In this document: piece after piece, positions 1 to 64,000 of the stretch
Numbering within the stretch: position 1 is the stretch's first letter
Layout: each line of letters starts with the position of its first letter
DNA from: Nitrososphaerota archaeon
Lineage (GTDB): Archaea; Thermoproteota; Nitrososphaeria; Nitrososphaerales; Gagatemarchaeaceae
Reading direction: 5' to 3'
NCBI GenBank assembly: GCA_027887005.1
Contig: JAPCJI010000006.1
Coordinates: 1-64,000 of the forward strand
Length of the DNA: 64,000 bases
The notes under the pieces: generated by a model
What the model saw: only the letters and a program-made list of their open reading frames with translations
Database searches by the model: none
What the model was told of the DNA's origin: nothing
Position numbers and translations under genes: made by a program

Positions 1-1
1 G

Positions 2-550
2 ACTCTATCGGACGTGTATTCTGCAGTGACCGGCGCCGTGGGAGCCCTGAAGGGTCCCCTCCATGGGGGAGCGAACGAGAAGGTAATCGAGATGACCATG
101 GAGATTGGGAATCCCGAAAACGCCGAGTCCTACGTCGACGCCCTCCTCGCCAAGAGACAGAAGATTACTGGCTTCGGTCACAGGGTCTACAAGACCATGG
201 ACCCCAGGGCCCGGATTCTGAAGGACATGGCCCAAAAGTTCATTCGCAGCGAGAAGGAGAAGAAGGTGTTCCAGATCCTCGAAAAGACCGAGGAGATGAT
301 GCTGACCTGGAAGAACCTCTACCCTAACGTCGACCTCTACTCCGGGCTGGTGCTCAACCGCGTGGGGATCCCGAGCTACCTCTTCACCCCCGTATTCGCA
401 GTCGGGAGGTCCCCCGGCTGGCTCGCCCACATCCTGGAGCAGTACTCTGACAACCGAATAATCAGGCCGAGGGCAGACTACATCGGCCCCCCGAGGACAC
501 AGTACGTCCCAATCGAGAAGCGCTCCTCCACGCCCGTGAGCAAGCGATGA
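2..550 (+). CDS. gltA: Citrate synthase, C-terminal part (5' truncated by window edge)
   Basis: Condenses oxaloacetate and acetyl-CoA to citrate in the cytoplasm. The reading frame is open from base 2, so the gene begins outside the window; about 182 C-terminal residues are visible. The family signatures GPLHGGAN and GFGHRVYK (each with a catalytic or substrate-binding His) and a late arginine-containing segment are all present, so the active-site half is intact. The length of the visible part matches the last half of a usual 370-residue archaeal enzyme. Its TGA overlaps the ATG of the CBS-domain gene, so the two are translationally coupled. Family assignment is secure. Confidence 0.95.
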   Translation, partial: TLSDVYSAVTGAVGALKGPLHGGANEKVIEMTMEIGNPENAESYVDALLAKRQKITGFGHRVYKTMDPRARILKDMAQKFIRSEKEKKVFQILEKTEEMMLTWKNLYPNVDLYSGLVLNRVGIPSYLFTPVFAVGRSPGWLAHILEQYSDNRIIRPRADYIGPPRTQYVPIEKRSSTPVSKR

Positions 551-972
551 GGGTAGAGGCTCTCGTCAGGCGGACTCCGGTCACCATAAGCGCCAACGCG
601 ACCATCAAGCAGGCGGCCGAGGTCTTCGCGCGCGAGAAGATAGGGCTCCTCGTCGTCGCCTCCTCAGTCAGCCCCGTCAAGGCGGAAGCTGTCATCTCCG
701 AGAGGGACGTCGTCCGGGCCGTGGCCAAGGGGACTCTGCTAAGCGGCCTCCTCGAGTCCATCTCGAGCAAGAAGCTCGTCAGCGTCAAGCGCTCAGACCG
801 CCCGTCGAAGGCGGTGAAGCTGATGATGGAGAAGGGCATCCGCCACCTCGTGGTGGAGAACGACGACGGGACGCTCTTCGGTGTCCTCTCCATCCGCGAC
901 TTCTTCAGGGAGAACAAACTCTTGCAGAGCTTCCTGAAGGACGAAGCCGAGGACGTCCACGGCATAGACTGA
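547..972 (+). CDS. Two-CBS-domain protein
   Basis: A 141-residue protein made of a CBS pair: the first repeat covers about residues 1-65 (ISERDVVRAV near its end), the second about 70-130 (VLSIRDFF near its end). CBS pairs bind adenine nucleotides or SAM and act as energy sensors; no enzymatic domain is attached. The ATG overlaps the citrate synthase stop (ATGA), which suggests the protein is made together with, and might modulate, the citrate-cycle enzyme; that link is inference. The target ligand cannot be read from sequence. Confidence 0.85.
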   Translation: MRVEALVRRTPVTISANATIKQAAEVFAREKIGLLVVASSVSPVKAEAVISERDVVRAVAKGTLLSGLLESISSKKLVSVKRSDRPSKAVKLMMEKGIRHLVVENDDGTLFGVLSIRDFFRENKLLQSFLKDEAEDVHGID

Positions 973-1015
973 GAGTCCCTCCTGTCTTCGTTTCGTGAAA
1001 CGATTCATCATCAAT

Positions 1016-1024
1016 CTTAAATAG
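1016..1024 (+). promoter_or_regulatory. TATA box for nuoABCD
   Basis: CTTAAATAG centred about 30 bp before the nuoA ATG, in an AT-rich stretch after the CBS gene. Spacing fits an archaeal TATA box with a near-leaderless transcript. Confidence 0.6.
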
Positions 1025-1049
1025 CGTAAAACGTTCCGAAGCTCTCGTC

Positions 1050-1421
1050 ATGGCCCTCTTTGGCGACCTGGGCTCAGTCTTCATCATGGGACTCGTCGGA
1101 GTAGTCTTCACCCTGCCGGTAGTCATCGCCCCCCGACTCCTCGCCCCGAGGCGCCCCAACCCCATCAAGAACGCGCCCTTCGAGTGCGGCCAGGTCCCGG
1201 TAGGTTCAGGCAAGGCGCACTTCATGATGCAGTACTACGCCTATCTTCTGATGTTCATAGTCTTCGACGTCCTTTCGATGTTCCTCTACGCCTGGGCCGC
1301 GGCCTACAAGCCCATGGCCCTCGGCCTGTCGTCCGACTGGATGCTCACGCTCTTCATGGGCCTCGTCTTCGTCCCCATGGGCTTCGCCCTGGTCCTGGCC
1401 GGAAGGCGCGAGATATGGTGA
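1050..1421 (+). CDS. nuoA: NADH-quinone oxidoreductase-like complex I subunit A
   Basis: A 123-residue membrane subunit of complex I with three predicted transmembrane helices (about residues 8-28, 62-84, 96-116). The conserved loop with FECGQ (the ND3 cysteine loop) sits at about residues 46-50. It is the first gene of nuoABCD; its stop overlaps the start of nuoB. In TACK archaea the complex usually lacks the NADH-binding NuoEFG arm, so the electron donor is unknown (ferredoxin or another carrier is inference). Confidence 0.93.
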   Translation: MALFGDLGSVFIMGLVGVVFTLPVVIAPRLLAPRRPNPIKNAPFECGQVPVGSGKAHFMMQYYAYLLMFIVFDVLSMFLYAWAAAYKPMALGLSSDWMLTLFMGLVFVPMGFALVLAGRREIW

Positions 1422-1936
1422 CCGTCCAAAAGTCCGGTGCCCTCCAGGTCCTGGTCGGGAAGTTCGACGGCATCCTCCAGTACTCTGTGGGAGACCCCCT
1501 CCGATACCTCGCCAACTGGGGGCGCCTCTACTCCCTCTGGCCCGTCCACCTCGAGACCGCTTGCTGCTCCGTGGAAGTGGGCGCCGCCGCAGGGTCACGC
1601 TTCGACATGGAGCGCTTCGGAGCCCTGGAGGCCTTCGGCTCCCTCCGCGCCTGCGACCTAATCATAGTGATGGGCACCGTCACACGCAAGCTCGCTCCCC
1701 GGCTCAAGATGATCTACGACCAGATGGCCGAGCCAAAGTGGGTCATCGCCATGGGCGCGTGCTCGATCACCGGCGGACTCTACTTCGATTCCTACAACGT
1801 CCTCCGGGGCATCGACGACATAATCCCGGTCGACGTCTACGTCCCCGGCTGTCCCCCCAGGGCTGAGGCCCTCCTCCAGGGAATCGTTCTCCTCCAGGAA
1901 AAGATCCGGAAAGCTCCCAGCCTTAGTGGTGCGTGA
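1415..1936 (+). CDS. nuoB: Complex I subunit B (N2 iron-sulfur cluster)
   Basis: A 173-residue peripheral-arm subunit that holds the terminal 4Fe-4S cluster N2. The cluster ligands are visible: the tandem Cys pair in ETACCSVEVG, the Cys of GACSITGG and the Cys of PGCPPRAEAL. I chose ATG 1415, which overlaps the end of nuoA; GTG 1418 is an equally possible start. The open frame runs much further upstream but that part is the shadow of nuoA. Family identity is clear. Confidence 0.94.
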   Translation: MVTVQKSGALQVLVGKFDGILQYSVGDPLRYLANWGRLYSLWPVHLETACCSVEVGAAAGSRFDMERFGALEAFGSLRACDLIIVMGTVTRKLAPRLKMIYDQMAEPKWVIAMGACSITGGLYFDSYNVLRGIDDIIPVDVYVPGCPPRAEALLQGIVLLQEKIRKAPSLSGA

Positions 1937-2504
1937 CCCCGGGATGAGCAAGCCGACTCCAGGGACCCAACAACCTGCGAAGCCCGCAGCACCCACTGCT
2001 GCCGCCCCTCCCTCTCCCCCTAGCCAGCCGAAGCCCGAACCCGCCCGTGCGAAGAAGCTCGCCTCGACCATCACCGCGCAGTTCCCAGACGCGAAGGTCG
2101 ACTACCTTCGGGAGAAGCGGCTCAAGGTCACAGTCTCAAGCGCTACGATCAAAGCGGTCGCTACCATGGTTAGAGACGACCTCGGCTTCGACCACCCCAG
2201 CGCCGTTAGCGGGGTCGACTGGATCGCCAAGAATGAGATCGAGATAATCTACTTCATCGGCTCCCTCACCAGAGAAGGGCTCAGGGACTTCGTCCTCGCC
2301 ATCGCCGAAAGGGTGCCCCGCGCGTCCCCGGTCGCTCCTTCCCTAATCGACGTCTGGACGGGGGTCGAATACCACGAGCGTGAGAGCCAGGAGATGCTCG
2401 GCATCGACTTCAAGGGGAACCCCTTCAAGGGCCACTTCCTCCTTCCCGAGGACTGGAACGACATGCCCCCACTGAGGAAGGACTACGTGTCTCCGGGGAG
2501 ATAG
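1926..2504 (+). CDS. nuoC: Complex I subunit C (30-kDa subunit)
   Basis: Peripheral-arm subunit of complex I, about 190 residues. The first 45 residues are a Pro/Ala-rich low-complexity extension (many PAAP and SPP steps) absent from most NuoC proteins; the conserved 30-kDa domain follows, with the signature WTGVEYHERESQEMLGI and the C-terminal LPEDWNDMPPLRKDY. Start is uncertain: GTG 1926 overlaps nuoB, while ATG 1944 begins just after the nuoB stop. It lies two bases before nuoD. Confidence 0.92.
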   Translation: MVRDPGMSKPTPGTQQPAKPAAPTAAAPPSPPSQPKPEPARAKKLASTITAQFPDAKVDYLREKRLKVTVSSATIKAVATMVRDDLGFDHPSAVSGVDWIAKNEIEIIYFIGSLTREGLRDFVLAIAERVPRASPVAPSLIDVWTGVEYHERESQEMLGIDFKGNPFKGHFLLPEDWNDMPPLRKDYVSPGR

Positions 2505-2506
2505 CC

Positions 2507-3625
2507 ATGACAATCCAGACAGAATACGACCCGGATTCGGACAGGATAATGGCCGTCTCCTTCGGCCCCCAGCACCCTGGGGCGGGGCACTTCAGAATCA
2601 AGCTCTGGCTCGACGGCGACTACCTGGTCCGGTCCGAGCCCGACCCTGGCTACATCCACCGGGGCGAGGAGAAAATGAGCGAATACCGGAACTATATCCA
2701 GAACGTCCCGCACCTGGAACGCCCGGTCATCCTAGACAGCTGCGGCATCCTCTTCCCCTACGCCCTGGCGGTGGACGAGCTGATGAACAACAAGATCCCC
2801 GACCGCGGCCAGTACCTCAGGGTCATAATGGCCGAGATGAACCGCATCATCTCCCACATGTACTTCATCGCCATCGAGGGGCTGTTCACCGGCCACACCA
2901 CGATGATCACCTGGTGCATGGGGGACAGAGACTTCTGGATCGACCTGGCCGAAAGGATCGGAGGCGCCAGGGTAACCTTCGCCTACATCATCCCCGGGGG
3001 AGTCAGAAACGACATGCCGGCAGGGCTCACTGAGAAGGCCCTGGACACCTGCGACTGGTTCGAAAAGCGCATGGACGAGTACGAGAAGATATTCTTCAAG
3101 AACCCCATGGTCCTCACCAGGATGCGGAGGGTCGGGGTCCTCTCAAAGGAGGACGCAATCCGCCTCGGCGCCGTTGGCACGGTCCTGCGCGCCTCCGGGG
3201 TAAAGATGGACGTCAGGAAGGACGAGCCCTACAGCCACTACGAAGATTTCGACTTCGAAGTCCCGTCCCTCGACGGCGGCGACGCCTGGTCCAGGGCGTA
3301 CATGGCCCTCCTCGAGATGAGGCAGAGCGTGAAGATAATCAGGCAGGCCTTCAAGAACATCCCTCAGGGCCCTGTCCGGCTCAAGCTTGGCCCCCAGCCC
3401 AGGGTCCCAGCCGGGGAGGTCTACGCGCGCACCGAGGCCGCAAGGGGCGAGATGAGCTACCACCTGATATCCGACGGTTCCCCGAGGCCGTACCGCCTGA
3501 AGATTGGGAGCCCCAGCTTCAAGAATCTCAGGGTACTCCCCCACCTTCTGAGGAACGTCCATGTGGCAGACATTCCAATAATCTATTGGAGTTTGAATTA
3601 TTGGCCGCTCGAAGCGGATAGGTAG
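2507..3625 (+). CDS. nuoD: Complex I subunit D (49-kDa subunit)
   Basis: A 372-residue subunit that with NuoB forms the quinone site. Signatures FGPQHPGAGH near residue 19 and DPGYIHRGEEKM near residue 48 are typical; the His of HRG and the acidic loop are retained. It ends with YWPLEADR, a terminal Asp-Arg as in the family. It is the last nuo gene here: no nuoH, I, J, K, L, M or N follows, and the next gene has its own promoter. The membrane and proton-pumping parts must therefore lie elsewhere if the complex is complete. Confidence 0.94.
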   Translation: MTIQTEYDPDSDRIMAVSFGPQHPGAGHFRIKLWLDGDYLVRSEPDPGYIHRGEEKMSEYRNYIQNVPHLERPVILDSCGILFPYALAVDELMNNKIPDRGQYLRVIMAEMNRIISHMYFIAIEGLFTGHTTMITWCMGDRDFWIDLAERIGGARVTFAYIIPGGVRNDMPAGLTEKALDTCDWFEKRMDEYEKIFFKNPMVLTRMRRVGVLSKEDAIRLGAVGTVLRASGVKMDVRKDEPYSHYEDFDFEVPSLDGGDAWSRAYMALLEMRQSVKIIRQAFKNIPQGPVRLKLGPQPRVPAGEVYARTEAARGEMSYHLISDGSPRPYRLKIGSPSFKNLRVLPHLLRNVHVADIPIIYWSLNYWPLEADR

Positions 3626-3669
3626 GTCCGCTCAGCGCCAACTCTGTACATAGAATCATCTTTCCGAAC

Positions 3670-3676
3670 TTTATTA
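3670..3676 (+). promoter_or_regulatory. TATA box for iolA
   Basis: TTTATTA centred 31 bp upstream of the iolA ATG at 3703, inside the 77-bp gap after nuoD. It marks iolA as a separate transcription unit. Confidence 0.5.
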
Positions 3677-3702
3677 CCCTCGACTCTCGCCATCGCCTCC
3701 CA

Positions 3703-5181
3703 ATGGCCAATACAGAAGGCCCGCATAGCTTCGGGAAGCTCAAGCTCCTCGTTGGGGAGGGTTGGGTCGACTCGCAGACTCAGGAAGTTCACGAGGTCTT
3801 CAACCCGGCGGAAGGCAGGCCGATAGCCGAAGTCCCCTTCAGCACGAAGGAGGAGGTCGGCTCGGCCGTTTTGGCAGCGGAAGTGGCTTTCGAATCCTGG
3901 AGGTACGTCCCGATAGGAGAAAGAGCGCAGTACCTCTTCAAGCTCAAGCAGATTATGGAAGCGAACGCCGAAGAGCTCGCCCACCTCAACACTCTCAACC
4001 ACGGCAAGACGCTGGCCGAAAGTCGGGGGGACGTCAGGAGGACCATCGAGAACGTCGAGGCTGCGATTTCGGTGGCCTACACCCTGGCAAAGGGGTCAAG
4101 TCTAGACCAGATTTCCCGGGGAGTGGACACGCAGGTCTCCAAGGAGCCTCTTGGCGTATTCGGAATCATCTGCCCGTTCAACTTCCCTTTGATGATTCCA
4201 TTCTGGTTCCTGCCCTACGCTATAGTCCTCGGTGATACAGTAGTCGTCAAACCCAGCGACGTGACCCCAGTCCCAATGCAACGGGTCGCCGAGCTCCTCC
4301 GCGACGAGGTGAAGCTCCCGCCCGGCGTGTTCAACATGGTCCACGGAGGCGCTGACGTCGTCGAATCCCTCATCAAGAACCCAGGCGTCAAGGGAGTCAC
4401 TTTCGTCGGCTCGACCCCCGTCGCGCAGAGGGTCTACCGTCTGACGGGGGAGGCAGGCAAGCGCGCCATCGCGAATGGCGGTGCCAAGAACACCATAGTG
4501 GTCACCCCCGGGGCTGACCTCGACAAGGCGGTCCCCGCGATAGTCTCATCTTTCTTCGGCAACACAGGCCAAAGATGCCTGGCCGGGGCAAACCTCATGG
4601 CTGTAGGTGATGTGGCTGGCCCCCTCCTCGACAAGTTCTCTCGGTCAGCATCCGCCCTCAGGGTCGGAAGCGGAATGCTTCCTGAGACAGAAATGGGACC
4701 TGTGGTTTCAAGGGCCTCGAAACAAAGAATCGAAGGAATGCTCCAAAAGGGAATCGACGAGGGAGCCAGGCTCATGACCGACGGGAGGCGTGTGTCAGTA
4801 GACGGGTACCCAGACGGATACTTCCTCGGCGCCACAGTCTTCACCGGCGTCTCTCCTGAAATGAGCATCGCGAGGGAGGAGATCTTCGGCCCAGTCGCAA
4901 GCTCTATGCACGCCGGGAGCCTTGACGAGGCGATGGAGGCGATAAACAAAGGTACCAAGTTCGGGAACATGGCGAGCATCTTCACAACAAAGGGAGCAGA
5001 GGCCAGGGAATTCCGCCGAAGGGTAAAGGCGGGCAACATCGGAATCAACATCGGAGTAGCGGCCCCCTCGGCTTACTTCCCGTTCGGAGGGATGAGGGAC
5101 TCCTTCTTCGGGACGCTTCACCCCCAGATGGACTCGGTCGACTTCTTCACGGACAGGAAGGTCACAATCTCGCGCTGGTAG
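3703..5181 (+). CDS. iolA: CoA-acylating (methyl)malonate-semialdehyde dehydrogenase
   Basis: Oxidises malonate semialdehyde with CoA and NAD to acetyl-CoA and CO2, the last step of myo-inositol breakdown (the same family does methylmalonate semialdehyde in valine breakdown). At 492 residues it has the usual family length. Visible motifs: PFNFPLMIPFW, the nucleotide-binding FVGSTPVAQ, the catalytic Cys292 in GNTGQRCLAG and the family mark FGGMRDSFFG near the C-terminus. Aldehyde dehydrogenases of other groups lack this last motif and have a catalytic Glu instead of the MMSDH pattern. The neighbouring iolB stop lies only 3 bp beyond, on the opposite strand, so the two units converge. Context favours malonate semialdehyde as substrate. 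Confidence 0.92.
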   Translation: MANTEGPHSFGKLKLLVGEGWVDSQTQEVHEVFNPAEGRPIAEVPFSTKEEVGSAVLAAEVAFESWRYVPIGERAQYLFKLKQIMEANAEELAHLNTLNHGKTLAESRGDVRRTIENVEAAISVAYTLAKGSSLDQISRGVDTQVSKEPLGVFGIICPFNFPLMIPFWFLPYAIVLGDTVVVKPSDVTPVPMQRVAELLRDEVKLPPGVFNMVHGGADVVESLIKNPGVKGVTFVGSTPVAQRVYRLTGEAGKRAIANGGAKNTIVVTPGADLDKAVPAIVSSFFGNTGQRCLAGANLMAVGDVAGPLLDKFSRSASALRVGSGMLPETEMGPVVSRASKQRIEGMLQKGIDEGARLMTDGRRVSVDGYPDGYFLGATVFTGVSPEMSIAREEIFGPVASSMHAGSLDEAMEAINKGTKFGNMASIFTTKGAEAREFRRRVKAGNIGINIGVAAPSAYFPFGGMRDSFFGTLHPQMDSVDFFTDRKVTISRW

Positions 5182-5184
5182 GGC

Positions 5185-5928
5185 CTACTTCGTCGAAAGG
5201 TGAGTCTGGCCCATCGGCATCTCCTTGTAGTCCGGATGGAGCTCGACCGAAAGATTCCTCTCGCGGGGGTCAGCGCTGATGATCCAGACGAACTTCATCC
5301 CCACCCCCGGGGTGGCCACGTTCGGATGGTATCCCCTTTCGAAGAGGACTGCGTCACCCTCCCTTACAACGTATGCCTCGTCCTCCTCTGCGGCCACTAT
5401 CTGGACACCGAACCTAGCCCCCATGCCGTAGTAGACGTAGACCTCAGGCTTCCCGTCGTGCTTGTGGGGCGGAAAGCTCGTCCAGTTCCCGGCGTCGCCT
5501 TCCACGAATCCTACGATGAGCCTGTTCGCCGGTTCCTTCTCGCCGATGGAAGTATAGATGTGTCTCCGGTAGGACTCGGCGCCTGAGACAACGGGCTTCA
5601 CATCCGCGAATCGTCGCACGTACTGAGCGAACCTCTCCGTCCCGGGGGCCCTCGCCCATATCACGTCAGCCTGCGCGTCCGCCTCCAAACTGAACACCGA
5701 CCCCAAAGGCAGGTAGCACACGTCCTTCTCCCCGAGCTCAAGGAGCTGGCCCTGGTCAGTCCTGACCCTGACCGACCCGGCCACAGGCGTAACCACAGAT
5801 TCGGAACCCTCCCCCTTCAACCCTGCCACCCTCAGAACCTTCCTCATACGCAGACGGCTGACGCTCATGGCTGGTATGGAGCACAGCGTCTCGAATGCGT
5901 CCGTTTCTCCCGTGTTCCTGTGGAACAA
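5185..5928 (-). CDS. iolB: 5-deoxy-glucuronate isomerase
   Basis: Isomerises 5-deoxy-glucuronate to 2-deoxy-5-keto-gluconate in inositol catabolism. The 247-residue protein is a double cupin; the metal-binding motif SFPPHKHD with a following EVYVYY is characteristic of IolB, and a second His (YHPNVATPG) lies near residue 205. Slightly shorter than bacterial IolB (about 270). TTG start; an internal ATG 20 residues in is possible. It is the last gene of a minus-strand unit aldolase-iolD-iolC-iolB. Confidence 0.9.
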   Translation of the reverse strand: MFHRNTGETDAFETLCSIPAMSVSRLRMRKVLRVAGLKGEGSESVVTPVAGSVRVRTDQGQLLELGEKDVCYLPLGSVFSLEADAQADVIWARAPGTERFAQYVRRFADVKPVVSGAESYRRHIYTSIGEKEPANRLIVGFVEGDAGNWTSFPPHKHDGKPEVYVYYGMGARFGVQIVAAEEDEAYVVREGDAVLFERGYHPNVATPGVGMKFVWIISADPRERNLSVELHPDYKEMPMGQTHLSTK

Positions 5929-5964
5929 TCTTGATTGCTCCTCTTGGAAAGCGGCCCACGGTAT

Positions 5965-6930
5965 TTAGCGTTTGGAAGGTCCAGACCTTGGGTCGAACGA
6001 GTATCCGTTCTTCGCCAGGAATCTTTGCACTTCGACTTCCTTGGGCATGGACTCCGAGCACGCGTGCCCGGTCACGACAATCGCACCCACCGCGTTCCCA
6101 AACACAGCCGATTCGAGGGGCCCCCAGCCTCGAATGTACCCTGCCAGGAATCCCGCAATGAACCCGTCTCCTCCGCCCAGCCCCTTAAGCAGCGGGACCC
6201 TGAACCCGGGAGCCCTTTCCTTCCTTCCTCCAGCCACCACCTCGGACCCATTCTCACCATGCGTGACCACCAGGAGCTTATCCCTCCCGCCAGCGATCGA
6301 GGCCATGGCGTCCGTCAGTGATTTTCGCCCCGTGGCCGCGAGGTACTCCCCCTCGTTCCCGATTACGATGCCAGACAGGGCGAGCATCTTCGCATACCTC
6401 GCGATCCTGACGGCCGGAGTTGACTTCCAGAGCGACGGCCTCCAGTCGAGGTTGAAGGCAACGGTCTTCCCGAGCTTCCCCGCCTCGGCGGCTGCGTAGA
6501 GGTTCGTCCCCATGGATGGCTCGGCGCTGAGGCCCGTGCCCGTCACGAGGAGCACCTTTGCGTCGGCAAGGAGGGTCCGAGGGGCATCGGTCCTGGTCAC
6601 GTGGAGGTCGGCGGCGTTCTCCCTGTAGAAGACGAACTTTCCGTCCCTTCCGGGTGCCACTTCGGCGAAGACCACGCCCGTCTTCCTTCGCGGGTCTCTC
6701 CTGATGTGGCTGACATCGACTCCCTCCTGAGAGAGGAAGCCCAACACGAAGGCGCCGATCTCGTCGTCGCTGACCCGGGTGACAAGGGCGCACTTCAGCC
6801 CGAGGCGGGCTCCCCCGACCACGGTGTTGGCCGCCGTTCCCCCGACGTACTTCGCGAAATGTCTGACCTTCTCCAGGGGGACGCCGTAGTCAAGGGAATA
6901 CAAGTCGAGCCCCGCCCTCCCAATGGCCAC
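5965..6930 (-). CDS. iolC: 5-dehydro-2-deoxygluconokinase (PfkB family)
   Basis: Phosphorylates 2-deoxy-5-keto-gluconate to DKGP. About 321 residues of ribokinase fold: the N-terminal IGRAGLDLYS and KYVGGTAANTVVGGARLG are typical of IolC, and the ATP/anion-hole region reads GLGGGDGFIAGF, with the catalytic Asp in GGGD where most kinases have GAGD. GTG 6930 is the only standard start after the iolD stop, but family proteins usually have 5-8 more residues before AIGRAG; codons CTG or ATA at 6948/6945, near a GGAG, would supply them. Bacterial IolC is often fused to an aldolase-like domain; here that role is a separate gene upstream. Confidence 0.92.
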   Translation of the reverse strand: MAIGRAGLDLYSLDYGVPLEKVRHFAKYVGGTAANTVVGGARLGLKCALVTRVSDDEIGAFVLGFLSQEGVDVSHIRRDPRRKTGVVFAEVAPGRDGKFVFYRENAADLHVTRTDAPRTLLADAKVLLVTGTGLSAEPSMGTNLYAAAEAGKLGKTVAFNLDWRPSLWKSTPAVRIARYAKMLALSGIVIGNEGEYLAATGRKSLTDAMASIAGGRDKLLVVTHGENGSEVVAGGRKERAPGFRVPLLKGLGGGDGFIAGFLAGYIRGWGPLESAVFGNAVGAIVVTGHACSESMPKEVEVQRFLAKNGYSFDPRSGPSKR

Positions 6931-6954
6931 CAGGTCGAGCGTCGCTATCAGCTC

Positions 6955-8715
6955 CTAGGCGTAGGGGGAAGGGATGTCCCAGTAGCCGTAGGCCTTGGTC
7001 CCGCTCTTCGGGAAGTTCCTCTCCACCGCGGCCTCGACGACGTGCGTCCCCCCGGAGCCCGTGGCTTCCCTCAAGGCCTTCCTGAACTCTCCTGGAGTCG
7101 ATGCGAGCTGATAGCCAGCTCCATACCCCCCTGAAATCTTCTCGAAATCGACCGCATACTCCGCGCCGTCCTTCTTCCTGAATTCCGTGCCGACGAGCCG
7201 CTTCCTGAACGACCTGATCTGAAGGTCTCGAATGGAGATCCATCCCCGGTTGTTCAGGACCACAACCACAAGGGGAATCTGAAGCTGGACGGCCGTCGAA
7301 AGCTCGACGTTGTTCATCATGAAGGAGCCGTCTCCCTCCACTGCGACCACCGGTGTCTTCGGCTGGGCCAGCTTCGCTCCTATGGCGGCCGGGAGGGCGA
7401 ATCCCATGGTGGAGAAGCCCCCGGAACTCAGAAACGTGCGCGGCCGATACGACACCCACTGCTGGGACATTATCTCCTGGGGAAGGCCTGCGCTGACAGT
7501 CACGATCGTGCTCCTCGGAAGGTTCTCTCGCATCAACGCAACGACGTTCGGGATTCCCATGGGTGCCTCCTTCCGGAGCTTCTGCACCTCCTCATGCCAC
7601 GCGTCCTTCAGCTCCTTGACCCTCCTAACCCAGGCCGATGTCCGGGTTCCCTTGCGTTTCCCTACTGACTTCATTGCCTCCAGCAGGTCCCCGAGGCCTG
7701 CCCTGGCGTCCGCGACCATACCCACCGCGGTCGGGTAGTTCTTGCCAAGCTCGTGCTGGTCGATGTCGATGTGGACTAACTTCGTCGGCGGAATCCTGAA
7801 GGTCACTCCCCTGGCGTAGGAGCTGGTCGTCTCGTCGGTGAAGGTCGCCCCGACTGCGAGGAGGACGTCCGCGTTCTTGGCCACCTCGTTGGAGACCGCG
7901 TTTCCGATGTTCCCAGGATGGAAAGCATAGAGCTCATGGTCCTCGGGGAACCCCCCCTTCGAATCCCCCCTGAAGGTGCAAAGGACGGGTGCTGCGAGGA
8001 ACTCGGCCACCCGGACCGCTTCCTTGCCTGCGTCCGACATGACGACCCCTCCTCCCAAAAGGATCACGGGCCTTTCTGCAGCCAGGAGGAGCCTTGCGGC
8101 GGCCGTGACCTTCTCCGAATCAGGTCTGACCCGCCCGTCCGAGAGGTGAAGCTGCGGGCTAGGCACTTCCGCGTCCGTCCTCTCCACCTGGACATCCATG
8201 GGCAGGTCCACCAGCACCGGCCCAGGCCTTCCCCCGAGCGCGGTCCTCATTGCGTCGGGGAGAACCCTGGGGAGCTGGGAGGCGCTGGTGACCGTCCAGG
8301 AGGCCTTGACAAGATGGTTCATGGCGTTGGCGTAGTCCACCCAGTGGCGCCGTTCGATCTCCTGGAAGATCCCCCTGCCGAAAAGGTATGTCTGAATCTG
8401 GCCAGTGAAGGCGAGGAAAGTGGAGGAATCGACATAGGCGGTGGCCATGGCGGTCGCGAGGTTCGTCGCCCCGGGCCCCACCGAAGTCGTGACGGCAGCC
8501 GGGACACGCCTGTTCGCCCTGAAGTATCCGTCGGCCATGTGGCCGCCCCACTGCTCGTGCTTCATCGCCACAATGTTCAGCCGCGGAGCCATGTCCCGGG
8601 CGGCGTCGAAGAGCGAAACGTTGCCATGGCCGGGGATCCCGAAAAGATACCTCACGCCCGCCTTCCTCAGGAACTCCGCAACGAACTGGGCACCGTTGCG
8701 GGAGGCGGGACGCAT
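6955..8715 (-). CDS. iolD: 3D-(3,5/4)-trihydroxycyclohexane-1,2-dione hydrolase (ThDP enzyme)
   Basis: Opens the inositol-derived ring, giving 5-deoxy-glucuronate. A 586-residue thiamine-diphosphate enzyme with the three usual domains. The N-terminal FGIPGHGNVSLFD is the IolD version of the acetolactate-synthase motif; the catalytic Glu lies in MKHEQWGGHMADGYFR (about residue 54), and the ThDP/Mg motif is EGDGSFMMNNVELSTA near residue 465. Slightly shorter than bacterial IolD (about 630). It sits between the aldolase gene and iolC with gaps of about 25 bp. Confidence 0.93.
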   Translation of the reverse strand: MRPASRNGAQFVAEFLRKAGVRYLFGIPGHGNVSLFDAARDMAPRLNIVAMKHEQWGGHMADGYFRANRRVPAAVTTSVGPGATNLATAMATAYVDSSTFLAFTGQIQTYLFGRGIFQEIERRHWVDYANAMNHLVKASWTVTSASQLPRVLPDAMRTALGGRPGPVLVDLPMDVQVERTDAEVPSPQLHLSDGRVRPDSEKVTAAARLLLAAERPVILLGGGVVMSDAGKEAVRVAEFLAAPVLCTFRGDSKGGFPEDHELYAFHPGNIGNAVSNEVAKNADVLLAVGATFTDETTSSYARGVTFRIPPTKLVHIDIDQHELGKNYPTAVGMVADARAGLGDLLEAMKSVGKRKGTRTSAWVRRVKELKDAWHEEVQKLRKEAPMGIPNVVALMRENLPRSTIVTVSAGLPQEIMSQQWVSYRPRTFLSSGGFSTMGFALPAAIGAKLAQPKTPVVAVEGDGSFMMNNVELSTAVQLQIPLVVVVLNNRGWISIRDLQIRSFRKRLVGTEFRKKDGAEYAVDFEKISGGYGAGYQLASTPGEFRKALREATGSGGTHVVEAAVERNFPKSGTKAYGYWDIPSPYA

Positions 8716-8742
8716 CGTCGCGGCGATCCTTCTCAGGCTATT

Positions 8743-9756
8743 TTAATCGTTGGCGCTGAAGAGGTCGGCGTCCTTCCCCACCCACCTGCCCATGACTGCT
8801 TCTGCTTTCTTTGCCCCCAGTCCGCCGTGGACGATGGCCTCTATGGCCCGCGCCAGAGGAAGTGGGTCGTCGCCGGGAGGGTAGAGAAGGTTCCTCCCGA
8901 GCAGGACCCCCCTTACGTTCGGGCCAGCCTTCATGGCATATTCTATTTCGCGGAGGAGCCCTGTCACGTCGTCTCCCGCTTCCCCACCGAGGAGGAGAAT
9001 GGGAAGGGTGGTTGAGCCCGCGACCTTGTCGAAGCCCTCGCAGTAGGGGAGCTTCAGCCAGACTCCGGACGAGGAGTTCCCGAGCCCGCTGACCACGCCG
9101 ACGAGCTTCTGAAGCTTCCCCGCGTCCCTTTCAAGTTCCACCTTCCCGCCAGAGTTCTTCACAGGGAGCGGCTCCACAAAGATTGGAATCCTCCTCGCGA
9201 CGCATTCGCGGACCAGCTGGACACAGTACCCCAGAGCGGCTGCCGAGTCGCGACTCTCAGGGTCGAACCTAAGGAGGAACTTTGCCCCGTCCAGCCGCAT
9301 CTCCACGATTCCGTCGACGTCGTACCCTGTGACTCTGTCGTCAAGCTCGAACGCAGATCCGGCTACTCCGCCGCGGTTGACGCTGCCTATGACCAGCTTA
9401 CCGTCCATGAACCGACGCCCCTTTGAGAAGTGCTGGATCAGGTTCATTTCATCGAAAACGTCTGCTGTCGCGAGGAGCCCGTCGAAGGTGGAGCAGGCCA
9501 TGACCCTCAGGACCCTGGAGAGGAACTCATGCCTGTCGGCCATCCTCAGCTGGTCTTCCCTGATCCGGGTCACCATCCGGCCAGGATGGTCCGCCGCCAG
9601 CAGAGTCAGCTTCCCGTCCTTGGTAAGTGCGCGCCTCCTGACCCTCTTTGACGCGAGCCTGATTGGGAGTCCAGGGTCGCCCACCCTCGAATCCGCAGCT
9701 CGGGCGTAGAGCTCCTGGGGGAGGAACTCAAGAGCAGCGAACCGTGTTCCACGCAC
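8743..9756 (-). CDS. TIM-barrel aldolase, likely DKGP aldolase (IolJ role)
   Basis: A 337-residue (beta/alpha)8-type protein resembling the DeoC/LacD/Cgl0158-like group found in actinobacterial inositol clusters and the C-terminal domain fused to many bacterial IolC proteins. Visible strands include LLAADHPGRM, GLLATADVFDEM and a Lys-containing GAKFLLRFDPES, where a Schiff-base Lys would be expected in class I aldolases. The position as first gene of the aldolase-iolD-iolC-iolB unit makes cleavage of 2-deoxy-5-keto-gluconate 6-phosphate to DHAP and malonate semialdehyde the best guess. There is no classical class II IolJ in the window. GTG start with GGAG five bases upstream. Confidence 0.75.
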   Translation of the reverse strand: MRGTRFAALEFLPQELYARAADSRVGDPGLPIRLASKRVRRRALTKDGKLTLLAADHPGRMVTRIREDQLRMADRHEFLSRVLRVMACSTFDGLLATADVFDEMNLIQHFSKGRRFMDGKLVIGSVNRGGVAGSAFELDDRVTGYDVDGIVEMRLDGAKFLLRFDPESRDSAAALGYCVQLVRECVARRIPIFVEPLPVKNSGGKVELERDAGKLQKLVGVVSGLGNSSSGVWLKLPYCEGFDKVAGSTTLPILLLGGEAGDDVTGLLREIEYAMKAGPNVRGVLLGRNLLYPPGDDPLPLARAIEAIVHGGLGAKKAEAVMGRWVGKDADLFSAND

Positions 9757-9779
9757 CTTCTCCCGACCTCCGGAGGGGC

Positions 9780-9788
9780 TTTAGAACT
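9780..9788 (-). promoter_or_regulatory. Likely TATA box of the iol minus-strand unit
   Basis: On the minus strand a TTCTAAAGC element lies about 28 bp before the GTG of the aldolase gene. It shares a short intergenic region with the importer promoter on the plus strand, so one regulator could control both directions. Confidence 0.4.
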
Positions 9789-9842
9789 TAGCGGGTTGTC
9801 GAGCCGTGTTTCATGCAAACTCCCCTATCTGGCGAACAATCC

Positions 9843-9850
9843 TTTTCTAT
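9843..9850 (+). promoter_or_regulatory. TATA box for the oppBCDF-like operon
   Basis: TTTTCTAT centred 28 bp before GTG 9875. This spacing is one reason for placing the start of the first permease at 9875 rather than at the upstream GTG 9806. Confidence 0.45.
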
Positions 9851-9874
9851 GCGGGTGGGGCCTCGGCTGGCTCT

Positions 9875-10900
9875 GTGAACCTGCTTAGGTTCGTCCTGAG
9901 GCGCCTCGGATTCGCAGTCTTCGTCCTCTTCTCCGTCCTCACCCTGACGTTCGCACTGTCGCACCTCATACCCGGAAACGTGCTGCAGGCGTGGCTGGGG
10001 AAGGCGGCCGCCCTCTACCCGAACCTCGCCCAGGCCTACGCCCAGAAGTACCACCTCAACGACCCGGTCATCGTCCAGTACTTCTACTACCTTGCCGGAA
10101 TGCTCCAGGGTAATCTCGGGATCTCCCCGTCTAGGGGGTTCGTCCCGGTCTCGACTGTAATCGTCCAGACGCTCCCTCTGACCCTGCAGATAGTCTTCTT
10201 CTCGTTCATCCTCTGTGTCGTCATTGGGCTCGTCCTGGGGGTCCTGGCGGCGAGGTATCACTCCACCTGGGTCGACAAGCTGATACGGATCGTCTACCTC
10301 GGGGGATATTCATCGCCGCCATACTTCATCGGGATCTTGATTCTCGTCCTAGGGTCCCTGTACCTGCGCTTGCTTCCGACGGGACAGGCCTACGATCCCC
10401 TGCTCGTCACGCCCCCGTCCGCGATAACAGGGTTCCCGCTCTTCGACTCCCTCCTCGAGGGCAACTTCGCCTTCTTCGAGAACGGTTTCATCCACCTGAT
10501 TCTCCCAAGCCTGACCCTCGCCCTCGTGACCTTCGGCGTGATCACCCGAGTCACCAGGAGCTCTCTTCTGGAGGTGATGCAGACAGATTACATCAGGACT
10601 GCCAGGTCCAAGGGCCTTGACGAGAACTCGATCTTCTATCGCCACGCCCTTCCCAACGCCTCGGTCTCGCTTATCACCGTCTCATCACTGGTGATGACCT
10701 TCCTTTTGACCGGGTCGGTCTTCGTCGAGTATCTCTTCAACTATCCTGGGATGGGCCAGTACGCCTTCTACGCCCTGCTCGGGCAGGACTACCCCGCGAT
10801 CATGGCGACGGTCTTCGTCTTTGCGGCCCTGATTGTCACGACGAACCTGGTGGCCGACCTGCTGTACGCCTACGTCGACCCGGAGATTCGGCTTGGATAG
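9875..10900 (+). CDS. ABC importer permease, OppB/DppB type
   Basis: Membrane permease of an oligopeptide-type (family 5) ABC importer. From GTG 9875 the protein starts NLLRFVLRRLGFAVFVLF, as in DppB proteins, with an N-terminal helix, a large external loop and five further helices. The EAA loop that contacts the ATPase is visible (TDYIRTARSKGLDENSIFYRHALPNA). Divergent from the inositol gene unit and followed by oppC, oppD and oppF homologues. In Sulfolobales related transporters take up di- and oligosaccharides, so the substrate need not be a peptide; inositol or an inositol derivative is inferred from the neighbours. Confidence 0.88.
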   Translation: MNLLRFVLRRLGFAVFVLFSVLTLTFALSHLIPGNVLQAWLGKAAALYPNLAQAYAQKYHLNDPVIVQYFYYLAGMLQGNLGISPSRGFVPVSTVIVQTLPLTLQIVFFSFILCVVIGLVLGVLAARYHSTWVDKLIRIVYLGGYSSPPYFIGILILVLGSLYLRLLPTGQAYDPLLVTPPSAITGFPLFDSLLEGNFAFFENGFIHLILPSLTLALVTFGVITRVTRSSLLEVMQTDYIRTARSKGLDENSIFYRHALPNASVSLITVSSLVMTFLLTGSVFVEYLFNYPGMGQYAFYALLGQDYPAIMATVFVFAALIVTTNLVADLLYAYVDPEIRLG

Positions 10901-11795
10901 CGTCACTCCGGCGAGGCGTTCGACGTCGTCATCACTCACTGCGGGCTTGCGTAGCGCGCTGAGAACTATGACCAGGAACAAAGAATCCATCGCCGGACTC
11001 GTCATCGTCCTCGCCTTCGTCGTCACGGCCGTCGTGGTCCAGGCTGCAAGCTTCCTGAACGTCCAGGTGACGCCCTACGCGCCCAACCCCCCACCCGACC
11101 AGGTCAGCGCCACCTTCCTCCCTCCTTCCATCGCTCATCTCTTCGGAACCGACAACCTCGGGAGGGACCTGTTCAGCCGGGTCGTCTCGGCGACCCCCTA
11201 TGACTTCATGGTCGGCTTCATCGTGGTCGGGTCGGCTGTGCTCGTGGGCGCGCTCCTCGGCGGCTACGCGGGCCTTCGGGGAGGGATCCTCGACGAACTG
11301 CTGATGCGCTTCACTGATGTCTTCTTCGCCATGCCCGTCCTCCTGATCGCCATGGTGGTGGGGGCGATCCTTGGCGGGGGAATAACGAACATGATGATTG
11401 CCATGATGGTAGTGTGGTGGCCCCCCTATGCAAGACTCGCGAGAGGGGAGGCCCTGAAGGTGGCCCATCAGAACTACATCGAGGCAGCACGCCTCTCGGG
11501 ACAGAAGCCCAGGCGGATGCTTCTGAGGCACGTCCTGCCCAACATCTCCGGGACGATGCTGGTCTACTCCACGCTGGACGTGGGCACCGTGATCCTCGTC
11601 TACTCCGGCCTGACCTTCCTTGGCCTCGGAAACAAGCCCCCGGCCCCCGACTGGGGACAGATGGTCGCCGCCTACCACGACTTCGCCCTGAGCGCCCCCT
11701 GGCTCGCAGTCATCCCTGGCCTCGTCATCTCGCTGGGCGTCGTCGGGTTCAGCCTCCTCGGGGACGGGATCAAGGAGACTCTGGGGGTCAGATAG
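10893..11795 (+). CDS. ABC importer permease, OppC/DppC type
   Basis: Second permease of the importer, about 300 residues with six predicted helices. The family marks HLFGTDNLGRDLFSRV (about residue 75) and the EAA loop NYIEAARLSGQKPRRMLLRHVLPN are present. Start chosen at TTG 10893, which overlaps the oppB stop and keeps the cytoplasmic arginine-rich segment usual before the first helix; ATG 10968 would give a protein 25 residues shorter. Same operon as the genes on either side. Confidence 0.88.
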   Translation: MDSVTPARRSTSSSLTAGLRSALRTMTRNKESIAGLVIVLAFVVTAVVVQAASFLNVQVTPYAPNPPPDQVSATFLPPSIAHLFGTDNLGRDLFSRVVSATPYDFMVGFIVVGSAVLVGALLGGYAGLRGGILDELLMRFTDVFFAMPVLLIAMVVGAILGGGITNMMIAMMVVWWPPYARLARGEALKVAHQNYIEAARLSGQKPRRMLLRHVLPNISGTMLVYSTLDVGTVILVYSGLTFLGLGNKPPAPDWGQMVAAYHDFALSAPWLAVIPGLVISLGVVGFSLLGDGIKETLGVR

Positions 11796-11796
11796 G

Positions 11797-12811
<1,015 letters not shown>

Positions 12812-12822
<11 letters not shown>

Positions 12823-13846
12823 GGTTCTCCTCCGGACGGTCAGCCTGAAAAAGCACTTCAAGACGACCAGGGGCCTCAACCCCCTCTCAAGGTCCAAGGA
12901 AAGGGTCGTGAAGGCCGTCGACGGAGTCTCCCTATCCATCGAGCAGGGCAAGACTTTGGCCGTCGTCGGCGAGTCCGGCTGCGGGAAGACGACCCTTGCC
13001 CGGACCCTGGCTCTGCTCGTCGAGCCGACGGGAGGCGAGATACACTTCGACGGTCAAAGGATTGACGGAAAGGGGGTCAACAGGAGAGAAGTGTACAGGA
13101 AGCTCCAGATGGTCTTCCAGGACCCCGACTCGTCTCTCGACCCGCGCATGAAGATCGCAGATTCCATCGCCGAGCCGCTGCGCGGACTCACGAACCTGAA
13201 GCCCGCCGAACTGAGGGCGGCCGCTTCAGCGAGCCTCGCCGCGGTCGGACTTTCCGAGGACTTCGCCGACAGGCTTCCCAGACAGCTCAGCGGAGGGCAG
13301 AAGCAGAGAGTCGCGATCGCCAGGGCAATCTCGACGCGCCCCAAGCTCCTGATTCTTGACGAGCCCACCAGCGCCCTCGACGCGTCCGTCCAGGCGCAGA
13401 TTCTGAACCTGCTCGTAGACCTGCAGAAGAAGTTCTCCCTGTCCTACATGCTGATCACCCACAACATCGCCGTAGCCGCGTACCTCTCCGACATGATCGC
13501 GGTCATGTACGCCGGGAATCTCGCAGAGTACGGGCCGAGCTCCGTGGTTCTCCAGAAGCCAAGGCATCCCTACACACTGACGCTCATGAAGTCGGCCCCC
13601 ATGCCAGACCCCTGGAAGAGAACACTGCTGCACATCGAGATTTCAGGAGAGGTCCCCAGCGCGATCAACCCGCCGTCGGGGTGCAAGTTCCACGTGCGCT
13701 GTCCCTACGCGGAGTCAATCTGTTCGGTAACCGACCCTCCGCTTCGCGAGATCTCGGAAGACCGTTTTGTCGCCTGCCATTTTGTGGAGAAAACCGCCCA
13801 GGAATTAGGTCGTCCTCCAACCGATGACCCTAATCGCCACGCTTAA
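12812..13846 (+). CDS. ABC importer ATPase, OppF/DppF type
   Basis: Second ATPase subunit, 344 residues, starting at ATG 12812 inside the end of oppD. Walker A GESGCGKTT, Q-loop FQDPDSSLDP, signature LSGGQKQRV, Walker B LLILDEPTSALD and a slightly altered H-loop (THNIAV) are visible, together with the C-terminal Cys segment CKFHVRCPYAESIC. With OppD it forms the ATPase heterodimer. Its stop codon lies in the TATA box of the following binding-protein gene. Confidence 0.93.
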
Positions 13847-13850
13847 ATAG
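13842..13850 (+). promoter_or_regulatory. TATA box for the binding-protein gene, overlapping the oppF stop
   Basis: CTTAAATAG, identical to the nuoA box, with its TAA serving as the oppF stop codon. It is centred about 32 bp before TTG 13878. A separate promoter would allow more binding protein than membrane parts. Confidence 0.6.
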
Positions 13851-13877
13851 CAATCTTGAAGGATTTGTGTAAGCAGA

Positions 13878-15797
13878 TTGCAATTTTCTACTAGTTCCAG
13901 AGCTGCTGTCGGTCGCACAGTATTGGTCGGCGTCGTAGTAATCCTCATCTTACTTTCGGGGGGTGCCGCATACTTCCTGGGGTACTTCGGGACGGGGAGC
14001 AAGACGACGACCCCGACGACCACGACTACCACTACGAGTGGCATAACGAGGGACACCCTGACCATTGACGACGTATTCTGGCCCGCAGGGGACCTCAACC
14101 AGCTCAACGCCCTAGGCGAGATTCCGTACCCGAACTGGCTGACGTACACAGTCTACCAGCCGATGATTACGGTCGACCCGAACGCGCTTTACAACCAGGG
14201 GGCGCTGAACTACAAGCCGGCCCTTGCCGACGTCTGGACTCAGTCGTCGGACGGAAGGACCTACACCTTCCACCTGAGGCCCGGCGTCACCTTCTCGGAC
14301 GGCAACCCGGTGAATGCCTACCAGGTTTGGGCCGAGATGTACGGATTCTACTACCTCTCCGGTAACAGCTCTTCGTTCCTCGAGTCGTACAACGTCTTCG
14401 ACTTCTCAAACGTGCACTTCGGTCCGGCGACGATTCAAATGATCAACCAGACCGGCCTGATCAACCCATCCTCCTCGGTCATCACGATGATGCAGAACAC
14501 TAATTGGCCGATCTATGTGACGAACTCGAGCACAATAGTGTTCCACCTGGCCGCGCCCTTCAACTTCTTCCCCGGAACTCTCATAGTCTACATCGGCCTA
14601 ATCTTCGACACACAGTGGCTACTGGACCACGGCGGTTGGGGCACTCCGGCGCAATACAACACCTACTTCAACCAACACCCAATTCCGGGGACAGGGCCAT
14701 ACACCGTAACCCAGGTCCAAGAGAATGCATTCGTAAAGTTCCAGCAGAACTCCAACTACTGGGGCAATAGCCTGACAGCCGCACAGATCGCCGCCGACCC
14801 GTACCTCGACCCCGGGCACGCAAAGACAGTAGTTGTAAACGCCAACTTCGACGACGTTTCGAGGTTCACGGACCTCTCCACTGGCAAGGCCCAGATCGCA
14901 GGCATCCTGAGCCAAGACTACGGTCAGATAACCAGCAACCCGAGCACCTACGGGAACTTCCTGTTCCCAGACCACTCGGCCGTGTTCGTCGGAATCGCAA
15001 TGAACACCCACAGGTCGCCAACGAACATCACCGCGGTCAGACAGGCGATTGTGAGGGCGATTAACTACACTGACATCTCGCAGAAGGTCTTCTTCGGAGG
15101 GCTTAGCCCCATGATTGGTCCCGAATACCCGGTATTCAGCCAGTTCTACGGCCTTGGAGGCGCTTCTCCGTACCAGTACAACCTGGCGGCAGCGCAGACC
15201 ATACTCACAAACGCAGGCATCGACCCGCACAACCTTCCTGCCATGGAATTCAGGGTAGTCCAGGGCTGTGACTACTGCAACACAGCCGCCCAGATCGTAC
15301 AGAGCGACCTGCAGCAGTTGGGCTTCAAGGTCAACATCATCGTGACCCCGTCCACGTCCTACGCCTACCCGCTTACGGGGGGCACGGAATCCTACTCTTC
15401 GGCTCTTAACGTCTCCCAGTCAATCTCCCAATTGACCTGGTTCGGAACTGGAACCTTCGCACCGGCAGCTGACACGCCCGCAGACAGTTGGCTCCTGTTC
15501 GTCAACAATCAGACTTCGTCGAACAACTGGGCCATCTACACGAACCCGACCGTCCAGAAATGCGTGAACGGATTCACCACCATATCGGATGCGACACAGC
15601 TCGTTAACCTCTGTACGGCGGCCTACAGCCAGGTATACACCGACGCGCCGTACATCTGGCTGGGGACGATCAAGCCCTTCTTCGGTGCAGGCTCCCTTGC
15701 CTGGCAGAAGAGCGTGGTCAGCGGCTTCTATGTGGACCCAGTGTTCAGCGGCCAGTCTTCCACCGCGGTCTTCAACACAGTGACGTTCAACAGCTAG
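13878..15797 (+). CDS. Family 5 extracellular solute-binding protein, membrane-anchored
   Basis: A 639-residue substrate-binding protein of the importer. Residues about 13-35 form one hydrophobic segment, followed by a Thr-rich linker (about residues 44-55), a common archaeal way of tethering a binding protein to the membrane outside the cell. The mature part shows family 5 features: LADVWTQSSDGRTYTFHLRPGVTFSDGNPV and TGPYTVTQV. Many predicted N-glycosylation sequons (for example GNSSS, TNSST) fit an exported archaeal protein. TTG start without a clear Shine-Dalgarno. Substrate unknown; inositol or a derivative is inferred from the flanking iol genes. Confidence 0.88.
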   Translation: MQFSTSSRAAVGRTVLVGVVVILILLSGGAAYFLGYFGTGSKTTTPTTTTTTTSGITRDTLTIDDVFWPAGDLNQLNALGEIPYPNWLTYTVYQPMITVDPNALYNQGALNYKPALADVWTQSSDGRTYTFHLRPGVTFSDGNPVNAYQVWAEMYGFYYLSGNSSSFLESYNVFDFSNVHFGPATIQMINQTGLINPSSSVITMMQNTNWPIYVTNSSTIVFHLAAPFNFFPGTLIVYIGLIFDTQWLLDHGGWGTPAQYNTYFNQHPIPGTGPYTVTQVQENAFVKFQQNSNYWGNSLTAAQIAADPYLDPGHAKTVVVNANFDDVSRFTDLSTGKAQIAGILSQDYGQITSNPSTYGNFLFPDHSAVFVGIAMNTHRSPTNITAVRQAIVRAINYTDISQKVFFGGLSPMIGPEYPVFSQFYGLGGASPYQYNLAAAQTILTNAGIDPHNLPAMEFRVVQGCDYCNTAAQIVQSDLQQLGFKVNIIVTPSTSYAYPLTGGTESYSSALNVSQSISQLTWFGTGTFAPAADTPADSWLLFVNNQTSSNNWAIYTNPTVQKCVNGFTTISDATQLVNLCTAAYSQVYTDAPYIWLGTIKPFFGAGSLAWQKSVVSGFYVDPVFSGQSSTAVFNTVTFNS

Positions 15798-15834
15798 GCT
15801 CGATTGGTCCGGACAGTCAGCAGGTTCTCCACAA

Positions 15835-16581
15835 ATGAAACTATCATGTAGTGCCATAGCCTGGGGTCAGATCAAGGACGTTCCCACATTCCGGAGTGTC
15901 TGCCGCTCCATCAAGGACGCGGGGTACACCGGGGTCGGAATAGAGTACAACCTCCTTCCGGAAGAGATGATGAAGAAGCCCGAACTCGTCAGAGAGCTCG
16001 CAACCGAAGCCGGTCTTGCCGTCCCGTCGATGGCGATAAACGAGAACACCCCCTATCAGGCCGAGGCCGCGGCAAGGATGGGCGCCGAGTCGGGGTGGCT
16101 CTGCCTTTTCGAGAAAGACGCCGCCGGGGCAGCCGCGGTCACCCAGATGCACCTCAGGGAGTTCGGGAAGAGAGGACTCAAGGTCGCTCTTCACCCGCAC
16201 GTGAGGAGCAACGTCGAATCAGATGCACAGCTCGACGACCTGATCGAGCGGTGCAGGCCGGCGACCGTGGACGTCTGCTTCGATTCGGCGCATCAGAAGG
16301 CGCTGAACATGGACCTCCCGAGGTTCATCCGGAAGTACAAGGACAGGATGGCCCTCATACACCTGAAAGACCTGAGGGCGATGGTCCCTCCGGAAAAGAT
16401 AGACTACGACCACGACTTCGTGGACCTGGGGGAAGGGGTCGTAGACTTCCGCGCCGTGATGGACACCCTCAAGGAGGTCAAGTACGGAGGTTGGCTCATG
16501 CTCGAGGTCGACTTCGCCCACAAGATAACCGTGGAAGAGTCCGTCATGAAGAACTTCGAGTTCCTAAGCGGCCTTATGTAA
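15835..16581 (+). CDS. iolE: Xylose isomerase-like TIM barrel, likely inosose dehydratase
   Basis: A 248-residue protein of the sugar-phosphate isomerase/epimerase (AP endonuclease 2 fold) superfamily to which IolE, IolH and IolI belong. Candidate metal ligands are the Glu of MAINENTPY, His in HPHVRSNVES, Asp-His in CFDSAHQKA, His in LIHLKDLR and the Glu of LMLEVDF. IolE converts scyllo-inosose to the trihydroxycyclohexane-dione used by IolD. The pathway would otherwise lack this step, so I favour IolE over the inosose isomerase IolI, but sequence alone does not settle it. 37 bp after the binding protein. Confidence 0.75.
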   Translation: MKLSCSAIAWGQIKDVPTFRSVCRSIKDAGYTGVGIEYNLLPEEMMKKPELVRELATEAGLAVPSMAINENTPYQAEAAARMGAESGWLCLFEKDAAGAAAVTQMHLREFGKRGLKVALHPHVRSNVESDAQLDDLIERCRPATVDVCFDSAHQKALNMDLPRFIRKYKDRMALIHLKDLRAMVPPEKIDYDHDFVDLGEGVVDFRAVMDTLKEVKYGGWLMLEVDFAHKITVEESVMKNFEFLSGLM

Positions 16582-16594
16582 GGCAGGACTGTCT

Positions 16595-17605
16595 CTAGCC
16601 CTGAGGCACGGCAACTGGTCTCCCCTGCTGGATTGATGCCCTTGCCGCCAGCCCAATCTTCAACGCCTCCTTCCCTTCCCTTATGCCCACCCTGACGTCC
16701 CCTCCCATCCTCACCCGGTCGGCGAAGTCCGCCATCTCGTCCCTGTAGGCTTGGGCCCACCTTGTAGCGTAGCTGTCGAAGAACTCGTTGCTCGTGCCCC
16801 CGCTCGTGTAGACGTGGGCAAAGGTGTTCTCACCCAAGTCGACCGACACAGCGGCCTTGGTCCCGAGGATTTCGAGCCTTGCGTCGAATCCGTAGACAGT
16901 GTTGTAGCATGCATCGACGTAGGCAAGTGCCCCGTTCGCAAGCCTCATCACCACGGTCGTGGTGTCGAAGTCCCCGTTCTTCTTCAGGTCATCGTAGACC
17001 AGCGCCTCGCCTTCGGCGTAGACCCTGACGACCTCGCTCTGTGAGAGCCACCGGACCGCATCGAAGTCATGGCTGACAGTGTCCAGGAAGATCCCGCCGC
17101 TCTTGGCGGGGTTGGTCGACCAACCCAGGATTGGACCCGGGGGGTCACGGTTGTGCTCCTTGATCAGCAACACTCTACCCAGTTCGCCGCTTTCGACTGA
17201 CTTCTTCGCCCTGAGATACGAATTGTCAAAGCGCCTCTGGTAGCCAACCTGGAACTTGATCCCTGCTCCATCGACCAACGACGCCATCCTTTCTGCCTCT
17301 TCGAGGGTCACCGAGATCGGCTTCTCGCAGAAAACGTGTTTCCTTGCCTCGGCTGCCGCCTTCGTAATGTCGAGCTTCAGGAATGGGGGCGTGCAAACGA
17401 TGACAGCGTCGACATCTGGGTCTTTGATCAGGTCGTGGTAGTCAGAATACACCTTGGCCCCTCCCGCCACCTTCTCCGCTGCCTGACGGTCGATGTCCGC
17501 GACGCCGGCGAGTCTCACGTCCTTGATGTTCTTGGTGATATTACCAGCGTGGACACGCCCGATGGCTCCGGCCCCGATGAGGCCCAGACCGACTTCTTCC
17601 CCCAT
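16595..17605 (-). CDS. iolG: Gfo/Idh/MocA oxidoreductase, likely inositol 2-dehydrogenase
   Basis: NAD(P)-dependent dehydrogenase of about 336 residues. N-terminal Rossmann motif LIGAGAIGRVHAGNI, the catalytic Lys in CEKPIS (about residue 93) and the C-terminal domain motif DTVSHDFDAVRWL with the conserved Asp and His are present. In the IolG group it oxidises myo-inositol to scyllo-inosose. The family also includes enzymes for other sugars; the surrounding iol genes support inositol. ATG 17605 chosen over GTG 17620 because it lies closer to the Rossmann strand. Converges on iolE with a 13-bp gap. Confidence 0.82.
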   Translation of the reverse strand: MGEEVGLGLIGAGAIGRVHAGNITKNIKDVRLAGVADIDRQAAEKVAGGAKVYSDYHDLIKDPDVDAVIVCTPPFLKLDITKAAAEARKHVFCEKPISVTLEEAERMASLVDGAGIKFQVGYQRRFDNSYLRAKKSVESGELGRVLLIKEHNRDPPGPILGWSTNPAKSGGIFLDTVSHDFDAVRWLSQSEVVRVYAEGEALVYDDLKKNGDFDTTTVVMRLANGALAYVDACYNTVYGFDARLEILGTKAAVSVDLGENTFAHVYTSGGTSNEFFDSYATRWAQAYRDEMADFADRVRMGGDVRVGIREGKEALKIGLAARASIQQGRPVAVPQG

Positions 17606-17664
17606 TGAATCCAGTCCCACCCGATTCGGCCTTTTAAGTTCCAGAACCTGAATCGCCGGGAGGA

Positions 17665-18933
17665 CTAGAGCACCGCAGCTGCGACCTTCTTCACCGCTGC
17701 GATGACGTCATCAACATCTGAGTCGGATAGGAGAGGGCTTACGTCAAGGTGCACCGCTCTGGACATAAGGTCGAGGGACTTCTCGTGCTCCACTATCATC
17801 TTCTTCATGTTCTTGATGATGTGCCCCCAGTGCATGAAGGTGTGCCCGTCTACGACCCGGGGGTCGTACACCACAGTCGGGTAGCCGCCGCTGGTGGTCC
17901 TGATGTTCTCGGCTACGAGCGCGTCCTTGAAGAGCCTGGCCTTGGATTTGTCTCTGACGAAGAATACGAGAGAGATTCCAGCTTCACCGTCCGGGTCGTT
18001 CGACCTTCTGAACCGGATCCCCTTCAACCCCGCAATCCCTCTTCTGATTCTCGCGTTTCTCACCCTGACGCGCTTTACGACGCCGTCGATCTTCCTGAGC
18101 TGCTCCCCTAGGATCGCAGCCGTGACCTCGTTCATTCTGTAGTTCACGCCTGGGAACGGCTCGATCTCGAATCCAAACCCCTGGCCCGAGAACTGTCTAT
18201 AGGGCGTCCCGATGTCATGGAACATCACGCACCTCTCGTACGTCCTCCTATCGTCGGTCACGAGGGCTCCCCCCTCGCCCGCCGTAATCATCTTGTTCAG
18301 CTGGAAGCTGAACGTGCCTACGTCCCCGTAGCTCCCCAGCCTCCTCTCTTTGTACGACCCCCCGGCCGCCTGGGCGACGTCTTCTATCAGGAACAGGGAG
18401 TTCCGCTTTGCGATCCTCATGAGGGTGGAAAGGTCGCACGGCACGCCCCTGGTATGCACTGCCATTATCGCCTTGGTCCTCTTGGTTATACGGCGCTCAA
18501 CGTCGGCGGGGTCGATGGTCAGGGTGTCGTTCACGTCAGCCAGAACAGGGGTCCCGCCTGCTGCCACCACAGCGTCCGGACACGCGACCCACGCGTAGGT
18601 TGGGATTATCACCTCGTCTCCCCTGCCGACCTCGAGGCCGACCATCGCGGTATGCAAAGCCGCCGTCCCCGAAGTCAGGCCCAGGGCGTATTCCCTTGCC
18701 ACATACTTGGCGAGGGCAGATTCGAATGCCCCCGTGACGTCCTTGAACTGGGGCCCGTAGAACCGGTAGAGCGATTGGCTCCTAAGAACCGACTCGACCG
18801 CTCTCATCTCCTCATCTCCTATGGCCGACCCTCCGGGATGCATCACCGGCAGCGGCTCCCTCCTCATGGGCGTACCGCCATACAGGGCGAGCTTGCTCCT
18901 TGGGCTGGGCAACGGAGTTCGGCTGGATTTCAC
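17665..18933 (-). CDS. DegT/DnrJ/EryC1 PLP aminotransferase
   Basis: A 422-residue sugar or cyclitol aminotransferase. The PLP Lys is K214 in FSFQLNKMITAGEGG and the ring-binding Asp is D185 in IEDVAQAAGG. The opening LALYGGTPMR resembles the start of the branch containing scyllo-inosose aminotransferases (StsC/BtrR-like). It is read away from iolG's direction only in the sense of being upstream on the same strand, 44 bp apart, so co-transcription is likely. A role in interconverting scyllo-inosose and scyllo-inosamine is attractive but inferred; a nucleotide-sugar role is the alternative. GTG start. Confidence 0.85.
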   Translation of the reverse strand: MKSSRTPLPSPRSKLALYGGTPMRREPLPVMHPGGSAIGDEEMRAVESVLRSQSLYRFYGPQFKDVTGAFESALAKYVAREYALGLTSGTAALHTAMVGLEVGRGDEVIIPTYAWVACPDAVVAAGGTPVLADVNDTLTIDPADVERRITKRTKAIMAVHTRGVPCDLSTLMRIAKRNSLFLIEDVAQAAGGSYKERRLGSYGDVGTFSFQLNKMITAGEGGALVTDDRRTYERCVMFHDIGTPYRQFSGQGFGFEIEPFPGVNYRMNEVTAAILGEQLRKIDGVVKRVRVRNARIRRGIAGLKGIRFRRSNDPDGEAGISLVFFVRDKSKARLFKDALVAENIRTTSGGYPTVVYDPRVVDGHTFMHWGHIIKNMKKMIVEHEKSLDLMSRAVHLDVSPLLSDSDVDDVIAAVKKVAAAVL

Positions 18934-18965
18934 TGGCTACCTTAACCTTTCCAATTCGGCTGGGA

Positions 18966-19877
18966 CTAGGCCACCGGTTTCCGCTCGTTCCTCTGGAACA
19001 GATACACCCCAATCAGGATGACCGCCCCCCCGGAAAGCTGCACAGGGGTAATCTGCTCTCCTAGAAACACCAGGGCGAATACTGCTCCGAAGACCGAAGT
19101 TGTCGAGAACACGAGGATGGTCCTCACTGCACCAATCTTCCCGAGGGCAGCGATGGCGAGGAAGGAGGTCCCTGCCAGGGCGAAAGCCAAAGCCGCAAGA
19201 GGGACCCAACCGCTCGATGGGACGCCGACCTGGACTCCCAGCGAAGCAGCGACCAACAACACAAGGGCACCTCCGATCATGTTCCTGAACTTCGTGATCA
19301 GCCCGGGGCCGAACCTCTGGGTCGCGCTAACTATGAGGTTGTTCTCCGCAGACCAGGCCAGCGTCGAAGCGAGGATCAGGAGGTTCCCCAGGAGGCCCTG
19401 GAAGAACTGGATGCCCGAGAGCTCAAGGTTCGTCGACACGGCCACAATACCTGCGACTATGAACATCCCGAAGCCGAGCTGCTTCCTTGACAGCCTCTCT
19501 CCAAAGAGCCCGAACGCTATCAGCGCCGTGAACAGGACCTCTCCATTGGATAGTAGCGACGCGTTGACCGCGGTCGAAGAACTCAGGCCGTACTGATAGA
19601 GGACGGGTCCAAGGGCGCCCCCCAGCACCCCGAACAATACGACGTAGGGCAGGCTCTTCCTCCCTGGAAGAGCCTTCGGTCGGTAAGGCACCAGCACCAG
19701 TCCCGAAAGCAGGAATCCCCATGAGGCGATCGCAGCAGGACTGGCAACGGCCAACAACAGCTTACTCGATGTCGGGATAACGCCGCCGCAGACCGCCGCA
19801 AGGAACGCGTAGAGGTATCCGCGCCTGACTTCCCGGGAATAGGTTTCCTTCAAACGAAACGGTTCTCCTCTGGCCAT
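18966..19877 (-). CDS. EamA/DMT-family transporter
   Basis: A 303-residue protein with ten predicted transmembrane helices in two EamA repeats (each about 140 residues), as in the drug/metabolite transporter superfamily. The repeats begin at YAFLAAVCGGVIPTSSKLL and at ILASTLAWSAENNLIV. Members export amino acids, sugars or drugs; substrate unknown. It lies 32 bp upstream of the DegT gene on the same strand, so it may belong to the same unit and could move its product or substrate. Confidence 0.85.
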   Translation of the reverse strand: MARGEPFRLKETYSREVRRGYLYAFLAAVCGGVIPTSSKLLLAVASPAAIASWGFLLSGLVLVPYRPKALPGRKSLPYVVLFGVLGGALGPVLYQYGLSSSTAVNASLLSNGEVLFTALIAFGLFGERLSRKQLGFGMFIVAGIVAVSTNLELSGIQFFQGLLGNLLILASTLAWSAENNLIVSATQRFGPGLITKFRNMIGGALVLLVAASLGVQVGVPSSGWVPLAALAFALAGTSFLAIAALGKIGAVRTILVFSTTSVFGAVFALVFLGEQITPVQLSGGAVILIGVYLFQRNERKPVA

Positions 19878-19945
19878 GCAAATTGGGTGGATTAAGCCTA
19901 CGACCGTGAAGAGCTCTGCGCTCGCGAGGGATTCGACGGGATAAT

Positions 19946-19953
19946 CTTAAAAC
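19946..19953 (+). promoter_or_regulatory. TATA box for mscL
   Basis: CTTAAAAC centred about 27 bp upstream of ATG 19976, in an otherwise GC-rich intergenic stretch. Confidence 0.55.
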
Positions 19954-19975
19954 ACAAGTCTCAGGTTCGTCCGCC

Positions 19976-20365
19976 ATGTCCTCAAGCGAAGAAATGCTTG
20001 CGGAACTTCGAAAGATAAGAGAGCTCCTTACGCCGGCTCCCAAGCCTCCGGCACCCCCTGCTCCCAAGGGAATGTCCCAAGAATTCAAGGCCTTCCTCAC
20101 CAACTACAAGGTCCTCGGCCTCGCGGTTGCGTTCATACTCGGTGTCTACCTTGGCGCGCTGGTACAGGCCCTGGTCAAAGACCTGATTCTCCCAATCATC
20201 GGCATCCCGCTGAGCAGCGTGGGCGACCTCAGCAAACTGACTGAGTCATTCGCAGGTCAAACCTTCGCCATAGGCGACTTCCTGATTGCCGTAATCACCT
20301 TCATAATCGTCGCCCTTGTCATCTTCCTCATCGTGAAGCTGGCGAAGCGGTACAAGCTCGACTAG
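19976..20365 (+). CDS. mscL: Large-conductance mechanosensitive channel (MscL) family protein
   Basis: Opens on membrane tension to release solutes during osmotic downshock. The 129-residue protein has a charged N-terminal helix and a Pro-rich linker (residues about 20-32), then FKAFLTNYKVLGLAVAFILGVYLGALVQ (first helix, Gly/Ala-rich pore helix) and LVKDLILPIIG, followed by a second helix (about 93-120) and the basic end KLAKRYKLD. The N-terminal extension is longer than in bacterial MscL. Followed by a terminator hairpin. Confidence 0.8.
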   Translation: MSSSEEMLAELRKIRELLTPAPKPPAPPAPKGMSQEFKAFLTNYKVLGLAVAFILGVYLGALVQALVKDLILPIIGIPLSSVGDLSKLTESFAGQTFAIGDFLIAVITFIIVALVIFLIVKLAKRYKLD

Positions 20366-20389
20366 TTGGAGCTCTCTCCAACTTGTTTT
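20366..20389 (+). terminator. Hairpin and T-rich tail after mscL
   Basis: TTGGAG, loop CTCT, CTCCAA, then CTTGTTTT. It starts directly after the mscL stop codon, at 20366-20381 for the stem-loop. Confidence 0.65.
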
Positions 20390-20469
20390 CCCGATTTGAT
20401 AGTGTAATCTGTTAAGCATAATGTCAAAGGTTCTTGCCACGGTCAGGGATATTCCCCTCTATCAATATC

Positions 20470-21126
20470 ATGCTGGATATCACGTTGAGCAGCAAGTTCG
20501 AGAAGGGATGGAAGGCTCAGGAGAAGGAGAGCTTCGGGAAGCGGACCCGCGACACCGTACGCGGTCCCAAGCCTATGAAGCCCCAGATCCAGAAGGCGAC
20601 TCAGCAGCTAACTGGTGAGATCAGCCGACTGGACCAGGCCAACAACAGGCTGAAGCAGCGCGAAAGCTCCATCTTCAAGAAGACAGTGACCGCCGTACAG
20701 GCTCACGACCAAGAATCCAGCAAGGCGTACTCCAACGAGCTCGCCGAAGTCCGGAAGATGCAGAAGATAGTCACGCAGTCCAAGATCGCCCTAGAGCAGA
20801 TCACTACCAGGCTGCAGACTGTCACCGACATCGGAGACTTCGCGGCTACGATTGCCCCGGCCATCGGGGTGATCAAGAACGTCCGCGCTACTCTTGGCGA
20901 GGCGATGCCTGACGCGCAGGGTGCTCTCGGAGAGATCGGCGCACAGCTCAACTCGATCATGGTGGACGTCGGCCAGATAACTGGCACGACCTTCTACCAG
21001 GCCGAGAACAGCGAAGAGGCGAACAAGATCCTCTCTGAAGCAGCGGCCATTGCCGAGAAGAGGATGAGCGAGTCGCTCCCAGAGGTACCAACCTCCACGG
21101 GCGAGTCCATCTTCACAAGCGAATAG
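20470..21126 (+). CDS. cdvB: ESCRT-III-like (Snf7/CdvB) protein
   Basis: A 218-residue, mostly helical protein of the Snf7/CdvB family, which builds membrane-remodelling filaments in cell division of TACK archaea. The N-terminal basic helices (residues about 9-45, with KPQIQKATQQLTGEISRLD) form the ESCRT-III core; later helices follow to residue 165 and an acidic region with Met-rich amphipathic stretch (EANKILSEAAAIAEKRM) lies near the C-terminus, as in MIM-like ends. No winged helix is attached, so it may be a CdvB paralogue rather than the main CdvB. No cdvA or cdvC (Vps4) is nearby. ATG 20470 preferred; TTG 20434 in frame is possible. Confidence 0.85.
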   Translation: MLDITLSSKFEKGWKAQEKESFGKRTRDTVRGPKPMKPQIQKATQQLTGEISRLDQANNRLKQRESSIFKKTVTAVQAHDQESSKAYSNELAEVRKMQKIVTQSKIALEQITTRLQTVTDIGDFAATIAPAIGVIKNVRATLGEAMPDAQGALGEIGAQLNSIMVDVGQITGTTFYQAENSEEANKILSEAAAIAEKRMSESLPEVPTSTGESIFTSE

Positions 21127-21274
21127 ACAACCCAGGCTGTTCGGCCCCAGGCCGGGCGGCCCTCTTTCTGTTTTCTTCCTCCCAGGCGACCGTCTGCGTC
21201 CGTCCCCCCAAGGCGCTTTCTGACCAGGCCCGCGTCTAACTTTAACTAATGCGTGCTGGCCCCGTCTCTGACCG

Positions 21275-22750
21275 ATGCTTCCCAAGCGGGATTATGATGT
21301 CATCATAGCAGGTGGCGGCATGGCGGGTCTCATCACCGCAGCGTCGATAGGCTACAACTCGAAGGGAAAGGCACGGGTACTGATAGTTGACAGGAACAAG
21401 GAAGAAGAGCCGGGCAAGAAGACCAACAACGGATGGACCTGCGGAGACGCGACAAGCAAGCGCTCCCTGGACTACCTGGCAGAGCACATCGGAATAAGGT
21501 ACGGCTCCCCAGAATTGGAGCACCCCGTAAGCGGCGTCTACGTCTACTCTCCGGACAGGAGGTCCAAGGTCCTATTCGAAGGCGAGGGATATCTCTTCAA
21601 CCGGAAGCTTGCCCCAAGACGTCAGGTGGCCGACGCAAAGAAGTTCGGGACCGAGTTCATGTTCGGAGCGACAGCCGAGAAGCTCCTCTCCGATGACGGG
21701 TACATCACCGGCGTTTCGGGACGAAAGGCAGACGGGTCGACCTTCAGCCTCACGGCAAAAGTCGTAATCGACGCCACCGGGTCATCGTCCGTCCTGAGGC
21801 GCTTCCTGCCCATTCCTTCAATGATAGAGAAGGAGATTGACCCGGACGACGTCGTGGGCACCGGGCGATACATCCTCGAGTTCGACCCGGCGATGGAGGA
21901 CAAGGCCTTCTTCGCCCCCGAATACTGCATCATACACCTGGACCAGTTCATCGCCCCCGCGGGCTATGCCTGGGTTTTCCCCAAGGGGAAGAACAAGGTC
22001 AACATCGGCCTTGGCGTCTCGAAGTCGGGGCTCGACCGGCGGAACAGGCGCTTCCACCTAAACGACAACCTGCAGACCCTCATCGACAAGTATGTGGCCG
22101 ACAACCCTGTCATCAAGAACCCTAGGCAGCCCAAGGCAGACAGCGATTCGGGGAACACCAAAGGCAACTGGCAGGTCCCGGTCAGGCGGCACAACGACTG
22201 CATGGTGGCAAACGGCTTCGCGGTCGTGGGGGACGCCGCATGGATGCCCAGGCCCATAGACGCCGGGGGAATCAGCCCAGCAATCTACAGCGGAACGATA
22301 CTGGGCAAGGTCATAGCCGACGCCGTGGAAGGCGGAGACGTCAGCGAAGCCTCCCTCTGGAAGTACAACGTGGAATACATGAACACCCACGGCTACCCCA
22401 TGGCCAGCTTCGAGGTCCTCAGGAGGTACCTCCAGACAGTCACCAACGATGAGATCAACTACGGCATGAAGCATTTCCTTTCGGAGGAGGATGTCGCAGC
22501 GATTACGGAGCGCAAGCACCCTGAATTCAACAGGGCCAGGTTCATGAACCCGGGGATGTGGGTGCGGATACTGGCCCAGCTCTCCCTCGCCAGGGGACTT
22601 CGCTACACCGTCACCAAGAGCGCAGCACTGGTGGAGATCAACCTGGCCTACCCCGACTCTCCCGCCGGCTTCGAGGCCTGGAAGAAGCGCCTAGGGAAGG
22701 AGCTGGCGGAGACCGTAGAGAAGTTCAAGCCCCTGGACATCGCGAACTAG
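21275..22750 (+). CDS. Geranylgeranyl reductase family FAD protein
   Basis: A 491-residue flavoprotein of the digeranylgeranylglycerophospholipid reductase group, which saturates the isoprenoid chains of archaeal membrane lipids. The FAD-binding motif IIAGGGMAGLITAAS is at residues 10-24; the substrate-cavity motif YAWVFPKGKNKVNIGLG and the second FAD motif FAVVGDAAWMPRPIDAGGISPAI follow. The C-terminal 130 residues extend beyond the core. It is followed 30 bp later by a metallopeptidase gene. The same family also reduces other isoprenoids (menaquinone tails), so the exact substrate is open. Confidence 0.88.
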   Translation: MLPKRDYDVIIAGGGMAGLITAASIGYNSKGKARVLIVDRNKEEEPGKKTNNGWTCGDATSKRSLDYLAEHIGIRYGSPELEHPVSGVYVYSPDRRSKVLFEGEGYLFNRKLAPRRQVADAKKFGTEFMFGATAEKLLSDDGYITGVSGRKADGSTFSLTAKVVIDATGSSSVLRRFLPIPSMIEKEIDPDDVVGTGRYILEFDPAMEDKAFFAPEYCIIHLDQFIAPAGYAWVFPKGKNKVNIGLGVSKSGLDRRNRRFHLNDNLQTLIDKYVADNPVIKNPRQPKADSDSGNTKGNWQVPVRRHNDCMVANGFAVVGDAAWMPRPIDAGGISPAIYSGTILGKVIADAVEGGDVSEASLWKYNVEYMNTHGYPMASFEVLRRYLQTVTNDEINYGMKHFLSEEDVAAITERKHPEFNRARFMNPGMWVRILAQLSLARGLRYTVTKSAALVEINLAYPDSPAGFEAWKKRLGKELAETVEKFKPLDIAN

Positions 22751-22780
22751 AAATAGCCGCAGCTGGCCGCCCGACGGGTC

Positions 22781-24442
22781 ATGGCCTCAGACCCTCTCGA
22801 CGCTCGGATAATGGGCTTCGTGAAGGAGGTCAGCCCTTCAGGCGCCTACCTCATGGGGTTCAACGAGTACGCAGGCAAACTCTTCATCGCTTCGGAGAAG
22901 AACGTTAGCGCCGCCCTGCGCAAGGTCCGGGCCCTCAGGAGGAAGGCCAAGACAGAGCTTCAGAAGAAGCTCCTGGACTCGATGAAGGTCAACCTTCTCT
23001 TCGACGAGCCCCAGCCCGTCCTCGACGACATCGTCGGGACCATATTTGCACACTTGGTGAAAGAGGGCGTCAGGGACGACCACATGTCCTCCCTCCTCGA
23101 CTACGCCCTGAAGGACGTCGAAGCATGCGCCAAGCGTTACTCAAGGAAGAGCATCCCGGCGGCCGTAAAGGCCCTGACACTCTACAGGCTCGACGGTGCC
23201 CTGGAGATACTCGACACCGTCAAGAAGGAAACGAAGAACTCCGAAGTGAAGGCATCCTGCGACGCGCTCAAGAAGAGCATATCCGACTACGTGAAGCTGT
23301 TCGAACTCGAAGGGTGGGGGAAGGGGGAGTTCCCCAACGTCGAAAAGATATTCCGGAAGCAGCCCTTTGATCTGGGGAGGAAGAAGTTCTACCCGACTGT
23401 CCTGAGGAAAGGATACGACTACAGTGAGTCCCCCGACCGGCTTGAGAAGAACGCGATCGCCTGGATCGACGAGGAGCTCCCCCGCTTCAGGAAAGTAACG
23501 GAGAGACTCGCGAAGCAGTTCGGCTGCGAGGCGACCCCGGAGGAGGTCGAAGCTAAGATCAACTCCAGGATGAAGCTCGACCCAGCTAGGCTACTGAAAG
23601 TGACGCTCGATATGCGCAGGGTCATCCAAGAATTCGTCAACGAAGACGTCCATGGAATCAATCCAAAGTACAAGACGACGGTGATCGAGACTCCTCCTTA
23701 CCTGACCGGGGTCATCCCCACGGGAGCCGCCCAGTTCTTCGACACCTACACGAAGAAGCCCTTCCAGTACTTCTTCCAGACCACCGACCCCAAGCGAGAC
23801 CCAGACAAGTCGGTCGCTGCCCTCATCGACCTCTTGGTCCATGAGGAATACGGTCACTGCGTCCATCACTCAAACAGTGCCGTGGGGTTCGTCGGCAAGC
23901 TCCCTACACTGCAGCTTCTTGCGGTAGCTCCAACAAGCGCGCCCATTACTGAAGGGCTTTCCTTCAACAGGGAGCTGGAATTCTTCGAGGCCTCGAAGGC
24001 CCTGGAGACGAAGAAGAGGCTGACAAGGGCGGAGAAGGGCTACGTTGAGCTTCTTGAGAAGTACGGTGGCCTCAAGCAGGTCAACCTCGAAGTCGAGTTC
24101 ATGACGAGGAGGTGGCGCATAGTGAGGTTCCTCAGGGTCGTGGGAGACGTCTGGCTCAACACCGGCAAGAAGGACCTTCTGGATTTCGTCGACTGGGCCC
24201 ACGAATATACAGGGGTTCCGAGGAGCAGCGTCTACTTCCAGCTGGTCCCGGCGCACGAGGGACTCTTCCCCGGGTACGCCACGAGCTACGCGGTAGTCGG
24301 CCAGGAGATCAGGGCCATCGAGAAGAAGATCAAGGACCCGAAGAAGAAGGTGAAGTTCTCCACCTATCTTTGCAGCATCGGCTTCCCGCCGAGGAGCATC
24401 TACACGAAGATGCTCGTGGACTACGCAGCCAAGCTCAAGTGA
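22781..24442 (+). CDS. Uncharacterised zinc metallopeptidase-like protein (HEEYGH)
   Basis: A 553-residue soluble protein. The N-terminal 200 residues are helical and charged. A gluzincin-type HExxH motif occurs in LLVHEEYGHCVHHSN (about residue 360), and an acidic residue candidate for the third ligand lies in ELEFFEASKAL some 40 residues later. Length and helical character recall the M3/M32 and DUF885 peptidase groups, but I cannot place it in a named family. It overlaps the following split-barrel gene by 4 bp and is likely co-transcribed with the lipid reductase. Confidence 0.6.
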   Translation: MASDPLDARIMGFVKEVSPSGAYLMGFNEYAGKLFIASEKNVSAALRKVRALRRKAKTELQKKLLDSMKVNLLFDEPQPVLDDIVGTIFAHLVKEGVRDDHMSSLLDYALKDVEACAKRYSRKSIPAAVKALTLYRLDGALEILDTVKKETKNSEVKASCDALKKSISDYVKLFELEGWGKGEFPNVEKIFRKQPFDLGRKKFYPTVLRKGYDYSESPDRLEKNAIAWIDEELPRFRKVTERLAKQFGCEATPEEVEAKINSRMKLDPARLLKVTLDMRRVIQEFVNEDVHGINPKYKTTVIETPPYLTGVIPTGAAQFFDTYTKKPFQYFFQTTDPKRDPDKSVAALIDLLVHEEYGHCVHHSNSAVGFVGKLPTLQLLAVAPTSAPITEGLSFNRELEFFEASKALETKKRLTRAEKGYVELLEKYGGLKQVNLEVEFMTRRWRIVRFLRVVGDVWLNTGKKDLLDFVDWAHEYTGVPRSSVYFQLVPAHEGLFPGYATSYAVVGQEIRAIEKKIKDPKKKVKFSTYLCSIGFPPRSIYTKMLVDYAAKLK

Positions 24443-24858
24443 GCCCGCGGGGGGAGAAACGCATTCAACTGGACGGCAGGGTGGTAGCCTTCCTCGAAGG
24501 GCTTCACTTCGGCAAGCTCGCTACCGTCATGAAGGACGGCTCCCCGCACGTCACCCCGATCTGGTACATGTACGAGGGGAACAAGCTGATCGTCAACACG
24601 ACAACTGACAGGGTGAAGTACTGGAACATCAGGCGCGACGACCGTGTGTGTCTCCTCGTGGACGACGGTTACCCCTACGTGATGATCTTCGGAAAGGGGA
24701 GGATAGCAAAGGAGCGAGACCCCATGAAGGACATCGAGGCCCTGGCTATCAGGTACACTGGCGAGGAAGCAGGTCGGAAGGCGGCACGGGAACGATACTG
24801 GAAGATGGACCGAATCTCCATCGAGGTAGTCCCCCAGCGGGTCGTCGCTGACCTCTAG
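24439..24858 (+). CDS. Pyridoxamine 5'-phosphate oxidase-like (F420-type) split-barrel protein
   Basis: A 139-residue flavin/F420-binding split-barrel protein (PPOX class). Typical segments are FLEGLHFGKLATVMKDGSPHVTPIWYMYEG and VCLLVDDGYPYVMIFGKGRI. Starts at GTG 24439 inside the stop of the preceding gene (GTGA), so translation is coupled. Similar proteins are encoded at 41671 and 46335. The redox substrate cannot be told. Converges on the TetR gene with a 4-bp overlap of ends. Confidence 0.8.
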   Translation: MSPRGEKRIQLDGRVVAFLEGLHFGKLATVMKDGSPHVTPIWYMYEGNKLIVNTTTDRVKYWNIRRDDRVCLLVDDGYPYVMIFGKGRIAKERDPMKDIEALAIRYTGEEAGRKAARERYWKMDRISIEVVPQRVVADL

Positions 24859-25442
24859 GACTCTTTCTGCATAGCCCTGAAGAAGAACTCGGTGACGAAC
24901 CGCATGTAGGAGTCCCGGTCGGATATCCGCGAGAAGTGGATATGCTGAAAGATGACCCTGTTGAGCATCCCTAGGAGACAGTCGGCAGCCATTCCGGCAT
25001 CAGTCTTCCGGAAGTATCCCTTGTCCATCGCCCTTTCGACCAGTGTGAAGACCATCTTCCTGACCCGGTCGAGGTCATCGCTCGCCATCCGGGCGCTTTG
25101 CTTGTCCAGCATCGCCGAGTCCCGGAGGTACAAACCGGTATCGAAGGCGTGCTCTGGGAAGGAGGATAGGTAGGTCTTTATGAACGCGGCGAGTCCTCTC
25201 TTCGGGTCTTCGCTCCTAGAGACGGATTCAAGCCTTCTGATGAAGGCTTCCATCGAGATCTGCTTTCTCGCAACCGCGTCGAAGAGCCCCTTCTTGTTCC
25301 CAAAGTGGTAGTAGATCACGGGGGCTGTCGTTCCCGACGCCTTGCAGATGTCCCTGACGGAAACGTTGGAGAATCCTTTCTCCGCGAAAAGTTTTGAGGA
25401 GGCGTCGAGGATCTTGTCTGCAGTCGCCCTTTGGGCCTGCAA
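24855..25442 (-). CDS. TetR-family transcriptional regulator
   Basis: A 195-residue regulator. The N-terminal helix-turn-helix is clear: ILDASSKLFAEKGFSNVSVRDICKASGTTAPVIYYHFGNKKGLF (residues about 10-52). The C-terminal ligand domain is helical and variable. TTG start. The neighbours suggest it might control the split-barrel/peptidase group or the large cyclase gene; no operator was identified. Its effector is unknown. Confidence 0.88.
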   Translation of the reverse strand: MQAQRATADKILDASSKLFAEKGFSNVSVRDICKASGTTAPVIYYHFGNKKGLFDAVARKQISMEAFIRRLESVSRSEDPKRGLAAFIKTYLSSFPEHAFDTGLYLRDSAMLDKQSARMASDDLDRVRKMVFTLVERAMDKGYFRKTDAGMAADCLLGMLNRVIFQHIHFSRISDRDSYMRFVTEFFFRAMQKES

Positions 25443-25489
25443 TCCGTGAAAGAATACCGCCTGTTCGTATATAACGCTTGAAGAGAATC

Positions 25490-28207
25490 TCAGGGGAATT
25501 TCATCGCGTTCATGATCGACCTAAACTCCGGGTCGTCCCTGAGCCACTGGAATCGCGGTTCGACGTTGGCCCAGACAAGCCAGCTCGACCTTTCCTCGAA
25601 GGCCTTCCGCAGCCATACTATCACTTGGTCCCTTTCCTTCATCCCGTTGTATACGACCGCAACCCAGTAGGACGGGACGTACTGGTGCTCAGAACGTTTC
25701 TTGAGCCGCTCCAGAATCGCAGCCGCCTCCTCCTTCCTGCCCGCCGAAGCGAGGCCGTGTCCCAGCATCGCCAAAGCCAGGGTCCCCTCCCCCGAGAGGC
25801 GGACGCCGGTCTCCAATTCTGCCAACGCCTCGGCATACATTTCTTTCTCGAGGTATGGCCTCCCGAACCAGACGTGTGTCTGCATGAAATTCGGCTCCAG
25901 TTCGACTGCTTTCCGGTACTGTTCTATCGCCTCGTCGTTCCTGCGTGAAAGATACAGCACGTGGCCGACTCCCGCGCTGATCGCAAGGGAGAGCGGGTCC
26001 AACTCCTGGGCCTTGCGGATCTCGGCGAGGGCCTCGCCGAAGCGGCCCATCGCCTTGAGGTAATCAGCGAAGTACTGATGGGCCGGAGCGTAGCCTGGGT
26101 TGATCGCGATCGCCTCCTTGAACTCCTCTTCGGACCCTCCCCAATCCCAATCGTACTGGTATCTGATGAGCCCCAGCGAGGCGTGGGCCTCGGCCAGGCG
26201 ACTGTCGAGGGTGAGGGCCTTTCCCACAGCCTCTTTGGCCAATGGGTAGGCGCTCTTGGGCGCAACGAACTCCAAAAGCGCAAGGGTGGCGTAGCTATCC
26301 GCGAGTCCGGTGTAGGCCTTGGCGTAGTTCGGATCGATTCTGAGCGCCCCCTCGAAGAACCCGACTGCCTTCTTCAGCCCCTCTTCGTTCCTGGTGTTCC
26401 AGGCCTGCCTCCCCCTGAGGTAGCTGACGTAGGCCTCTGGGCTGGTGCTCGCCCTTGCCTCCGGGATTGTGATGCCCCCGAGCATCTTCTCCCTTAGCGC
26501 CCCGGCGACCCTTTGGGCAATATCGCTCTGGATTGCGAATATGTCACTGAGGTCTCTGTCGTATTCCTGAGACCATTTCGGTTCCTCGGTAGATGTGTCG
26601 ATGAGCTGGACCGTGACCCTGACCTTGTCCCCCGCCTTCCTTACACTCCCCTCGAGGACGCTTCCGACGCCGAGCTCTCTGCCTATTTCTGAGATTGGCT
26701 TGCTGGTCCCCTTGTACCTCATGACCGAGGTCCTTGCGATGACCCTCAAGCCTTCAGCCTTCGACACGGAAGAAATCAGCTCTTCAGTCATCCCATCCGC
26801 GAAATAATCGTCTTCTCTCTCTTGGCTGATATTGCTCAACGGCAAGACTGCGACCCTATATCTTGTGGACCCGATTTCCTGGTCAGGCTTCTTCACCCTC
26901 GCCTCCCCAAGGCCGACAACCTTGTAGACGACGACCGCGGAGGTGACGTTCTTGAGCTGCGGCGACGCCATCGCCTCGAACTCGCAACCGACCTTGTTCA
27001 CCACGCTTTCATACACCTGACCTGTCACGCAGACGCCCCCTGGGAGCGCAAGGGGTTCAATCCTCGATGCCACGTTGACCGCGTCCCCTGCGACGTCCGA
27101 TCCTGAATGAATCACGTCCCCTAGGTGGACCCCAATCCTGACTGCGATCTTCCTCTCTGCCGGTCGCTGTAGGTTCTCTTCCTTCAGCGCGGTCTGGATG
27201 CCCACGGCGCAACTGACCGCTTCCGAAGCACTGCTGAACTCTACCAGGAAAGCGTCTCCTATGGTCTTCACTTCCCTGCCTCTGAACCTCGCGAAGAATG
27301 GCCGCATGAACACCCTCTGCTCCTCCAGCAACTCCATGGCAAGGGTTTCGTTACTTTGGGCCATTCCGGTGAACCCCACCATGTCTGTGAACATTATTGC
27401 GGCCAGCCTCCTCTCTCCCTCCTCCTGTCGGACTGTACTCCCTTGTCCGGACTGGTCGGGCTGCTCCTTTCCCATCTCGAGCACCGCCTGACCGTTCACA
27501 ATCCTGATCCGCCGCCACCTCGAATCGGGGGCCTTTCCCCTGAACGCCCTCACCCTGATCTGATGCTCCACCACCCCGTTCGCTTCCACGCTCCGGCAGT
27601 CGATTATGCCGTCGACGAGGGACTCGTGCTGTTTGTAGAACCAATCCGAAGCCACTCCCAGAGCCACTGCGTTCATCAGCACCCCCTCCCTCGTCTTGTA
27701 CAACGGGATGATCTTCGTCCTCCAGTAGTCAATCACGTCGTCTTCCTTGTTGTAGCGCGAAAGGACGGCCGTGTTGTCGTCGATGTGAAGCCGGTTCCGC
27801 TCGGATTCGGGAATCACCTCCGACATCTGCTGTGCTGCAGCCTTGGCCCAATCCTCGAGCTTGACCGACGAAGTCTTGAACGCGTCAGCCCCCTTGGGCA
27901 GGTCGGCCGGATTAACCCCTATCTGGACCGAGTAGCTGTCGATGAACCGCAGAAGGTCTTGCCCTTCGAGCTCCTTCACATCCAGCCCCATGCCCTTCAC
28001 GGCGTCCCTCACCGCCTTCGGGTTGTGTTGGAAGATGTGCAGGTCAGTCTTCAGCCCTTTGCGCAGGGCCTGGGCGGCCATGGTATAGGCGACGTCGTAC
28101 CAACAGGACTGGGGTTCGAATTCGACCAGGAAGACGGTGCCGTATTCGACCCCCCCGGGGATGAGGTCCTTGAAGAAAGGGATGTCCAGTGCCTTTGATT
28201 CTTCCAC
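25490..28207 (-). CDS. Class III nucleotidyl cyclase with degenerate KaiC-like N-terminus, TolB-like domain and TPRs
   Basis: A 905-residue multidomain soluble protein. Residues 10-245: KaiC/RecA-like domain (FFKDLIPGGVEYGTVFLVEFEP) in which the Walker A is lost. Residues 265-440: class III adenylate/guanylate cyclase domain with both metal Asp residues (D275 in FTDMVGFT, D318 in KTIGDAF), K314 and the N378/R382 pair in VNVASR, so it looks catalytically competent. Residues about 455-575: TolB N-terminal/FlgO-like domain (VAVLPLSN, YFADGMTEELISSV). Residues about 600-900: TPR helices. No membrane segment. This layout (cyclase-TolB-TPR) is common in bacteria such as rhizobia, and the KaiC-like head is unusual. 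Product (cAMP, cGMP or other) not established. GTG start. Confidence 0.85.
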   Translation of the reverse strand: MEESKALDIPFFKDLIPGGVEYGTVFLVEFEPQSCWYDVAYTMAAQALRKGLKTDLHIFQHNPKAVRDAVKGMGLDVKELEGQDLLRFIDSYSVQIGVNPADLPKGADAFKTSSVKLEDWAKAAAQQMSEVIPESERNRLHIDDNTAVLSRYNKEDDVIDYWRTKIIPLYKTREGVLMNAVALGVASDWFYKQHESLVDGIIDCRSVEANGVVEHQIRVRAFRGKAPDSRWRRIRIVNGQAVLEMGKEQPDQSGQGSTVRQEEGERRLAAIMFTDMVGFTGMAQSNETLAMELLEEQRVFMRPFFARFRGREVKTIGDAFLVEFSSASEAVSCAVGIQTALKEENLQRPAERKIAVRIGVHLGDVIHSGSDVAGDAVNVASRIEPLALPGGVCVTGQVYESVVNKVGCEFEAMASPQLKNVTSAVVVYKVVGLGEARVKKPDQEIGSTRYRVAVLPLSNISQEREDDYFADGMTEELISSVSKAEGLRVIARTSVMRYKGTSKPISEIGRELGVGSVLEGSVRKAGDKVRVTVQLIDTSTEEPKWSQEYDRDLSDIFAIQSDIAQRVAGALREKMLGGITIPEARASTSPEAYVSYLRGRQAWNTRNEEGLKKAVGFFEGALRIDPNYAKAYTGLADSYATLALLEFVAPKSAYPLAKEAVGKALTLDSRLAEAHASLGLIRYQYDWDWGGSEEEFKEAIAINPGYAPAHQYFADYLKAMGRFGEALAEIRKAQELDPLSLAISAGVGHVLYLSRRNDEAIEQYRKAVELEPNFMQTHVWFGRPYLEKEMYAEALAELETGVRLSGEGTLALAMLGHGLASAGRKEEAAAILERLKKRSEHQYVPSYWVAVVYNGMKERDQVIVWLRKAFEERSSWLVWANVEPRFQWLRDDPEFRSIMNAMKFP

Positions 28208-28330
28208 GTCGACCCCGAAACGAGTTTGTGGCGGGTTCCCGTTTTAAGTCTGACGTAGCCAAGACCAGCTTCTGCGAGGTTCATGCCTTAGCAAGGGATA
28301 TACCCTTCATCCCGACGCCATGAAACTGAA

Positions 28331-28972
28331 GTGAAACGACCCGTCGAAGCGTTCCCAAACGCATACCTCGAGGTTGACGAGCCTCCGAACAAGGCCCTGC
28401 GTAACAAGGCTCTCGCGTTCATCGCAGCAGGTGGCATCGGCTTCTTTGCTCTGGTAATATTTGTTCTTCACTTCGAGCCAACCGGCTACAATCCGCTGAC
28501 CCAGGCTGTCAGCGACTACGCCGTCGGCTCGTTCGCATGGGAGATGCAGCTGGGGTTCTACATCGGAGGGATAGGGCTGGCGACCCTTGGGGTTCTCAAT
28601 TACCTCTCAGCGAAGGCCAGATCCTCCAAGGTCGGGTCTGCTCTTCTCTTCCTTGCGGGAATCGCCCTTTTCACCGTGGGGGCTTTCCCCACGGACCTTG
28701 AAGGCACACCCGCAACGCTCCATGGAATCATGCATAGCGTCATTTCGCAGGTCGTCTTCTCGGCTGGACCGATTGGGATGGTCCTGATTTCATACGCAGT
28801 GGGCCGCAGGCCATTCCTAGCGACCTTGGTCGCCTGGCTGACAGCGGGAGGTTTCTTCGCCCTTGTCACGGCCCTATCTCTAGGCGCCTCGGGACTCGCC
28901 GAACGACTCTTCATCGCAGTCCTCGTTGTCTGGTGGTTTGCCGACTCGGTCTATCTGTCAAAGTCTGCTTGA
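28331..28972 (+). CDS. DUF998 membrane protein
   Basis: A 213-residue integral membrane protein with six predicted helices. The DUF998 mark NPLTQAVSDYAVGSFAWEM follows the first helix (about residues 55-75). The function of the family is not known. GTG start; a GATATACC element about 30 bp upstream may be the TATA box. It is divergent from the cyclase gene. Confidence 0.75.
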   Translation: MKRPVEAFPNAYLEVDEPPNKALRNKALAFIAAGGIGFFALVIFVLHFEPTGYNPLTQAVSDYAVGSFAWEMQLGFYIGGIGLATLGVLNYLSAKARSSKVGSALLFLAGIALFTVGAFPTDLEGTPATLHGIMHSVISQVVFSAGPIGMVLISYAVGRRPFLATLVAWLTAGGFFALVTALSLGASGLAERLFIAVLVVWWFADSVYLSKSA

Positions 28973-29028
28973 GGGCATCAGATTAACGGCAGTCTCTGCG
29001 CGTGGTAAGGAGGTGCTATCGTCCGAGT

Positions 29029-30696
29029 TTAGTCGAAGTCGCCGCCGCCGTCCCCGCCCATGCCTCCTCCGCCTGGGGGTCCGGATGGGCCCTTCGACTT
29101 GCCCGCGGCTATTACGTCGTCGATCCTCAGGATCATTGACGCTGCCTCGGTGGCCGACTTTATGATCTGGACCTTCACCGCCAGAGGCTCGAAGACCTGG
29201 CGCTGGAACATGTCCTTGACCTTCCCGTCGCTCGCCTCAACCCCGAACCATGTGCCGCCCTCGGCGTGCTTCGCCCGGAACTCGACCTGTGCGTCTATGG
29301 GGTCCATGCCCGCGTTCAGGGCGAGTGCGATCGGAATCGACTCCAAGGCTTCGGCGAACTTCTGAGCCGCGAGCTGCTCTCTCCCTGAGAGCTTCTCCGC
29401 CCACTTCATCACCTGGTAGGCAGCCTCGGCCTCGGCAGCCCCGCCGCCCGCCACCACTGCCGGCTTCTCTATGACGTCCTTGGTCACCATTAGCGCGTCG
29501 TGCAGCGACCTCTCCCCTTCGTCGACGATGCGCTGGGTTCCTCCTCTGAGGAGGATAGTGACCGCCTTCGGGTTCTTGCACCCCTCGATGAACACCCATC
29601 TGTCCTCCTCTATCTTCCTCTCCTCCACCAGGGCAGCATAACCTAGGTCCCCTGCGGACAGGTCTTCGAAGTTGTTGACCACCCTTGCGCCCGTTGCCTT
29701 CCCGAGCTTCGTCATGTCGCTCTCCTTGGCCCTCCTGACCGCAAGTATCCCTGCCTTCGCCATGTAGTGTTGCGCGATGTCATCAATCCCCTTCTGGCAC
29801 ACTACAACCGTGGCGCCTACCTGGGCGACCTTGTCCACCATCCCCTTCAGCATCTTGGTCTCCTCGTCCAGGAACTTCTTCATCATGGACGGGTCGTTGA
29901 TGTTGATCTTAGCGTCGAACTCGGTCTTTTCGATTTCGAACGGCGCGCTCACCAGTGCAATCTTTGCCTTCTCGACCCTCTTGGGCATCCCTGAGTGGAC
30001 CACTTCCTTGTCGAGGATGATTCCCTGAACGAGCTTGGTGTCTCTCATTGACCCTCCAGGCTTCTTCTCTACTTTCACGTTGTCAATGTCTACCTTGTAC
30101 CCCTTCTCTGTCTTCTCGGCCACCGCCATGGTGGCATCGACGACCAGGTTGGCCAGCTCCTGCGCCTCTCGGGATACGAGCTTCGTCTGCATGCTCGTCC
30201 GTGCGACCTTGACCAGCCACTCCTTGTCGTCGGGCTTAACCCTCTCCGCTACCGCCTCCAGAGCCTCGGTCGCCTTCCGCGCCGCCTTCGAGTAGCCGTC
30301 CACGATCACGGTCGGATGCACATCCTTGTCCAGGAGTTCCTCGGCCTTCTCGAGGAGCGCTCCCGCCAGGACCACAGCTGACGTGGTGCCGTCCCCTACC
30401 TCGTTGTCAGTCGTCTTCGAAACCTCAACCAGCATCTTGGCAGCCGGGTGCTGAACATCAATCTCCTTCAGCATGGTGGCTCCGTCGTTGGTTATCGTCA
30501 CGTCGCCCAGAGAGTCCACGAGCATCTTGTCCATGCCGCGAGGCCCAAGCGAGGTCTTCACGATTTCCGCAATCAATTTGGCGGCATTGATGTTGTTCTT
30601 CTGAGCCTCCCTTCCTCTGTTCTGGCTCGACCCTTCTTTCAAAATCAGTACAGGCTGTCCCGAAGAGGTCATCGCTGAATAGGCTGTTGAAGACAT
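29029..30696 (-). CDS. thsB: Thermosome (group II chaperonin) subunit
   Basis: ATP-driven double-ring folding chamber of archaea. The 555-residue subunit has the equatorial ATP motifs [15 protein letters not shown] (residues about 48-62) and [15 protein letters not shown], the apical domain in the middle, and the usual Gly/Met/Asp-rich tail ([12 protein letters not shown]). Full length. Its own strong TATA box lies upstream. Subunit class (alpha, beta) cannot be told, so the symbol is tentative. Confidence 0.95.
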
Positions 30697-30726
30697 CTAA
30701 CTCGATGGGTATACAACCGAGTGGTG

Positions 30727-30733
30727 TATATAT
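30727..30733 (-). promoter_or_regulatory. TATA box for the thermosome gene
   Basis: A TATATA run centred 34 bp upstream of the thermosome ATG at 30696 on the minus strand, the strongest TATA element seen in the window and fitting a highly expressed gene. A GTATAC lies slightly nearer to the start. Confidence 0.7.
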
Positions 30734-30751
30734 GTTTTGCAGGCGCGAAAG

Positions 30752-31066
30752 CTATCTGCTCTTCTTCCCGCCGACCAGCCCTCTCACGGGCAATCTGTCG
30801 ATCGCCTCCGCGAGCTCAACGTCCCATACGGTGACTCCCTCCTGCGAATGGGTCTGCAATGAAAGCCTTACCGTCGTGTATCTTACATGTATGTCTGGAT
30901 GGTGTTCCTGTTCCTCGGCGACTGTCGCAATTTGGTCGACGAACCTTATTCCTTCCAGGAATCGACCGAACTCGAAGCTCTTCGTGATGAATCCTTTTTG
31001 GTAGTTCCAGCCATCAAGGTTGGCGATCCGTTTTTCAATTTCTTTTTTCGTCAGGAGGCGTGGCAT
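30752..31066 (-). CDS. phhB: Pterin-4a-carbinolamine dehydratase
   Basis: Dehydrates 4a-hydroxytetrahydropterin, recycling the pterin cofactor, or serves as a moonlighting pterin-binding protein. The 104-residue protein shows the family core: W of DGWNY, the active-site EEQEHHPDIHVRYTTVRLSLQTHS and a final Asp-rich helix. ATG 31066 is chosen because a TATA box lies 27 bp upstream and because the open frame before it is not conserved in character. No aromatic amino acid hydroxylase lies in the window. Confidence 0.9.
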   Translation of the reverse strand: MPRLLTKKEIEKRIANLDGWNYQKGFITKSFEFGRFLEGIRFVDQIATVAEEQEHHPDIHVRYTTVRLSLQTHSQEGVTVWDVELAEAIDRLPVRGLVGGKKSR

Positions 31067-31088
31067 GGGGCAATCCCGCGTCGGGTTG

Positions 31089-31096
31089 CTATTTAG
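31089..31096 (-). promoter_or_regulatory. TATA box for the pterin dehydratase gene
   Basis: CTAAATAG on the minus strand, centred 27 bp before ATG 31066. It supports that start and a leaderless transcript. Confidence 0.6.
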
Positions 31097-31168
31097 TTTA
31101 GCCAACGAGCAATGTCTTTTGACAACGTCCATTAACGGGCCGGCACTGCATGGATATCCTAAGGGATA

Positions 31169-31495
31169 TTGCAAGAGTCACAAAAGAAGCTCATACGTTC
31201 TTCGATCGCATCGGTTTCCCGCTTGGCCGACGCGGAAACGGACGTCTCTGAGAAGGTCGAGATGGGACAGGTCCAAGTCCACCTTGACAGAATCACAAAA
31301 CCGAAATCACTTAGCAGCACAGCAAGAAAGGTCGGAATAGCGTTGATCGCTGCGCCCGACCCGATCACAGGCATCCCTGGCGTAGCACTTCTCGCTTCTT
31401 CCTATGCCCTCAAGCGAAGGGATCCAGCCAACCTCGGACATCTTGCGCAGGAGACGCGAAAGATTCTGCGCGATATCCAGTCATTCACACTTTAA
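31169..31495 (+). CDS. Small conserved-looking hypothetical protein with one hydrophobic segment
   Basis: A 108-residue protein I do not recognise. It has an amphipathic N-terminal half (SIASVSRLADAETDVSEKVEMGQVQVHLDRI) and a short hydrophobic stretch (VGIALIAAPDPITGIPGVALLASSYAL, about residues 62-88), then a basic amphipathic helix. Start is TTG 31169, the only standard start in frame; an ATG 19 bp upstream opens a different, 33-codon frame. It is the first of three small genes read in a row (31169-32181). Confidence 0.55.
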   Translation: MQESQKKLIRSSIASVSRLADAETDVSEKVEMGQVQVHLDRITKPKSLSSTARKVGIALIAAPDPITGIPGVALLASSYALKRRDPANLGHLAQETRKILRDIQSFTL

Positions 31496-31525
31496 GTATC
31501 CCAAAAGGCCCTCTGAAAAGGGCAG

Positions 31526-31846
31526 ATGGATCTAAAGCCGGCCAAGGGAATCAAAGTGTTCGTAAACACGCAGCGGGAGGCGGTGTTCGGCGACGAATCA
31601 GTCTCCGTCCATAAGGTGAACCTGAACGACGGAAACAGGGCCGGATTGATGACAGGCCTCACGCTTGCGGGGTTTTGTGAGGTCGAGATGTCCAGCCTTG
31701 ATGGAAAGAAGCACTGGTATCCAATCGACGACCTTGCTGGGGAAAAAGGGGAAAAGATAGTGGAAGAAGAGATTCCTCTAGAAGAAGAGGCGGCTTCAGA
31801 CGAAGGTTCAGACGAAGGTGAGGAGGCCGAAGCGGAGCCTGTCTAA
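31526..31846 (+). CDS. Hypothetical protein with acidic tail
   Basis: A 106-residue protein without a recognised domain. The first 75 residues look like a small beta-rich domain (GIKVFVNTQREAVFGDESVSVHKVNL); the last 30 are almost wholly Glu/Asp/Ser. Such tails are common in nucleic-acid or histone-like partners, but nothing proves that here. ATG start. The stop is followed within two bases by the next gene. Confidence 0.6.
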   Translation: MDLKPAKGIKVFVNTQREAVFGDESVSVHKVNLNDGNRAGLMTGLTLAGFCEVEMSSLDGKKHWYPIDDLAGEKGEKIVEEEIPLEEEAASDEGSDEGEEAEAEPV

Positions 31847-31848
31847 AG

Positions 31849-32181
31849 GTGCCCGAAGTCTCCGAAAGCGAACTCGTACTCGTGGTCGACGTCTCATCTT
31901 TCACACAGAAGGGCTTCATCGGTTCCACCAGCCTAGGCGGGCAGAGAATCGACGTCGAGTTTGAAGATGCTGATGAGGGAGTCACATTGACCACCGATGC
32001 CGCAAAAAGACTCCACGTCAGGAAAGGATCTCCCTTGGCGATCTACGTAGAAGGGGATCGGGTCCAGGAATTCAAGACGACAGCAGCCGGCGTCGGCAAG
32101 GTGCTCAGAATCTCCCATTCCAAAGCCTACTATGCAGTGGGCAAAGAAGGCGGAGCGATAGTCAGGATAAGGAAGGCCTAG
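31849..32181 (+). CDS. Hypothetical small beta-rich protein
   Basis: A 110-residue protein, not recognised. It reads as alternating beta strands (ELVLVVDVSSF, RIDVEFEDADEGVTLT, PLAIYVEGDRVQEF, KAYYAVGKEGGAIVRI) with Gly turns, without membrane or metal motifs. GTG start two bases after the preceding stop, with AAAGG close before it. The end overlaps the convergent nucleotidyltransferase-like gene by 4 bp. Confidence 0.6.
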   Translation: MPEVSESELVLVVDVSSFTQKGFIGSTSLGGQRIDVEFEDADEGVTLTTDAAKRLHVRKGSPLAIYVEGDRVQEFKTTAAGVGKVLRISHSKAYYAVGKEGGAIVRIRKA

Positions 32182-32942
32182 CTCAGCATCGAGTCGCCGT
32201 CTACTTCGGGGAGGTCGTACCACTTCGCCCTCTCCCCAATCCTGGCCCGCATCTTCCAGGAAAAACTCTTGGGCTTGGAGTCCATCATCGACATCAACCT
32301 TTCTATTCGCGGGACTACTACACTTCGGTCGTCACTGCCAATAGTCTCAGCTCGATCGCGAAGTGATTCGAGGCTTTTCCAGAAAGTGGTGTAGATTCCC
32401 CAATCCTTGGAGCATAGCTCTGCGATTTCGTCGCCCATGACGTCGCCCTTCCCATCGGTCACGTCAAAGTCGTGAAACGCTGCGATGAGGTCGTTGTACT
32501 CCTTGTCCGTCTTCTCTACGACCTGCAGCTTTGTCATCACAAGCTGGGTTATGGGCAGGGTGTACGTCCCGGCGAGGATGCTCTCCTTGAAGTTGAACTT
32601 GTGGCACATGACGAACTCGTCCAGGAAGAGGTCGACCCTGCGCCTGTTTCCCATGTCGTAATAGATGAGTCTCTGTCCCATGTTGAGCTTGTTGAAGACC
32701 TCTCTTGGCTTGTAACCGAGCGTTTCCATTATTCTCACAATCTCCTTCGAATCTTCTCGCCTGCCCATCAGGTCGATATCCTTGTTCTCGCGATAGTACC
32801 TGGGCTCATTTGAGCTCGGGCAGAGCTTCTTGAACGCGAGTCCCCCCAGCAGTCTAAGTCGTACTCCCCTTGTCTCGGCCAGATCTACGATCTGCGTCGC
32901 TGCTTCTAGTCCGTTCGCTGGGACCATCATTACACTTTCCAT
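32178..32942 (-). CDS. Nucleotidyltransferase-fold protein
   Basis: A 254-residue protein. The segment LRLLGGLAFKKLCPS followed by KDIDLMGRRED (residues about 30-62) is the GG-x-DxD pattern of minimal nucleotidyltransferases such as the AbiEii/COG1708-like groups; a further acidic site is VDLFLDEF. No partner antitoxin gene is adjacent, so a toxin role is not supported. A TATA-like CTTAAATC lies 30 bp before the ATG. Confidence 0.55.
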   Translation of the reverse strand: MESVMMVPANGLEAATQIVDLAETRGVRLRLLGGLAFKKLCPSSNEPRYYRENKDIDLMGRREDSKEIVRIMETLGYKPREVFNKLNMGQRLIYYDMGNRRRVDLFLDEFVMCHKFNFKESILAGTYTLPITQLVMTKLQVVEKTDKEYNDLIAAFHDFDVTDGKGDVMGDEIAELCSKDWGIYTTFWKSLESLRDRAETIGSDDRSVVVPRIERLMSMMDSKPKSFSWKMRARIGERAKWYDLPEVDGDSMLS

Positions 32943-33038
32943 GCCGACGAAGAAAAGTTCCTCTCTTTGGATTTAAGTTGTCTTTCGCATCGACGTGTCA
33001 ATACGCAGCAAAATGCGAATTCCTCTTCCGTCGCGGCC

Positions 33039-33404
33039 TCATGGACCCCTCTGTGGTCTTTTGCGGACTCCGGTGAGCACCCAGCGAGGTTTCCGCCATT
33101 GTTCTTCGTATCCCGCAGCGTTTCTGATGACGACCTGGTGACCATTGTCATCGAGCATCTCGAGCGCAGGAACTGATTTCCGCAACCTAGCATATTCCCC
33201 GTCTGTCATCTCCACCTCCGTCCTCCTCCTTCCTATGCTCGCGTGCCAGTCGGCGCTGGAGCCGTCAAGTGAGAAGAACATCTCAGCAGACCCGGCCTCA
33301 AGGAAGACCCTTGCATACCTTAGCTTTCGTGGGAACTTGTGTTCTAGCAGGAACTTCAAGCCAAGAGATTCGTCCTCAAGGAACCTAATTAGCGTTCCCT
33401 TCAA
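33039..33404 (-). CDS. Hypothetical protein divergent from the NurA gene
   Basis: A 121- to 148-residue soluble protein, not recognised. It has strands such as RYARVFLEAGSAEMFFSLDG and a Trp-containing C-terminus. An ATG at 33485 would share one base with the start of the divergent NurA-like gene and leave no room for a promoter; TTG 33404 lies about 50 bp from a shared TTTAAA element and is preferred for that reason. Real gene or not is moderately supported by length and amino-acid composition. Confidence 0.45.
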   Translation of the reverse strand: MKGTLIRFLEDESLGLKFLLEHKFPRKLRYARVFLEAGSAEMFFSLDGSSADWHASIGRRRTEVEMTDGEYARLRKSVPALEMLDDNGHQVVIRNAAGYEEQWRKPRWVLTGVRKRPQRGP

Positions 33405-33453
33405 ATCACTTTCAGGAATCCGACCTCCCCTTTTTCCGCTGGGAGCTTCAACG

Positions 33454-33459
33454 TTTAAA
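33454..33459. promoter_or_regulatory. Palindromic TTTAAA between divergent genes
   Basis: TTTAAA reads the same on both strands. It lies 28 bp before TTG 33485 of the NurA-like gene and about 50 bp before TTG 33404 of the minus-strand gene. It may be the TATA box of the former or of both. Confidence 0.5.
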
Positions 33460-33484
33460 GTCGGAACTTCGGCAGTGCGCCCCA

Positions 33485-35302
33485 TTGTCCGATTCTGAAG
33501 CCACCGCCGAATCTCGCACCATTTCGGAGGTCCAGGCGTCGACCAGGTTTATCCTCAACTCCTTCAAGGCAAAAATGGCGGGCCTCAGGGACTGCGGCCC
33601 GGACCTGCTGGGTCTCCTCCGCTTCGGGGTTGACCTCCCCTCTGCCAACTCTACGGCCAAGGAATTTTTCGGTTCCCAGACCGTTGGGTACTTGGCCATC
33701 GATGGGACGGTCTCGGTCGACCTTCAGCTCGACCTTATGGTATTCTATGTCGGGGCTTTCGCCTACTCCGGGACTGTCCATTTCACACCGAGTGCGGTCG
33801 AAGTGGGAGAGCCTAGGCCAGAGATGGCAAGCTTCTCGGTATCGGTCGCAATCCCCCTTTCAGAAGAAGACGCCGCTCAGGTGTTTGGACAGAAACGGGA
33901 GTCCGGTATCGAGGTGGACTCGGAGCGCCTACCTACGGCCGTAATGCATCTGGCGGAATACTACCTCGCCTACAAGGCAGTGGCTGGAAACCTCGGCACG
34001 AAGATACTCCTCCTCGACCGGAGCCTGGCGGGAGACGTATCTCACCTAGTGTGGAGCACCCGGGACCTCATCGCCGGGCACCTCTGTGCCCTCGAAGGGG
34101 TGGAGACTGCAAGTGGAAGGGTCACGGCCTTCGACCTGGAGCTGGCACGGATGCTCATCTCAAACGCTGGGCTATCTCTCCCGGCGCCTCGGAGCCAGCT
34201 ACTGAAGTTCGCTGCTGTCATGCGCCTATTCGGGGGAGATGAACTCACCGCGACTGAGCTGATTCAGAAGACCGGAGCGGACCCCGGCAGACAATCAAAC
34301 CTACAGGACGATCTGATGGAGCTCGACAGACGCTTCGGCATCTTCGAGCGATCGGGCGTGAGCTTCAAGCTCCGGCCAGAGGTCGCCCGTTTCTGGGAAA
34401 GGGTTCTCAACGCCACGCTTACTGTCAGCGGACACATATTCGACCCAGAAGGAGGCCACCCACTGCGCATCGACAAGTCAGGGAAACAAGTCTGGGTCAC
34501 AGCCGACGACCTCGACTTCATGGTGTTGGTCTTCATCCAAGCTCTGACCCGGAAAGCATGGGCCGACGGGATCCTGCCGATCGGGTTCATCAAGGACACG
34601 AACGCCTTCGAGCTCGTCAAGGCTGCAATCCCTCTTATGATTTCGGCAGGATTGATGAAACCCACGCGCGAGATTCCCAACTTCAATAGCGACAAGATGC
34701 TCTTGCAGACGAACAGCGTGGTCAACGCGTCCGAAATCCCGACTCCCTGGCACACCGCCGATATCGACGCGGCCTTTAGAACGATGGCGCCTTATGCCGA
34801 CGCCTCCCTTGCTCAGGGGGAAGCCAGAGTCAATGGAGCATATGGCAACATAATCTATCCCGAGCGCGTGTACGTCAAGACCTACATTCAGCTCTGGAGC
34901 AGTGACTCGAGCCCGGAGGTTAGAAGCCATGTGTTCACCTACGACAGGCCTGTCTATCCCGCGTTCGACCACTGGGACGAGATCCTCCTTCACAATAGGG
35001 ACGGGGCGGTGGACGAGGAAATCAGACCCATACTGAACTCCAAGAGGGGCTCCCTCATGACGAACATGGTCATGGCCATGCTGACGGAGATGGCCCAGGA
35101 AGTGATACCCGAGGCTCTCGGGCACAACTACCCTCTGTTTCTCGCTGACAAGAAGGCGAAGTCCGTCTTGAACGAGACTCGCCAGGCATACTTGGGGGCC
35201 GTCGCGATAGAGATGGCGAAGTCGGACCTCGACCAGCAGGTTCTGTTCTCTAGGCGGTTCCGGGACTACCGCAGCCAGGTCGAGGGGAAGAGGAGGGTCT
35301 GA
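33485..35302 (+). CDS. nurA: Large NurA-domain nuclease-like protein
   Basis: A 605-residue protein with NurA features: the strand GYLAIDGT carries D73, and ILLLDRSLAGDVSH carries D178, the two acidic motifs of the NurA 5'-3' nuclease fold; the partner HerA gene follows directly. Standard archaeal NurA is 300-450 residues; this one has a long central helical region (about 200-330) and a C-terminal part with LLHNRDGAVDEEIRP. NurA with HerA, Mre11 and Rad50 resects DNA ends in recombination repair. No Mre11 or Rad50 is in the window. TTG start, 28 bp after a TTTAAA. Confidence 0.8.
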   Translation: MSDSEATAESRTISEVQASTRFILNSFKAKMAGLRDCGPDLLGLLRFGVDLPSANSTAKEFFGSQTVGYLAIDGTVSVDLQLDLMVFYVGAFAYSGTVHFTPSAVEVGEPRPEMASFSVSVAIPLSEEDAAQVFGQKRESGIEVDSERLPTAVMHLAEYYLAYKAVAGNLGTKILLLDRSLAGDVSHLVWSTRDLIAGHLCALEGVETASGRVTAFDLELARMLISNAGLSLPAPRSQLLKFAAVMRLFGGDELTATELIQKTGADPGRQSNLQDDLMELDRRFGIFERSGVSFKLRPEVARFWERVLNATLTVSGHIFDPEGGHPLRIDKSGKQVWVTADDLDFMVLVFIQALTRKAWADGILPIGFIKDTNAFELVKAAIPLMISAGLMKPTREIPNFNSDKMLLQTNSVVNASEIPTPWHTADIDAAFRTMAPYADASLAQGEARVNGAYGNIIYPERVYVKTYIQLWSSDSSPEVRSHVFTYDRPVYPAFDHWDEILLHNRDGAVDEEIRPILNSKRGSLMTNMVMAMLTEMAQEVIPEALGHNYPLFLADKKAKSVLNETRQAYLGAVAIEMAKSDLDQQVLFSRRFRDYRSQVEGKRRV

Positions 35303-35304
35303 CC

Positions 35305-37104
35305 CTGCAGGCCTTCGACGACATAGGAGGAGAATTCCAAGCCCGGCTCAGAGACATTGTCTCGACCACCCGCAACACCGTCGATGGGAGTTCGGTCACC
35401 TTCCGGACTGCTCACATCGAATGCGACTACACTCCCAACGTGATCAAACGGCTCGCCATGGGGCAGCTAGTGGCGATTCCCAACGTCCAGGCCCTCGGGT
35501 CGAAAAGCTCCTATTCTCTTTACGAGATCGCAGACGTGTACCCCATGCACTACTCCATGCTGACCCTCGACAAGTCGCAGCCCGCGGCCATCCGAAAGGA
35601 GTTCATGGACCTCATACAGAAGGAGTGGGAGAAAGGGTCGAAGAGCACTTGGATCGAGGTAGTCGCGGCCCCAATCGGATATGTCATGAAGGCCACCGAA
35701 GAAGTGACCTACGAGCGCAGGGCAATAGCCCCACTGACTGGGAGCACGGTCAAACTCCTTAGCAAGGAGTCCATCCAGCAATTGATCTGCTACAAGCCTC
35801 CGAAGGGAGACACCGAAGGATACACCCTCGGCAGCCTGCTCGGGTTCACTGAAGGGTCTATCCCGTTCTCGGTCAACCTCGAGAGCCTCATCCACTACAT
35901 GGGAGGGGTCTTTGCATTCACGGGGAGCGGGAAGAGCAATCTGACTGCTACGGTGGTAAGGAAGGCCCTGAGGGTCATCCCCGACCTGAAGGTGGTCATC
36001 TTCGACGTGTCCGCGGAGTACGGTATCCACATTCTCGACGTTCTGAACGAACTCCCAAGCAGGATACTTTTCACCGACTCGTTCAAGGACAGCAAGAACC
36101 TCCCGGCCGAGTACTTCAAGCGTCACGCTACTCCGGAAGGCCTCGCTACAAGGGAGGAGGAATTCTATCCGAAGATCTCGACTCTTTTCAGGGACGGCAA
36201 GGTCGAGTTCCTCCAGAGTCGCCTGGCAGGTGAAGAGGAAGTGGCCAGGTTCGGCACCTACGAAGGTCTAGTCGAGGTCCTGTCCAACACATTGAACGAT
36301 AGGTATGGCGCCGTCCAACAGAAGATCCTAGTGCCCCAGGTTGTCGAAACGATCAAACAGTTCCTAAAGGAGAACAGGCTGGAGCTCGAGGCAAGGTTCA
36401 GCGCCAAGACGCGGGAGCTGATATCGAGGATCGACCCCCTCCTGGTGGACCTGGGGACGAACAGCTCCCTGAAGAAGACCTTCGATAGCCTTGGGAAGGT
36501 AGTGGACGCCATCCCAGAGACCAAGATCGACGGAGAAGGCTACTCCTGGTCCAAGCTCGCTGACGAGATCCTCTCGACGGGCAAGGAATCTCCCAAGGTA
36601 TTCGTCGTGAACCTCCCAGAGGCCGAGGACGCCAGGCTCGAGACCGCCAATGTCATCAACGAGGTCTTCAGGAAACGGAAGCACAGCTTCACACTGACGC
36701 CGCGGGTGCTATTCATCATCGACGAGGCACAAGAGTTCATACCTCAGGTGGTCAGGAAGGAGGACGGGACGGAGCAGTCAAGCAGGGCTGTGGAGCGGCT
36801 CCTCCGCCACGGCAGGAAGTACCACCTGAACTGCTGGATCAGCACCCAGAGGGTCGCACACCTGAATACCAACGCCCTCCAGCAACTCCACAGCTACTTC
36901 GTCTCAACAATGCCCCGCCCCTACGACCGCCAGCTCATCTCGGACACCTTCGCCATCGACGACGCGTTCATGGAGAGGACCCTCGCGTTCCAGAACGGCG
37001 ACTGGCTGCTCACGAGCTTCAAGGCCACGGCGACCCAGAACATCCCGGTCTTCTTCCATGCGGAGAATAATGAAGAGGTACTTGACGCCTACCTCAAGAA
37101 ATGA
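35305..37104 (+). CDS. herA: HerA-like hexameric DNA translocase
   Basis: FtsK/HerA-superfamily ATPase that pumps DNA for NurA. Counting from GTG 35440, Walker A is GSGKS at residues 162-166, Walker B is VLFIIDEAQEF and an arginine-finger region and sensor STQR follow (about residue 465). The N-terminal HAS-barrel normally precedes the ATPase. From GTG 35440 this barrel would be cut, while the frame is open and coding-like for 45 more codons to CTG 35305, which sits 7 bp after GGAGGG at the end of nurA. I therefore place the start there, with GTG 35440 the conservative alternative. Operon with nurA. Confidence 0.9.
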   Translation: MQAFDDIGGEFQARLRDIVSTTRNTVDGSSVTFRTAHIECDYTPNVIKRLAMGQLVAIPNVQALGSKSSYSLYEIADVYPMHYSMLTLDKSQPAAIRKEFMDLIQKEWEKGSKSTWIEVVAAPIGYVMKATEEVTYERRAIAPLTGSTVKLLSKESIQQLICYKPPKGDTEGYTLGSLLGFTEGSIPFSVNLESLIHYMGGVFAFTGSGKSNLTATVVRKALRVIPDLKVVIFDVSAEYGIHILDVLNELPSRILFTDSFKDSKNLPAEYFKRHATPEGLATREEEFYPKISTLFRDGKVEFLQSRLAGEEEVARFGTYEGLVEVLSNTLNDRYGAVQQKILVPQVVETIKQFLKENRLELEARFSAKTRELISRIDPLLVDLGTNSSLKKTFDSLGKVVDAIPETKIDGEGYSWSKLADEILSTGKESPKVFVVNLPEAEDARLETANVINEVFRKRKHSFTLTPRVLFIIDEAQEFIPQVVRKEDGTEQSSRAVERLLRHGRKYHLNCWISTQRVAHLNTNALQQLHSYFVSTMPRPYDRQLISDTFAIDDAFMERTLAFQNGDWLLTSFKATATQNIPVFFHAENNEEVLDAYLKK

Positions 37105-37110
37105 CTGGAA

Positions 37111-37950
37111 TCAGAGCGAGATTGAAATAATCACTGCTACGACGATTAGTACCCCGCCCGTGAAATCCCAGCCTGATGGGGCTTCTTTGCCCAGGGCCCG
37201 CGAGAAGACCTGGGTGAGAAGTGGATTCAGGCTTGTGATGATTACGGTCAGAGCAACACCGATCAGCGCGATCGAGTAGACGAAGAAGAGCGAACCAACG
37301 ACCAGGTCGCTGATTACAATCAGTGCAACGAACCCCCATTCCTTTCCTCCGAGGTCGGAAGGCCACTTCTGGCCTTTCCGAGTCAGCAGTGTGACAACTC
37401 CAAGTGCTACGGCCGCGGCTGCGGTCCTCCCAAATGCAATAGCGAAAACGTTCGTCCCAGCCCCGGTCGCCAGCTGAATGGACTCCTGCCCTGCTGTCCA
37501 TGCCACGGCGGCGCCGAGGGCGAATGCGATGCCCTTGGTCCTTGGTTGTCCACCACCCCCTCTGGAAAGCACCGCCACCCCTGCCACGACCATAATCGAT
37601 GCTACAATGTTGGCCCCCGGGACAGCCTGTCCCAGGGTGAATGAAGTGAGCTGTACGAGAAGCACGTAGGAGTAGACCACGGGCGTGGCGACCGATGCTC
37701 CCGTCTCCCTGATAGACAGGAGGAAGAGGCTGTCCCCGACGGCCAGGGTCACCAGGCCGCTCAGGATGGCATACACCAGGCCCCCGCTAAATCCGAAGTA
37801 GACCGCGGGTAGGAGAAGGACCGCAGCGGACAGGGAGGTCCTGACCAGGTTCAGGCTGAGGAAACCGAGCTTCTTCATGAAGCCCCTGTAGTAGATGGGA
37901 CAGAACGACCAGATGAAGGCCGGTATCAGGGCATAGATTGGATTGATCAA
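37111..37950 (-). CDS. EamA/DMT-family transporter
   Basis: A 279-residue ten-helix transporter with two EamA repeats, the second starting near SKGIAFALGAAVAWTAG. Begins ALIPAFIWSFCPIYYRGFMK. Substrate unknown. Its stop lies 6 bp after the convergent herA stop. A second DMT protein lies at 18966 but is only distantly similar, so there is no local duplication. Confidence 0.85.
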   Translation of the reverse strand: MINPIYALIPAFIWSFCPIYYRGFMKKLGFLSLNLVRTSLSAAVLLLPAVYFGFSGGLVYAILSGLVTLAVGDSLFLLSIRETGASVATPVVYSYVLLVQLTSFTLGQAVPGANIVASIMVVAGVAVLSRGGGGQPRTKGIAFALGAAVAWTAGQESIQLATGAGTNVFAIAFGRTAAAAVALGVVTLLTRKGQKWPSDLGGKEWGFVALIVISDLVVGSLFFVYSIALIGVALTVIITSLNPLLTQVFSRALGKEAPSGWDFTGGVLIVVAVIISISL

Positions 37951-37977
37951 TCGGAGGCCAGTGGAGCGCTTCGCCTG

Positions 37978-38169
37978 TTAATTAGACCGAGCGGCGTCTG
38001 TCCTTTTTCCCAGCGCCCTGACATCTTCTGCCAGGTTTTCGGGGACCTCTCTGCACCCACATGCCCGGGCGTGCTCGTAGTGCCACCTGACACGCTCATC
38101 CTTGCTAGGGTTCCTAGGCATGGGATTGTCTGCGTGCCACACTGCATTGACCTTGCTCCCGGGGTTCAT
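37978..38169 (-). CDS. Small Cys-containing protein coupled to CoA-binding gene
   Basis: A 63-residue protein, DNPMPRNPSKDERVRWHYEHARACGCREVPENL in its central part, similar in style to short proteins beginning with MP-x-N and holding a WHxxHxxxCxCR motif (a possible metal site: two His and two Cys). Function unknown. Its ATG overlaps the TGA of the upstream CoA-binding gene (ATGA), which is strong evidence that it is translated. Confidence 0.65.
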   Translation of the reverse strand: MNPGSKVNAVWHADNPMPRNPSKDERVRWHYEHARACGCREVPENLAEDVRALGKRTDAARSN

Positions 38170-38603
38170 CTAATCCCGATCATCTTGTGTTCCGTCCTCA
38201 TGCAGGCGTTCATGACGTAATCCACTCCGGCCTCCTGAAGAATCTGCTTCGCCTCGTCGTTCTCAAGCCCTAGCTGCCCCCAGAAGACGAAGGGGCGTCC
38301 TGACTTCTCTTTCATTGCGGCCACTTGGCGGGAGACGTCGGGGAACTCCTCCGAAGGTCTGAACACTTCGACCACCTCCACGCTCTTCGCCAACTCCTCG
38401 GGAATACTTGCCAACTCGGGGTACACTTTTGCCCCCAGGATGACCTCGGCCGTCGGGTTGACTGGTATTACGGTGTAGCCATGTTGCATGAGGTAGGCGG
38501 GCACGCTGTTCGCCTCCTTATCCGGATTCTTTGAGGCGCCGACGACTGCCACCACTTTGTACTTCTTCAGAACATCGGCCGGCTCGACGTTGGAACTTCG
38601 CAT
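38166..38603 (-). CDS. CoA-binding (YccU-like) protein
   Basis: A 145-residue Rossmann-type CoA-binding domain: VAVVGASKNPDKEANSVPAYLMQHGYTVIPVNP is the diagnostic N-terminal motif and VVEVFRPSEE, with WGQLGLENDEA, the middle. Proteins of this family are probably regulators or ligand sensors; the function is not known. ATG 38603 is chosen as the one closest to the domain; the open frame upstream is not protein-like. Confidence 0.88.
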   Translation of the reverse strand: MRSSNVEPADVLKKYKVVAVVGASKNPDKEANSVPAYLMQHGYTVIPVNPTAEVILGAKVYPELASIPEELAKSVEVVEVFRPSEEFPDVSRQVAAMKEKSGRPFVFWGQLGLENDEAKQILQEAGVDYVMNACMRTEHKMIGIR

Positions 38604-38697
38604 GTGACCGTACTTCTGCCGCTGACTAATATCGATTGCCGGCGAAGGGCAAGGCTCTATAACCCGAGGCGCAGGGTCGCTGTCGTCGGTTACCTTG

Positions 38698-38862
38698 ATG
38701 GGTTCCATCCTGTCCAACGTCCCGGCGGGCACCGCCAACTTCCTTTCCTACTCGATGCTTGCCGTGGTCGCGCTCTTCCTTCTTTCAGGACCTTTCATAG
38801 TGTATTACTATTACAGGAAAATAAAAAAGACGAAAGCGGTTTCGCCTACTGGCTCTGCTTGA
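38698..38862 (+). CDS. Small single-pass membrane protein
   Basis: A 54-residue protein with one strong hydrophobic helix (about residues 19-38, SMLAVVALFLLSGPFIVYYYY) flanked by a polar N-terminus and a basic tail (RKIKKTKAV), so the C-terminus should face the cytoplasm. ATG 38698. A CTCTATAAC element lies about 40 bp upstream. Its end overlaps the end of the convergent DUF4349 gene by 17 bp. Function unknown. Confidence 0.5.
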   Translation: MGSILSNVPAGTANFLSYSMLAVVALFLLSGPFIVYYYYRKIKKTKAVSPTGSA

Positions 38863-40108
38863 CGGTCTTCTGAGACCTGGTTCGACGCCTGAGGGGGATC
38901 ACAACCACAGCGGCCACTGCCGCAAGCGGCAGTACAACCACCGCGACCTCGACTATCCCTTCCAGGACGTTGACGAAGAGGTTGGCAATAGTGGTCGGGA
39001 AGCCGACCGCTCCGAATTGGTTGGGGGCTGCCACAATGTGGACCTTGGTCGATGTCATGGTGACGGTGCCGTTCTGGTCGGTTGCGGTGACAGTGACCCT
39101 AAAGTCGCCAGACCCGTCGAACGTATGGATTAGGATCTGTCCCTGATAGGAGGTCCCATCTCCGAAGTTGTAGTTGACAATGTAGGGTTGTGCTCCTCCC
39201 TTGACGATGGCGTTGAAGGTGACGCTCAACGGGGCTGTCCCGTTGGTCGGCGTCGCGCTCAACGTCATGGACAGCGGAGTCTTCTGTGCGCTCCTTGAAA
39301 ACGTAACATCGATTGTGGAGAAGTCAATCAGAGTCTTGGTCTGTAGGATTTGGCTCTGAATGTAATTGATCTGCTGGTTCACTCCCTGAAGCTGCGTTTC
39401 AATCTGCAGGGTCGAGTTGACTGTGGTCGACTGGTTGAGGAGCCTCAGAAGTGCGGCCTGCTCGGTGCGCAAAGAAGCGAGCGACGCATTGAGGTCGGTG
39501 TATTGGACCCTTACGTCGTTGGAGTTCGAGACGAGGCTTGTGACGTTTCCGATTCCCTCGACCTGAGTGAGGACCGCCTGGTACTCGGAGGCCGGGACCC
39601 GGATCACCACGTAGGCTGCGTCCTTGAAGGTGGACTGGTAGGCCACGTATCCTCCGACCGAATAGGCCATCCCGACCACTCGCGCTGCGGCCTGCTGTGG
39701 GGTCGCAGACTCTACGGTGACGTCGCTGGAGAACTCGATTAGCGCGCCGGTCCCTAGAGTCGAGTTGACTTGCGTCGGGTTTGAACCCTGACTCGAGCTC
39801 GACCCACTGACGGATGGGGGCAATGTGGCGGTCGTGGTCGACATTTCCGTAACGGTCTGGATGACCTGGGTGCCGCCTACGGGTGAGGGCCCGTTGGAGT
39901 AGGACGATCCTCCATAGACAGAGGCCAGATCGTTCAGCGAGCCATTTGCGCCCAGGGGCAGGGTGCTGGGTGCGGACCCCGCCGGGCTGAAGGTGCCAAA
40001 AGTGCCTGAAGTGTTGGAGAGCAGAGCCAGCCCGAAACCGCTGATCACTATGAATGCGCCGAAGAGGGCGATCACAGTCCTGGCAGAGGTGCTTCCGAGC
40101 CGGTTCAT
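38846..40108 (-). CDS. Surface protein with DUF4349 and PKD-like domains
   Basis: A 420-residue membrane-tethered outer protein. N-terminal helix (about residues 12-32), then a Ser/Thr/Gly-rich linker, a DUF4349-type domain with coiled-coil (about 120-265: EFSSDVTVESA, GGYVAYQSTFKD, LRTEQAALLRLL), a PKD-type beta domain (about 275-355: TNGTAPLSVTFNAIVKGG, YNFGDGTSY) and a C-terminal helix plus basic tail RRRTRSQK. Several N-glycosylation sequons. It could be a cell-surface adhesion or sensor protein; function unknown. Its two neighbours on the plus strand are also membrane-associated. Confidence 0.75.
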   Translation of the reverse strand: MNRLGSTSARTVIALFGAFIVISGFGLALLSNTSGTFGTFSPAGSAPSTLPLGANGSLNDLASVYGGSSYSNGPSPVGGTQVIQTVTEMSTTTATLPPSVSGSSSSQGSNPTQVNSTLGTGALIEFSSDVTVESATPQQAAARVVGMAYSVGGYVAYQSTFKDAAYVVIRVPASEYQAVLTQVEGIGNVTSLVSNSNDVRVQYTDLNASLASLRTEQAALLRLLNQSTTVNSTLQIETQLQGVNQQINYIQSQILQTKTLIDFSTIDVTFSRSAQKTPLSMTLSATPTNGTAPLSVTFNAIVKGGAQPYIVNYNFGDGTSYQGQILIHTFDGSGDFRVTVTATDQNGTVTMTSTKVHIVAAPNQFGAVGFPTTIANLFVNVLEGIVEVAVVVLPLAAVAAVVVIPLRRRTRSQKTVKQSQ

Positions 40109-40212
40109 CGGCTTGGGGTATCACAGGCACCGAATTAGTCCCATTGCGGAGAACGAACTGTTCTCGGCGCGCGAACAAAGCCCTTATCATGGCAGCCCGT
40201 GCATGAGACACG

Positions 40213-40647
40213 TTGTCTGAGGCTCAGCGCGACAGGGTCGACTACGAGCTCAGAGGAAAGACCCTCCAGGTCTATCTCTACCTTCTCAGGTACGGCAAGG
40301 CGGCCGGGGTGCGCGAGATTCAGAAGGAGCTTGGCTTCTCTAGCCCCAGCGTCGCGTTTCATCACCTCGACAAGCTTCTCAGCCTGGGCGTGGTCGAAAA
40401 GGACCAGTACGAGCGCTACGTGCTCGCACACAAGGTCGACTCGGGTATCCTCCATTCATTCGTGAGCATCGCAGGCCTTACTCTTCCTCGGCTTGGCTTC
40501 TACGCGGCCTTCTTCACAACGATAACCGCTTCCTATCTGTACTTCGACCGGGGGTTCCTGGACCTCTACGCGGTGATAGGGACGGTCGGCGGGGCCGCGG
40601 TCTTCTGGTACGAAGCGTGGCGGGTCTGGAGACGGAAACCGTTCTGA
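40213..40647 (+). CDS. Winged-helix regulator with two membrane helices
   Basis: A 144-residue protein. Residues about 15-65 form a winged helix-turn-helix (LRGKTLQVYLYLLRYGKAAGVREIQKELGFSSPSVAFHHLDKLLSLGVVEK). Residues about 90-110 and 116-135 are hydrophobic helices, so the DNA-binding part is held at the membrane. TTG start. Such membrane-bound one-component regulators are known in archaea; signal and targets are not known, though adjacent surface-protein genes are likely targets. Confidence 0.75.
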   Translation: MSEAQRDRVDYELRGKTLQVYLYLLRYGKAAGVREIQKELGFSSPSVAFHHLDKLLSLGVVEKDQYERYVLAHKVDSGILHSFVSIAGLTLPRLGFYAAFFTTITASYLYFDRGFLDLYAVIGTVGGAAVFWYEAWRVWRRKPF

Positions 40648-40681
40648 GGACTAGAACTAACTACGGGGGGAAACGTGTCTC

Positions 40682-41155
40682 ATGACCATGGCTGGAAAAC
40701 GGTTCGGCTTGGGGCTGCTTGTGGGGGTCGTTCTCGCGCTCGCGGTTGTCGCATCAGCAGGACTTTCCTACGGAACCTTCGGAAGTTTCTCCGCCAGCAA
40801 CGCCCAGCTAACAGAGAAGGGCCAGACGACAACTACTGTTACATCGTCGTCGACGACCACTACGATGGGCACTTCCAGCGGCAGCTCTCCTCCGCCGGTG
40901 ACTATCGGGACCAACTCGACGACAGCCGGCGCCCAATATGGGCCGCAATCGAACGTGCAGAATGCGGCTCCGCTTGACGCTCTCTACTCATCCCTCTCCA
41001 ACGGGAGCACAGCTGGGGTCGAGGCGTCGCAGCGTAACGTTCTGACCTCGGGCCCGGCGAGTGTACCCTTGCTCGCTTTCATCCCTGTCGTTCTGGCCCT
41101 TGTGTTGGGTCTGGTTCTATACCGGAGTTCGACCAGTAAGCTCGCGAGGGACTGA
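40682..41155 (+). CDS. Ser/Thr-rich membrane-anchored surface protein
   Basis: A 157-residue protein with a helix at each end (about residues 10-30 and 130-148) and a Ser/Thr-rich, probably glycosylated middle (TTTTVTSSSTTTTMGTSS). After its first helix it shares the motif GTFG-S/T-FS with the DUF4349 protein on the other strand. It lies 35 bp after the membrane wHTH gene and may be one transcript with it. ATG 40682; function unknown. Confidence 0.6.
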   Translation: MTMAGKRFGLGLLVGVVLALAVVASAGLSYGTFGSFSASNAQLTEKGQTTTTVTSSSTTTTMGTSSGSSPPPVTIGTNSTTAGAQYGPQSNVQNAAPLDALYSSLSNGSTAGVEASQRNVLTSGPASVPLLAFIPVVLALVLGLVLYRSSTSKLARD

Positions 41156-41221
41156 CCTAATGAGCTCCAGCCCGAGCATGTGATCCTCTACTGACCCAGA
41201 GACCAATTGTGGTGTGATGGA

Positions 41222-41599
41222 CTACTGCGGGACCAGGATTTCCCTGCTGTTCGGTTCCTTCCCTGCCCAGCGCTCCGACCAGGTTGCAAGGTCGCACAGT
41301 ATCTTGTAGACCTCGTGCCCCTTTACGGTGAGCGAATACTCCACGCGGGGAGGCGTGGTCTCGGTGATGACCTTCCTTTGAATCACTCCGAACTTCTCAA
41401 GTTGGGTGAGCCTTTCGGCTAGCGAGGTGGCGCTGATTCCGTTGATCCTCCTTTTCAGCTCGTTGAACCGAGCCGGTTCCTTCTGGCCGAGAGCATGAAT
41501 GGTGGGTAGCGTCCAGGTCCGCGTAATCTCATTCCACGTAGCGTGCACAACCTTGCACGAACTGTTGATTTCCATGTCTGCTTCAATTGACTTACTCAA
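41222..41599 (-). CDS. HxlR-family winged-helix regulator
   Basis: A 125-residue regulator of HxlR type. It holds the winged helix FNELKRRINGISATSLAERLTQLEKFGVIQRKVITETTPPRVEYSLTVKGHE and one Cys near the start (residue 15), a position used for redox sensing in several members. Divergent from the split-barrel and htrA genes, with a palindrome between. TTG start. Confidence 0.88.
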   Translation of the reverse strand: MSKSIEADMEINSSCKVVHATWNEITRTWTLPTIHALGQKEPARFNELKRRINGISATSLAERLTQLEKFGVIQRKVITETTPPRVEYSLTVKGHEVYKILCDLATWSERWAGKEPNSREILVPQ

Positions 41600-41610
41600 G
41601 TCTACCCAAC

Positions 41611-41621
41611 CTACTAAGTAG
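41611..41621. promoter_or_regulatory. Palindrome CTACTAAGTAG, candidate HxlR operator
   Basis: A perfect 11-bp palindrome with a central base between the divergent HxlR gene and the split-barrel gene. A related half (ACTACTAGT) lies 10-20 bp further toward the plus-strand TATA box. The place is right for autoregulation. Confidence 0.4.
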
Positions 41622-41637
41622 CGTCTTACTACTAGTC

Positions 41638-41644
41638 ATATAAA
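41638..41644 (+). promoter_or_regulatory. TATA box for split-barrel/htrA unit
   Basis: ATATAAA, centred 30 bp before TTG 41671. Confidence 0.6.
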
Positions 41645-41670
41645 CCTGTCCGACCGAGGCATCAGAAGAA

Positions 41671-42045
41671 TTGATTTCGGAGTCCAAGAAGAAGGACGCA
41701 GCCCCAACCTTCTCTGAAAGCGAGGCCGAGTTCCTCGCAGAGAACTTCCTGGGAAGGGTCGCCACTGTCTCGCTGTCTGGCCAACCGCACGTCGTCCCCG
41801 TTGGATACAGCTTCGACGGCAGTGGGATAACGTTTGGAGGACGCAACCTCACGAAAAGTCTAAAGTTCAGGAACCTCGCAGGGAACAACAAGGTTGCTTT
41901 CGTGGTAGACGTGGTTGCTTCTGCCAATCCTTGGAAAGTCAAAGGTGTCGAGATTCGCGGTCGGGCCGAGGCCGTCCAGTCAGAAGAGGGCCTCACTTTT
42001 GTCAGGGTGGTCCCCGAAAAGGTCAGGAGCTGGGGACTAAGGTGA
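41671..42045 (+). CDS. PPOX-class F420-dependent-type split-barrel protein
   Basis: A 124-residue split-barrel protein of the pyridoxamine-phosphate-oxidase-like class. The segment LGRVATVSLSGQPHVVPVGYSFDGSGITFGG and the following KSLKFRNLAGNNKVAFVVD are typical of F420-binding members. Starts at TTG 41671; the end overlaps htrA (GTGA). Regulated, by position, by the divergent HxlR protein. Substrate unknown. Confidence 0.8.
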   Translation: MISESKKKDAAPTFSESEAEFLAENFLGRVATVSLSGQPHVVPVGYSFDGSGITFGGRNLTKSLKFRNLAGNNKVAFVVDVVASANPWKVKGVEIRGRAEAVQSEEGLTFVRVVPEKVRSWGLR

Positions 42046-43022
42046 CGAGCATACCATCCGAATTCGAGAATCGGGTCACGGAGGCCGTCGAGAAAGTGAG
42101 CGAGAGCATAGTCAGTGTGAGCAGCACGCGCCTAGAGAGGCGCTTCTACGGGGTAGTCCCCCTAGAGGGCCAGGGGTCGGGGATAGTGCTCGACAAGAAG
42201 GGCTTGATCGTTACGAATAACCATGTAATCGACGGGGCGAGCCAGGTTCACGTGGGTTTCAAGGACGGGAGGACGCTAGTTGGCGAAGTCGTTGGCTCGG
42301 ACGAGGCGACCGACGTGGCCGTCATCAGACTGGACTCCAGTGACCTTCCAGCTGCCGACCTGGGAGACTCAGAAGCATTGAAGGTGGGGCAGTTCGTCCT
42401 AGCGATAGGGAACGCCCTCGCGCTTCCAGGCGGGCCGACCGTCTCGACCGGGGTCGTGAGCGCCAAAGGGAGGCCTCTCCCTGGGTCGGACTTCATCTTC
42501 GAGGGCCTACTGCAGACGGACGCAGCTGTGAATCCAGGGAACAGCGGAGGCCCCCTCGCAGACCTCGATGGCAGGGTCATCGGGATTACGACGATGATGA
42601 TACCCTACGCCCAAGGCATGGGGTTCGCCATACCAATCAACACAGTCAAGAGGATAGCACAGGAGATACTGGAGAAGGGCCGGGTCAGGAGGCCCTGGAT
42701 AGGAATCTCAGGAGTCGACCTCACGCCACCTCTCGCCCGGAGATACGGGGTCCAGGCGGCGTCCGGTTTCCTAGTGGCTGACGTCACACCGGGGAGTCCC
42801 GCGAGCGTAGGGGGCCTCCGGTCAGGGGACGTCATCATCAGTGCCGACGGGGCCGAGGTCAGGCATACCAAGGACCTCCTCTTCGCGCTCTCCAAGATTC
42901 CCCCGGGCGGCTTCGTCGGACTCGACATCAACCGTATGGGCTCCACGGGGAGGCTCAGTCTCAAGCCGTCTGAATCCCCCGAGCTCAGGCGATACGGCAG
43001 CGGTCAACAGGGATACCGGTAG
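42042..43022 (+). CDS. htrA: HtrA/DegP-like serine protease with PDZ domain, no signal peptide
   Basis: A 326-residue trypsin-fold protease with the catalytic triad H61 (TNNHVID), D91 (TDVAVIRL) and S168 (GNSGGPL), followed by one PDZ domain (about residues 220-310: GFLVADVTPGSPASVGGLRSGDVI). Members usually act outside the cell or in the periplasm, but the protein begins directly with the protease domain and I see no signal peptide or membrane helix, so it appears cytoplasmic. GTG start overlapping the split-barrel gene. Confidence 0.9.
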   Translation: MTSIPSEFENRVTEAVEKVSESIVSVSSTRLERRFYGVVPLEGQGSGIVLDKKGLIVTNNHVIDGASQVHVGFKDGRTLVGEVVGSDEATDVAVIRLDSSDLPAADLGDSEALKVGQFVLAIGNALALPGGPTVSTGVVSAKGRPLPGSDFIFEGLLQTDAAVNPGNSGGPLADLDGRVIGITTMMIPYAQGMGFAIPINTVKRIAQEILEKGRVRRPWIGISGVDLTPPLARRYGVQAASGFLVADVTPGSPASVGGLRSGDVIISADGAEVRHTKDLLFALSKIPPGGFVGLDINRMGSTGRLSLKPSESPELRRYGSGQQGYR

Positions 43023-43109
43023 AAAGCTCGTATCTGTCCGTGAATCGCAATCAGATCGCAGTTCACTTAACGAGAAGATCGGCGAACTGAACTGATAGAT
43101 GGATCAACA

Positions 43110-43328
43110 CTACGTGCTAGCGGGATGGGGACCTTCTCGCCAGCCTCTCCTCATCCACCTGCGGCCAAACAGGAGAGCCAGGCCTCCCAGGATCAGAATT
43201 ATTCCGACCGCGACCGCGATGAACTCCAGAAGCACTACGATAACCGCAACCAGGAAGCTCGCAAGCAGAATCAGGACGGCAAAGCCCAGAATCAACATGA
43301 GCACCCCCACGATGCTCCACTTGTTCAT
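43110..43328 (-). CDS. Small two-helix membrane protein
   Basis: A 72-residue protein with two hydrophobic helices (about residues 5-25 and 28-52) and a basic end RRWMRRGWREG. ATG start. Not assigned to a family. It lies 25 bp upstream of the DUF1801 gene's stop on the same strand, so it is downstream in transcription. Confidence 0.6.
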   Translation of the reverse strand: MNKWSIVGVLMLILGFAVLILLASFLVAVIVVLLEFIAVAVGIILILGGLALLFGRRWMRRGWREGPHPAST

Positions 43329-43352
43329 GGTCCCGCTCTTCGAAGGACGATA

Positions 43353-43721
43353 TTAAGCCTTGAAGACTTCCTCGGCCTCGTTCTTCTTCATCCGGGCTTT
43401 CACCAGCTTCATTACCAGTGCAACGGGGACTTTTCTGTTCAGCGGAAAGCGGACAGCTGACTTGGTAGTCACGTAACCCGCCAGCTCATTCTTGTGTTCC
43501 TCAATGACAGGAGGACGAACATAGAGTCCAATGTGCGCTTGGTGAAGACCGAACCAAGCCAGCCGCCCCTTGTAGGCGTAGTATGGCATCCTGTAACTGA
43601 TGCTTTCGTGGGCGGTTGGTGCCGTTTCTCTGATTGCTGCTCGAACCTCTCTCAGTTTGGCCTGCGCTTCTTCGGGGGCTGCCGATATGTATTCGTCCAC
43701 ATTCCTCGCTGCCTTATTCAT
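43353..43721 (-). CDS. DUF1801 / YdhG-like protein
   Basis: A 122-residue protein with the DUF1801 pattern: VDEYISAAPEEAQAKLREVRAAIRETAPTAHESISYRMPYYAYKGRLAWFG. Function not known; related proteins are linked to iron or intracellular carriers only by structure. ATG 43721 chosen (the open frame upstream is not typical of the family). Confidence 0.85.
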   Translation of the reverse strand: MNKAARNVDEYISAAPEEAQAKLREVRAAIRETAPTAHESISYRMPYYAYKGRLAWFGLHQAHIGLYVRPPVIEEHKNELAGYVTTKSAVRFPLNRKVPVALVMKLVKARMKKNEAEEVFKA

Positions 43722-43854
43722 GGCTGGATTGCGGGCCTGAGATTCCTTTAACCCTTCTTGCACAGCAAGACGCGTAGCGAGAAAATGCAAGAGGCCCAGA
43801 ATCCGTAGGTCTATTATACAGCTTTTATGCCAATTGCACTGGAATCACTATCGT

Positions 43855-44790
43855 ATGTTATCGATTAAGGATTGTGGGCTGATGCTTGAGCCCCAGCTCG
43901 GCATGAGTATGGATCAACTCGTGCAAACCGCGATGCTGGCAGAGAACCTGGGCTTCGGCTACCTCTTCAGGTCAGACCATCTCCTCCCCACTGACGACAG
44001 GCGAGGAATAGATTCGCCCGAGTGCTGGACGAGCCTGGGCGCCATCGCCGCTTCGACTTCCTCAATAAGATTCGGACCCATGGTGACACCAGTCGGCTTC
44101 AGGAACCCGGCGCTGCTGGCCAAGATGGCGTCCACCTTACACTCGTATTCCCGCGGAAGGCTTCAGCTTTCAGTGGGTGCGGGCTGGTATGAGGCAGAGT
44201 TCCGAGCCCACGGATACCCGTTCCCGGCGTATTCCGAACGACTCGCTCAGTTCCGGGAGGCACTGACTATCGTCGTCGCCCTTGTCCGCCAGGGTAGGGC
44301 CGACTTCGACGGGAAGTATTTCTCAGCGCACACCGACTGTCTGCCCAGGCCAGCGGGGGATTTGCACCTGATAATTGGTGGCAAGTCAAAGCCTGTAGTG
44401 AGGCTCGCCGCCCGGCAGGCCGACGAATGGAACCTCTTAGGCTCCAGCAATGAGTCGTACCTGGGCCTGAGGAAGGTCTTCGACGAAGCATCCGATTCAA
44501 GGCGCGTCCAGATCTCGGAGATGGGGCCTTTCATGATCGGAAAGAACCATGCGGAGCTCGAGGAGAGCGCGGGGCTTCAGGTATCGAAGTTCGGGTCGGG
44601 CATCTCCGCCCAGGACCTCCTGAAGCGTTTGAGGGCCAGAAATGCTCCCTGCGGTACGCCTGAGGAGTTCGTCGAGCACCTCCGCGCAAAGATCGACTCG
44701 GGGTTCCAAAAGTTCTACTTCCAGACGCTGGTCCCGGAGAACACTTCGATGATCGAGCTACTCGCGGATACGCTCAAGCGAGGCATCTAG
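43855..44790 (+). CDS. Luciferase-like (LLM) F420/flavin-dependent oxidoreductase
   Basis: A 311-residue TIM-barrel oxidoreductase of the bacterial luciferase-like family; archaeal members usually use F420. Typical segments are LGFGYLFRSDHLLP, TSSIRFGPMVTPVGFRNPALLAKMASTLHSYSRGRLQLSVGAGWYEAEF and a C-terminal TP-x-EFVEHL. ATG 43855 chosen because a TTTTATG box is centred 29 bp upstream; TTG 43834 is the longer choice. Substrate unknown. Confidence 0.88.
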   Translation: MLSIKDCGLMLEPQLGMSMDQLVQTAMLAENLGFGYLFRSDHLLPTDDRRGIDSPECWTSLGAIAASTSSIRFGPMVTPVGFRNPALLAKMASTLHSYSRGRLQLSVGAGWYEAEFRAHGYPFPAYSERLAQFREALTIVVALVRQGRADFDGKYFSAHTDCLPRPAGDLHLIIGGKSKPVVRLAARQADEWNLLGSSNESYLGLRKVFDEASDSRRVQISEMGPFMIGKNHAELEESAGLQVSKFGSGISAQDLLKRLRARNAPCGTPEEFVEHLRAKIDSGFQKFYFQTLVPENTSMIELLADTLKRGI

Positions 44791-44797
44791 TCCGACC

Positions 44798-45391
44798 TTG
44801 AGCACCTTCAACGACAGCTATCGGGGCACACCTCCCTGGGACATCGGGAGGCCTCAGGCGGAGTTCGTCCAAGCTGCAGAAAGGGGCGAAGTTCGGGGCG
44901 AGGTCATCGATGTCGGGTGCGGGACGGGAGAGCATTCTCTGTTCTTGGCAGCGAGGGGGAATCCGACACTCGGTGTTGATTCGGCTCCGCTCGCGATTGA
45001 AAAGGCCAAGTCGAAGGCAACCCAGAGGCATTCTTCGGCCGAGTTCCTCGTGTGGGACGCTCTCTCCCTCGGATCTTTGGGGAGGCGCTTCGATTGCGCC
45101 ATCGATTCAGGGCTCTTCCACGTCTTCCCCGACGTGCAGAGGGCGGCATACGTTAGGAGTCTCTCCGAGGTGCTCAGGCCCGGAGGGAGGTATCTGATGC
45201 TCTGCTTCAGCGACCGCGAACCTGCGGACTGGGGAGGGCCACGAAGGGTCTCCAGGGAAGAGATACGGGAAAGCTTCGCAAAGGGGTGGCGCGTCGATTA
45301 CATCAAACCCGCGTCGTTCGAATCTTCTTTTCATGACCATGGGGGAAAAGCGTGGCTATCGAGCCTCACCAGGGTCGAAGAAAGGCCATAG
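44798..45391 (+). CDS. Class I SAM-dependent methyltransferase
   Basis: A 197-residue methyltransferase. Motif I (SAM) is EVIDVGCGTGEHSLFLA (about residues 35-51), the acidic loop is LGVDSAPLAIEKAK, and motif IV/V reads FDCAIDSGLFHVF. The start PPWDIGRPQ is shared with methyltransferases similar to thiopurine methyltransferase and TehB. TTG start 8 bp after the LLM gene, same operon. Acceptor not known. Confidence 0.88.
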   Translation: MSTFNDSYRGTPPWDIGRPQAEFVQAAERGEVRGEVIDVGCGTGEHSLFLAARGNPTLGVDSAPLAIEKAKSKATQRHSSAEFLVWDALSLGSLGRRFDCAIDSGLFHVFPDVQRAAYVRSLSEVLRPGGRYLMLCFSDREPADWGGPRRVSREEIRESFAKGWRVDYIKPASFESSFHDHGGKAWLSSLTRVEERP

Positions 45392-45430
45392 TCCCGTTAA
45401 TATCAACCCACGCTGGAGCATGAGCCGTCG

Positions 45431-46327
45431 TTGAAGATTGGAATCATAGGATCGCCCGTAGACCTGGGACAAGAGCGCAGAGGGGTCGACATGGGGCCCA
45501 CTGGAATCAGGATCGCACGCCTTCGGGAGCGGCTCGAGGCATTGGGTCACACCGTCGTTGACTTCGGCAACATCCAAACCACTGACATGTCGATGGCCAA
45601 GCTCGGAGACGAGCGGGCCCGCTACCTGGAAGACGTGGTCAGGGAGTGCGAGCTTGTTGGCGACAAGGTCGCGTCCTGCGTTCGAGAGAAGTATTTCCCT
45701 TTGGTCCTGGGAGGCGACCAGAGCACTTCGATCGGGACCGCTGCTGGGCTAGCCCAGTCTATCACTCGGAGAGGCATTATTTGGCTCGACGCCCACGGCG
45801 ACTTCAACACCCCCAAGACGACGCCCAGCGGCAACGTCCATGGTATGGCTCTGGCATCCATACTTGGTTACGGCCACCCAAAGTTGGCACGACTGGGTGG
45901 GATCTCACCCAAGGCTCTCGAAGGGAACACGGTCTTGGTTGGCGGGCGCAGCTTCGACCCCCTAGAGGCAAAGGCGATTGCGCGCTCAAAGATGACCGTC
46001 TTCACAATTAGGGAGATAGACGAGCTGGGCATGAAGAAGGTCATGGAGGAGGCGGTGAAGGTCGCGTGCAGGGGCGTCGAAGGGGTGCACCTTAGCTTCG
46101 ACGTGGACGTGCTCGACCCCAGAGAGGCCCCAGGAACGGGCACCCCCGTCACCGGCGGGCTGACCTACAGAGAGGCGCACCTAGCCATGGAGATGCTCCA
46201 CGACTCTGGAAAGGTCTCTTCGGCTGAGTTCGTCGAGGTCAATCCGATCCTCGACACGGCGAACCACACCGCCGACCTGGCGGTCGAGCTGATTCTATCG
46301 CTGTTCGGGAAGAGGATCAAGGGGTAG
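45431..46327 (+). CDS. rocF: Arginase-family ureohydrolase with an altered metal motif
   Basis: A 298-residue ureohydrolase, closest in motifs to arginase (arginine to ornithine and urea, a binuclear Mn enzyme): LDAHGDFNTPKTTPSGNVHGM carries D120, H122 and D124, and LSFDVDVLDPREAP the last two Asp ligands. The first metal motif, normally GGDH, is GGDQ, so the Mn-A His is Gln97. This may alter metal content or activity. Length is usual. TTG start, 40 bp after the methyltransferase and 8 bp before the next split-barrel gene. Confidence 0.85.
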   Translation: MKIGIIGSPVDLGQERRGVDMGPTGIRIARLRERLEALGHTVVDFGNIQTTDMSMAKLGDERARYLEDVVRECELVGDKVASCVREKYFPLVLGGDQSTSIGTAAGLAQSITRRGIIWLDAHGDFNTPKTTPSGNVHGMALASILGYGHPKLARLGGISPKALEGNTVLVGGRSFDPLEAKAIARSKMTVFTIREIDELGMKKVMEEAVKVACRGVEGVHLSFDVDVLDPREAPGTGTPVTGGLTYREAHLAMEMLHDSGKVSSAEFVEVNPILDTANHTADLAVELILSLFGKRIKG

Positions 46328-46334
46328 GTCGGCC

Positions 46335-46727
46335 TTGACCCTCGAATTCTGGGAGGACGCAGTGCGGTTGATCGAGGGGAAGAACTTTGCAAACCTCGGA
46401 ACTCTGATGCGCGATGGGTCACCCCAGGTCACCCCGGTCTGGGTGGATCATGACGAAGGTCTCATTCTGGTGAACACGGCAGAGAGGCGCATCAAGCTGA
46501 AGAACGTGACCCGGGACCCGCGAGTCGCCGTCAGCATCTTCGATCAAGAAAATCCCTACAACAAGGTCCTCATCCGTGGCACGGTCGTCGAGATAACGAA
46601 GATCGGGGCCGAAGACCACATCGACAAGATGGCCATGAAGTACAGGGGGCTCGCGAAGTATCCGTGGAGGCAGCCCGGAATCTCCAGGGTTCTGCTCAAG
46701 ATCAGACCGACGCGGATTTCGAAGTGA
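46335..46727 (+). CDS. PPOX-class F420-type split-barrel protein
   Basis: A 130-residue split-barrel protein: FANLGTLMRDGSPQVTPVWVDHDEGLILVNTAERRIKLKNVTRDPRVAVSIFD is the typical cofactor-binding first half. Shares its start (RDGSPQVTPVW) with the protein at 24439 (KDGSPHVTPIW), so the two are paralogues. TTG start with AGGGGTAGG close before it. Likely co-transcribed with arginase; substrate unknown. Confidence 0.82.
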   Translation: MTLEFWEDAVRLIEGKNFANLGTLMRDGSPQVTPVWVDHDEGLILVNTAERRIKLKNVTRDPRVAVSIFDQENPYNKVLIRGTVVEITKIGAEDHIDKMAMKYRGLAKYPWRQPGISRVLLKIRPTRISK

Positions 46728-46763
46728 ATGGAGAGCACGCCTGAGCTGCCAAATTCCGCCAGC

Positions 46764-47015
46764 CTACACCCCAGTGGCGTCCTTTCCTTTCTCGGTTAGA
46801 CCACCACTGCCTCCTATGTATCCTTCAATCTGGAGTTTGGCCAAGGTCCGTCCGAGAGTCGCCGGAGGTACCTTCGTTAACTTGGCTAGGTCTTCAATGT
46901 TCCTGGCGCGGGGGATCGCACGCAATACGAGCAGCTCGAGCGCTGAGAGTCCTTCATGCACGTCCATCTGCTTAGAGTAAGGGAGGCCGCTGATTTGAAC
47001 TGTGGCGTTCTTCAT
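46764..47015 (-). CDS. Small winged-helix regulator
   Basis: An 83-residue protein with a winged helix: LSALELLVLRAIPRARNIEDLAKLTKVPPATLGRTLAKLQIEGYIGGSGGLTEKGKDA (residues about 23-80), MarR/ArsR-like in layout. ATG start. It reads away from the tandem operator region at 47145-47194, which begins about 130 bp upstream. Confidence 0.65.
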   Translation of the reverse strand: MKNATVQISGLPYSKQMDVHEGLSALELLVLRAIPRARNIEDLAKLTKVPPATLGRTLAKLQIEGYIGGSGGLTEKGKDATGV

Positions 47016-47144
47016 ATTTGGGAGTTTGTTCCCGATTTTTGCTCGGAGTCAGGTCCAATCTTGTGAACCTACGATTCAAGCTCCTGATTGTCTACGAGAC
47101 TTTCGTCCTCGTCACGATCGGTGTAGTTTCGGTCAGAAGGGTTT

Positions 47145-47194
47145 ATGTTGTTCAAAGCTGACAACATCAAGGTGTTGTTGAATCTGGACAACAC
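47145..47194. repeat. Two tandem 7-9-7 inverted repeats, candidate operator pair
   Basis: Site 1 at 47145-47167: ATGTTGT, 9 bp, ACAACAT. Site 2 at 47172-47194: GTGTTGT, 9 bp, ACAACAC. Both arms are perfect 7-bp inverted repeats, the spacers are equal and the copies share TGTTGTT-N7-GACAACA, repeating every 27 bp. They lie 37-86 bp before TTG 47231 and also upstream of the small regulator at 46764. Two similar sites are typical of a transcription-factor operator; protein unknown. Confidence 0.6.
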
Positions 47195-47230
47195 GTCCAT
47201 GTCCCCGACGCGGGTTAGGAAGTTAGAGGG

Positions 47231-47788
47231 TTGGTAAGGGCCGAAAGAAACCGCGCGAAGGTTGATACGCTCGAAGCCTTCCTCCTAACCCGAGGGTGGG
47301 CAACGGCCTATGGTATCTACCATAGCCGTGCTAGGGAGATCTTCTTTCAGGGCGCAACTATGGAGAACATCTCTGTGCGCCTTGCTAGGTACCACCTCCA
47401 GGGACTTCTAGCGCGACAGAGGGTTGGGAAGTGGTTCAAGTACGGTCTTACAGTAAAGGGATGGGAAAGATTGGTCCACCTCTGGAACAAGTTCGGGTGC
47501 TTCCAAGAGCTGCCTTTGATGAATGAGAATCAAAGAGCCATCGTGGCGACACGGCTTCTAGTATGGGAGATCTTTACAACCAGCTTGGCGAGAAGACCCC
47601 ACACGAAGTCTTCAGTCTTCCATGACCTATTCCCGCAAATGCCACTAAAGCTACCACGTGGTGTGACTTTCCTTGAAGCACTCGTGAAAAATATCCCGCT
47701 TCCGCCGACGCCAAAGCCTCCAGGTTATCACAGCTTGGGGCGGCTCTTGTCTCTTCTGGCCAGGTCCAAGGGGATAGTTCTCCCTTAG
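47231..47788 (+). CDS. Winged-helix domain protein of unknown function
   Basis: A 185-residue protein. Residues about 45-85 look like a winged helix (ENISVRLARYHLQGLLARQRVGKWFKYGLTVKGWERLVHL). The remainder is helical and ends in a Pro-rich segment (PLPPTPKPPGYHS) and a basic C-terminus. Its TTG start is 37 bp after the second operator site, which suggests it is the regulator of, or is regulated by, those sites. GC content is lower than in the neighbouring core genes. Not recognised further. Confidence 0.6.
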   Translation: MVRAERNRAKVDTLEAFLLTRGWATAYGIYHSRAREIFFQGATMENISVRLARYHLQGLLARQRVGKWFKYGLTVKGWERLVHLWNKFGCFQELPLMNENQRAIVATRLLVWEIFTTSLARRPHTKSSVFHDLFPQMPLKLPRGVTFLEALVKNIPLPPTPKPPGYHSLGRLLSLLARSKGIVLP

Positions 47789-48100
47789 GCGAGGAAGTTC
47801 TTTGAAGGCTAGAATCCCCGATACTCGAAGGTTCGCCAGCTTCCTGCTTGGCAGGGGTCAGAGGCTGGAATTCGCTCTGAGGCCCGTTGCAGGGGAACAA
47901 TTACTTGAGACGCAGGCTGTGAAAGACCAAATCCTGACGAAATCCCATCGAGAACTAAGAATGAACAAATCTACTCCTCCTCGCGTCTCAAGAGGTCCTC
48001 CCAGGATGTCACAGCTGGACACTTGAGCTCATCCATATAGAAGTTCCCGACACTTCAACCAAAGCCAAGGGCCCTACCAATGATTGATTCAGAATTTCAG
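47789..48100 (+). other. Stretch with only one weak small reading frame
   Basis: About 310 bp between the winged-helix gene and the mobile element. A TTG-started frame 47802-48026 encodes 74 residues (KARIPDTRRFASFLLGRGQ at the start), basic, without recognised features; it may be a small gene or a broken one. I see no promoter, tRNA or repeat in this part. The insertion site of the element, AACAGGTTAGAATG, begins at 48101. Confidence 0.35.
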
Positions 48101-48114
48101 AACAGGTTAGAATG
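48101..48114 (+). repeat. Left 14-bp direct repeat (target-site duplication)
   Basis: AACAGGTTAGAATG, identical to 49935-49948 and in the same orientation. It directly abuts the left inverted repeat, so it is best read as duplicated target DNA. Confidence 0.85.
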
Positions 48115-48187
48115 TTTTACAATAGCCCCTGCGGGGGGCTCGTGTGTGTGCTGCGCAAAGGGTGCGCGGGCTTGCGCTAAGCTGTGC
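48115..48187 (+). repeat. Left 73-bp terminal inverted repeat
   Basis: Starts TTTTACAATAGCCCC and ends GCTGTGC. The copy at 49862-49934 is its exact reverse complement over all 73 bp. It contains a small hairpin AGCCCC-TGCGG-GGGGCT at 48124-48140 and three TGCGC motifs at 48152, 48163 and 48173. Confidence 0.95.
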
Positions 48188-48289
48188 TACGTTGTGCCAG
48201 AGTCAGCGAGCGAATGGGCTGGCTCGCTCGGCTCCGCCTCGCTCGCTGCGGAGGAGGGCGGGAGAGAGGGGTGAAGGGGCAGCTCAGCC

Positions 48290-48460
48290 CTAGTGACGGG
48301 TGACTCGTCTGAACCAAAGGGCGAAGATCAGAGCGAAGGCGACAAGTGAGGGAAGGAAAAAGGACGCTGCCCATCCATACGTGAATGAAAGCCCAAGGAC
48401 AAAGCCGGAGAAAGCAAGCGGCGGCCAGAATGTCCTGAAGGCGCCGCGCCGGTGTGACAT
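48290..48460 (-). CDS. 56-residue two-helix membrane protein
   Basis: Reads MSHRRGAFRTFWPPLAFSG at the start, then two hydrophobic segments (about residues 12-29 and 32-49) and a basic end RRVTRH, so both ends should be cytoplasmic. Not recognised. A GTATTTAAC element on the plus strand (GTTAAATAC on the minus) lies 29 bp upstream of ATG 48460, supporting a real transcript. It is cargo of the element. Confidence 0.6.
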   Translation of the reverse strand: MSHRRGAFRTFWPPLAFSGFVLGLSFTYGWAASFFLPSLVAFALIFALWFRRVTRH

Positions 48461-48484
48461 CTCAAAGAGCCATGCTCGGTTGTC

Positions 48485-48493
48485 GTATTTAAC
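48485..48493 (-). promoter_or_regulatory. TATA box for the 56-residue protein
   Basis: GTTAAATAC on the minus strand centred 29 bp before ATG 48460. Confidence 0.6.
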
Positions 48494-48514
48494 ACCGAGA
48501 TGGTGGAGAAGTGC

Positions 48515-48901
48515 TCAACAGATGACGTTCTCAGCAGCATTGGATCCGTAAACGTGAATGGTGCCAGCGTCACAATGGTTGGGAGGGCCATTGTAGGGAG
48601 TGGAGACGACTGTGACATGATAAAGGGCGTTGTTAGGTAGGTCTACCGCGTACTGGGCTGTGCTGCCCTGAATATTCATGGCGTAGGCTGAGTAGTTCTT
48701 TCCCGAACCCGAAGTGAAATCAATCCGTGTCGGAGTGGGTTCATATCCTGTCGTAGCCGTGAAACTACCGCTGATTCTCACATTTCCCTGAAAAATAGAA
48801 GCCCCGTTCTTGAGATATATCACCACCCCTAAGACCGACACCATCACTAAAAACACCGCGACAACAATCAAAATCGCAGTCGAGCTCTTCAACGCACTCA
48901 A
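48515..48901 (-). CDS. Membrane-anchored secreted protein, element cargo
   Basis: A 128-residue protein. The N-terminus has one hydrophobic helix (about residues 8-28, AILIVVAVFLVMVSVLGVVIYL), then a beta-rich domain of about 95 residues (NVRISGSFTATTGYEPTPTRIDF) with two Cys near the end (NHCDAG, final NVIC). Reading type-IV-pilin-like or with a carboxypeptidase-regulatory fold is possible; not certain. TTG start with a CCTTATCA box 25 bp upstream. Its stop lies 54 bp before the next small gene. Confidence 0.55.
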   Translation of the reverse strand: MSALKSSTAILIVVAVFLVMVSVLGVVIYLKNGASIFQGNVRISGSFTATTGYEPTPTRIDFTSGSGKNYSAYAMNIQGSTAQYAVDLPNNALYHVTVVSTPYNGPPNHCDAGTIHVYGSNAAENVIC

Positions 48902-49039
48902 GTGAAATCTAGGGTTTGCTTCTGATAAGGATTCTCTTGAGTGTCAGAGGGCTGATCGCCGCTAAGCAGGCAGGTCGGAGCGCGGCTCTCACAGGAATCA
49001 AGGTCGTCGGGCCGAATAAGTGGACAACCCTAATACAGA

Positions 49040-49735
49040 ATGCGAGCCATAGGGAAGCGACCCACTGAGTTGGCCGACCCTAACACAGACTATCGAACGA
49101 TTTCTCGACTGGCATATGACAATGGAGTCGACCTCTACGAAGAAGCAAAACTGTTACATCAGAAAGAGTCTCCGAGGGCGTTCACTCTGGCCGTTGCCTC
49201 AATAGAAGAGTTGGAGAAGTCGCAACTCTGCGACCTCGTCGCAAAAGGAATGGTCAAGCCAGAAGAACTTGTCTTTGAGGACAAGAATGGAAAACATCCA
49301 CTCTTGACACATCACAAAGGGAAACAAATCCTCTTCACGCTATTCCTTCTTACTCAAGCAGCGAACAAGGAGGGGAGAGCGAAAGTTGCCGAAGTCTACG
49401 ACACGCTGATGCGGACTGGCAATACTGACACAGTCAATGTCAAAGGGAAGAAGCAGATTGTCGAACAAATTGTCTCAATGGAATCAAGGAGACAAGACTC
49501 CGTATACGTCGGCACAAAAGGCGTTGGGAAACAGGTAAAATCGCCAAAGAAGGCAATTTCGCGGAAAATGGCCGAGTATTTACTTCAGAGAATCAGTGAG
49601 TATCTGCCGAAGTTGAAAACAAACCTAATGATGAGCGACCAACAATATCAAGCGGAGAACGAGAAACGAATGAAGGAATACGCGAAGCATGTCCAGCCAG
49701 TTAACACTCCTAAGAAATCGGAGGAACAAGCCTAA
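49040..49735 (+). CDS. AbiV-family (HEPN-type) abortive-infection protein
   Basis: A 231-residue protein. Residues 28-62 (NGVDLYEEAKLLHQKESPRAFTLA, then EELEK) match the AbiV pattern of an Asn-x-A-like start, a Ala-rich helix and a conserved E-E-x-x-K (E56, E57, K60); the AbiV domain is a HEPN-type helical bundle. In lactococci AbiV blocks phage by hindering translation. The C-terminal half is Lys-rich and helical. No obvious RxxxxH RNase motif. ATG start. GC content is lower than the flanking genes, consistent with acquisition. Followed by a hairpin terminator. Confidence 0.7.
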   Translation: MRAIGKRPTELADPNTDYRTISRLAYDNGVDLYEEAKLLHQKESPRAFTLAVASIEELEKSQLCDLVAKGMVKPEELVFEDKNGKHPLLTHHKGKQILFTLFLLTQAANKEGRAKVAEVYDTLMRTGNTDTVNVKGKKQIVEQIVSMESRRQDSVYVGTKGVGKQVKSPKKAISRKMAEYLLQRISEYLPKLKTNLMMSDQQYQAENEKRMKEYAKHVQPVNTPKKSEEQA

Positions 49736-49760
49736 TGGCCCGCCAAGTTAACAGAACCCC

Positions 49761-49789
49761 GCCTAGCAACAAACTAGGCTGCTTTCCTA
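49761..49789 (+). terminator. Hairpin after the AbiV-like gene
   Basis: GCCTAG, loop CAACAAA, CTAGGC (49761-49779), then a pyrimidine-rich tail TGCTTTCCT. It lies 25 bp after the AbiV stop, inside the element. Confidence 0.6.
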
Positions 49790-49861
49790 TGATAATTGCG
49801 ATTAGTGCGAGCGGCAATGAGAACTGCGGTGGGCGTAGTCTAGCTGCCGCACGCACTGCAC

Positions 49862-49934
49862 GCACAGCTTAGCGCAAGCCCGCGCACCCTTTGCGCAGCA
49901 CACACACGAGCCCCCCGCAGGGGCTATTGTAAAA
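49862..49934 (-). repeat. Right 73-bp terminal inverted repeat
   Basis: Exact reverse complement of 48115-48187. It ends GGGGCTATTGTAAAA next to the right direct repeat. Confidence 0.95.
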
Positions 49935-49948
49935 AACAGGTTAGAATG
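49935..49948 (+). repeat. Right 14-bp direct repeat (target-site duplication)
   Basis: AACAGGTTAGAATG, same as 48101-48114. The host sequence on either side (TTCAG before, CGAAA after) joins smoothly at one copy. Confidence 0.85.
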
Positions 49949-49958
49949 CGAAATGCCG

Positions 49959-50261
49959 TTACTTCTTCTTGGACATCTCAGAGAGTCCTTCCAGACTGTC
50001 CTTGAAGCTGCCGAGCGGGTGCACCTCCCGCTCCACGGCGAAGTTTGTCGGTGAGTTGAAGAAGATCTCTCCCATCTCTTCTATCGTCTCAGTCTCCAGG
50101 ACATAGCCAGCGGCGATGATGTCAAGGAAGGGACCACCCACTATCCTTCCCTTCTTTTGCAACTTCAGCTTGTATTCGAGGTCGGCCTTCGCGAGTCTCT
50201 CGAACTCCTTCTTGTCGCTGAGGACCCCATGGCTCATCCTTTCGACTACTAGAAATCGCAT
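49959..50261 (-). CDS. YCII/muconolactone-isomerase-like small protein
   Basis: A 100-residue ferredoxin-like fold protein. MRFLVVERMSHGVLSDKKEFERLAKADLEYKLKLQKKGRIVGGPFLD is the family's first half (an N-terminal strand, helix and GRIVGGP). Related proteins act in ring cleavage or are uncharacterised. The stop lies 11 bp from the right repeat of the element, so the element sits just after this gene. Confidence 0.7.
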   Translation of the reverse strand: MRFLVVERMSHGVLSDKKEFERLAKADLEYKLKLQKKGRIVGGPFLDIIAAGYVLETETIEEMGEIFFNSPTNFAVEREVHPLGSFKDSLEGLSEMSKKK

Positions 50262-50319
50262 GCTGACTCTTCCTGTCGGTCAGGTATTAAGCATAACCGT
50301 GGATCTGCGGTTCTTGCTA

Positions 50320-50760
50320 CTACTTGCTGGACTTGTATTCCTTCTCCAGTGCTGCCACATACTTGTCCCAGACCTCGTTGGTGCTCTGCATCTGTTCTTC
50401 GATGGAGGGGACCTTGGCGATGTCCTTCCACTTTTCCGTGAAAACCATGTCGAGCCTGGTCTTGCTCTCCCCCAGTTTCTTCAGGCGATATTCGCCAGTT
50501 TCGTCGTCCTCCTCCCCAAAATAGTCTAGATGCCATGACGTATGCGGCTTCAGTGTGACGATGTCCACAGCCACCTTCTCCCTTCCGTCGGCGCCTTCGT
50601 AGATCTGAACGTAGATCGTCCTCTTCCTTGTCTTCTCCACTATCCTCCTCTGACTCTTCGAGCCCGTGATTTGAGGGTCAGTATCACGGAAGTCGGTGCA
50701 CCAGTCATACACATATCGCAGGGGAGCATTGATCGTCTTCGACACTCTGATAACGTCCAT
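50320..50760 (-). CDS. SRPBCC (START-like) ligand-binding protein
   Basis: A 146-residue protein with the START/polyketide-cyclase-like fold: SKTINAPLRYVYDWCTDFRDTDPQ at the N-terminus, then the beta sheet segments and a long C-terminal helix (EQMQSTNEVWDKYVAALEKEYKS). The family binds small hydrophobic ligands; ligand unknown. ATG start; same strand as the YCII gene, 58 bp away. Confidence 0.8.
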   Translation of the reverse strand: MDVIRVSKTINAPLRYVYDWCTDFRDTDPQITGSKSQRRIVEKTRKRTIYVQIYEGADGREKVAVDIVTLKPHTSWHLDYFGEEDDETGEYRLKKLGESKTRLDMVFTEKWKDIAKVPSIEEQMQSTNEVWDKYVAALEKEYKSSK

Positions 50761-50898
50761 GTCTCTCGTTGCTATCGGTGGCGTATTTATTCGTGGTCCG
50801 ATGAAGGTTCTCGAACTACCAACGAATTAGCGCCCAAATCCGACCATGATTTCGTCCGAAGGGCTCATTGCCCCTGTCGAGTCTTCAACTGATGAGTC

Positions 50899-51390
50899 TC
50901 AGACAGGTTGGCCGCAGGTGCCGCAGAACTTCTGCCCGGCGACCAAGGGCGAACCGCAGTTCTTGCACGCGGGTGAGGAGGGGCTGGGAGAAGGGGACTG
51001 CCTCAGGACGGGCGGGACCCCCGCAGCGACAGCCGTGAAGGGTGTCTGATACCTGACGAGATTCTCCCGGATGATCCCATAGGCCTTCTCGGCATCGGAG
51101 TTGGGAAGGTCGTCCAGCATCAGTGGCTCACCTCCGAGCCTGAGGGTGCATCTCAGACCCGAGCGCAGGACCCCCTTCTTCAGGACCACGTTGGCGACGT
51201 CCTGGTAGTTGTAGTCGGTATAGTCCTTTTTCAGGCCCAGGGCATGAGGGTGCCTGAGGATTATCCTCTCGTTGGTAATGACTATCGAGTCGATGTTGAT
51301 CCTCGGGTGATAGATCTTCTCCTGAATGTAGAGCTGAATCTGCTCGTTCGGACCCAGGATGTTCTTCAGGTCATCAGGAGGCGACTCCAC
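50899..51390 (-). CDS. PH-like domain protein with C-terminal zinc ribbon
   Basis: A 163-residue protein. The N-terminal domain (about residues 6-115: NILGPNEQIQLYIQEKIY, IDSIVITNERIILRHPHALG) resembles the bacterial/archaeal PH fold; a Pro/Ser linker and a zinc ribbon, CKNCGSPLVAGQKFCGTCGQPV, end it. GTG 51390 chosen: TATTTTAC on the plus strand lies 26 bp upstream, fitting a leaderless transcript; the longer frame from 51468 has no such box. Function unknown. Confidence 0.7.
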   Translation of the reverse strand: MESPPDDLKNILGPNEQIQLYIQEKIYHPRINIDSIVITNERIILRHPHALGLKKDYTDYNYQDVANVVLKKGVLRSGLRCTLRLGGEPLMLDDLPNSDAEKAYGIIRENLVRYQTPFTAVAAGVPPVLRQSPSPSPSSPACKNCGSPLVAGQKFCGTCGQPV

Positions 51391-51412
51391 ATAGCGCTCT
51401 GTTGAACAGTAG

Positions 51413-51420
51413 TATTTTAC
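51413..51420 (-). promoter_or_regulatory. TATA box for the PH/zinc-ribbon gene
   Basis: GTAAAATA on the minus strand centred 26 bp before GTG 51390; decides the start of that gene. Confidence 0.55.
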
Positions 51421-51590
51421 CAGTATCCAGCATTCATACGTATAGAGAATCGGGTTTCCGACCGCCAAGGAGGTCTTGAAACCTTGAGATGACCAGGGCT
51501 ATCCAAAGATCGGGCGCCGACTGAACCCCGAGTCCCGGTCGGGGCACCCCGTTGCTCACCAGGGTGGGGTTCTAGTCGAAGCAGGGGACC

Positions 51591-52400
51591 TCACTTCATG
51601 GCCCTTCTTCTCATGAACGTGGACCCATACTTTTCGGAGATGAGCCCCAAAAGCTCCCCAGGGTGCTCTTGGACGACGTGACTCAGAAACTCTGAAGCTA
51701 TCTCCCCGCTCTGGTTCGGTCCAGATTCGAATGCCCTGTCCGCAAGCTCCGCGCAAGTCTCACATTCGGGAATCGGCTTGAATTTTGAGATCTCCTTAAG
51801 GGCGGCTAGCTGCCTCTCAAAGTTCTTCCTGACTATCTCAAGCCTTTCCTCCGCCCCCAGGGTCTTCAACAGGTCAATCCTTTCCTCAGAGGTGAAGGTA
51901 GGGGAATAACCACACAGGTCAGCCAATTTGCCAGGCGTCTCCGCGCTAAGCAAGCGGTCGGTTATCTCGGAAGGGATGCCTGGGATCAGATTGACGAACT
52001 CCTCGATCTGGTCAAGCACGACCTGCATGGCTTTCGATTCCCCTGCGGAAGCATCATCGATTTCATTCACTTTGGTGAAGCGGATTCTCGCGTATGCCGT
52101 CTCCTCAAGGACCTTCTCGACACGCACCCTCCACAGCCCCTTCACGGACGCGTTCACTCCTCCCCTGACTATGGCTGTCTTTCGAACGTGGGCGAGAGTG
52201 CCTATCGAACCCGTGAAATCCTTTGAATCATACCTAGGCACTGCAACAATGAGTTGACGCTCCTTGGACGCCTGGAGCAGGGCCGTCATGTTCCTCTGGT
52301 CCCGGGAGGTTATGGAGACCTCTGTATGGGGAAAGATGACCACATCTTCTGCCTGTAGGGCGGGGGCTTCGTATTCATTCGTTGATGATTCTTCGGTCAC
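51591..52400 (-). CDS. Stand-alone Lon N-terminal substrate-binding domain protein
   Basis: A 269-residue protein with the LON N-domain pattern: PALQAEDVVIFPHTEVSITSRDQRNM, then IVAVPRYDSKDF and GTLAHVRKTAIVRGGVNASVKGLWRVRVEKVLEE, and a helical C-terminal half. Full Lon has an AAA+ and a protease domain after this part; neither is here. Stand-alone forms may act as adaptor or chaperone-like. A CxxC is seen in ECETCAELADRAF (about residue 218). Its role is unknown. Confidence 0.8.
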   Translation of the reverse strand: MTEESSTNEYEAPALQAEDVVIFPHTEVSITSRDQRNMTALLQASKERQLIVAVPRYDSKDFTGSIGTLAHVRKTAIVRGGVNASVKGLWRVRVEKVLEETAYARIRFTKVNEIDDASAGESKAMQVVLDQIEEFVNLIPGIPSEITDRLLSAETPGKLADLCGYSPTFTSEERIDLLKTLGAEERLEIVRKNFERQLAALKEISKFKPIPECETCAELADRAFESGPNQSGEIASEFLSHVVQEHPGELLGLISEKYGSTFMRRRAMK

Positions 52401-52538
52401 AGCGTCTCACCTTGCTTCGGCAACCTAGTCTAGTGAGCGCGAATCGCCATTATTGATTCTTCCCTTTGTCCCTTGGTAGGATGCTGCTGAATCCTTTTCA
52501 TGGTTCAAAGCACCCGTTGAACTCCTAGGTCAACGTGC

Positions 52539-54143
52539 ATGGATTCATTGCTCCTCCTCCGGGGAATTCTTTACAAACCAGAGAAATTGAGACCCCGAAA
52601 TCAACCTTTGTCCACTCCGACTGAGGCTCCCAAGGAATACGACACAGCCTACGCCTACAGGACCCTCTTCCTATTCGCCGGGCTCGTAATCACGATCCTC
52701 TACGTGGAGGGAATGCTCACGCCGTCTCTCCCTACCATCGCAGCCGAATTCGCAGTCAGTCCAGCCCAGGTCAGCCTAGTCCTGGCCCTCTATTCTGTCT
52801 CCGGAACAGCCCTCAACCCGATCGTCGGGAAGCTTGGAGACGTCTATGGAAAGAAGAAGATACTGACCTACGTGCTCCTTATCTATGCAGCTGCTGTCAC
52901 TGTGACCGGATTCTCTCCGACCTTCGAGTTCATGCTCGCTTCGAGGACCGTTCAGGGGATCGGTCTGGCCATCTTCCCGCTCGTCTTCAGCCTGGTCAGG
53001 GAAGAGTTCCCCAGGGATATGGTCCCGAAGGCACAGGGGATAATTAGCGGAATGTTCGGGGTCGGCTTCGCCGTCTCCCTCCCCCTGGGAGCTCTCATCT
53101 CGAACGACTTCGGCTGGCGCACGACATACCACACCGCAGTTCCCTTCGTCCTGATTGGGACGGGTATGATCATCTGGAAGGTCAAGGAGTCGCACTACAT
53201 CCGACCCAACCAGAAGATCGACTTCATCGGAGCCGCAATCCTCGGTGCGTCCCTAGTCATGTTCGTCCTCGCCCTAGCGGAGGGACCCAGCTGGGGATGG
53301 ACTTCGTTCTCGACCCTAGGCCTACTTGCTGGGTCTCTGGTGATCCTCCCACCGCTCTTCCTCTTCGAACGTTGGTATTCATCGAAGGGAACCGAGGCCA
53401 TATTGAACCTCAGGCTGCTGAGCATCAGGAACGTCCTCGCCTCAAATGTCCTGATCCTTGTGGCTAGCCTCGGAATGTTCCTGGCGTTCCAGGCCTACGT
53501 ATACAAGTTCGAACTGTTCAGCCCGATCGGGTTCCACCTCGACATATTCAACACAGGCCTTTCTCTTTTCCCGCTCGCCGTCGCCTTCATCATTTTCGCT
53601 CCGCTGACCGGGATCATCGTGTCGAGGACGGGCATAAAGCGCGTAGCTGCCGTCGGAGCAATCCTGTCAGCGTTGGGCTTCTACTACACTACCTGGGCAA
53701 CCACCTACTACCAATACCTAGGCGGCATGTTCGTCGCCGGGGCAGGGCTATCAATACTTCAGTCCTCAGTGATCAACCTACTCACCCTGACGGTGGAGCT
53801 TCGCGACATGGGCCTTGCCACCTCCCTGAACACCGTCTTCCGGAACCTGGGTGCGAGCCTAGGGGCCCCCATAGCTGGTTCGATTCTCAGCACTTACACG
53901 GCAGTCGTCGTCGTCTCGCAGGGGGGCAGGACCTTCCCCGCTTCCCTCCCGACACTGGCAGCCTTCCAATACGTCTTCTATCTGGCCGTCGTTGTCTTCG
54001 TCGCGATGCTAGTCATCATACCTTTGGCAAGGGAGGTGTTGGGGAAGTCCGCGATAATGGAGTCGACGGAGATGAAACCAGCCGAGAGGGAGGCCAGGGC
54101 CTCTCAGATGACGTCCAATCCTACTGCAGATCGCGCGCCGTAG
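52539..54143 (+). CDS. MFS exporter (DHA2-like)
   Basis: A 534-residue transporter with 14 predicted helices, as in the DHA2 drug exporters. Diagnostic: GKLGDVYGKKKIL (loop 2-3, D-x-x-G-R-K-like) and GALISNDFGWRTTYHTAVPFVLIGTGMI. The N-terminal 50 residues are polar. Substrate unknown. ATG start; the lon-domain gene diverges from it across a 140-bp gap with no recognised promoter. No regulator adjacent. Confidence 0.88.
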   Translation: MDSLLLLRGILYKPEKLRPRNQPLSTPTEAPKEYDTAYAYRTLFLFAGLVITILYVEGMLTPSLPTIAAEFAVSPAQVSLVLALYSVSGTALNPIVGKLGDVYGKKKILTYVLLIYAAAVTVTGFSPTFEFMLASRTVQGIGLAIFPLVFSLVREEFPRDMVPKAQGIISGMFGVGFAVSLPLGALISNDFGWRTTYHTAVPFVLIGTGMIIWKVKESHYIRPNQKIDFIGAAILGASLVMFVLALAEGPSWGWTSFSTLGLLAGSLVILPPLFLFERWYSSKGTEAILNLRLLSIRNVLASNVLILVASLGMFLAFQAYVYKFELFSPIGFHLDIFNTGLSLFPLAVAFIIFAPLTGIIVSRTGIKRVAAVGAILSALGFYYTTWATTYYQYLGGMFVAGAGLSILQSSVINLLTLTVELRDMGLATSLNTVFRNLGASLGAPIAGSILSTYTAVVVVSQGGRTFPASLPTLAAFQYVFYLAVVVFVAMLVIIPLAREVLGKSAIMESTEMKPAEREARASQMTSNPTADRAP

Positions 54144-54207
54144 TCTCCCCGATGCGAATCTTACTGAGAACCTATAAACCCGAGTAGCCAACTGACCCTG
54201 AGATAGG

Positions 54208-54522
54208 ATGGCACTCGGAGACCCACTGCAAATCATAGTGGTTGGTATCATCGCTGTCATCATCTTCCTGTGGGGTCCTCAGAAGATCCCCGAAATGGCA
54301 AGGGCCCTTGGCAAAGCCAGGCGCGAGTTCGACTCAGCCTCCAAAGAAATGAACAACGCGATGGCTGGCACGGTCTCAAGCATCACGACACCCCAGGCGG
54401 GTCCAGCTACGGGCGACGAGGTCCTGGTGAGCACGGCCAGGACGCTTGGAATAAGCACTGAGGGCAAGACCAGGGAACAGATTTCACAGGAAATAGTGGC
54501 AAGAGCCAAGCCCCAAACGTAA
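54208..54522 (+). CDS. tatA: Sec-independent translocase subunit TatA
   Basis: A 104-residue protein with one N-terminal helix (residues about 6-24), the hinge WGPQKIPEMARALGKARREF and an amphipathic helix, as in TatA/TatB. With TatC downstream it exports folded proteins across the membrane. The C-terminal 50 residues are polar and unlike other members. ATG start; 32 bp before tatC. Confidence 0.92.
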   Translation: MALGDPLQIIVVGIIAVIIFLWGPQKIPEMARALGKARREFDSASKEMNNAMAGTVSSITTPQAGPATGDEVLVSTARTLGISTEGKTREQISQEIVARAKPQT

Positions 54523-54554
54523 TAAGCCCACCACCGGGCGAGAACTACGTAAGA

Positions 54555-55454
54555 ATGAGCCGAGAGGTCATGGGGCTTGGTGAGCACCTGAAGGAGCTGA
54601 GCGCTCGGCTCAAGAAGGTCTTCCTTGCCTTTGTGGTCGCTCTCATAATCCTCGTTTTCATTCCGGCCAACCCAGTCCAACAGTTCCAGCGCCTGGGAGA
54701 CTACCTCACTCTTCAATTCCTCAACAACACAGTCATCGCAGCCTTCATCCACGCGGTCCACGACTACATCCTCCCTTCGGGATGGTCCCTGATAGCCGCA
54801 GGAGGCCTCGGGGAAGGGATGGAGATCTATTTCGTAGCCGCCCTGCTGCTTTCGGCCGTCATCACCATGCCGGTCGCAGCCTTTGAGCTGTACAAGTTCA
54901 TCGACCCTGCCCTGAAGGAGAGCGAGAGGAAGTTGCTCTACCCCTTCGTAATCTCGACTTCGACCCTGTTCGCAGTCGGGGTCCTCTTCGGCTTCTTCGT
55001 CATAGCGAAGTTCCTGGTGATAGCGCTTGCGCCATTCCTCCAGGCCGCCAACATTTCGTTCCAAATCGACGGAGCCGCCTTCTACTATGTCGTCTTCCTC
55101 ATAGTCGGAGCCACAGGCGTCTCCTTCACCTCTCCGGTCTTCGTCTACGCTCTCATCAGGCTCAGGGTGCTCGACCCGAACACATTTTCCCGGAACCGGG
55201 TCATAATCTGGTTCGCTGTCTGGGCAGTCACCGGCCTCTTCCTGACCCCCGACGGCGGCCCTCTCCTGGACCTGGTGATCTTCATCCCGGTAATAACCAT
55301 GGTAGAAGCTGCGGTCTGGCTCGGGAGAAGAAGCCTCCCCAGGAACGAGGGGTCTGCAAAGGGACTACCGCCCAAGGCTCTGTGCAAGTACTGTGGTGCA
55401 GAGCTGTCCCCTGGCAGCCTCTTCTGTCGCAAGTGCGGCAGAAGTCCTGCCTAG
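54555..55454 (+). CDS. tatC: TatC with C-terminal zinc ribbon
   Basis: A 299-residue Tat translocase core: six helices; the N-terminal GEHLKELSARLKKVF is the TatC signal-peptide recognition segment and FVISTSTLFAVGVLFGFFVI a later helix. The end is unusual: after helix 6 a linker leads to CKYCGAELSPGSLFCRKCGRSPA, a CxxC...CxxC zinc ribbon that TatC proteins normally lack. It is in the cytoplasm by topology. Read together with tatA. Confidence 0.92.
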   Translation: MSREVMGLGEHLKELSARLKKVFLAFVVALIILVFIPANPVQQFQRLGDYLTLQFLNNTVIAAFIHAVHDYILPSGWSLIAAGGLGEGMEIYFVAALLLSAVITMPVAAFELYKFIDPALKESERKLLYPFVISTSTLFAVGVLFGFFVIAKFLVIALAPFLQAANISFQIDGAAFYYVVFLIVGATGVSFTSPVFVYALIRLRVLDPNTFSRNRVIIWFAVWAVTGLFLTPDGGPLLDLVIFIPVITMVEAAVWLGRRSLPRNEGSAKGLPPKALCKYCGAELSPGSLFCRKCGRSPA

Positions 55455-55491
55455 GAAAACGGTTAAGGGCAGGCTGGATTATCCACCCAGC

Positions 55492-56079
55492 ATGAGCGAC
55501 ACGCGGACCCTCGCTGTCATACCTGTGTTCGCAGCTCTGATAGTGGGTTCCGACCTCGTACTGGCCGGCATCCCCAACGTCAAGCTCGTCGACACGCTTG
55601 TCTTCGTTTCTGCCTACGTCTATGGATTCAGGGTGGGCGCTTCCGTCGGCATCCTTTCCGAATTCCTTTGGGCGTACCTTTCTCCCTGGGGGATGCCGGG
55701 CTACATCGCTCCTTTCCTGATCGCGGGGGAAGTCGTATACGCCTTGGCCGGGTTTCTTGCTGCCAAGTTCTGGAAAGGCAGCCCGGGGGTTCCGTCCGGA
55801 AAGAGCATATTCATCGGCAGCATCCTCGTGCTCTGCGCATTCTTCTGGGACCTGGAAACGAACCTCGCCACGGCGCTTGTCCAGTTTTGGCCGACCGTGA
55901 CCCTCGCCCACGTCGCCGCAACCCTCGTGTCTGGGATACCGTTCATGCTTTCGCACGAGGTGAGCGACTTCATGTTCGGGATGGTCTTCGCGCCCGTGAT
56001 CATTCTGCTCATCCCTCGTTTGATGGCGAGGACCCAGAGGATAGGCTTCGGCACGATTCGAGCGGAGGAAAGCAAGTGA
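55492..56079 (+). CDS. ECF transporter S component
   Basis: A 195-residue integral protein with six hydrophobic segments, an N-terminal AVIPVFAALIVGSDLVLAGIPNVKLVDTLVFVSAYVYGFRVGASVGILSEFLW and a YIAPFLIAGEVVYALAGF segment typical of the substrate-specific subunits of vitamin and metal importers. ATG 55492 with CGGTTAAGG 27 bp upstream. The T and A components lie at 62374-63931 on the other strand. GTGA overlap with the next gene. Substrate: a vitamin such as cobalamin or precursor is inferred from the DUF4430-like neighbour. Confidence 0.8.
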   Translation: MSDTRTLAVIPVFAALIVGSDLVLAGIPNVKLVDTLVFVSAYVYGFRVGASVGILSEFLWAYLSPWGMPGYIAPFLIAGEVVYALAGFLAAKFWKGSPGVPSGKSIFIGSILVLCAFFWDLETNLATALVQFWPTVTLAHVAATLVSGIPFMLSHEVSDFMFGMVFAPVIILLIPRLMARTQRIGFGTIRAEESK

Positions 56080-56750
56080 CCGCCAACAGGAACCTGTACA
56101 ACCTGGCCGTGGCTGCCACGGCGGTGATAATCATAACCGCTACCTTCGGCGCCTATTACTACACGCAATATGCAGCAGCCACTTCAGACAACTCCACCCT
56201 GGCTGGCGAACTGAACAACGCAAATGCAAACTACACCCGGCTCGCGTCGAACTTCAACTCCCTGCTCCCCAGGTACAATGAAACGATCTCCCTCCTGTCG
56301 CGCGCCATCGCAGTCATGAACACCAGCGACCCGGCCTACGTGCAGGCCAGCCTGGAGCTGAGCGGCCTGTGGCAGGCGTACCTGACCCTGAAACCTGCCG
56401 CACCCTCGCTCCTGGTGAACAGCGTTCTCCTGGACTACGGCAACGGGACCCGCCTATGGCACAACAGCACCGCGGTCCAGGCGGGCTGGAACCTGTACGT
56501 CGAGACCGTCGTCCTGACCCACGGCAAGGTCACGGCCCAGTGGTACCCGCAGTACGGCGAACACTTCGTAACCGGAATCGGTGGAGTAATCGACACAACG
56601 TCGAAGTCCTGGTTCGTCTGGTCCTACACAAAGCCCTCCTGGCAATTGGCTCAGACTGGAGCGGACGGGGTCCTGGCCAGCGCTGGGTCGGTCCTCGCCT
56701 GGACCTACTGCGGCGTGGACCAGAGCTACAACCCTACCTGCACACCCTGA
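56076..56750 (+). CDS. Surface protein with DUF4430-like domain
   Basis: A 224-residue membrane-anchored outer protein. One helix at the N-terminus (about residues 10-30), a coiled-coil/polar stretch (30-95) and a C-terminal domain with WYPQYGEHFVTGIGGVIDTTSKSWFVWSYTKPSWQLAQTGADGVLASAGSVLAWTYC, which follows the DUF4430 (transcobalamin-like) pattern. GTG 56076 overlaps the ECF S-component stop, so they are made together. A role as the outer capture protein for the importer is proposed, not shown. Confidence 0.65.
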   Translation: MTANRNLYNLAVAATAVIIITATFGAYYYTQYAAATSDNSTLAGELNNANANYTRLASNFNSLLPRYNETISLLSRAIAVMNTSDPAYVQASLELSGLWQAYLTLKPAAPSLLVNSVLLDYGNGTRLWHNSTAVQAGWNLYVETVVLTHGKVTAQWYPQYGEHFVTGIGGVIDTTSKSWFVWSYTKPSWQLAQTGADGVLASAGSVLAWTYCGVDQSYNPTCTP

Positions 56751-56799
56751 GACCCGAAGGTTGGTTCGGAATCGCGGCGAGGAGTGCGTTGATCCCAGG

Positions 56800-57423
56800 T
56801 CACGTCAGAAGGGTGATGGCCGCGCTGATGGCTCCGATGAGTGAAGTGTTCCTCTCGCCAGAGCCACAGATTACGATCGCATCTCCGTTTAGGGGTCGCA
56901 GTTCCCTCCTAACCTTCCGCCAGGCGTCGCTCGGGAAATCAGCTTCACAGTCCAGCGACGAGCCAGGAACCTGAAACTTCGAACCCCTGATCACATAGGT
57001 GCTCGCGCCCACAGCACCAGCCTTGATTGAAGCATCCCTCTGTTCAATGCCGCTCTTCACACCTTCCCCCGCCCCCCTGATCAACAGGGCGACCTGTTTG
57101 TCTCCCAAAGTCAGGCTAGTCTTGGTCAGTTCGATTGTCTTCGGGATCCTCTTCCTGAGCTCATCATAGGCCACCTTCCCTTTGCCTGTGAGTTGGCATC
57201 CCACTGGCCTGACTACGATGTACCCTCCGCTTCCCAGGCGTCTGATGACGGTCCTTACGGCCCCGTCTCCGAGACCCGATTCCTTCGCGAGCGCACCCCT
57301 TCCGATCGAGCCCACGTCGCCTATGGTCATCAGGACTGCCAGCACATGAGAAGGGCTGTAGGTGGGAGCGGGGCCAGGAGCTCTCGGAGAGCCCATTTCC
57401 AGGACCTCGGCTAGGGCGGGCAT
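56800..57423 (-). CDS. Winged-helix protein (DUF4443-like)
   Basis: A 207-residue regulator-like protein. N-terminal winged helix (about residues 18-75: SPSHVLAVLMTIGDVGSIGRGALAKESGLGDGAVRTVIRRLGSGGYIVVRPVGCQLTGKG) and a C-terminal alpha/beta domain. ATG 57423 chosen over 57450: GATAAATG is centred 29 bp upstream of it. Archaeal only as far as I recall. It diverges from EF-2. Confidence 0.7.
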   Translation of the reverse strand: MPALAEVLEMGSPRAPGPAPTYSPSHVLAVLMTIGDVGSIGRGALAKESGLGDGAVRTVIRRLGSGGYIVVRPVGCQLTGKGKVAYDELRKRIPKTIELTKTSLTLGDKQVALLIRGAGEGVKSGIEQRDASIKAGAVGASTYVIRGSKFQVPGSSLDCEADFPSDAWRKVRRELRPLNGDAIVICGSGERNTSLIGAISAAITLLT

Positions 57424-57591
57424 TCGTTCCAATGGCTGGCGGCATGCCATTTATCTCGTTTCTACCTCCCACAGACCCCGACCGCCACCCTCTTGTCTTA
57501 CGCGAAAGAGCTGGCCGTCCTGATTTTTCATGCCTCATGAAGGAAACCTTCTTATTCAATCCTAGGCGGGGAACCTTTTGGTAGCAGAGGC

Positions 57592-59784
57592 GTGCCGAAG
57601 TTCAAGTCAACAGCTGAAGCTCTCAAGTTAGTCCACAACCGAGAGCAGATCCGCAACCTGGGGATCATCGCCCACGTGGACCACGGGAAGACCACCACTT
57701 CTGACAGCCTGCTGGCTGCATGCGGAATGCTAAGCCCGAGCGTGGCCGGCCAGGCTTTGGCCCTTGACTACATGGAGCTCGAACAGCAGCGACAGATGAC
57801 AATCAAAGCAGCTAACGTGACCCTTTACTACGAATCAGGCGGGAAGCCCTACGTCATCAACCTCATCGACACCCCCGGCCACATAGACTTCACAGGCAAA
57901 GTGACCAGGAGTCTCAGGGCTGTCGACGGGGCCATCGTCGTCATCGATGCGGTCGAGGGCATCATGACCCAGACCGAGACGGTCACCCGACAGGCGCTTG
58001 AAGAGCGCGTACGGCCCGTCGTCTACATCAACAAGATCGACCGGCTGATCAAGGAGCTCCGCCTCTCACCTGAGAGGATGCAGGAATGGCTCTTCAACAT
58101 CGTGAAGGAATTCAACAGGTTGATCGACACCTACGCAGAACCAGAGTACAAACAGAAATGGAAGGTCTCGATCCAGGACGCCCAGGTGGCCTTCGGCTCC
58201 TCGAAGGACAAGTGGGGCTTCAACTTCGACATGGCGAAGGCGGCTGGGATGTCATTCAAGGACATAATCGAGGCTTACTCGACCCAGTCGCTACAGGCTC
58301 TTGGCGAGAAGCTGCCCCTCCACGAGGCGCTCCTCGGAATGGTGGTAAGGCATCACCCGCCGCCACACGTAGCCCAGGCCTATCGCATCCCCAAGATCTG
58401 GAGTGCGGGGGATCTTACAAGCGACGTGGGAAAGGCGCTGCTCTCCTGCGACGAAAACGGGCCGACGGTAATGATGGTGACCAACGTCGTGGTCGACCCT
58501 GCCGCAGGCCTGGTGGCGACGGGCAGGCTCTTTTCAGGGAGCGTCTCCAACGGAGACCAGGTCTACCTCCTTAACTCAAAGAGAGAAGGGAAGATCCAGT
58601 CAGTCCAGATATTCATGGGATTCCAGAGGGAGATAGTCGACTCTCTGCCCGCAGGGAACATACCCGCGCTTCTGGGCCTCGACATCAGGTCCGGGGAGAC
58701 AATCTCCAACCAGAAAGGCGTGGCGCCCTTCGAGTCCATACACTACGTCAGCGAACCTGTGGTCACCGTGGCGGTCGAAGCCAAGCATCCCAGGGACCTC
58801 CCGAAGCTCGTCGAAGTCATGCGCAGGCTGAACATAGAGGACCCCAACCTCGTCGTGACGATCAACCAGGAATCAGGAGAGACCCTGATGTCTGGCATGG
58901 GGGTCCTGCACCTGGAGATCGCGACTACGATGATCCAAAACGCCGGCCTCGAAATCATCACCTCGCCACCGATAATCAACTACAGGGAAACGATAAGGAC
59001 CCAAGCAGGCCCGATAATGGCGCGCTCGCCGAACAGGCACAACAAGATCTTCGTCGAAGTCGAGCCGCTTACCCCCGACGTGGTCGAACTGGTCAGGAAC
59101 GGCACTATCACCGAGAACATTGAGAAGAAGCTGGTCATCAAACTCCTTAGGGACCACGGCTGGGACCCGGACCAGGCAAGGAACTGGCAGGCCATCGACG
59201 AGAGGGGCAACATAATGACCGAGCTAACGAAGGGAGTCCAGTTCCTCCAGGAGTCCATGGACTCCATCCGGGCCGGCTTCGACGACATCATGAAGAACGG
59301 ACCTCTGGCCTACGAGTTCACAAGGGGTGTCAAGGTCGTGCTGACGAACTACGTCCCCCACGAGGACGCAGCCCACAGGACCTATGCCCAGCTGATGCCC
59401 GCTTCAAGGAGGGCCATCCTCGGGGCGATGCTGTCGGCCAACCCGACACTCCTGGAGCCCATCCTCGGCATAGAAGTCAAGGGCCCCGCGGACCTCATTG
59501 GCGCCATAACGGGGGTCATCAGCGCGAAAAGAGGCAAGCTCGTCAAGATCGACCAGAGGGAAGTCATGACAATCGTCGAGGGCGAGATCCCGGCCTCCGA
59601 GACCTTCGACCTGAGCGAGAAGATGAGGGGCGCCACAGCTGGCAAGGCCGTGTGGAACACCCACTTCAAGACCTGGCAGGCAGTCCCCACCAACATGCTC
59701 TGGGGCCTGGTGACCGAGATCCGGAAGCGCAAGGGGCTCCCGCCAGACCCGCCGAAGGCGGAAGAGTTCATCGACAGGGAGTAG
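57592..59784 (+). CDS. fusA: Translation elongation factor EF-2
   Basis: GTPase that moves the ribosome along mRNA. Full length at 730 residues. GTPase motifs: AHVDHGKTT (G1, about residue 26), DTPGH (G3) and NKIDR (G4). Domain IV carries the diphthamide loop near residue 600 (RTYAQLMPASRR after HEDAAHR). GTG start. The 6-bp gap to the next gene suggests co-transcription. Confidence 0.97.
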   Translation: MPKFKSTAEALKLVHNREQIRNLGIIAHVDHGKTTTSDSLLAACGMLSPSVAGQALALDYMELEQQRQMTIKAANVTLYYESGGKPYVINLIDTPGHIDFTGKVTRSLRAVDGAIVVIDAVEGIMTQTETVTRQALEERVRPVVYINKIDRLIKELRLSPERMQEWLFNIVKEFNRLIDTYAEPEYKQKWKVSIQDAQVAFGSSKDKWGFNFDMAKAAGMSFKDIIEAYSTQSLQALGEKLPLHEALLGMVVRHHPPPHVAQAYRIPKIWSAGDLTSDVGKALLSCDENGPTVMMVTNVVVDPAAGLVATGRLFSGSVSNGDQVYLLNSKREGKIQSVQIFMGFQREIVDSLPAGNIPALLGLDIRSGETISNQKGVAPFESIHYVSEPVVTVAVEAKHPRDLPKLVEVMRRLNIEDPNLVVTINQESGETLMSGMGVLHLEIATTMIQNAGLEIITSPPIINYRETIRTQAGPIMARSPNRHNKIFVEVEPLTPDVVELVRNGTITENIEKKLVIKLLRDHGWDPDQARNWQAIDERGNIMTELTKGVQFLQESMDSIRAGFDDIMKNGPLAYEFTRGVKVVLTNYVPHEDAAHRTYAQLMPASRRAILGAMLSANPTLLEPILGIEVKGPADLIGAITGVISAKRGKLVKIDQREVMTIVEGEIPASETFDLSEKMRGATAGKAVWNTHFKTWQAVPTNMLWGLVTEIRKRKGLPPDPPKAEEFIDRE

Positions 59785-59790
59785 GCGCCC

Positions 59791-60465
59791 TTGTCGGACG
59801 ATGACGCCGTCTACCGGAGGAGCGTCAGGAACACCCTGCTTGTCCTAGCCGTAGTCCTCATGGCTCTAGTCGCCGCTTTCATAGCCTCGCCCTACCTGAC
59901 CCCCAACCAGGAGAGACTCCAGACCTCGGGGTCAGCGGCCTCACCCTATGGTTTCTCACTTAACCTGAACATGAACGCTACCCGCCTTTCTTCTGCTGAA
60001 CGTCTCAACATAACGATCTGGTTGGACAGCACCTCTTCCCAGATTCAGAACGTCACCGCTCTCGACAGCTGGGCCGTAAGCAGAAGCGCCCTGTGGGTGA
60101 ATCCCTGCTTGTCCGCAAACCTGTGGTGGCCGATCGGCATGGGAGTGATGAAGGGATTCGAAACTGAATCGAACTTCTCCTCGGGGGAGTTCGTTCTGGG
60201 ACCACAAGAGTTCCTCGGGTGCCTGCCAATAACGAACTCTACCAACGGCACCATCGAGGGCCCTGCCCACTACTTCGTCCTCGAGCCGCACAGTTCGAAG
60301 GCAATAGTGGACCTGAACAACAATTTCGAGTTCTGGCCCATCAGGACGACCTTCCTAATCGGCAGCGACTCCTTGGCCCCCGGCCAGCACCTTGCTGGCT
60401 TCTACACGGCCATCGGGGCCGACGAGTGGGGCGACCTGGTCATCCTCCACTTCCGTGTCCCCTGA
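59791..60465 (+). CDS. Membrane-anchored surface protein, unknown
   Basis: A 224-residue protein with one N-terminal helix (about residues 15-34) and a soluble domain outside with several N-glycosylation sequons (NMNAT, NVTA, NFSS, NSTNGT). Two Cys are seen (NPCLSANL, FLGCLP), perhaps a disulfide. The final part (FYTAIGADEWGDLVILHFRVP) may be a beta-sandwich. TTG start 6 bp after EF-2. Not recognised. Confidence 0.6.
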   Translation: MSDDDAVYRRSVRNTLLVLAVVLMALVAAFIASPYLTPNQERLQTSGSAASPYGFSLNLNMNATRLSSAERLNITIWLDSTSSQIQNVTALDSWAVSRSALWVNPCLSANLWWPIGMGVMKGFETESNFSSGEFVLGPQEFLGCLPITNSTNGTIEGPAHYFVLEPHSSKAIVDLNNNFEFWPIRTTFLIGSDSLAPGQHLAGFYTAIGADEWGDLVILHFRVP

Positions 60466-60509
60466 CCGGCTCGACTTATCTAACCGGGGTTCGCTAGCTT
60501 TCGTCTCCC

Positions 60510-61037
60510 ATGAAAGTCGATGCAACCCTGATGCACAGGCTCTTCTATCCGCAGGTCCCCGCTATTTTCTGCGCGCAGCACGGCGGAAGGGTCTCAGCGA
60601 TGCCCGTGGTGTCTTACGCCTGGGTTTCAGGTCGTCCGCCCCTGGTGGCTGTAGGGTGCAACCCAGCGAGCTTCACCTTCAAGCTTGCTGTCAAGGCTCG
60701 GGCATTCTCCCTTTGTCTGGTCGACCGCAGGTATGTCGAGGCGGTTGAGCGACTGGCGACCGAAAGCGGAAAGGGAGCGAAGGACAAGATCGCCGACGCC
60801 GGTCTCGGTCATCGGAAGGCACCAACCGTGGATGCCCCCATCATCAACGAGGCAGTGGCGACTCTGGAATGCGAACTCGATTCCAAGAGAAAGTTGGGGG
60901 ACCACGTACTCCTCATCGGCCTCGTCAAGGCCTCCTACGCCTCTGAGAACTTCTCGGACTTCTGGGACTTCGAGCGCTATAGGCCAATTCTCTACACGGG
61001 ATGGAAGAAGGGCCTCTCGACCTACCCGACACACTAG
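60510..61037 (+). CDS. Flavin reductase-like FMN-binding protein
   Basis: A 175-residue split-barrel protein of the flavin reductase group: the N-terminal half has PAIFCAQHGGRVSAMPVVSYAWVSGRPPLVAVGCNPASFTFKL, the FMN-binding core. It may pass electrons from NAD(P)H or F420H2 to flavin. ATG start. It converges on the F420 reductase gene. Confidence 0.85.
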   Translation: MKVDATLMHRLFYPQVPAIFCAQHGGRVSAMPVVSYAWVSGRPPLVAVGCNPASFTFKLAVKARAFSLCLVDRRYVEAVERLATESGKGAKDKIADAGLGHRKAPTVDAPIINEAVATLECELDSKRKLGDHVLLIGLVKASYASENFSDFWDFERYRPILYTGWKKGLSTYPTH

Positions 61038-61067
61038 GCCTAGGACCTTGCGACGTCCTTGCCTCGG

Positions 61068-61694
61068 CTAGTCCTTCTCAGAGACGAACCTCGGGGCGAG
61101 GCTGCCCGTCCCGTTCATCTTCGCGAGGTTCAGGACGACGGGGGTCATCCGCTCGACCGACCCCGCCTCTGACAGGGGGCCAGCGTGCAGTGGCCTCAGG
61201 TTGGGGATGCTCCTGACAAGGGACGCCGCTTCGTCGAACGTCTGGGGACTGTCCGCCGCGATGAGCACGTCCAACCTGACCATCTCCTCGCGTCTGAAGA
61301 ACGCGACCGGAATGTTGTTGAACGCCGTTGCCACCCGGCTCTTCGATAACTTTGCCGCGAGCTCCTGGGCAGCAGACCCGCCTTCCAGCCCGAAGACGAG
61401 GACGCCTCCCTCCACCCTTATCGGGTTGATGATCGAAATCACAACCTTGCCCGCTAGGGGACTCGCCAGCGGGGTGACCGAGCCGATCGCCGAGTAGGGC
61501 AGAGCGGCGATCGCCACTTCGCATTCCGCGGCTGCTGTCAGGTAGTCGGCCCCCGTCGCCCCAGAGACCCTTGCCGCCGCTGCCCTTGCTTTGGCGGGGT
61601 CCCTCGACGCGATTAGGATCGAGTGGCTCTTCGAAAGCTGCTCCGCCAGCCCCATTCCTATTTTGCCCGTCCCGCCGAATATCGCTACCTTCAC
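61068..61694 (-). CDS. npdG: F420H2:NADP oxidoreductase
   Basis: Interconverts reduced F420 and NADPH in the cytoplasm. The 208-residue Rossmann protein begins VKVAIFGGTGKIGMGLAEQLSKSHSILIASRDPAKA (NADP-binding, R of ASRDP) and contains VVISIINPIRVEGG and AFNNIPVAFF typical of the enzyme. GTG 61694 overlaps the XPF-like gene stop, so they are coupled. Fits the many F420-type proteins in this window. Confidence 0.85.
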   Translation of the reverse strand: MKVAIFGGTGKIGMGLAEQLSKSHSILIASRDPAKARAAAARVSGATGADYLTAAAECEVAIAALPYSAIGSVTPLASPLAGKVVISIINPIRVEGGVLVFGLEGGSAAQELAAKLSKSRVATAFNNIPVAFFRREEMVRLDVLIAADSPQTFDEAASLVRSIPNLRPLHAGPLSEAGSVERMTPVVLNLAKMNGTGSLAPRFVSEKD

Positions 61695-62377
61695 TCTTCC
61701 AGCCTCATCTGCTGTTTCGTCGTCTGCGCCTTTGTAAACTTCGTGTCCATCATCTCCTTGATCTTCTCCGCTCTCTTCCATCCTATCCCCTGGGTAAGGG
61801 CGAACTCCCCCGCCGTCAGGCTCAACACCCTCCTGGGTGTCCCATACTTCATCAGGAGCCTCTCGGCCAGCTTCCTCCCGATCCCAGGGATGGAGGAGAC
61901 AACGTAGACCTGCTGCTGAGGCACGCTCTTGGATTTCGGAGGATTCTCGGAGGGCATCCGGACGAGGGGCTTGGCCCTGGCATGGTTCAGGAGTTCGGCT
62001 ATGGCGATGGCCGTTTCCTTGACGTTGGCAGTGTATAGGACTCTCAGCCCATAGGCAAGGGTCACGTTGGCGATCGCCCCGTAGAACGATTTCAAGTTCT
62101 TCGCAAGCTTCTCCACCTCGGTGGAGTCCCCCTCGACAAGCAGGTACGGCTTGGCGTAGGAGGCAGAAATCCGCGCCGCCTGGTAGAAGAGCCGCGAATC
62201 ATAGACCGACGAGACCAGGTCGCGTACCGACTTCCTCTCCACCGCTATCTCGGGGTTGAGCACGTAGTCGGCTACGGGGAGCCTGCTGAAGTACACCCTG
62301 ACGTTGAGTTTCGACAGTTCGTCCGGAACCCCGCTCGCCTTCTCCCTCTCGTCAGCGACGACCCGCGTGGGGATCAT
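61691..62377 (-). CDS. xpf: XPF/ERCC4-family nuclease (short form)
   Basis: A 228-residue structure-specific nuclease. The ERCC4 nuclease core reads VVADEREK, then VERKSVRDLVSSVYDSRLF (ERK-x3-D motif) and LLVEGD; the tandem helix-hairpin-helix follows (VVSSIPGIGRKLAERLLMKYGTPRRVLSLTAGEFALTQGIGWKRAEKI). No helicase domain, as in Crenarchaeota. It cuts branched DNA during repair and normally works with PCNA. ATGA overlap with ecfT. Confidence 0.92.
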   Translation of the reverse strand: MIPTRVVADEREKASGVPDELSKLNVRVYFSRLPVADYVLNPEIAVERKSVRDLVSSVYDSRLFYQAARISASYAKPYLLVEGDSTEVEKLAKNLKSFYGAIANVTLAYGLRVLYTANVKETAIAIAELLNHARAKPLVRMPSENPPKSKSVPQQQVYVVSSIPGIGRKLAERLLMKYGTPRRVLSLTAGEFALTQGIGWKRAEKIKEMMDTKFTKAQTTKQQMRLEE

Positions 62378-63120
62378 AGCATGTACGCCGGAAGCACGAA
62401 ATAAAAGGTGTAGACCGCGAGCACGAACAGGACCACGGCCGCCAGAGCCACGACCCTGTCGATCCACCTTGCCTTGTACTCTGTGAGGGAGGTCGGTCTG
62501 GGCACGGCGCCGTAGGCTCTGGACTCCATGGCCTCAGCCAACTCCCCGCTCCTGACCACGGAATTCACTACCAGGGGTATCAGTATCGGTATCATGTTCC
62601 TGACCCGTCTCAGGACGTTCCCCTTTTCCAGTTCGAGCCCCCTCGATTTCTGGGCGTCCATGATCTGCAGCGTGTCCAGCATCATTACCGGGATGAACCT
62701 CACGGCCGTCACGAAGGCGAAGACCACGTCCCGCGGCAGCCTGAACGTCTTCATGACCTGCTCAAGCTCGTCGGGAGACGTAGCGATGAAGAAAAGGCTC
62801 GTAGAGACGACGATCGCCACGAACCTGGTCGCGTAGAGCGCCGAGGTCTCGAGGTTGTGAGTGACCAAGAGGTTGATGGCGAAGATGAAGGCGGAGAAGG
62901 TCGCAGTCAGGACCATCGTCCGAGCAACCCTCCTCAGAACGGTAGCCACCGCCGCTACCCCGACCATGAACAGGAGCACGATGGCAAGCTGGAAGACCGA
63001 CCTTACCAGCAGAGTCGTGACGAACATCAGCCCCGAGATCAACAGCTTGACCCGTGGGTCCAGCCTATGGTAGACAGAAGTCCCCCTTCGGAAGATGAAG
63101 CCCCCGCTAAGCCACATCAT
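62374..63120 (-). CDS. ecfT: ECF transporter T component
   Basis: A 248-residue transmembrane scaffold of an ECF importer: a polar start with TSVYHRLDPRVKLLISGLMF (family N-terminus), five or six helices and the coupling-helix motif RGLELEKG (A-R-G-like) about residue 155, as well as ESRAYGA (the second ARG-like helix). Starts at ATG 63120, one base after the ecfA stop. The S component is probably the protein at 55492. Confidence 0.9.
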   Translation of the reverse strand: MMWLSGGFIFRRGTSVYHRLDPRVKLLISGLMFVTTLLVRSVFQLAIVLLFMVGVAAVATVLRRVARTMVLTATFSAFIFAINLLVTHNLETSALYATRFVAIVVSTSLFFIATSPDELEQVMKTFRLPRDVVFAFVTAVRFIPVMMLDTLQIMDAQKSRGLELEKGNVLRRVRNMIPILIPLVVNSVVRSGELAEAMESRAYGAVPRPTSLTEYKARWIDRVVALAAVVLFVLAVYTFYFVLPAYML

Positions 63121-63121
63121 C

Positions 63122-63931
63122 CTACTGCCTTCCTCCCTCCACCCATCGCCTCCCCTCCAATGCGTCCACGAACGGGGCCATCGGCCTCGAGGCAAGCGCC
63201 TGGTAGAACGTAACCAGCTGAGGCTGCGCGACACGGGCAGACTCGAGAAGCTCCCTGTCCGACATCACCTGCGGGGACGGCCCGTCCGCCACAATCCTCC
63301 CAGACTTCATGACCACCAGCCTCGGCTGCAGGGGCCAGATGAACTCGATATCGTGAGACACGACGACAACTGTCTTGCCCGTGGAGGCCAGCATCCTGAT
63401 GGTCCCCGTAAGCCGCTCCTTCTGAATCGCGTCCTGCCCCACCGTGGGCTCGTCGAGTATCACCACCGCTGGGTCCCAGGCCAGGATGCAGGCAAGGGTG
63501 AGTCGCTTCTTCTCCCCGCCGCTGAGGACCAGGGGGGATGACTCCCTGTACTCCTCGAGCCCGAAGAGCCGCAGGCCCCAGGCGACCCTCTGCTCGACCA
63601 GATCCGGGGAAAACCCGAAGTTCCGGAGGGCGAAGGCCATCTCCTCCCCGACGCTCTCAGAGAAGAGCTGGTGGTCCGGGTTCTGGAATGCCACGCCCAC
63701 CTTCCTCGAAATCGTCGCGGTGCTGGTCTCCCTCGTGTCGACCCCGTCCACCAGGACGGTCCCGGAGCTGGGTTTCAGCAGGCCCGTGGCATGCTTGACG
63801 AGCGTGGTCTTCCCCGCCCCGTTCTCCCCAACTATGGCCACGACCTCTCCCCTATCTATCCTAAGACTGACTTTGTCCAGCGCCATCACCCCGTTGTCGT
63901 GGATGAACGTCACGTCCCTGAACTCGATCAT
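63122..63931 (-). CDS. ecfA: ECF transporter ATPase
   Basis: A 269-residue ABC ATPase: Walker A GENGAGKTT, Q-loop FQNPDHQLFSESV (the FQNPD signature of EcfA), signature LSGGEKKRL, Walker B VVILDEPTVGQD and H-loop SHDIEF. Overlaps the preceding partial gene by 4 bp (ATGA). Works with ecfT and probably a second ATPase upstream. Confidence 0.93.
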   Translation of the reverse strand: MIEFRDVTFIHDNGVMALDKVSLRIDRGEVVAIVGENGAGKTTLVKHATGLLKPSSGTVLVDGVDTRETSTATISRKVGVAFQNPDHQLFSESVGEEMAFALRNFGFSPDLVEQRVAWGLRLFGLEEYRESSPLVLSGGEKKRLTLACILAWDPAVVILDEPTVGQDAIQKERLTGTIRMLASTGKTVVVVSHDIEFIWPLQPRLVVMKSGRIVADGPSPQVMSDRELLESARVAQPQLVTFYQALASRPMAPFVDALEGRRWVEGGRQ

Positions 63932-64000
63932 TTCATCCAGCCTCCGACCTCAAGGGCGAGCTCCTCAGGGTCGAGCAGGGAGTCCGTCTTCCCCAGGCCG
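63928..64000 (-). CDS. C-terminus of an upstream ECF gene (cut by the window edge)
   Basis: The last 23 codons of an open frame, reading GLGKTDSLLDPEELALEVGGW then MK and TGA, which overlap the ecfA ATG. The final E-x-LALE-x-GGW is like the C-terminus of EcfA ATPases, so a second ATPase gene is likely. Too short to be sure. Confidence 0.4.
   Translation of the reverse strand, partial: GLGKTDSLLDPEELALEVGGWMK

Follow-up and report, generated by a model that had tools for sequence, protein, structure and literature searches.

A transposase-less archaeal mobile element carrying an AbiV-family gene next to a decayed casposase gene: a candidate natural mini-casposon

The 64,000-nt stretch of DNA analysed here (the window) contains a mobile element of 1,820 bp whose terminal inverted repeats (TIRs) are 73 nt long and 100% complementary, with the two copies of a 14-mer target site duplication (TSD), AACAGGTTAGAATG, lying directly against them. 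The initial annotation had described exactly this arrangement, and the coordinates bear it out. The element and its immediate surroundings comprise the following features:

47799-47975, + strand: decayed C-terminal fragment of a casposase (Cas1), including the HTH region; outside the element
47976-48042, - strand: truncated N-terminus of a PD-(D/E)XK (Exo5/Cas4-like) nuclease gene, fused to the casposase relic in tail-to-tail orientation
48101-48114, + strand: left target duplication, 14-mer AACAGGTTAGAATG, present in 2 exact copies
48115-48187, + strand: left TIR, 73 bp, with two internal hairpins predicted by folding
48205-48247, no strand: subterminal GC-rich palindromic stretch, 43 bp, 95% identical to a stretch next to a mobile element with cas1 (L130) in genome G103, another species of the genus
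48290-48460, - strand: hydrophobic ORF of 56 aa
48515-48901, - strand: N-terminally anchored membrane protein of 128 aa, no named family
49040-49735, + strand: AbiV-family HEPN protein, 231 aa, intact (Pfam, NCBIfam)
49862-49934, - strand: right TIR, 73 bp, perfect reverse complement of the left TIR
49935-49948, + strand: right target duplication, 14-mer AACAGGTTAGAATG, identical to the left copy
49959-50261, - strand: YCII/MIase-like gene, stop codon 10 bp from the right duplication

The pattern of TIRs plus duplication is far beyond chance. The 14-mer has no third place in the 64-kb window with up to 2 mismatches allowed, and a degenerate third copy upstream of the element, which would point to tandem insertion, was not found. 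The 22-nt TIR tip has no further match with up to 3 mismatches (0 expected by chance), and a sequence search covering the whole 1.6-Mb genome finds exactly 2 TIR copies. A structural scan of 537 kb, i.e. one third of the host genome, revealed no further TIR element with a TSD of at least 7 bp. The element begins with TTTTACAAT, its tips are of the type TTTT...AAAA, and its GC content is 52% as compared to 59% in the window.

Neither a casposon nor a transposon with these TIRs turned up among 300 genomes of the order, 400 of the class and IMG/VR, or among the GTDB contigs, which were searched by the 20-mer TIR tip only. Likewise, no casposase-encoding element in the collections searched shares the TIR, and no element with a DDE transposase in the sampled collections shares the ends. 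The check suggested in the initial annotation, to look in related genomes for pairs of the 73-bp repeat with or without a cas1 or polB gene in between, found no such pair in these collections. Many genomes of the order contain partial matches to the 20-nt start of the TIR; a common IS end was considered and rejected, since in context the matches are scattered and mostly coding-like stretches (GGGGCTATTGTA). The three Bacteroidales contigs containing the exact 20-mer have one shared unrelated context in which no TIR pair is seen. Genomes of the genus showed no empty site, owing to a lack of conservation of both the flanking DNA and the YCII-like gene, the latter having no clear orthologue in the 30 other genomes of the genus; the collections contain one genome per species, so that this result extends to other species rather than to sister strains.

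None of the ORFs inside the element matches a transposase, an integrase or Cas1 in Pfam, NCBIfam or PHROGs, in agreement with the absence of a transposase asserted before, and none is large enough for a family B DNA polymerase (PolB). The AbiV assignment, originally made from the letters alone, is now backed by scores above the family cut-offs, i.e. 3.2e-15 and 57.1 bits for Pfam PF18728 HEPN_AbiV (cut-off 27.1) and 1.5e-13 and 51.3 bits for NCBIfam TIGR04498 AbiV_defense (cut-off 27). The reading of a mobile element that moves a defence gene and has no transposase of its own is supported. H92 is conserved across a three-sequence AbiV alignment, R151 is a further conserved residue, and the predicted model of the protein (pLDDT 73, i.e. 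modest confidence) is helical with a β-hairpin insert ahead of helix 92-109. In AbiV an alternative histidine, coming from an insert before helix 3, replaces Rx4-6H (PMC3710099), a description that fits both the conserved H92 and the predicted model. The window protein resembles Lactococcus AbiV, a HEPN RNase whose PDB entry (9bj6) is titled as a two-component antiphage system, in belonging to the same family by sequence and in its all-helical model with H92 after the hairpin insert. It differs, however, in being archaeal and encoded on a small mobile element, and the fold match is weak, a fold search with the model returning only weak PDB matches, sacsin HEPN and Lactococcus AbiV among them. 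Of the 400 genomes of the order searched, only two besides this one have AbiV relatives, each belonging to the same genus, and none was found in IMG/VR or in phages.

Two membrane proteins had been proposed as additional cargo, of which one stands: the 128-aa protein has weak relatives in 8 of 201 genomes, whereas the 56-aa ORF has no support except being open. The closest of these relatives is encoded directly next to a casposase relic, in a different family.

The left flank of the element is a graveyard of truncated genes, and here, 139 bp outside the element, lies the casposase relic, which the initial annotation had missed. It is the sole cas1 trace found in this genome, intact Cas1 being absent, and aligns to residues 293-350 of a protein from genome G097 with about 61-62% identity over 58-59 aa (E 1.2e-14). 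The best solved relative of the G097 protein is a Cas1 chain, 6opm, aligned over residues 34-369 and thus nearly the entire protein (3e-38), which we take to be the M. mazei casposase, the database name being only Cas1; Cas1 chains other than 6opm align to the G097 protein only up to residue 297. The relic covers the C-terminal region that holds the HTH, and this HTH is essential in casposases and missing from CRISPR Cas1 (PMC6977970). On the other side of the element, the 3' end of the YCII/MIase-like gene is the likely insertion target. The window contains no tRNA, and the insertion site has no T-arm motif. As judged from ORF reading, the window also encodes thermosome-like and aEF-2-like proteins, in keeping with an archaeal host, the gene of the latter (57541-59784) being located 7.6 kb from the element. 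Thaumarchaeal family 1 casposons classically insert at the 3' end of the aEF-2 gene.

Casposon TIRs range from 25 to 602 bp with a median of 56, some of them with internal palindromes, the median TSD is 15 bp (PMC4046053), and the M. mazei casposase produces a duplication of exactly 14 bp (PMC6977970). The 73-bp TIR lies within this range and the 14-bp duplication within the ~14-16 bp of casposons. Thaumarchaeal casposons insert at gene 3' ends (PMC4046053), tandem casposons occur and one published casposon encodes a HEPN nuclease (PMC6563490), and an engineered mini-casposon has been mobilised in trans in M. mazei (PMC10359463). Compared to casposons such as that at the M. mazei tRNA-Leu and those of Thaumarchaeota family 1, the window element is similar in TIR length, 14-bp TSD, an adjoining casposase relic and, probably, insertion just beyond a gene 3' end, but it measures 1.8 kb instead of several kb and has TTTT tips, a non-tRNA target and a TIR common to no casposon found. 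Moreover, it is without cas1 and without PolB and hence fails the definition of an autonomous casposon. The engineered mini-casposon (PMC10359463) has the same order TSD-TIR-cargo-TIR-TSD, no casposase of its own and an integration site beside a casposon (tandem). That element is a laboratory construct, whereas the window element is natural, carries a defence gene and has only a presumed mobilising enzyme. In the literature found, casposases moving non-autonomous elements are described for engineered constructs only.

The genus has casposons of its own. One of them lies at a tRNA-Leu (L128, 4338-14382 of G044:C1) and has TIRs of at least 75 bp and a duplication of ~16 bp. Its casposase is related, with 78% identity, and interrupted by one in-frame TAG, its cargo consists of type II restriction-modification (C5-MTase and type II REase), Vsr and ParA, and no ORF is large enough for PolB; from its gene content, L128 would be a polymerase-less defence casposon. 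Our scan of the order also recovers the casposons L194 and L196 with TSDs of 15 to 16 bp, and casposon ends elsewhere are GGGG-type as opposed to the TTTT...AAAA tips of the window element. No casposase relatives were found in IMG/VR. The initial suggestion of a casposon link, a guess from TSD length, has thus gained the relic, the genus casposons and the cargo relative, but an autonomous casposon with the same TIR has not turned up in the collections searched.

Several other cas1-bearing loci came to light. L130 (381-9246 of G103:C65) is a mobile element with 42-bp imperfect inverted repeats in which a divergent Cas1 is accompanied by a Zot-like/M13 gpI-like ATPase; no target duplication was found at this locus, which could be a Cas1-encoding virus or a casposon of unknown family. 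The 43-bp subterminal stretch of the window element matches L130 in reverse orientation and mostly beyond the inverted repeat of the latter, so the match is suggestive only and not decisive. At L129 (253-7014 of G172:C8) a cas1 fragment directly adjoins a type I restriction-modification cluster, and at L131 (682-2198 of G118:C18) two ORFs by a truncated casposase have a faint AbiE-pair likeness (PADLOC AbiEii 0.009). L180 (8303-10058 of G064:C141) contains two casposase C-terminal relics with 1.6 kb between them, perhaps decayed tandem casposons.

The element ends and the decayed casposase gene beside them suggest, but do not prove, a casposase as the mover. We assign a probability of roughly 0.5 to a natural mini-casposon, i.e. 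a non-autonomous element that a casposase mobilised in trans. For the wider claim, i.e. that natural mini-casposons exist which are casposase-less, moved in trans and ferry antiviral genes (here AbiV) beside the polymerase-less, restriction-carrying casposons of the genus, the odds fall a little short of even. In such a scenario the two matching 73-bp ends enclose AbiV and a membrane protein as cargo, and the element would be cut out by the casposase of a different casposon present in that cell and placed 10 bp past a gene 3' end, with 14 bp of target duplicated in the process. The relic 139 bp outside would be what an earlier casposon left behind at this insertion hotspot, giving the pair a tandem or hotspot origin, and the inserted AbiV may act as a virus-triggered HEPN RNase. 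The relic copy did not make the last move, since the relic is badly decayed and the element perfect.

Our estimate reflects these fits as weighed against the unique TIRs, the differing tips and the differing ages. The lengths of TIR and TSD fit casposons well, and the insertion 10 bp past a stop codon may resemble the preference of thaumarchaeal casposons for gene 3' ends. A mini-casposon is further backed by the casposase HTH relic nearby, the casposons of the genus and the one cargo relative found by a casposase relic, and by analogy the in-trans movement in M. mazei and the HEPN nuclease of a casposon may be taken as precedents for it. Against it stand the lack of casposase and PolB inside, TIRs unique in all collections searched, TTTT...AAAA tips instead of GGGG-type ends, and a genus casposon that sits at tRNA-Leu when the window is without tRNA. 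The element is also a single copy with no empty site seen (one genome per species), and relic and element clearly differ in age. Their proximity could be coincidence in a graveyard of mobile DNA.

This last possibility, that relic and element are unrelated neighbours and the likeness to casposons coincidental, whatever the enzyme, we regard as somewhat improbable, its estimate overlapping with those of the other alternatives and not being additive to them. The truncated genes of the left flank speak for it, as mobile DNA accumulates in such places, and the weight of the 139-bp distance depends on how strongly mobile DNA clusters; yet this 1.6-Mb genome has a single relic and a single element, 139 bp apart, and the adjacency of cargo and casposase recurs independently in another family. 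The main rival as to the enzyme is a DDE transposon family, of which the element would be a non-autonomous (MITE-like or cargo) derivative moved in trans, the transposase being absent here or too diverged. Transposase-less DDE derivatives are common, and a few DDE families reportedly make 10- to 15-bp duplications. Moreover, the AbiV relatives in the genus ride on or adjoin DDE elements (inside L062 and beside L063, see below). On the other hand, no DDE element with these ends was found in any collection searched, GGTTCTG ends and TSDs of 8 bp are typical of the IS6-like elements in the genus, the 537-kb host scan is devoid of any other TIR element with a TSD of at least 7 bp, and the casposase relic next door is left unexplained. 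We therefore hold a DDE origin to be a tentative alternative that we would not bet on.

A narrower variant, in which an IS6-family derivative (MITE or pseudo-compound element) was mobilised by IS6-like transposases, which abound in the genus, draws on the presence of such transposases in this genome (6 matching places, fragments counted) and on L062 (7002-10014 of G010:C1), an IS6-like transposon of a sister species with 53-bp perfect TIRs and AbiV inside. Like the window element, L062 has long perfect TIRs and a gene for a membrane protein, and the two AbiV genes are related (50% identity), but L062 encodes a DDE transposase (DDE_Tnp_IS240) with a SWIM zinc finger and has GGGTTCTG ends and a short TSD. 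The IS6-like elements of the genus start with GGTTCTG and have 8-bp duplications where these are clear, whereas the window element has neither; its tips and TSD length are unlike those of every IS6-like element measured, which largely refutes this variant and makes it very unlikely. Even less credible is integration of a small element by a tyrosine recombinase, with the 14-mers as attachment-site cores. Thaumarchaeota do commonly have short att repeats (PMC6563490), but no integrase is encoded inside, and elements inserted by a recombinase do not need perfect 73-bp TIRs exactly against the repeats.

If the element is indeed a mini-casposon, it would be a natural case with defence cargo, in which Cas1-type integrases directly spread immunity genes, and it would offer a simple substrate for probing the end specificity of casposases. 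The ancestral enzyme of CRISPR spacer acquisition is considered to be related to the casposases.

Two further repeat-bounded loci deserve mention. At L063 the neighbours of an AbiV gene are an IS6-like transposase and a short element with IS6-type ends (8715-9413 of G145:C292). This element is ~680 bp long and carries a single holin-like gene; its IS6-like ends are imperfect and 22 bp long, and its direct repeats measure 11 bp. L206 (42-5328; about 171,000-176,300 of G000:C1) is a cluster of long inverted repeats, 80-99% identical, that are probably inverted gene copies.
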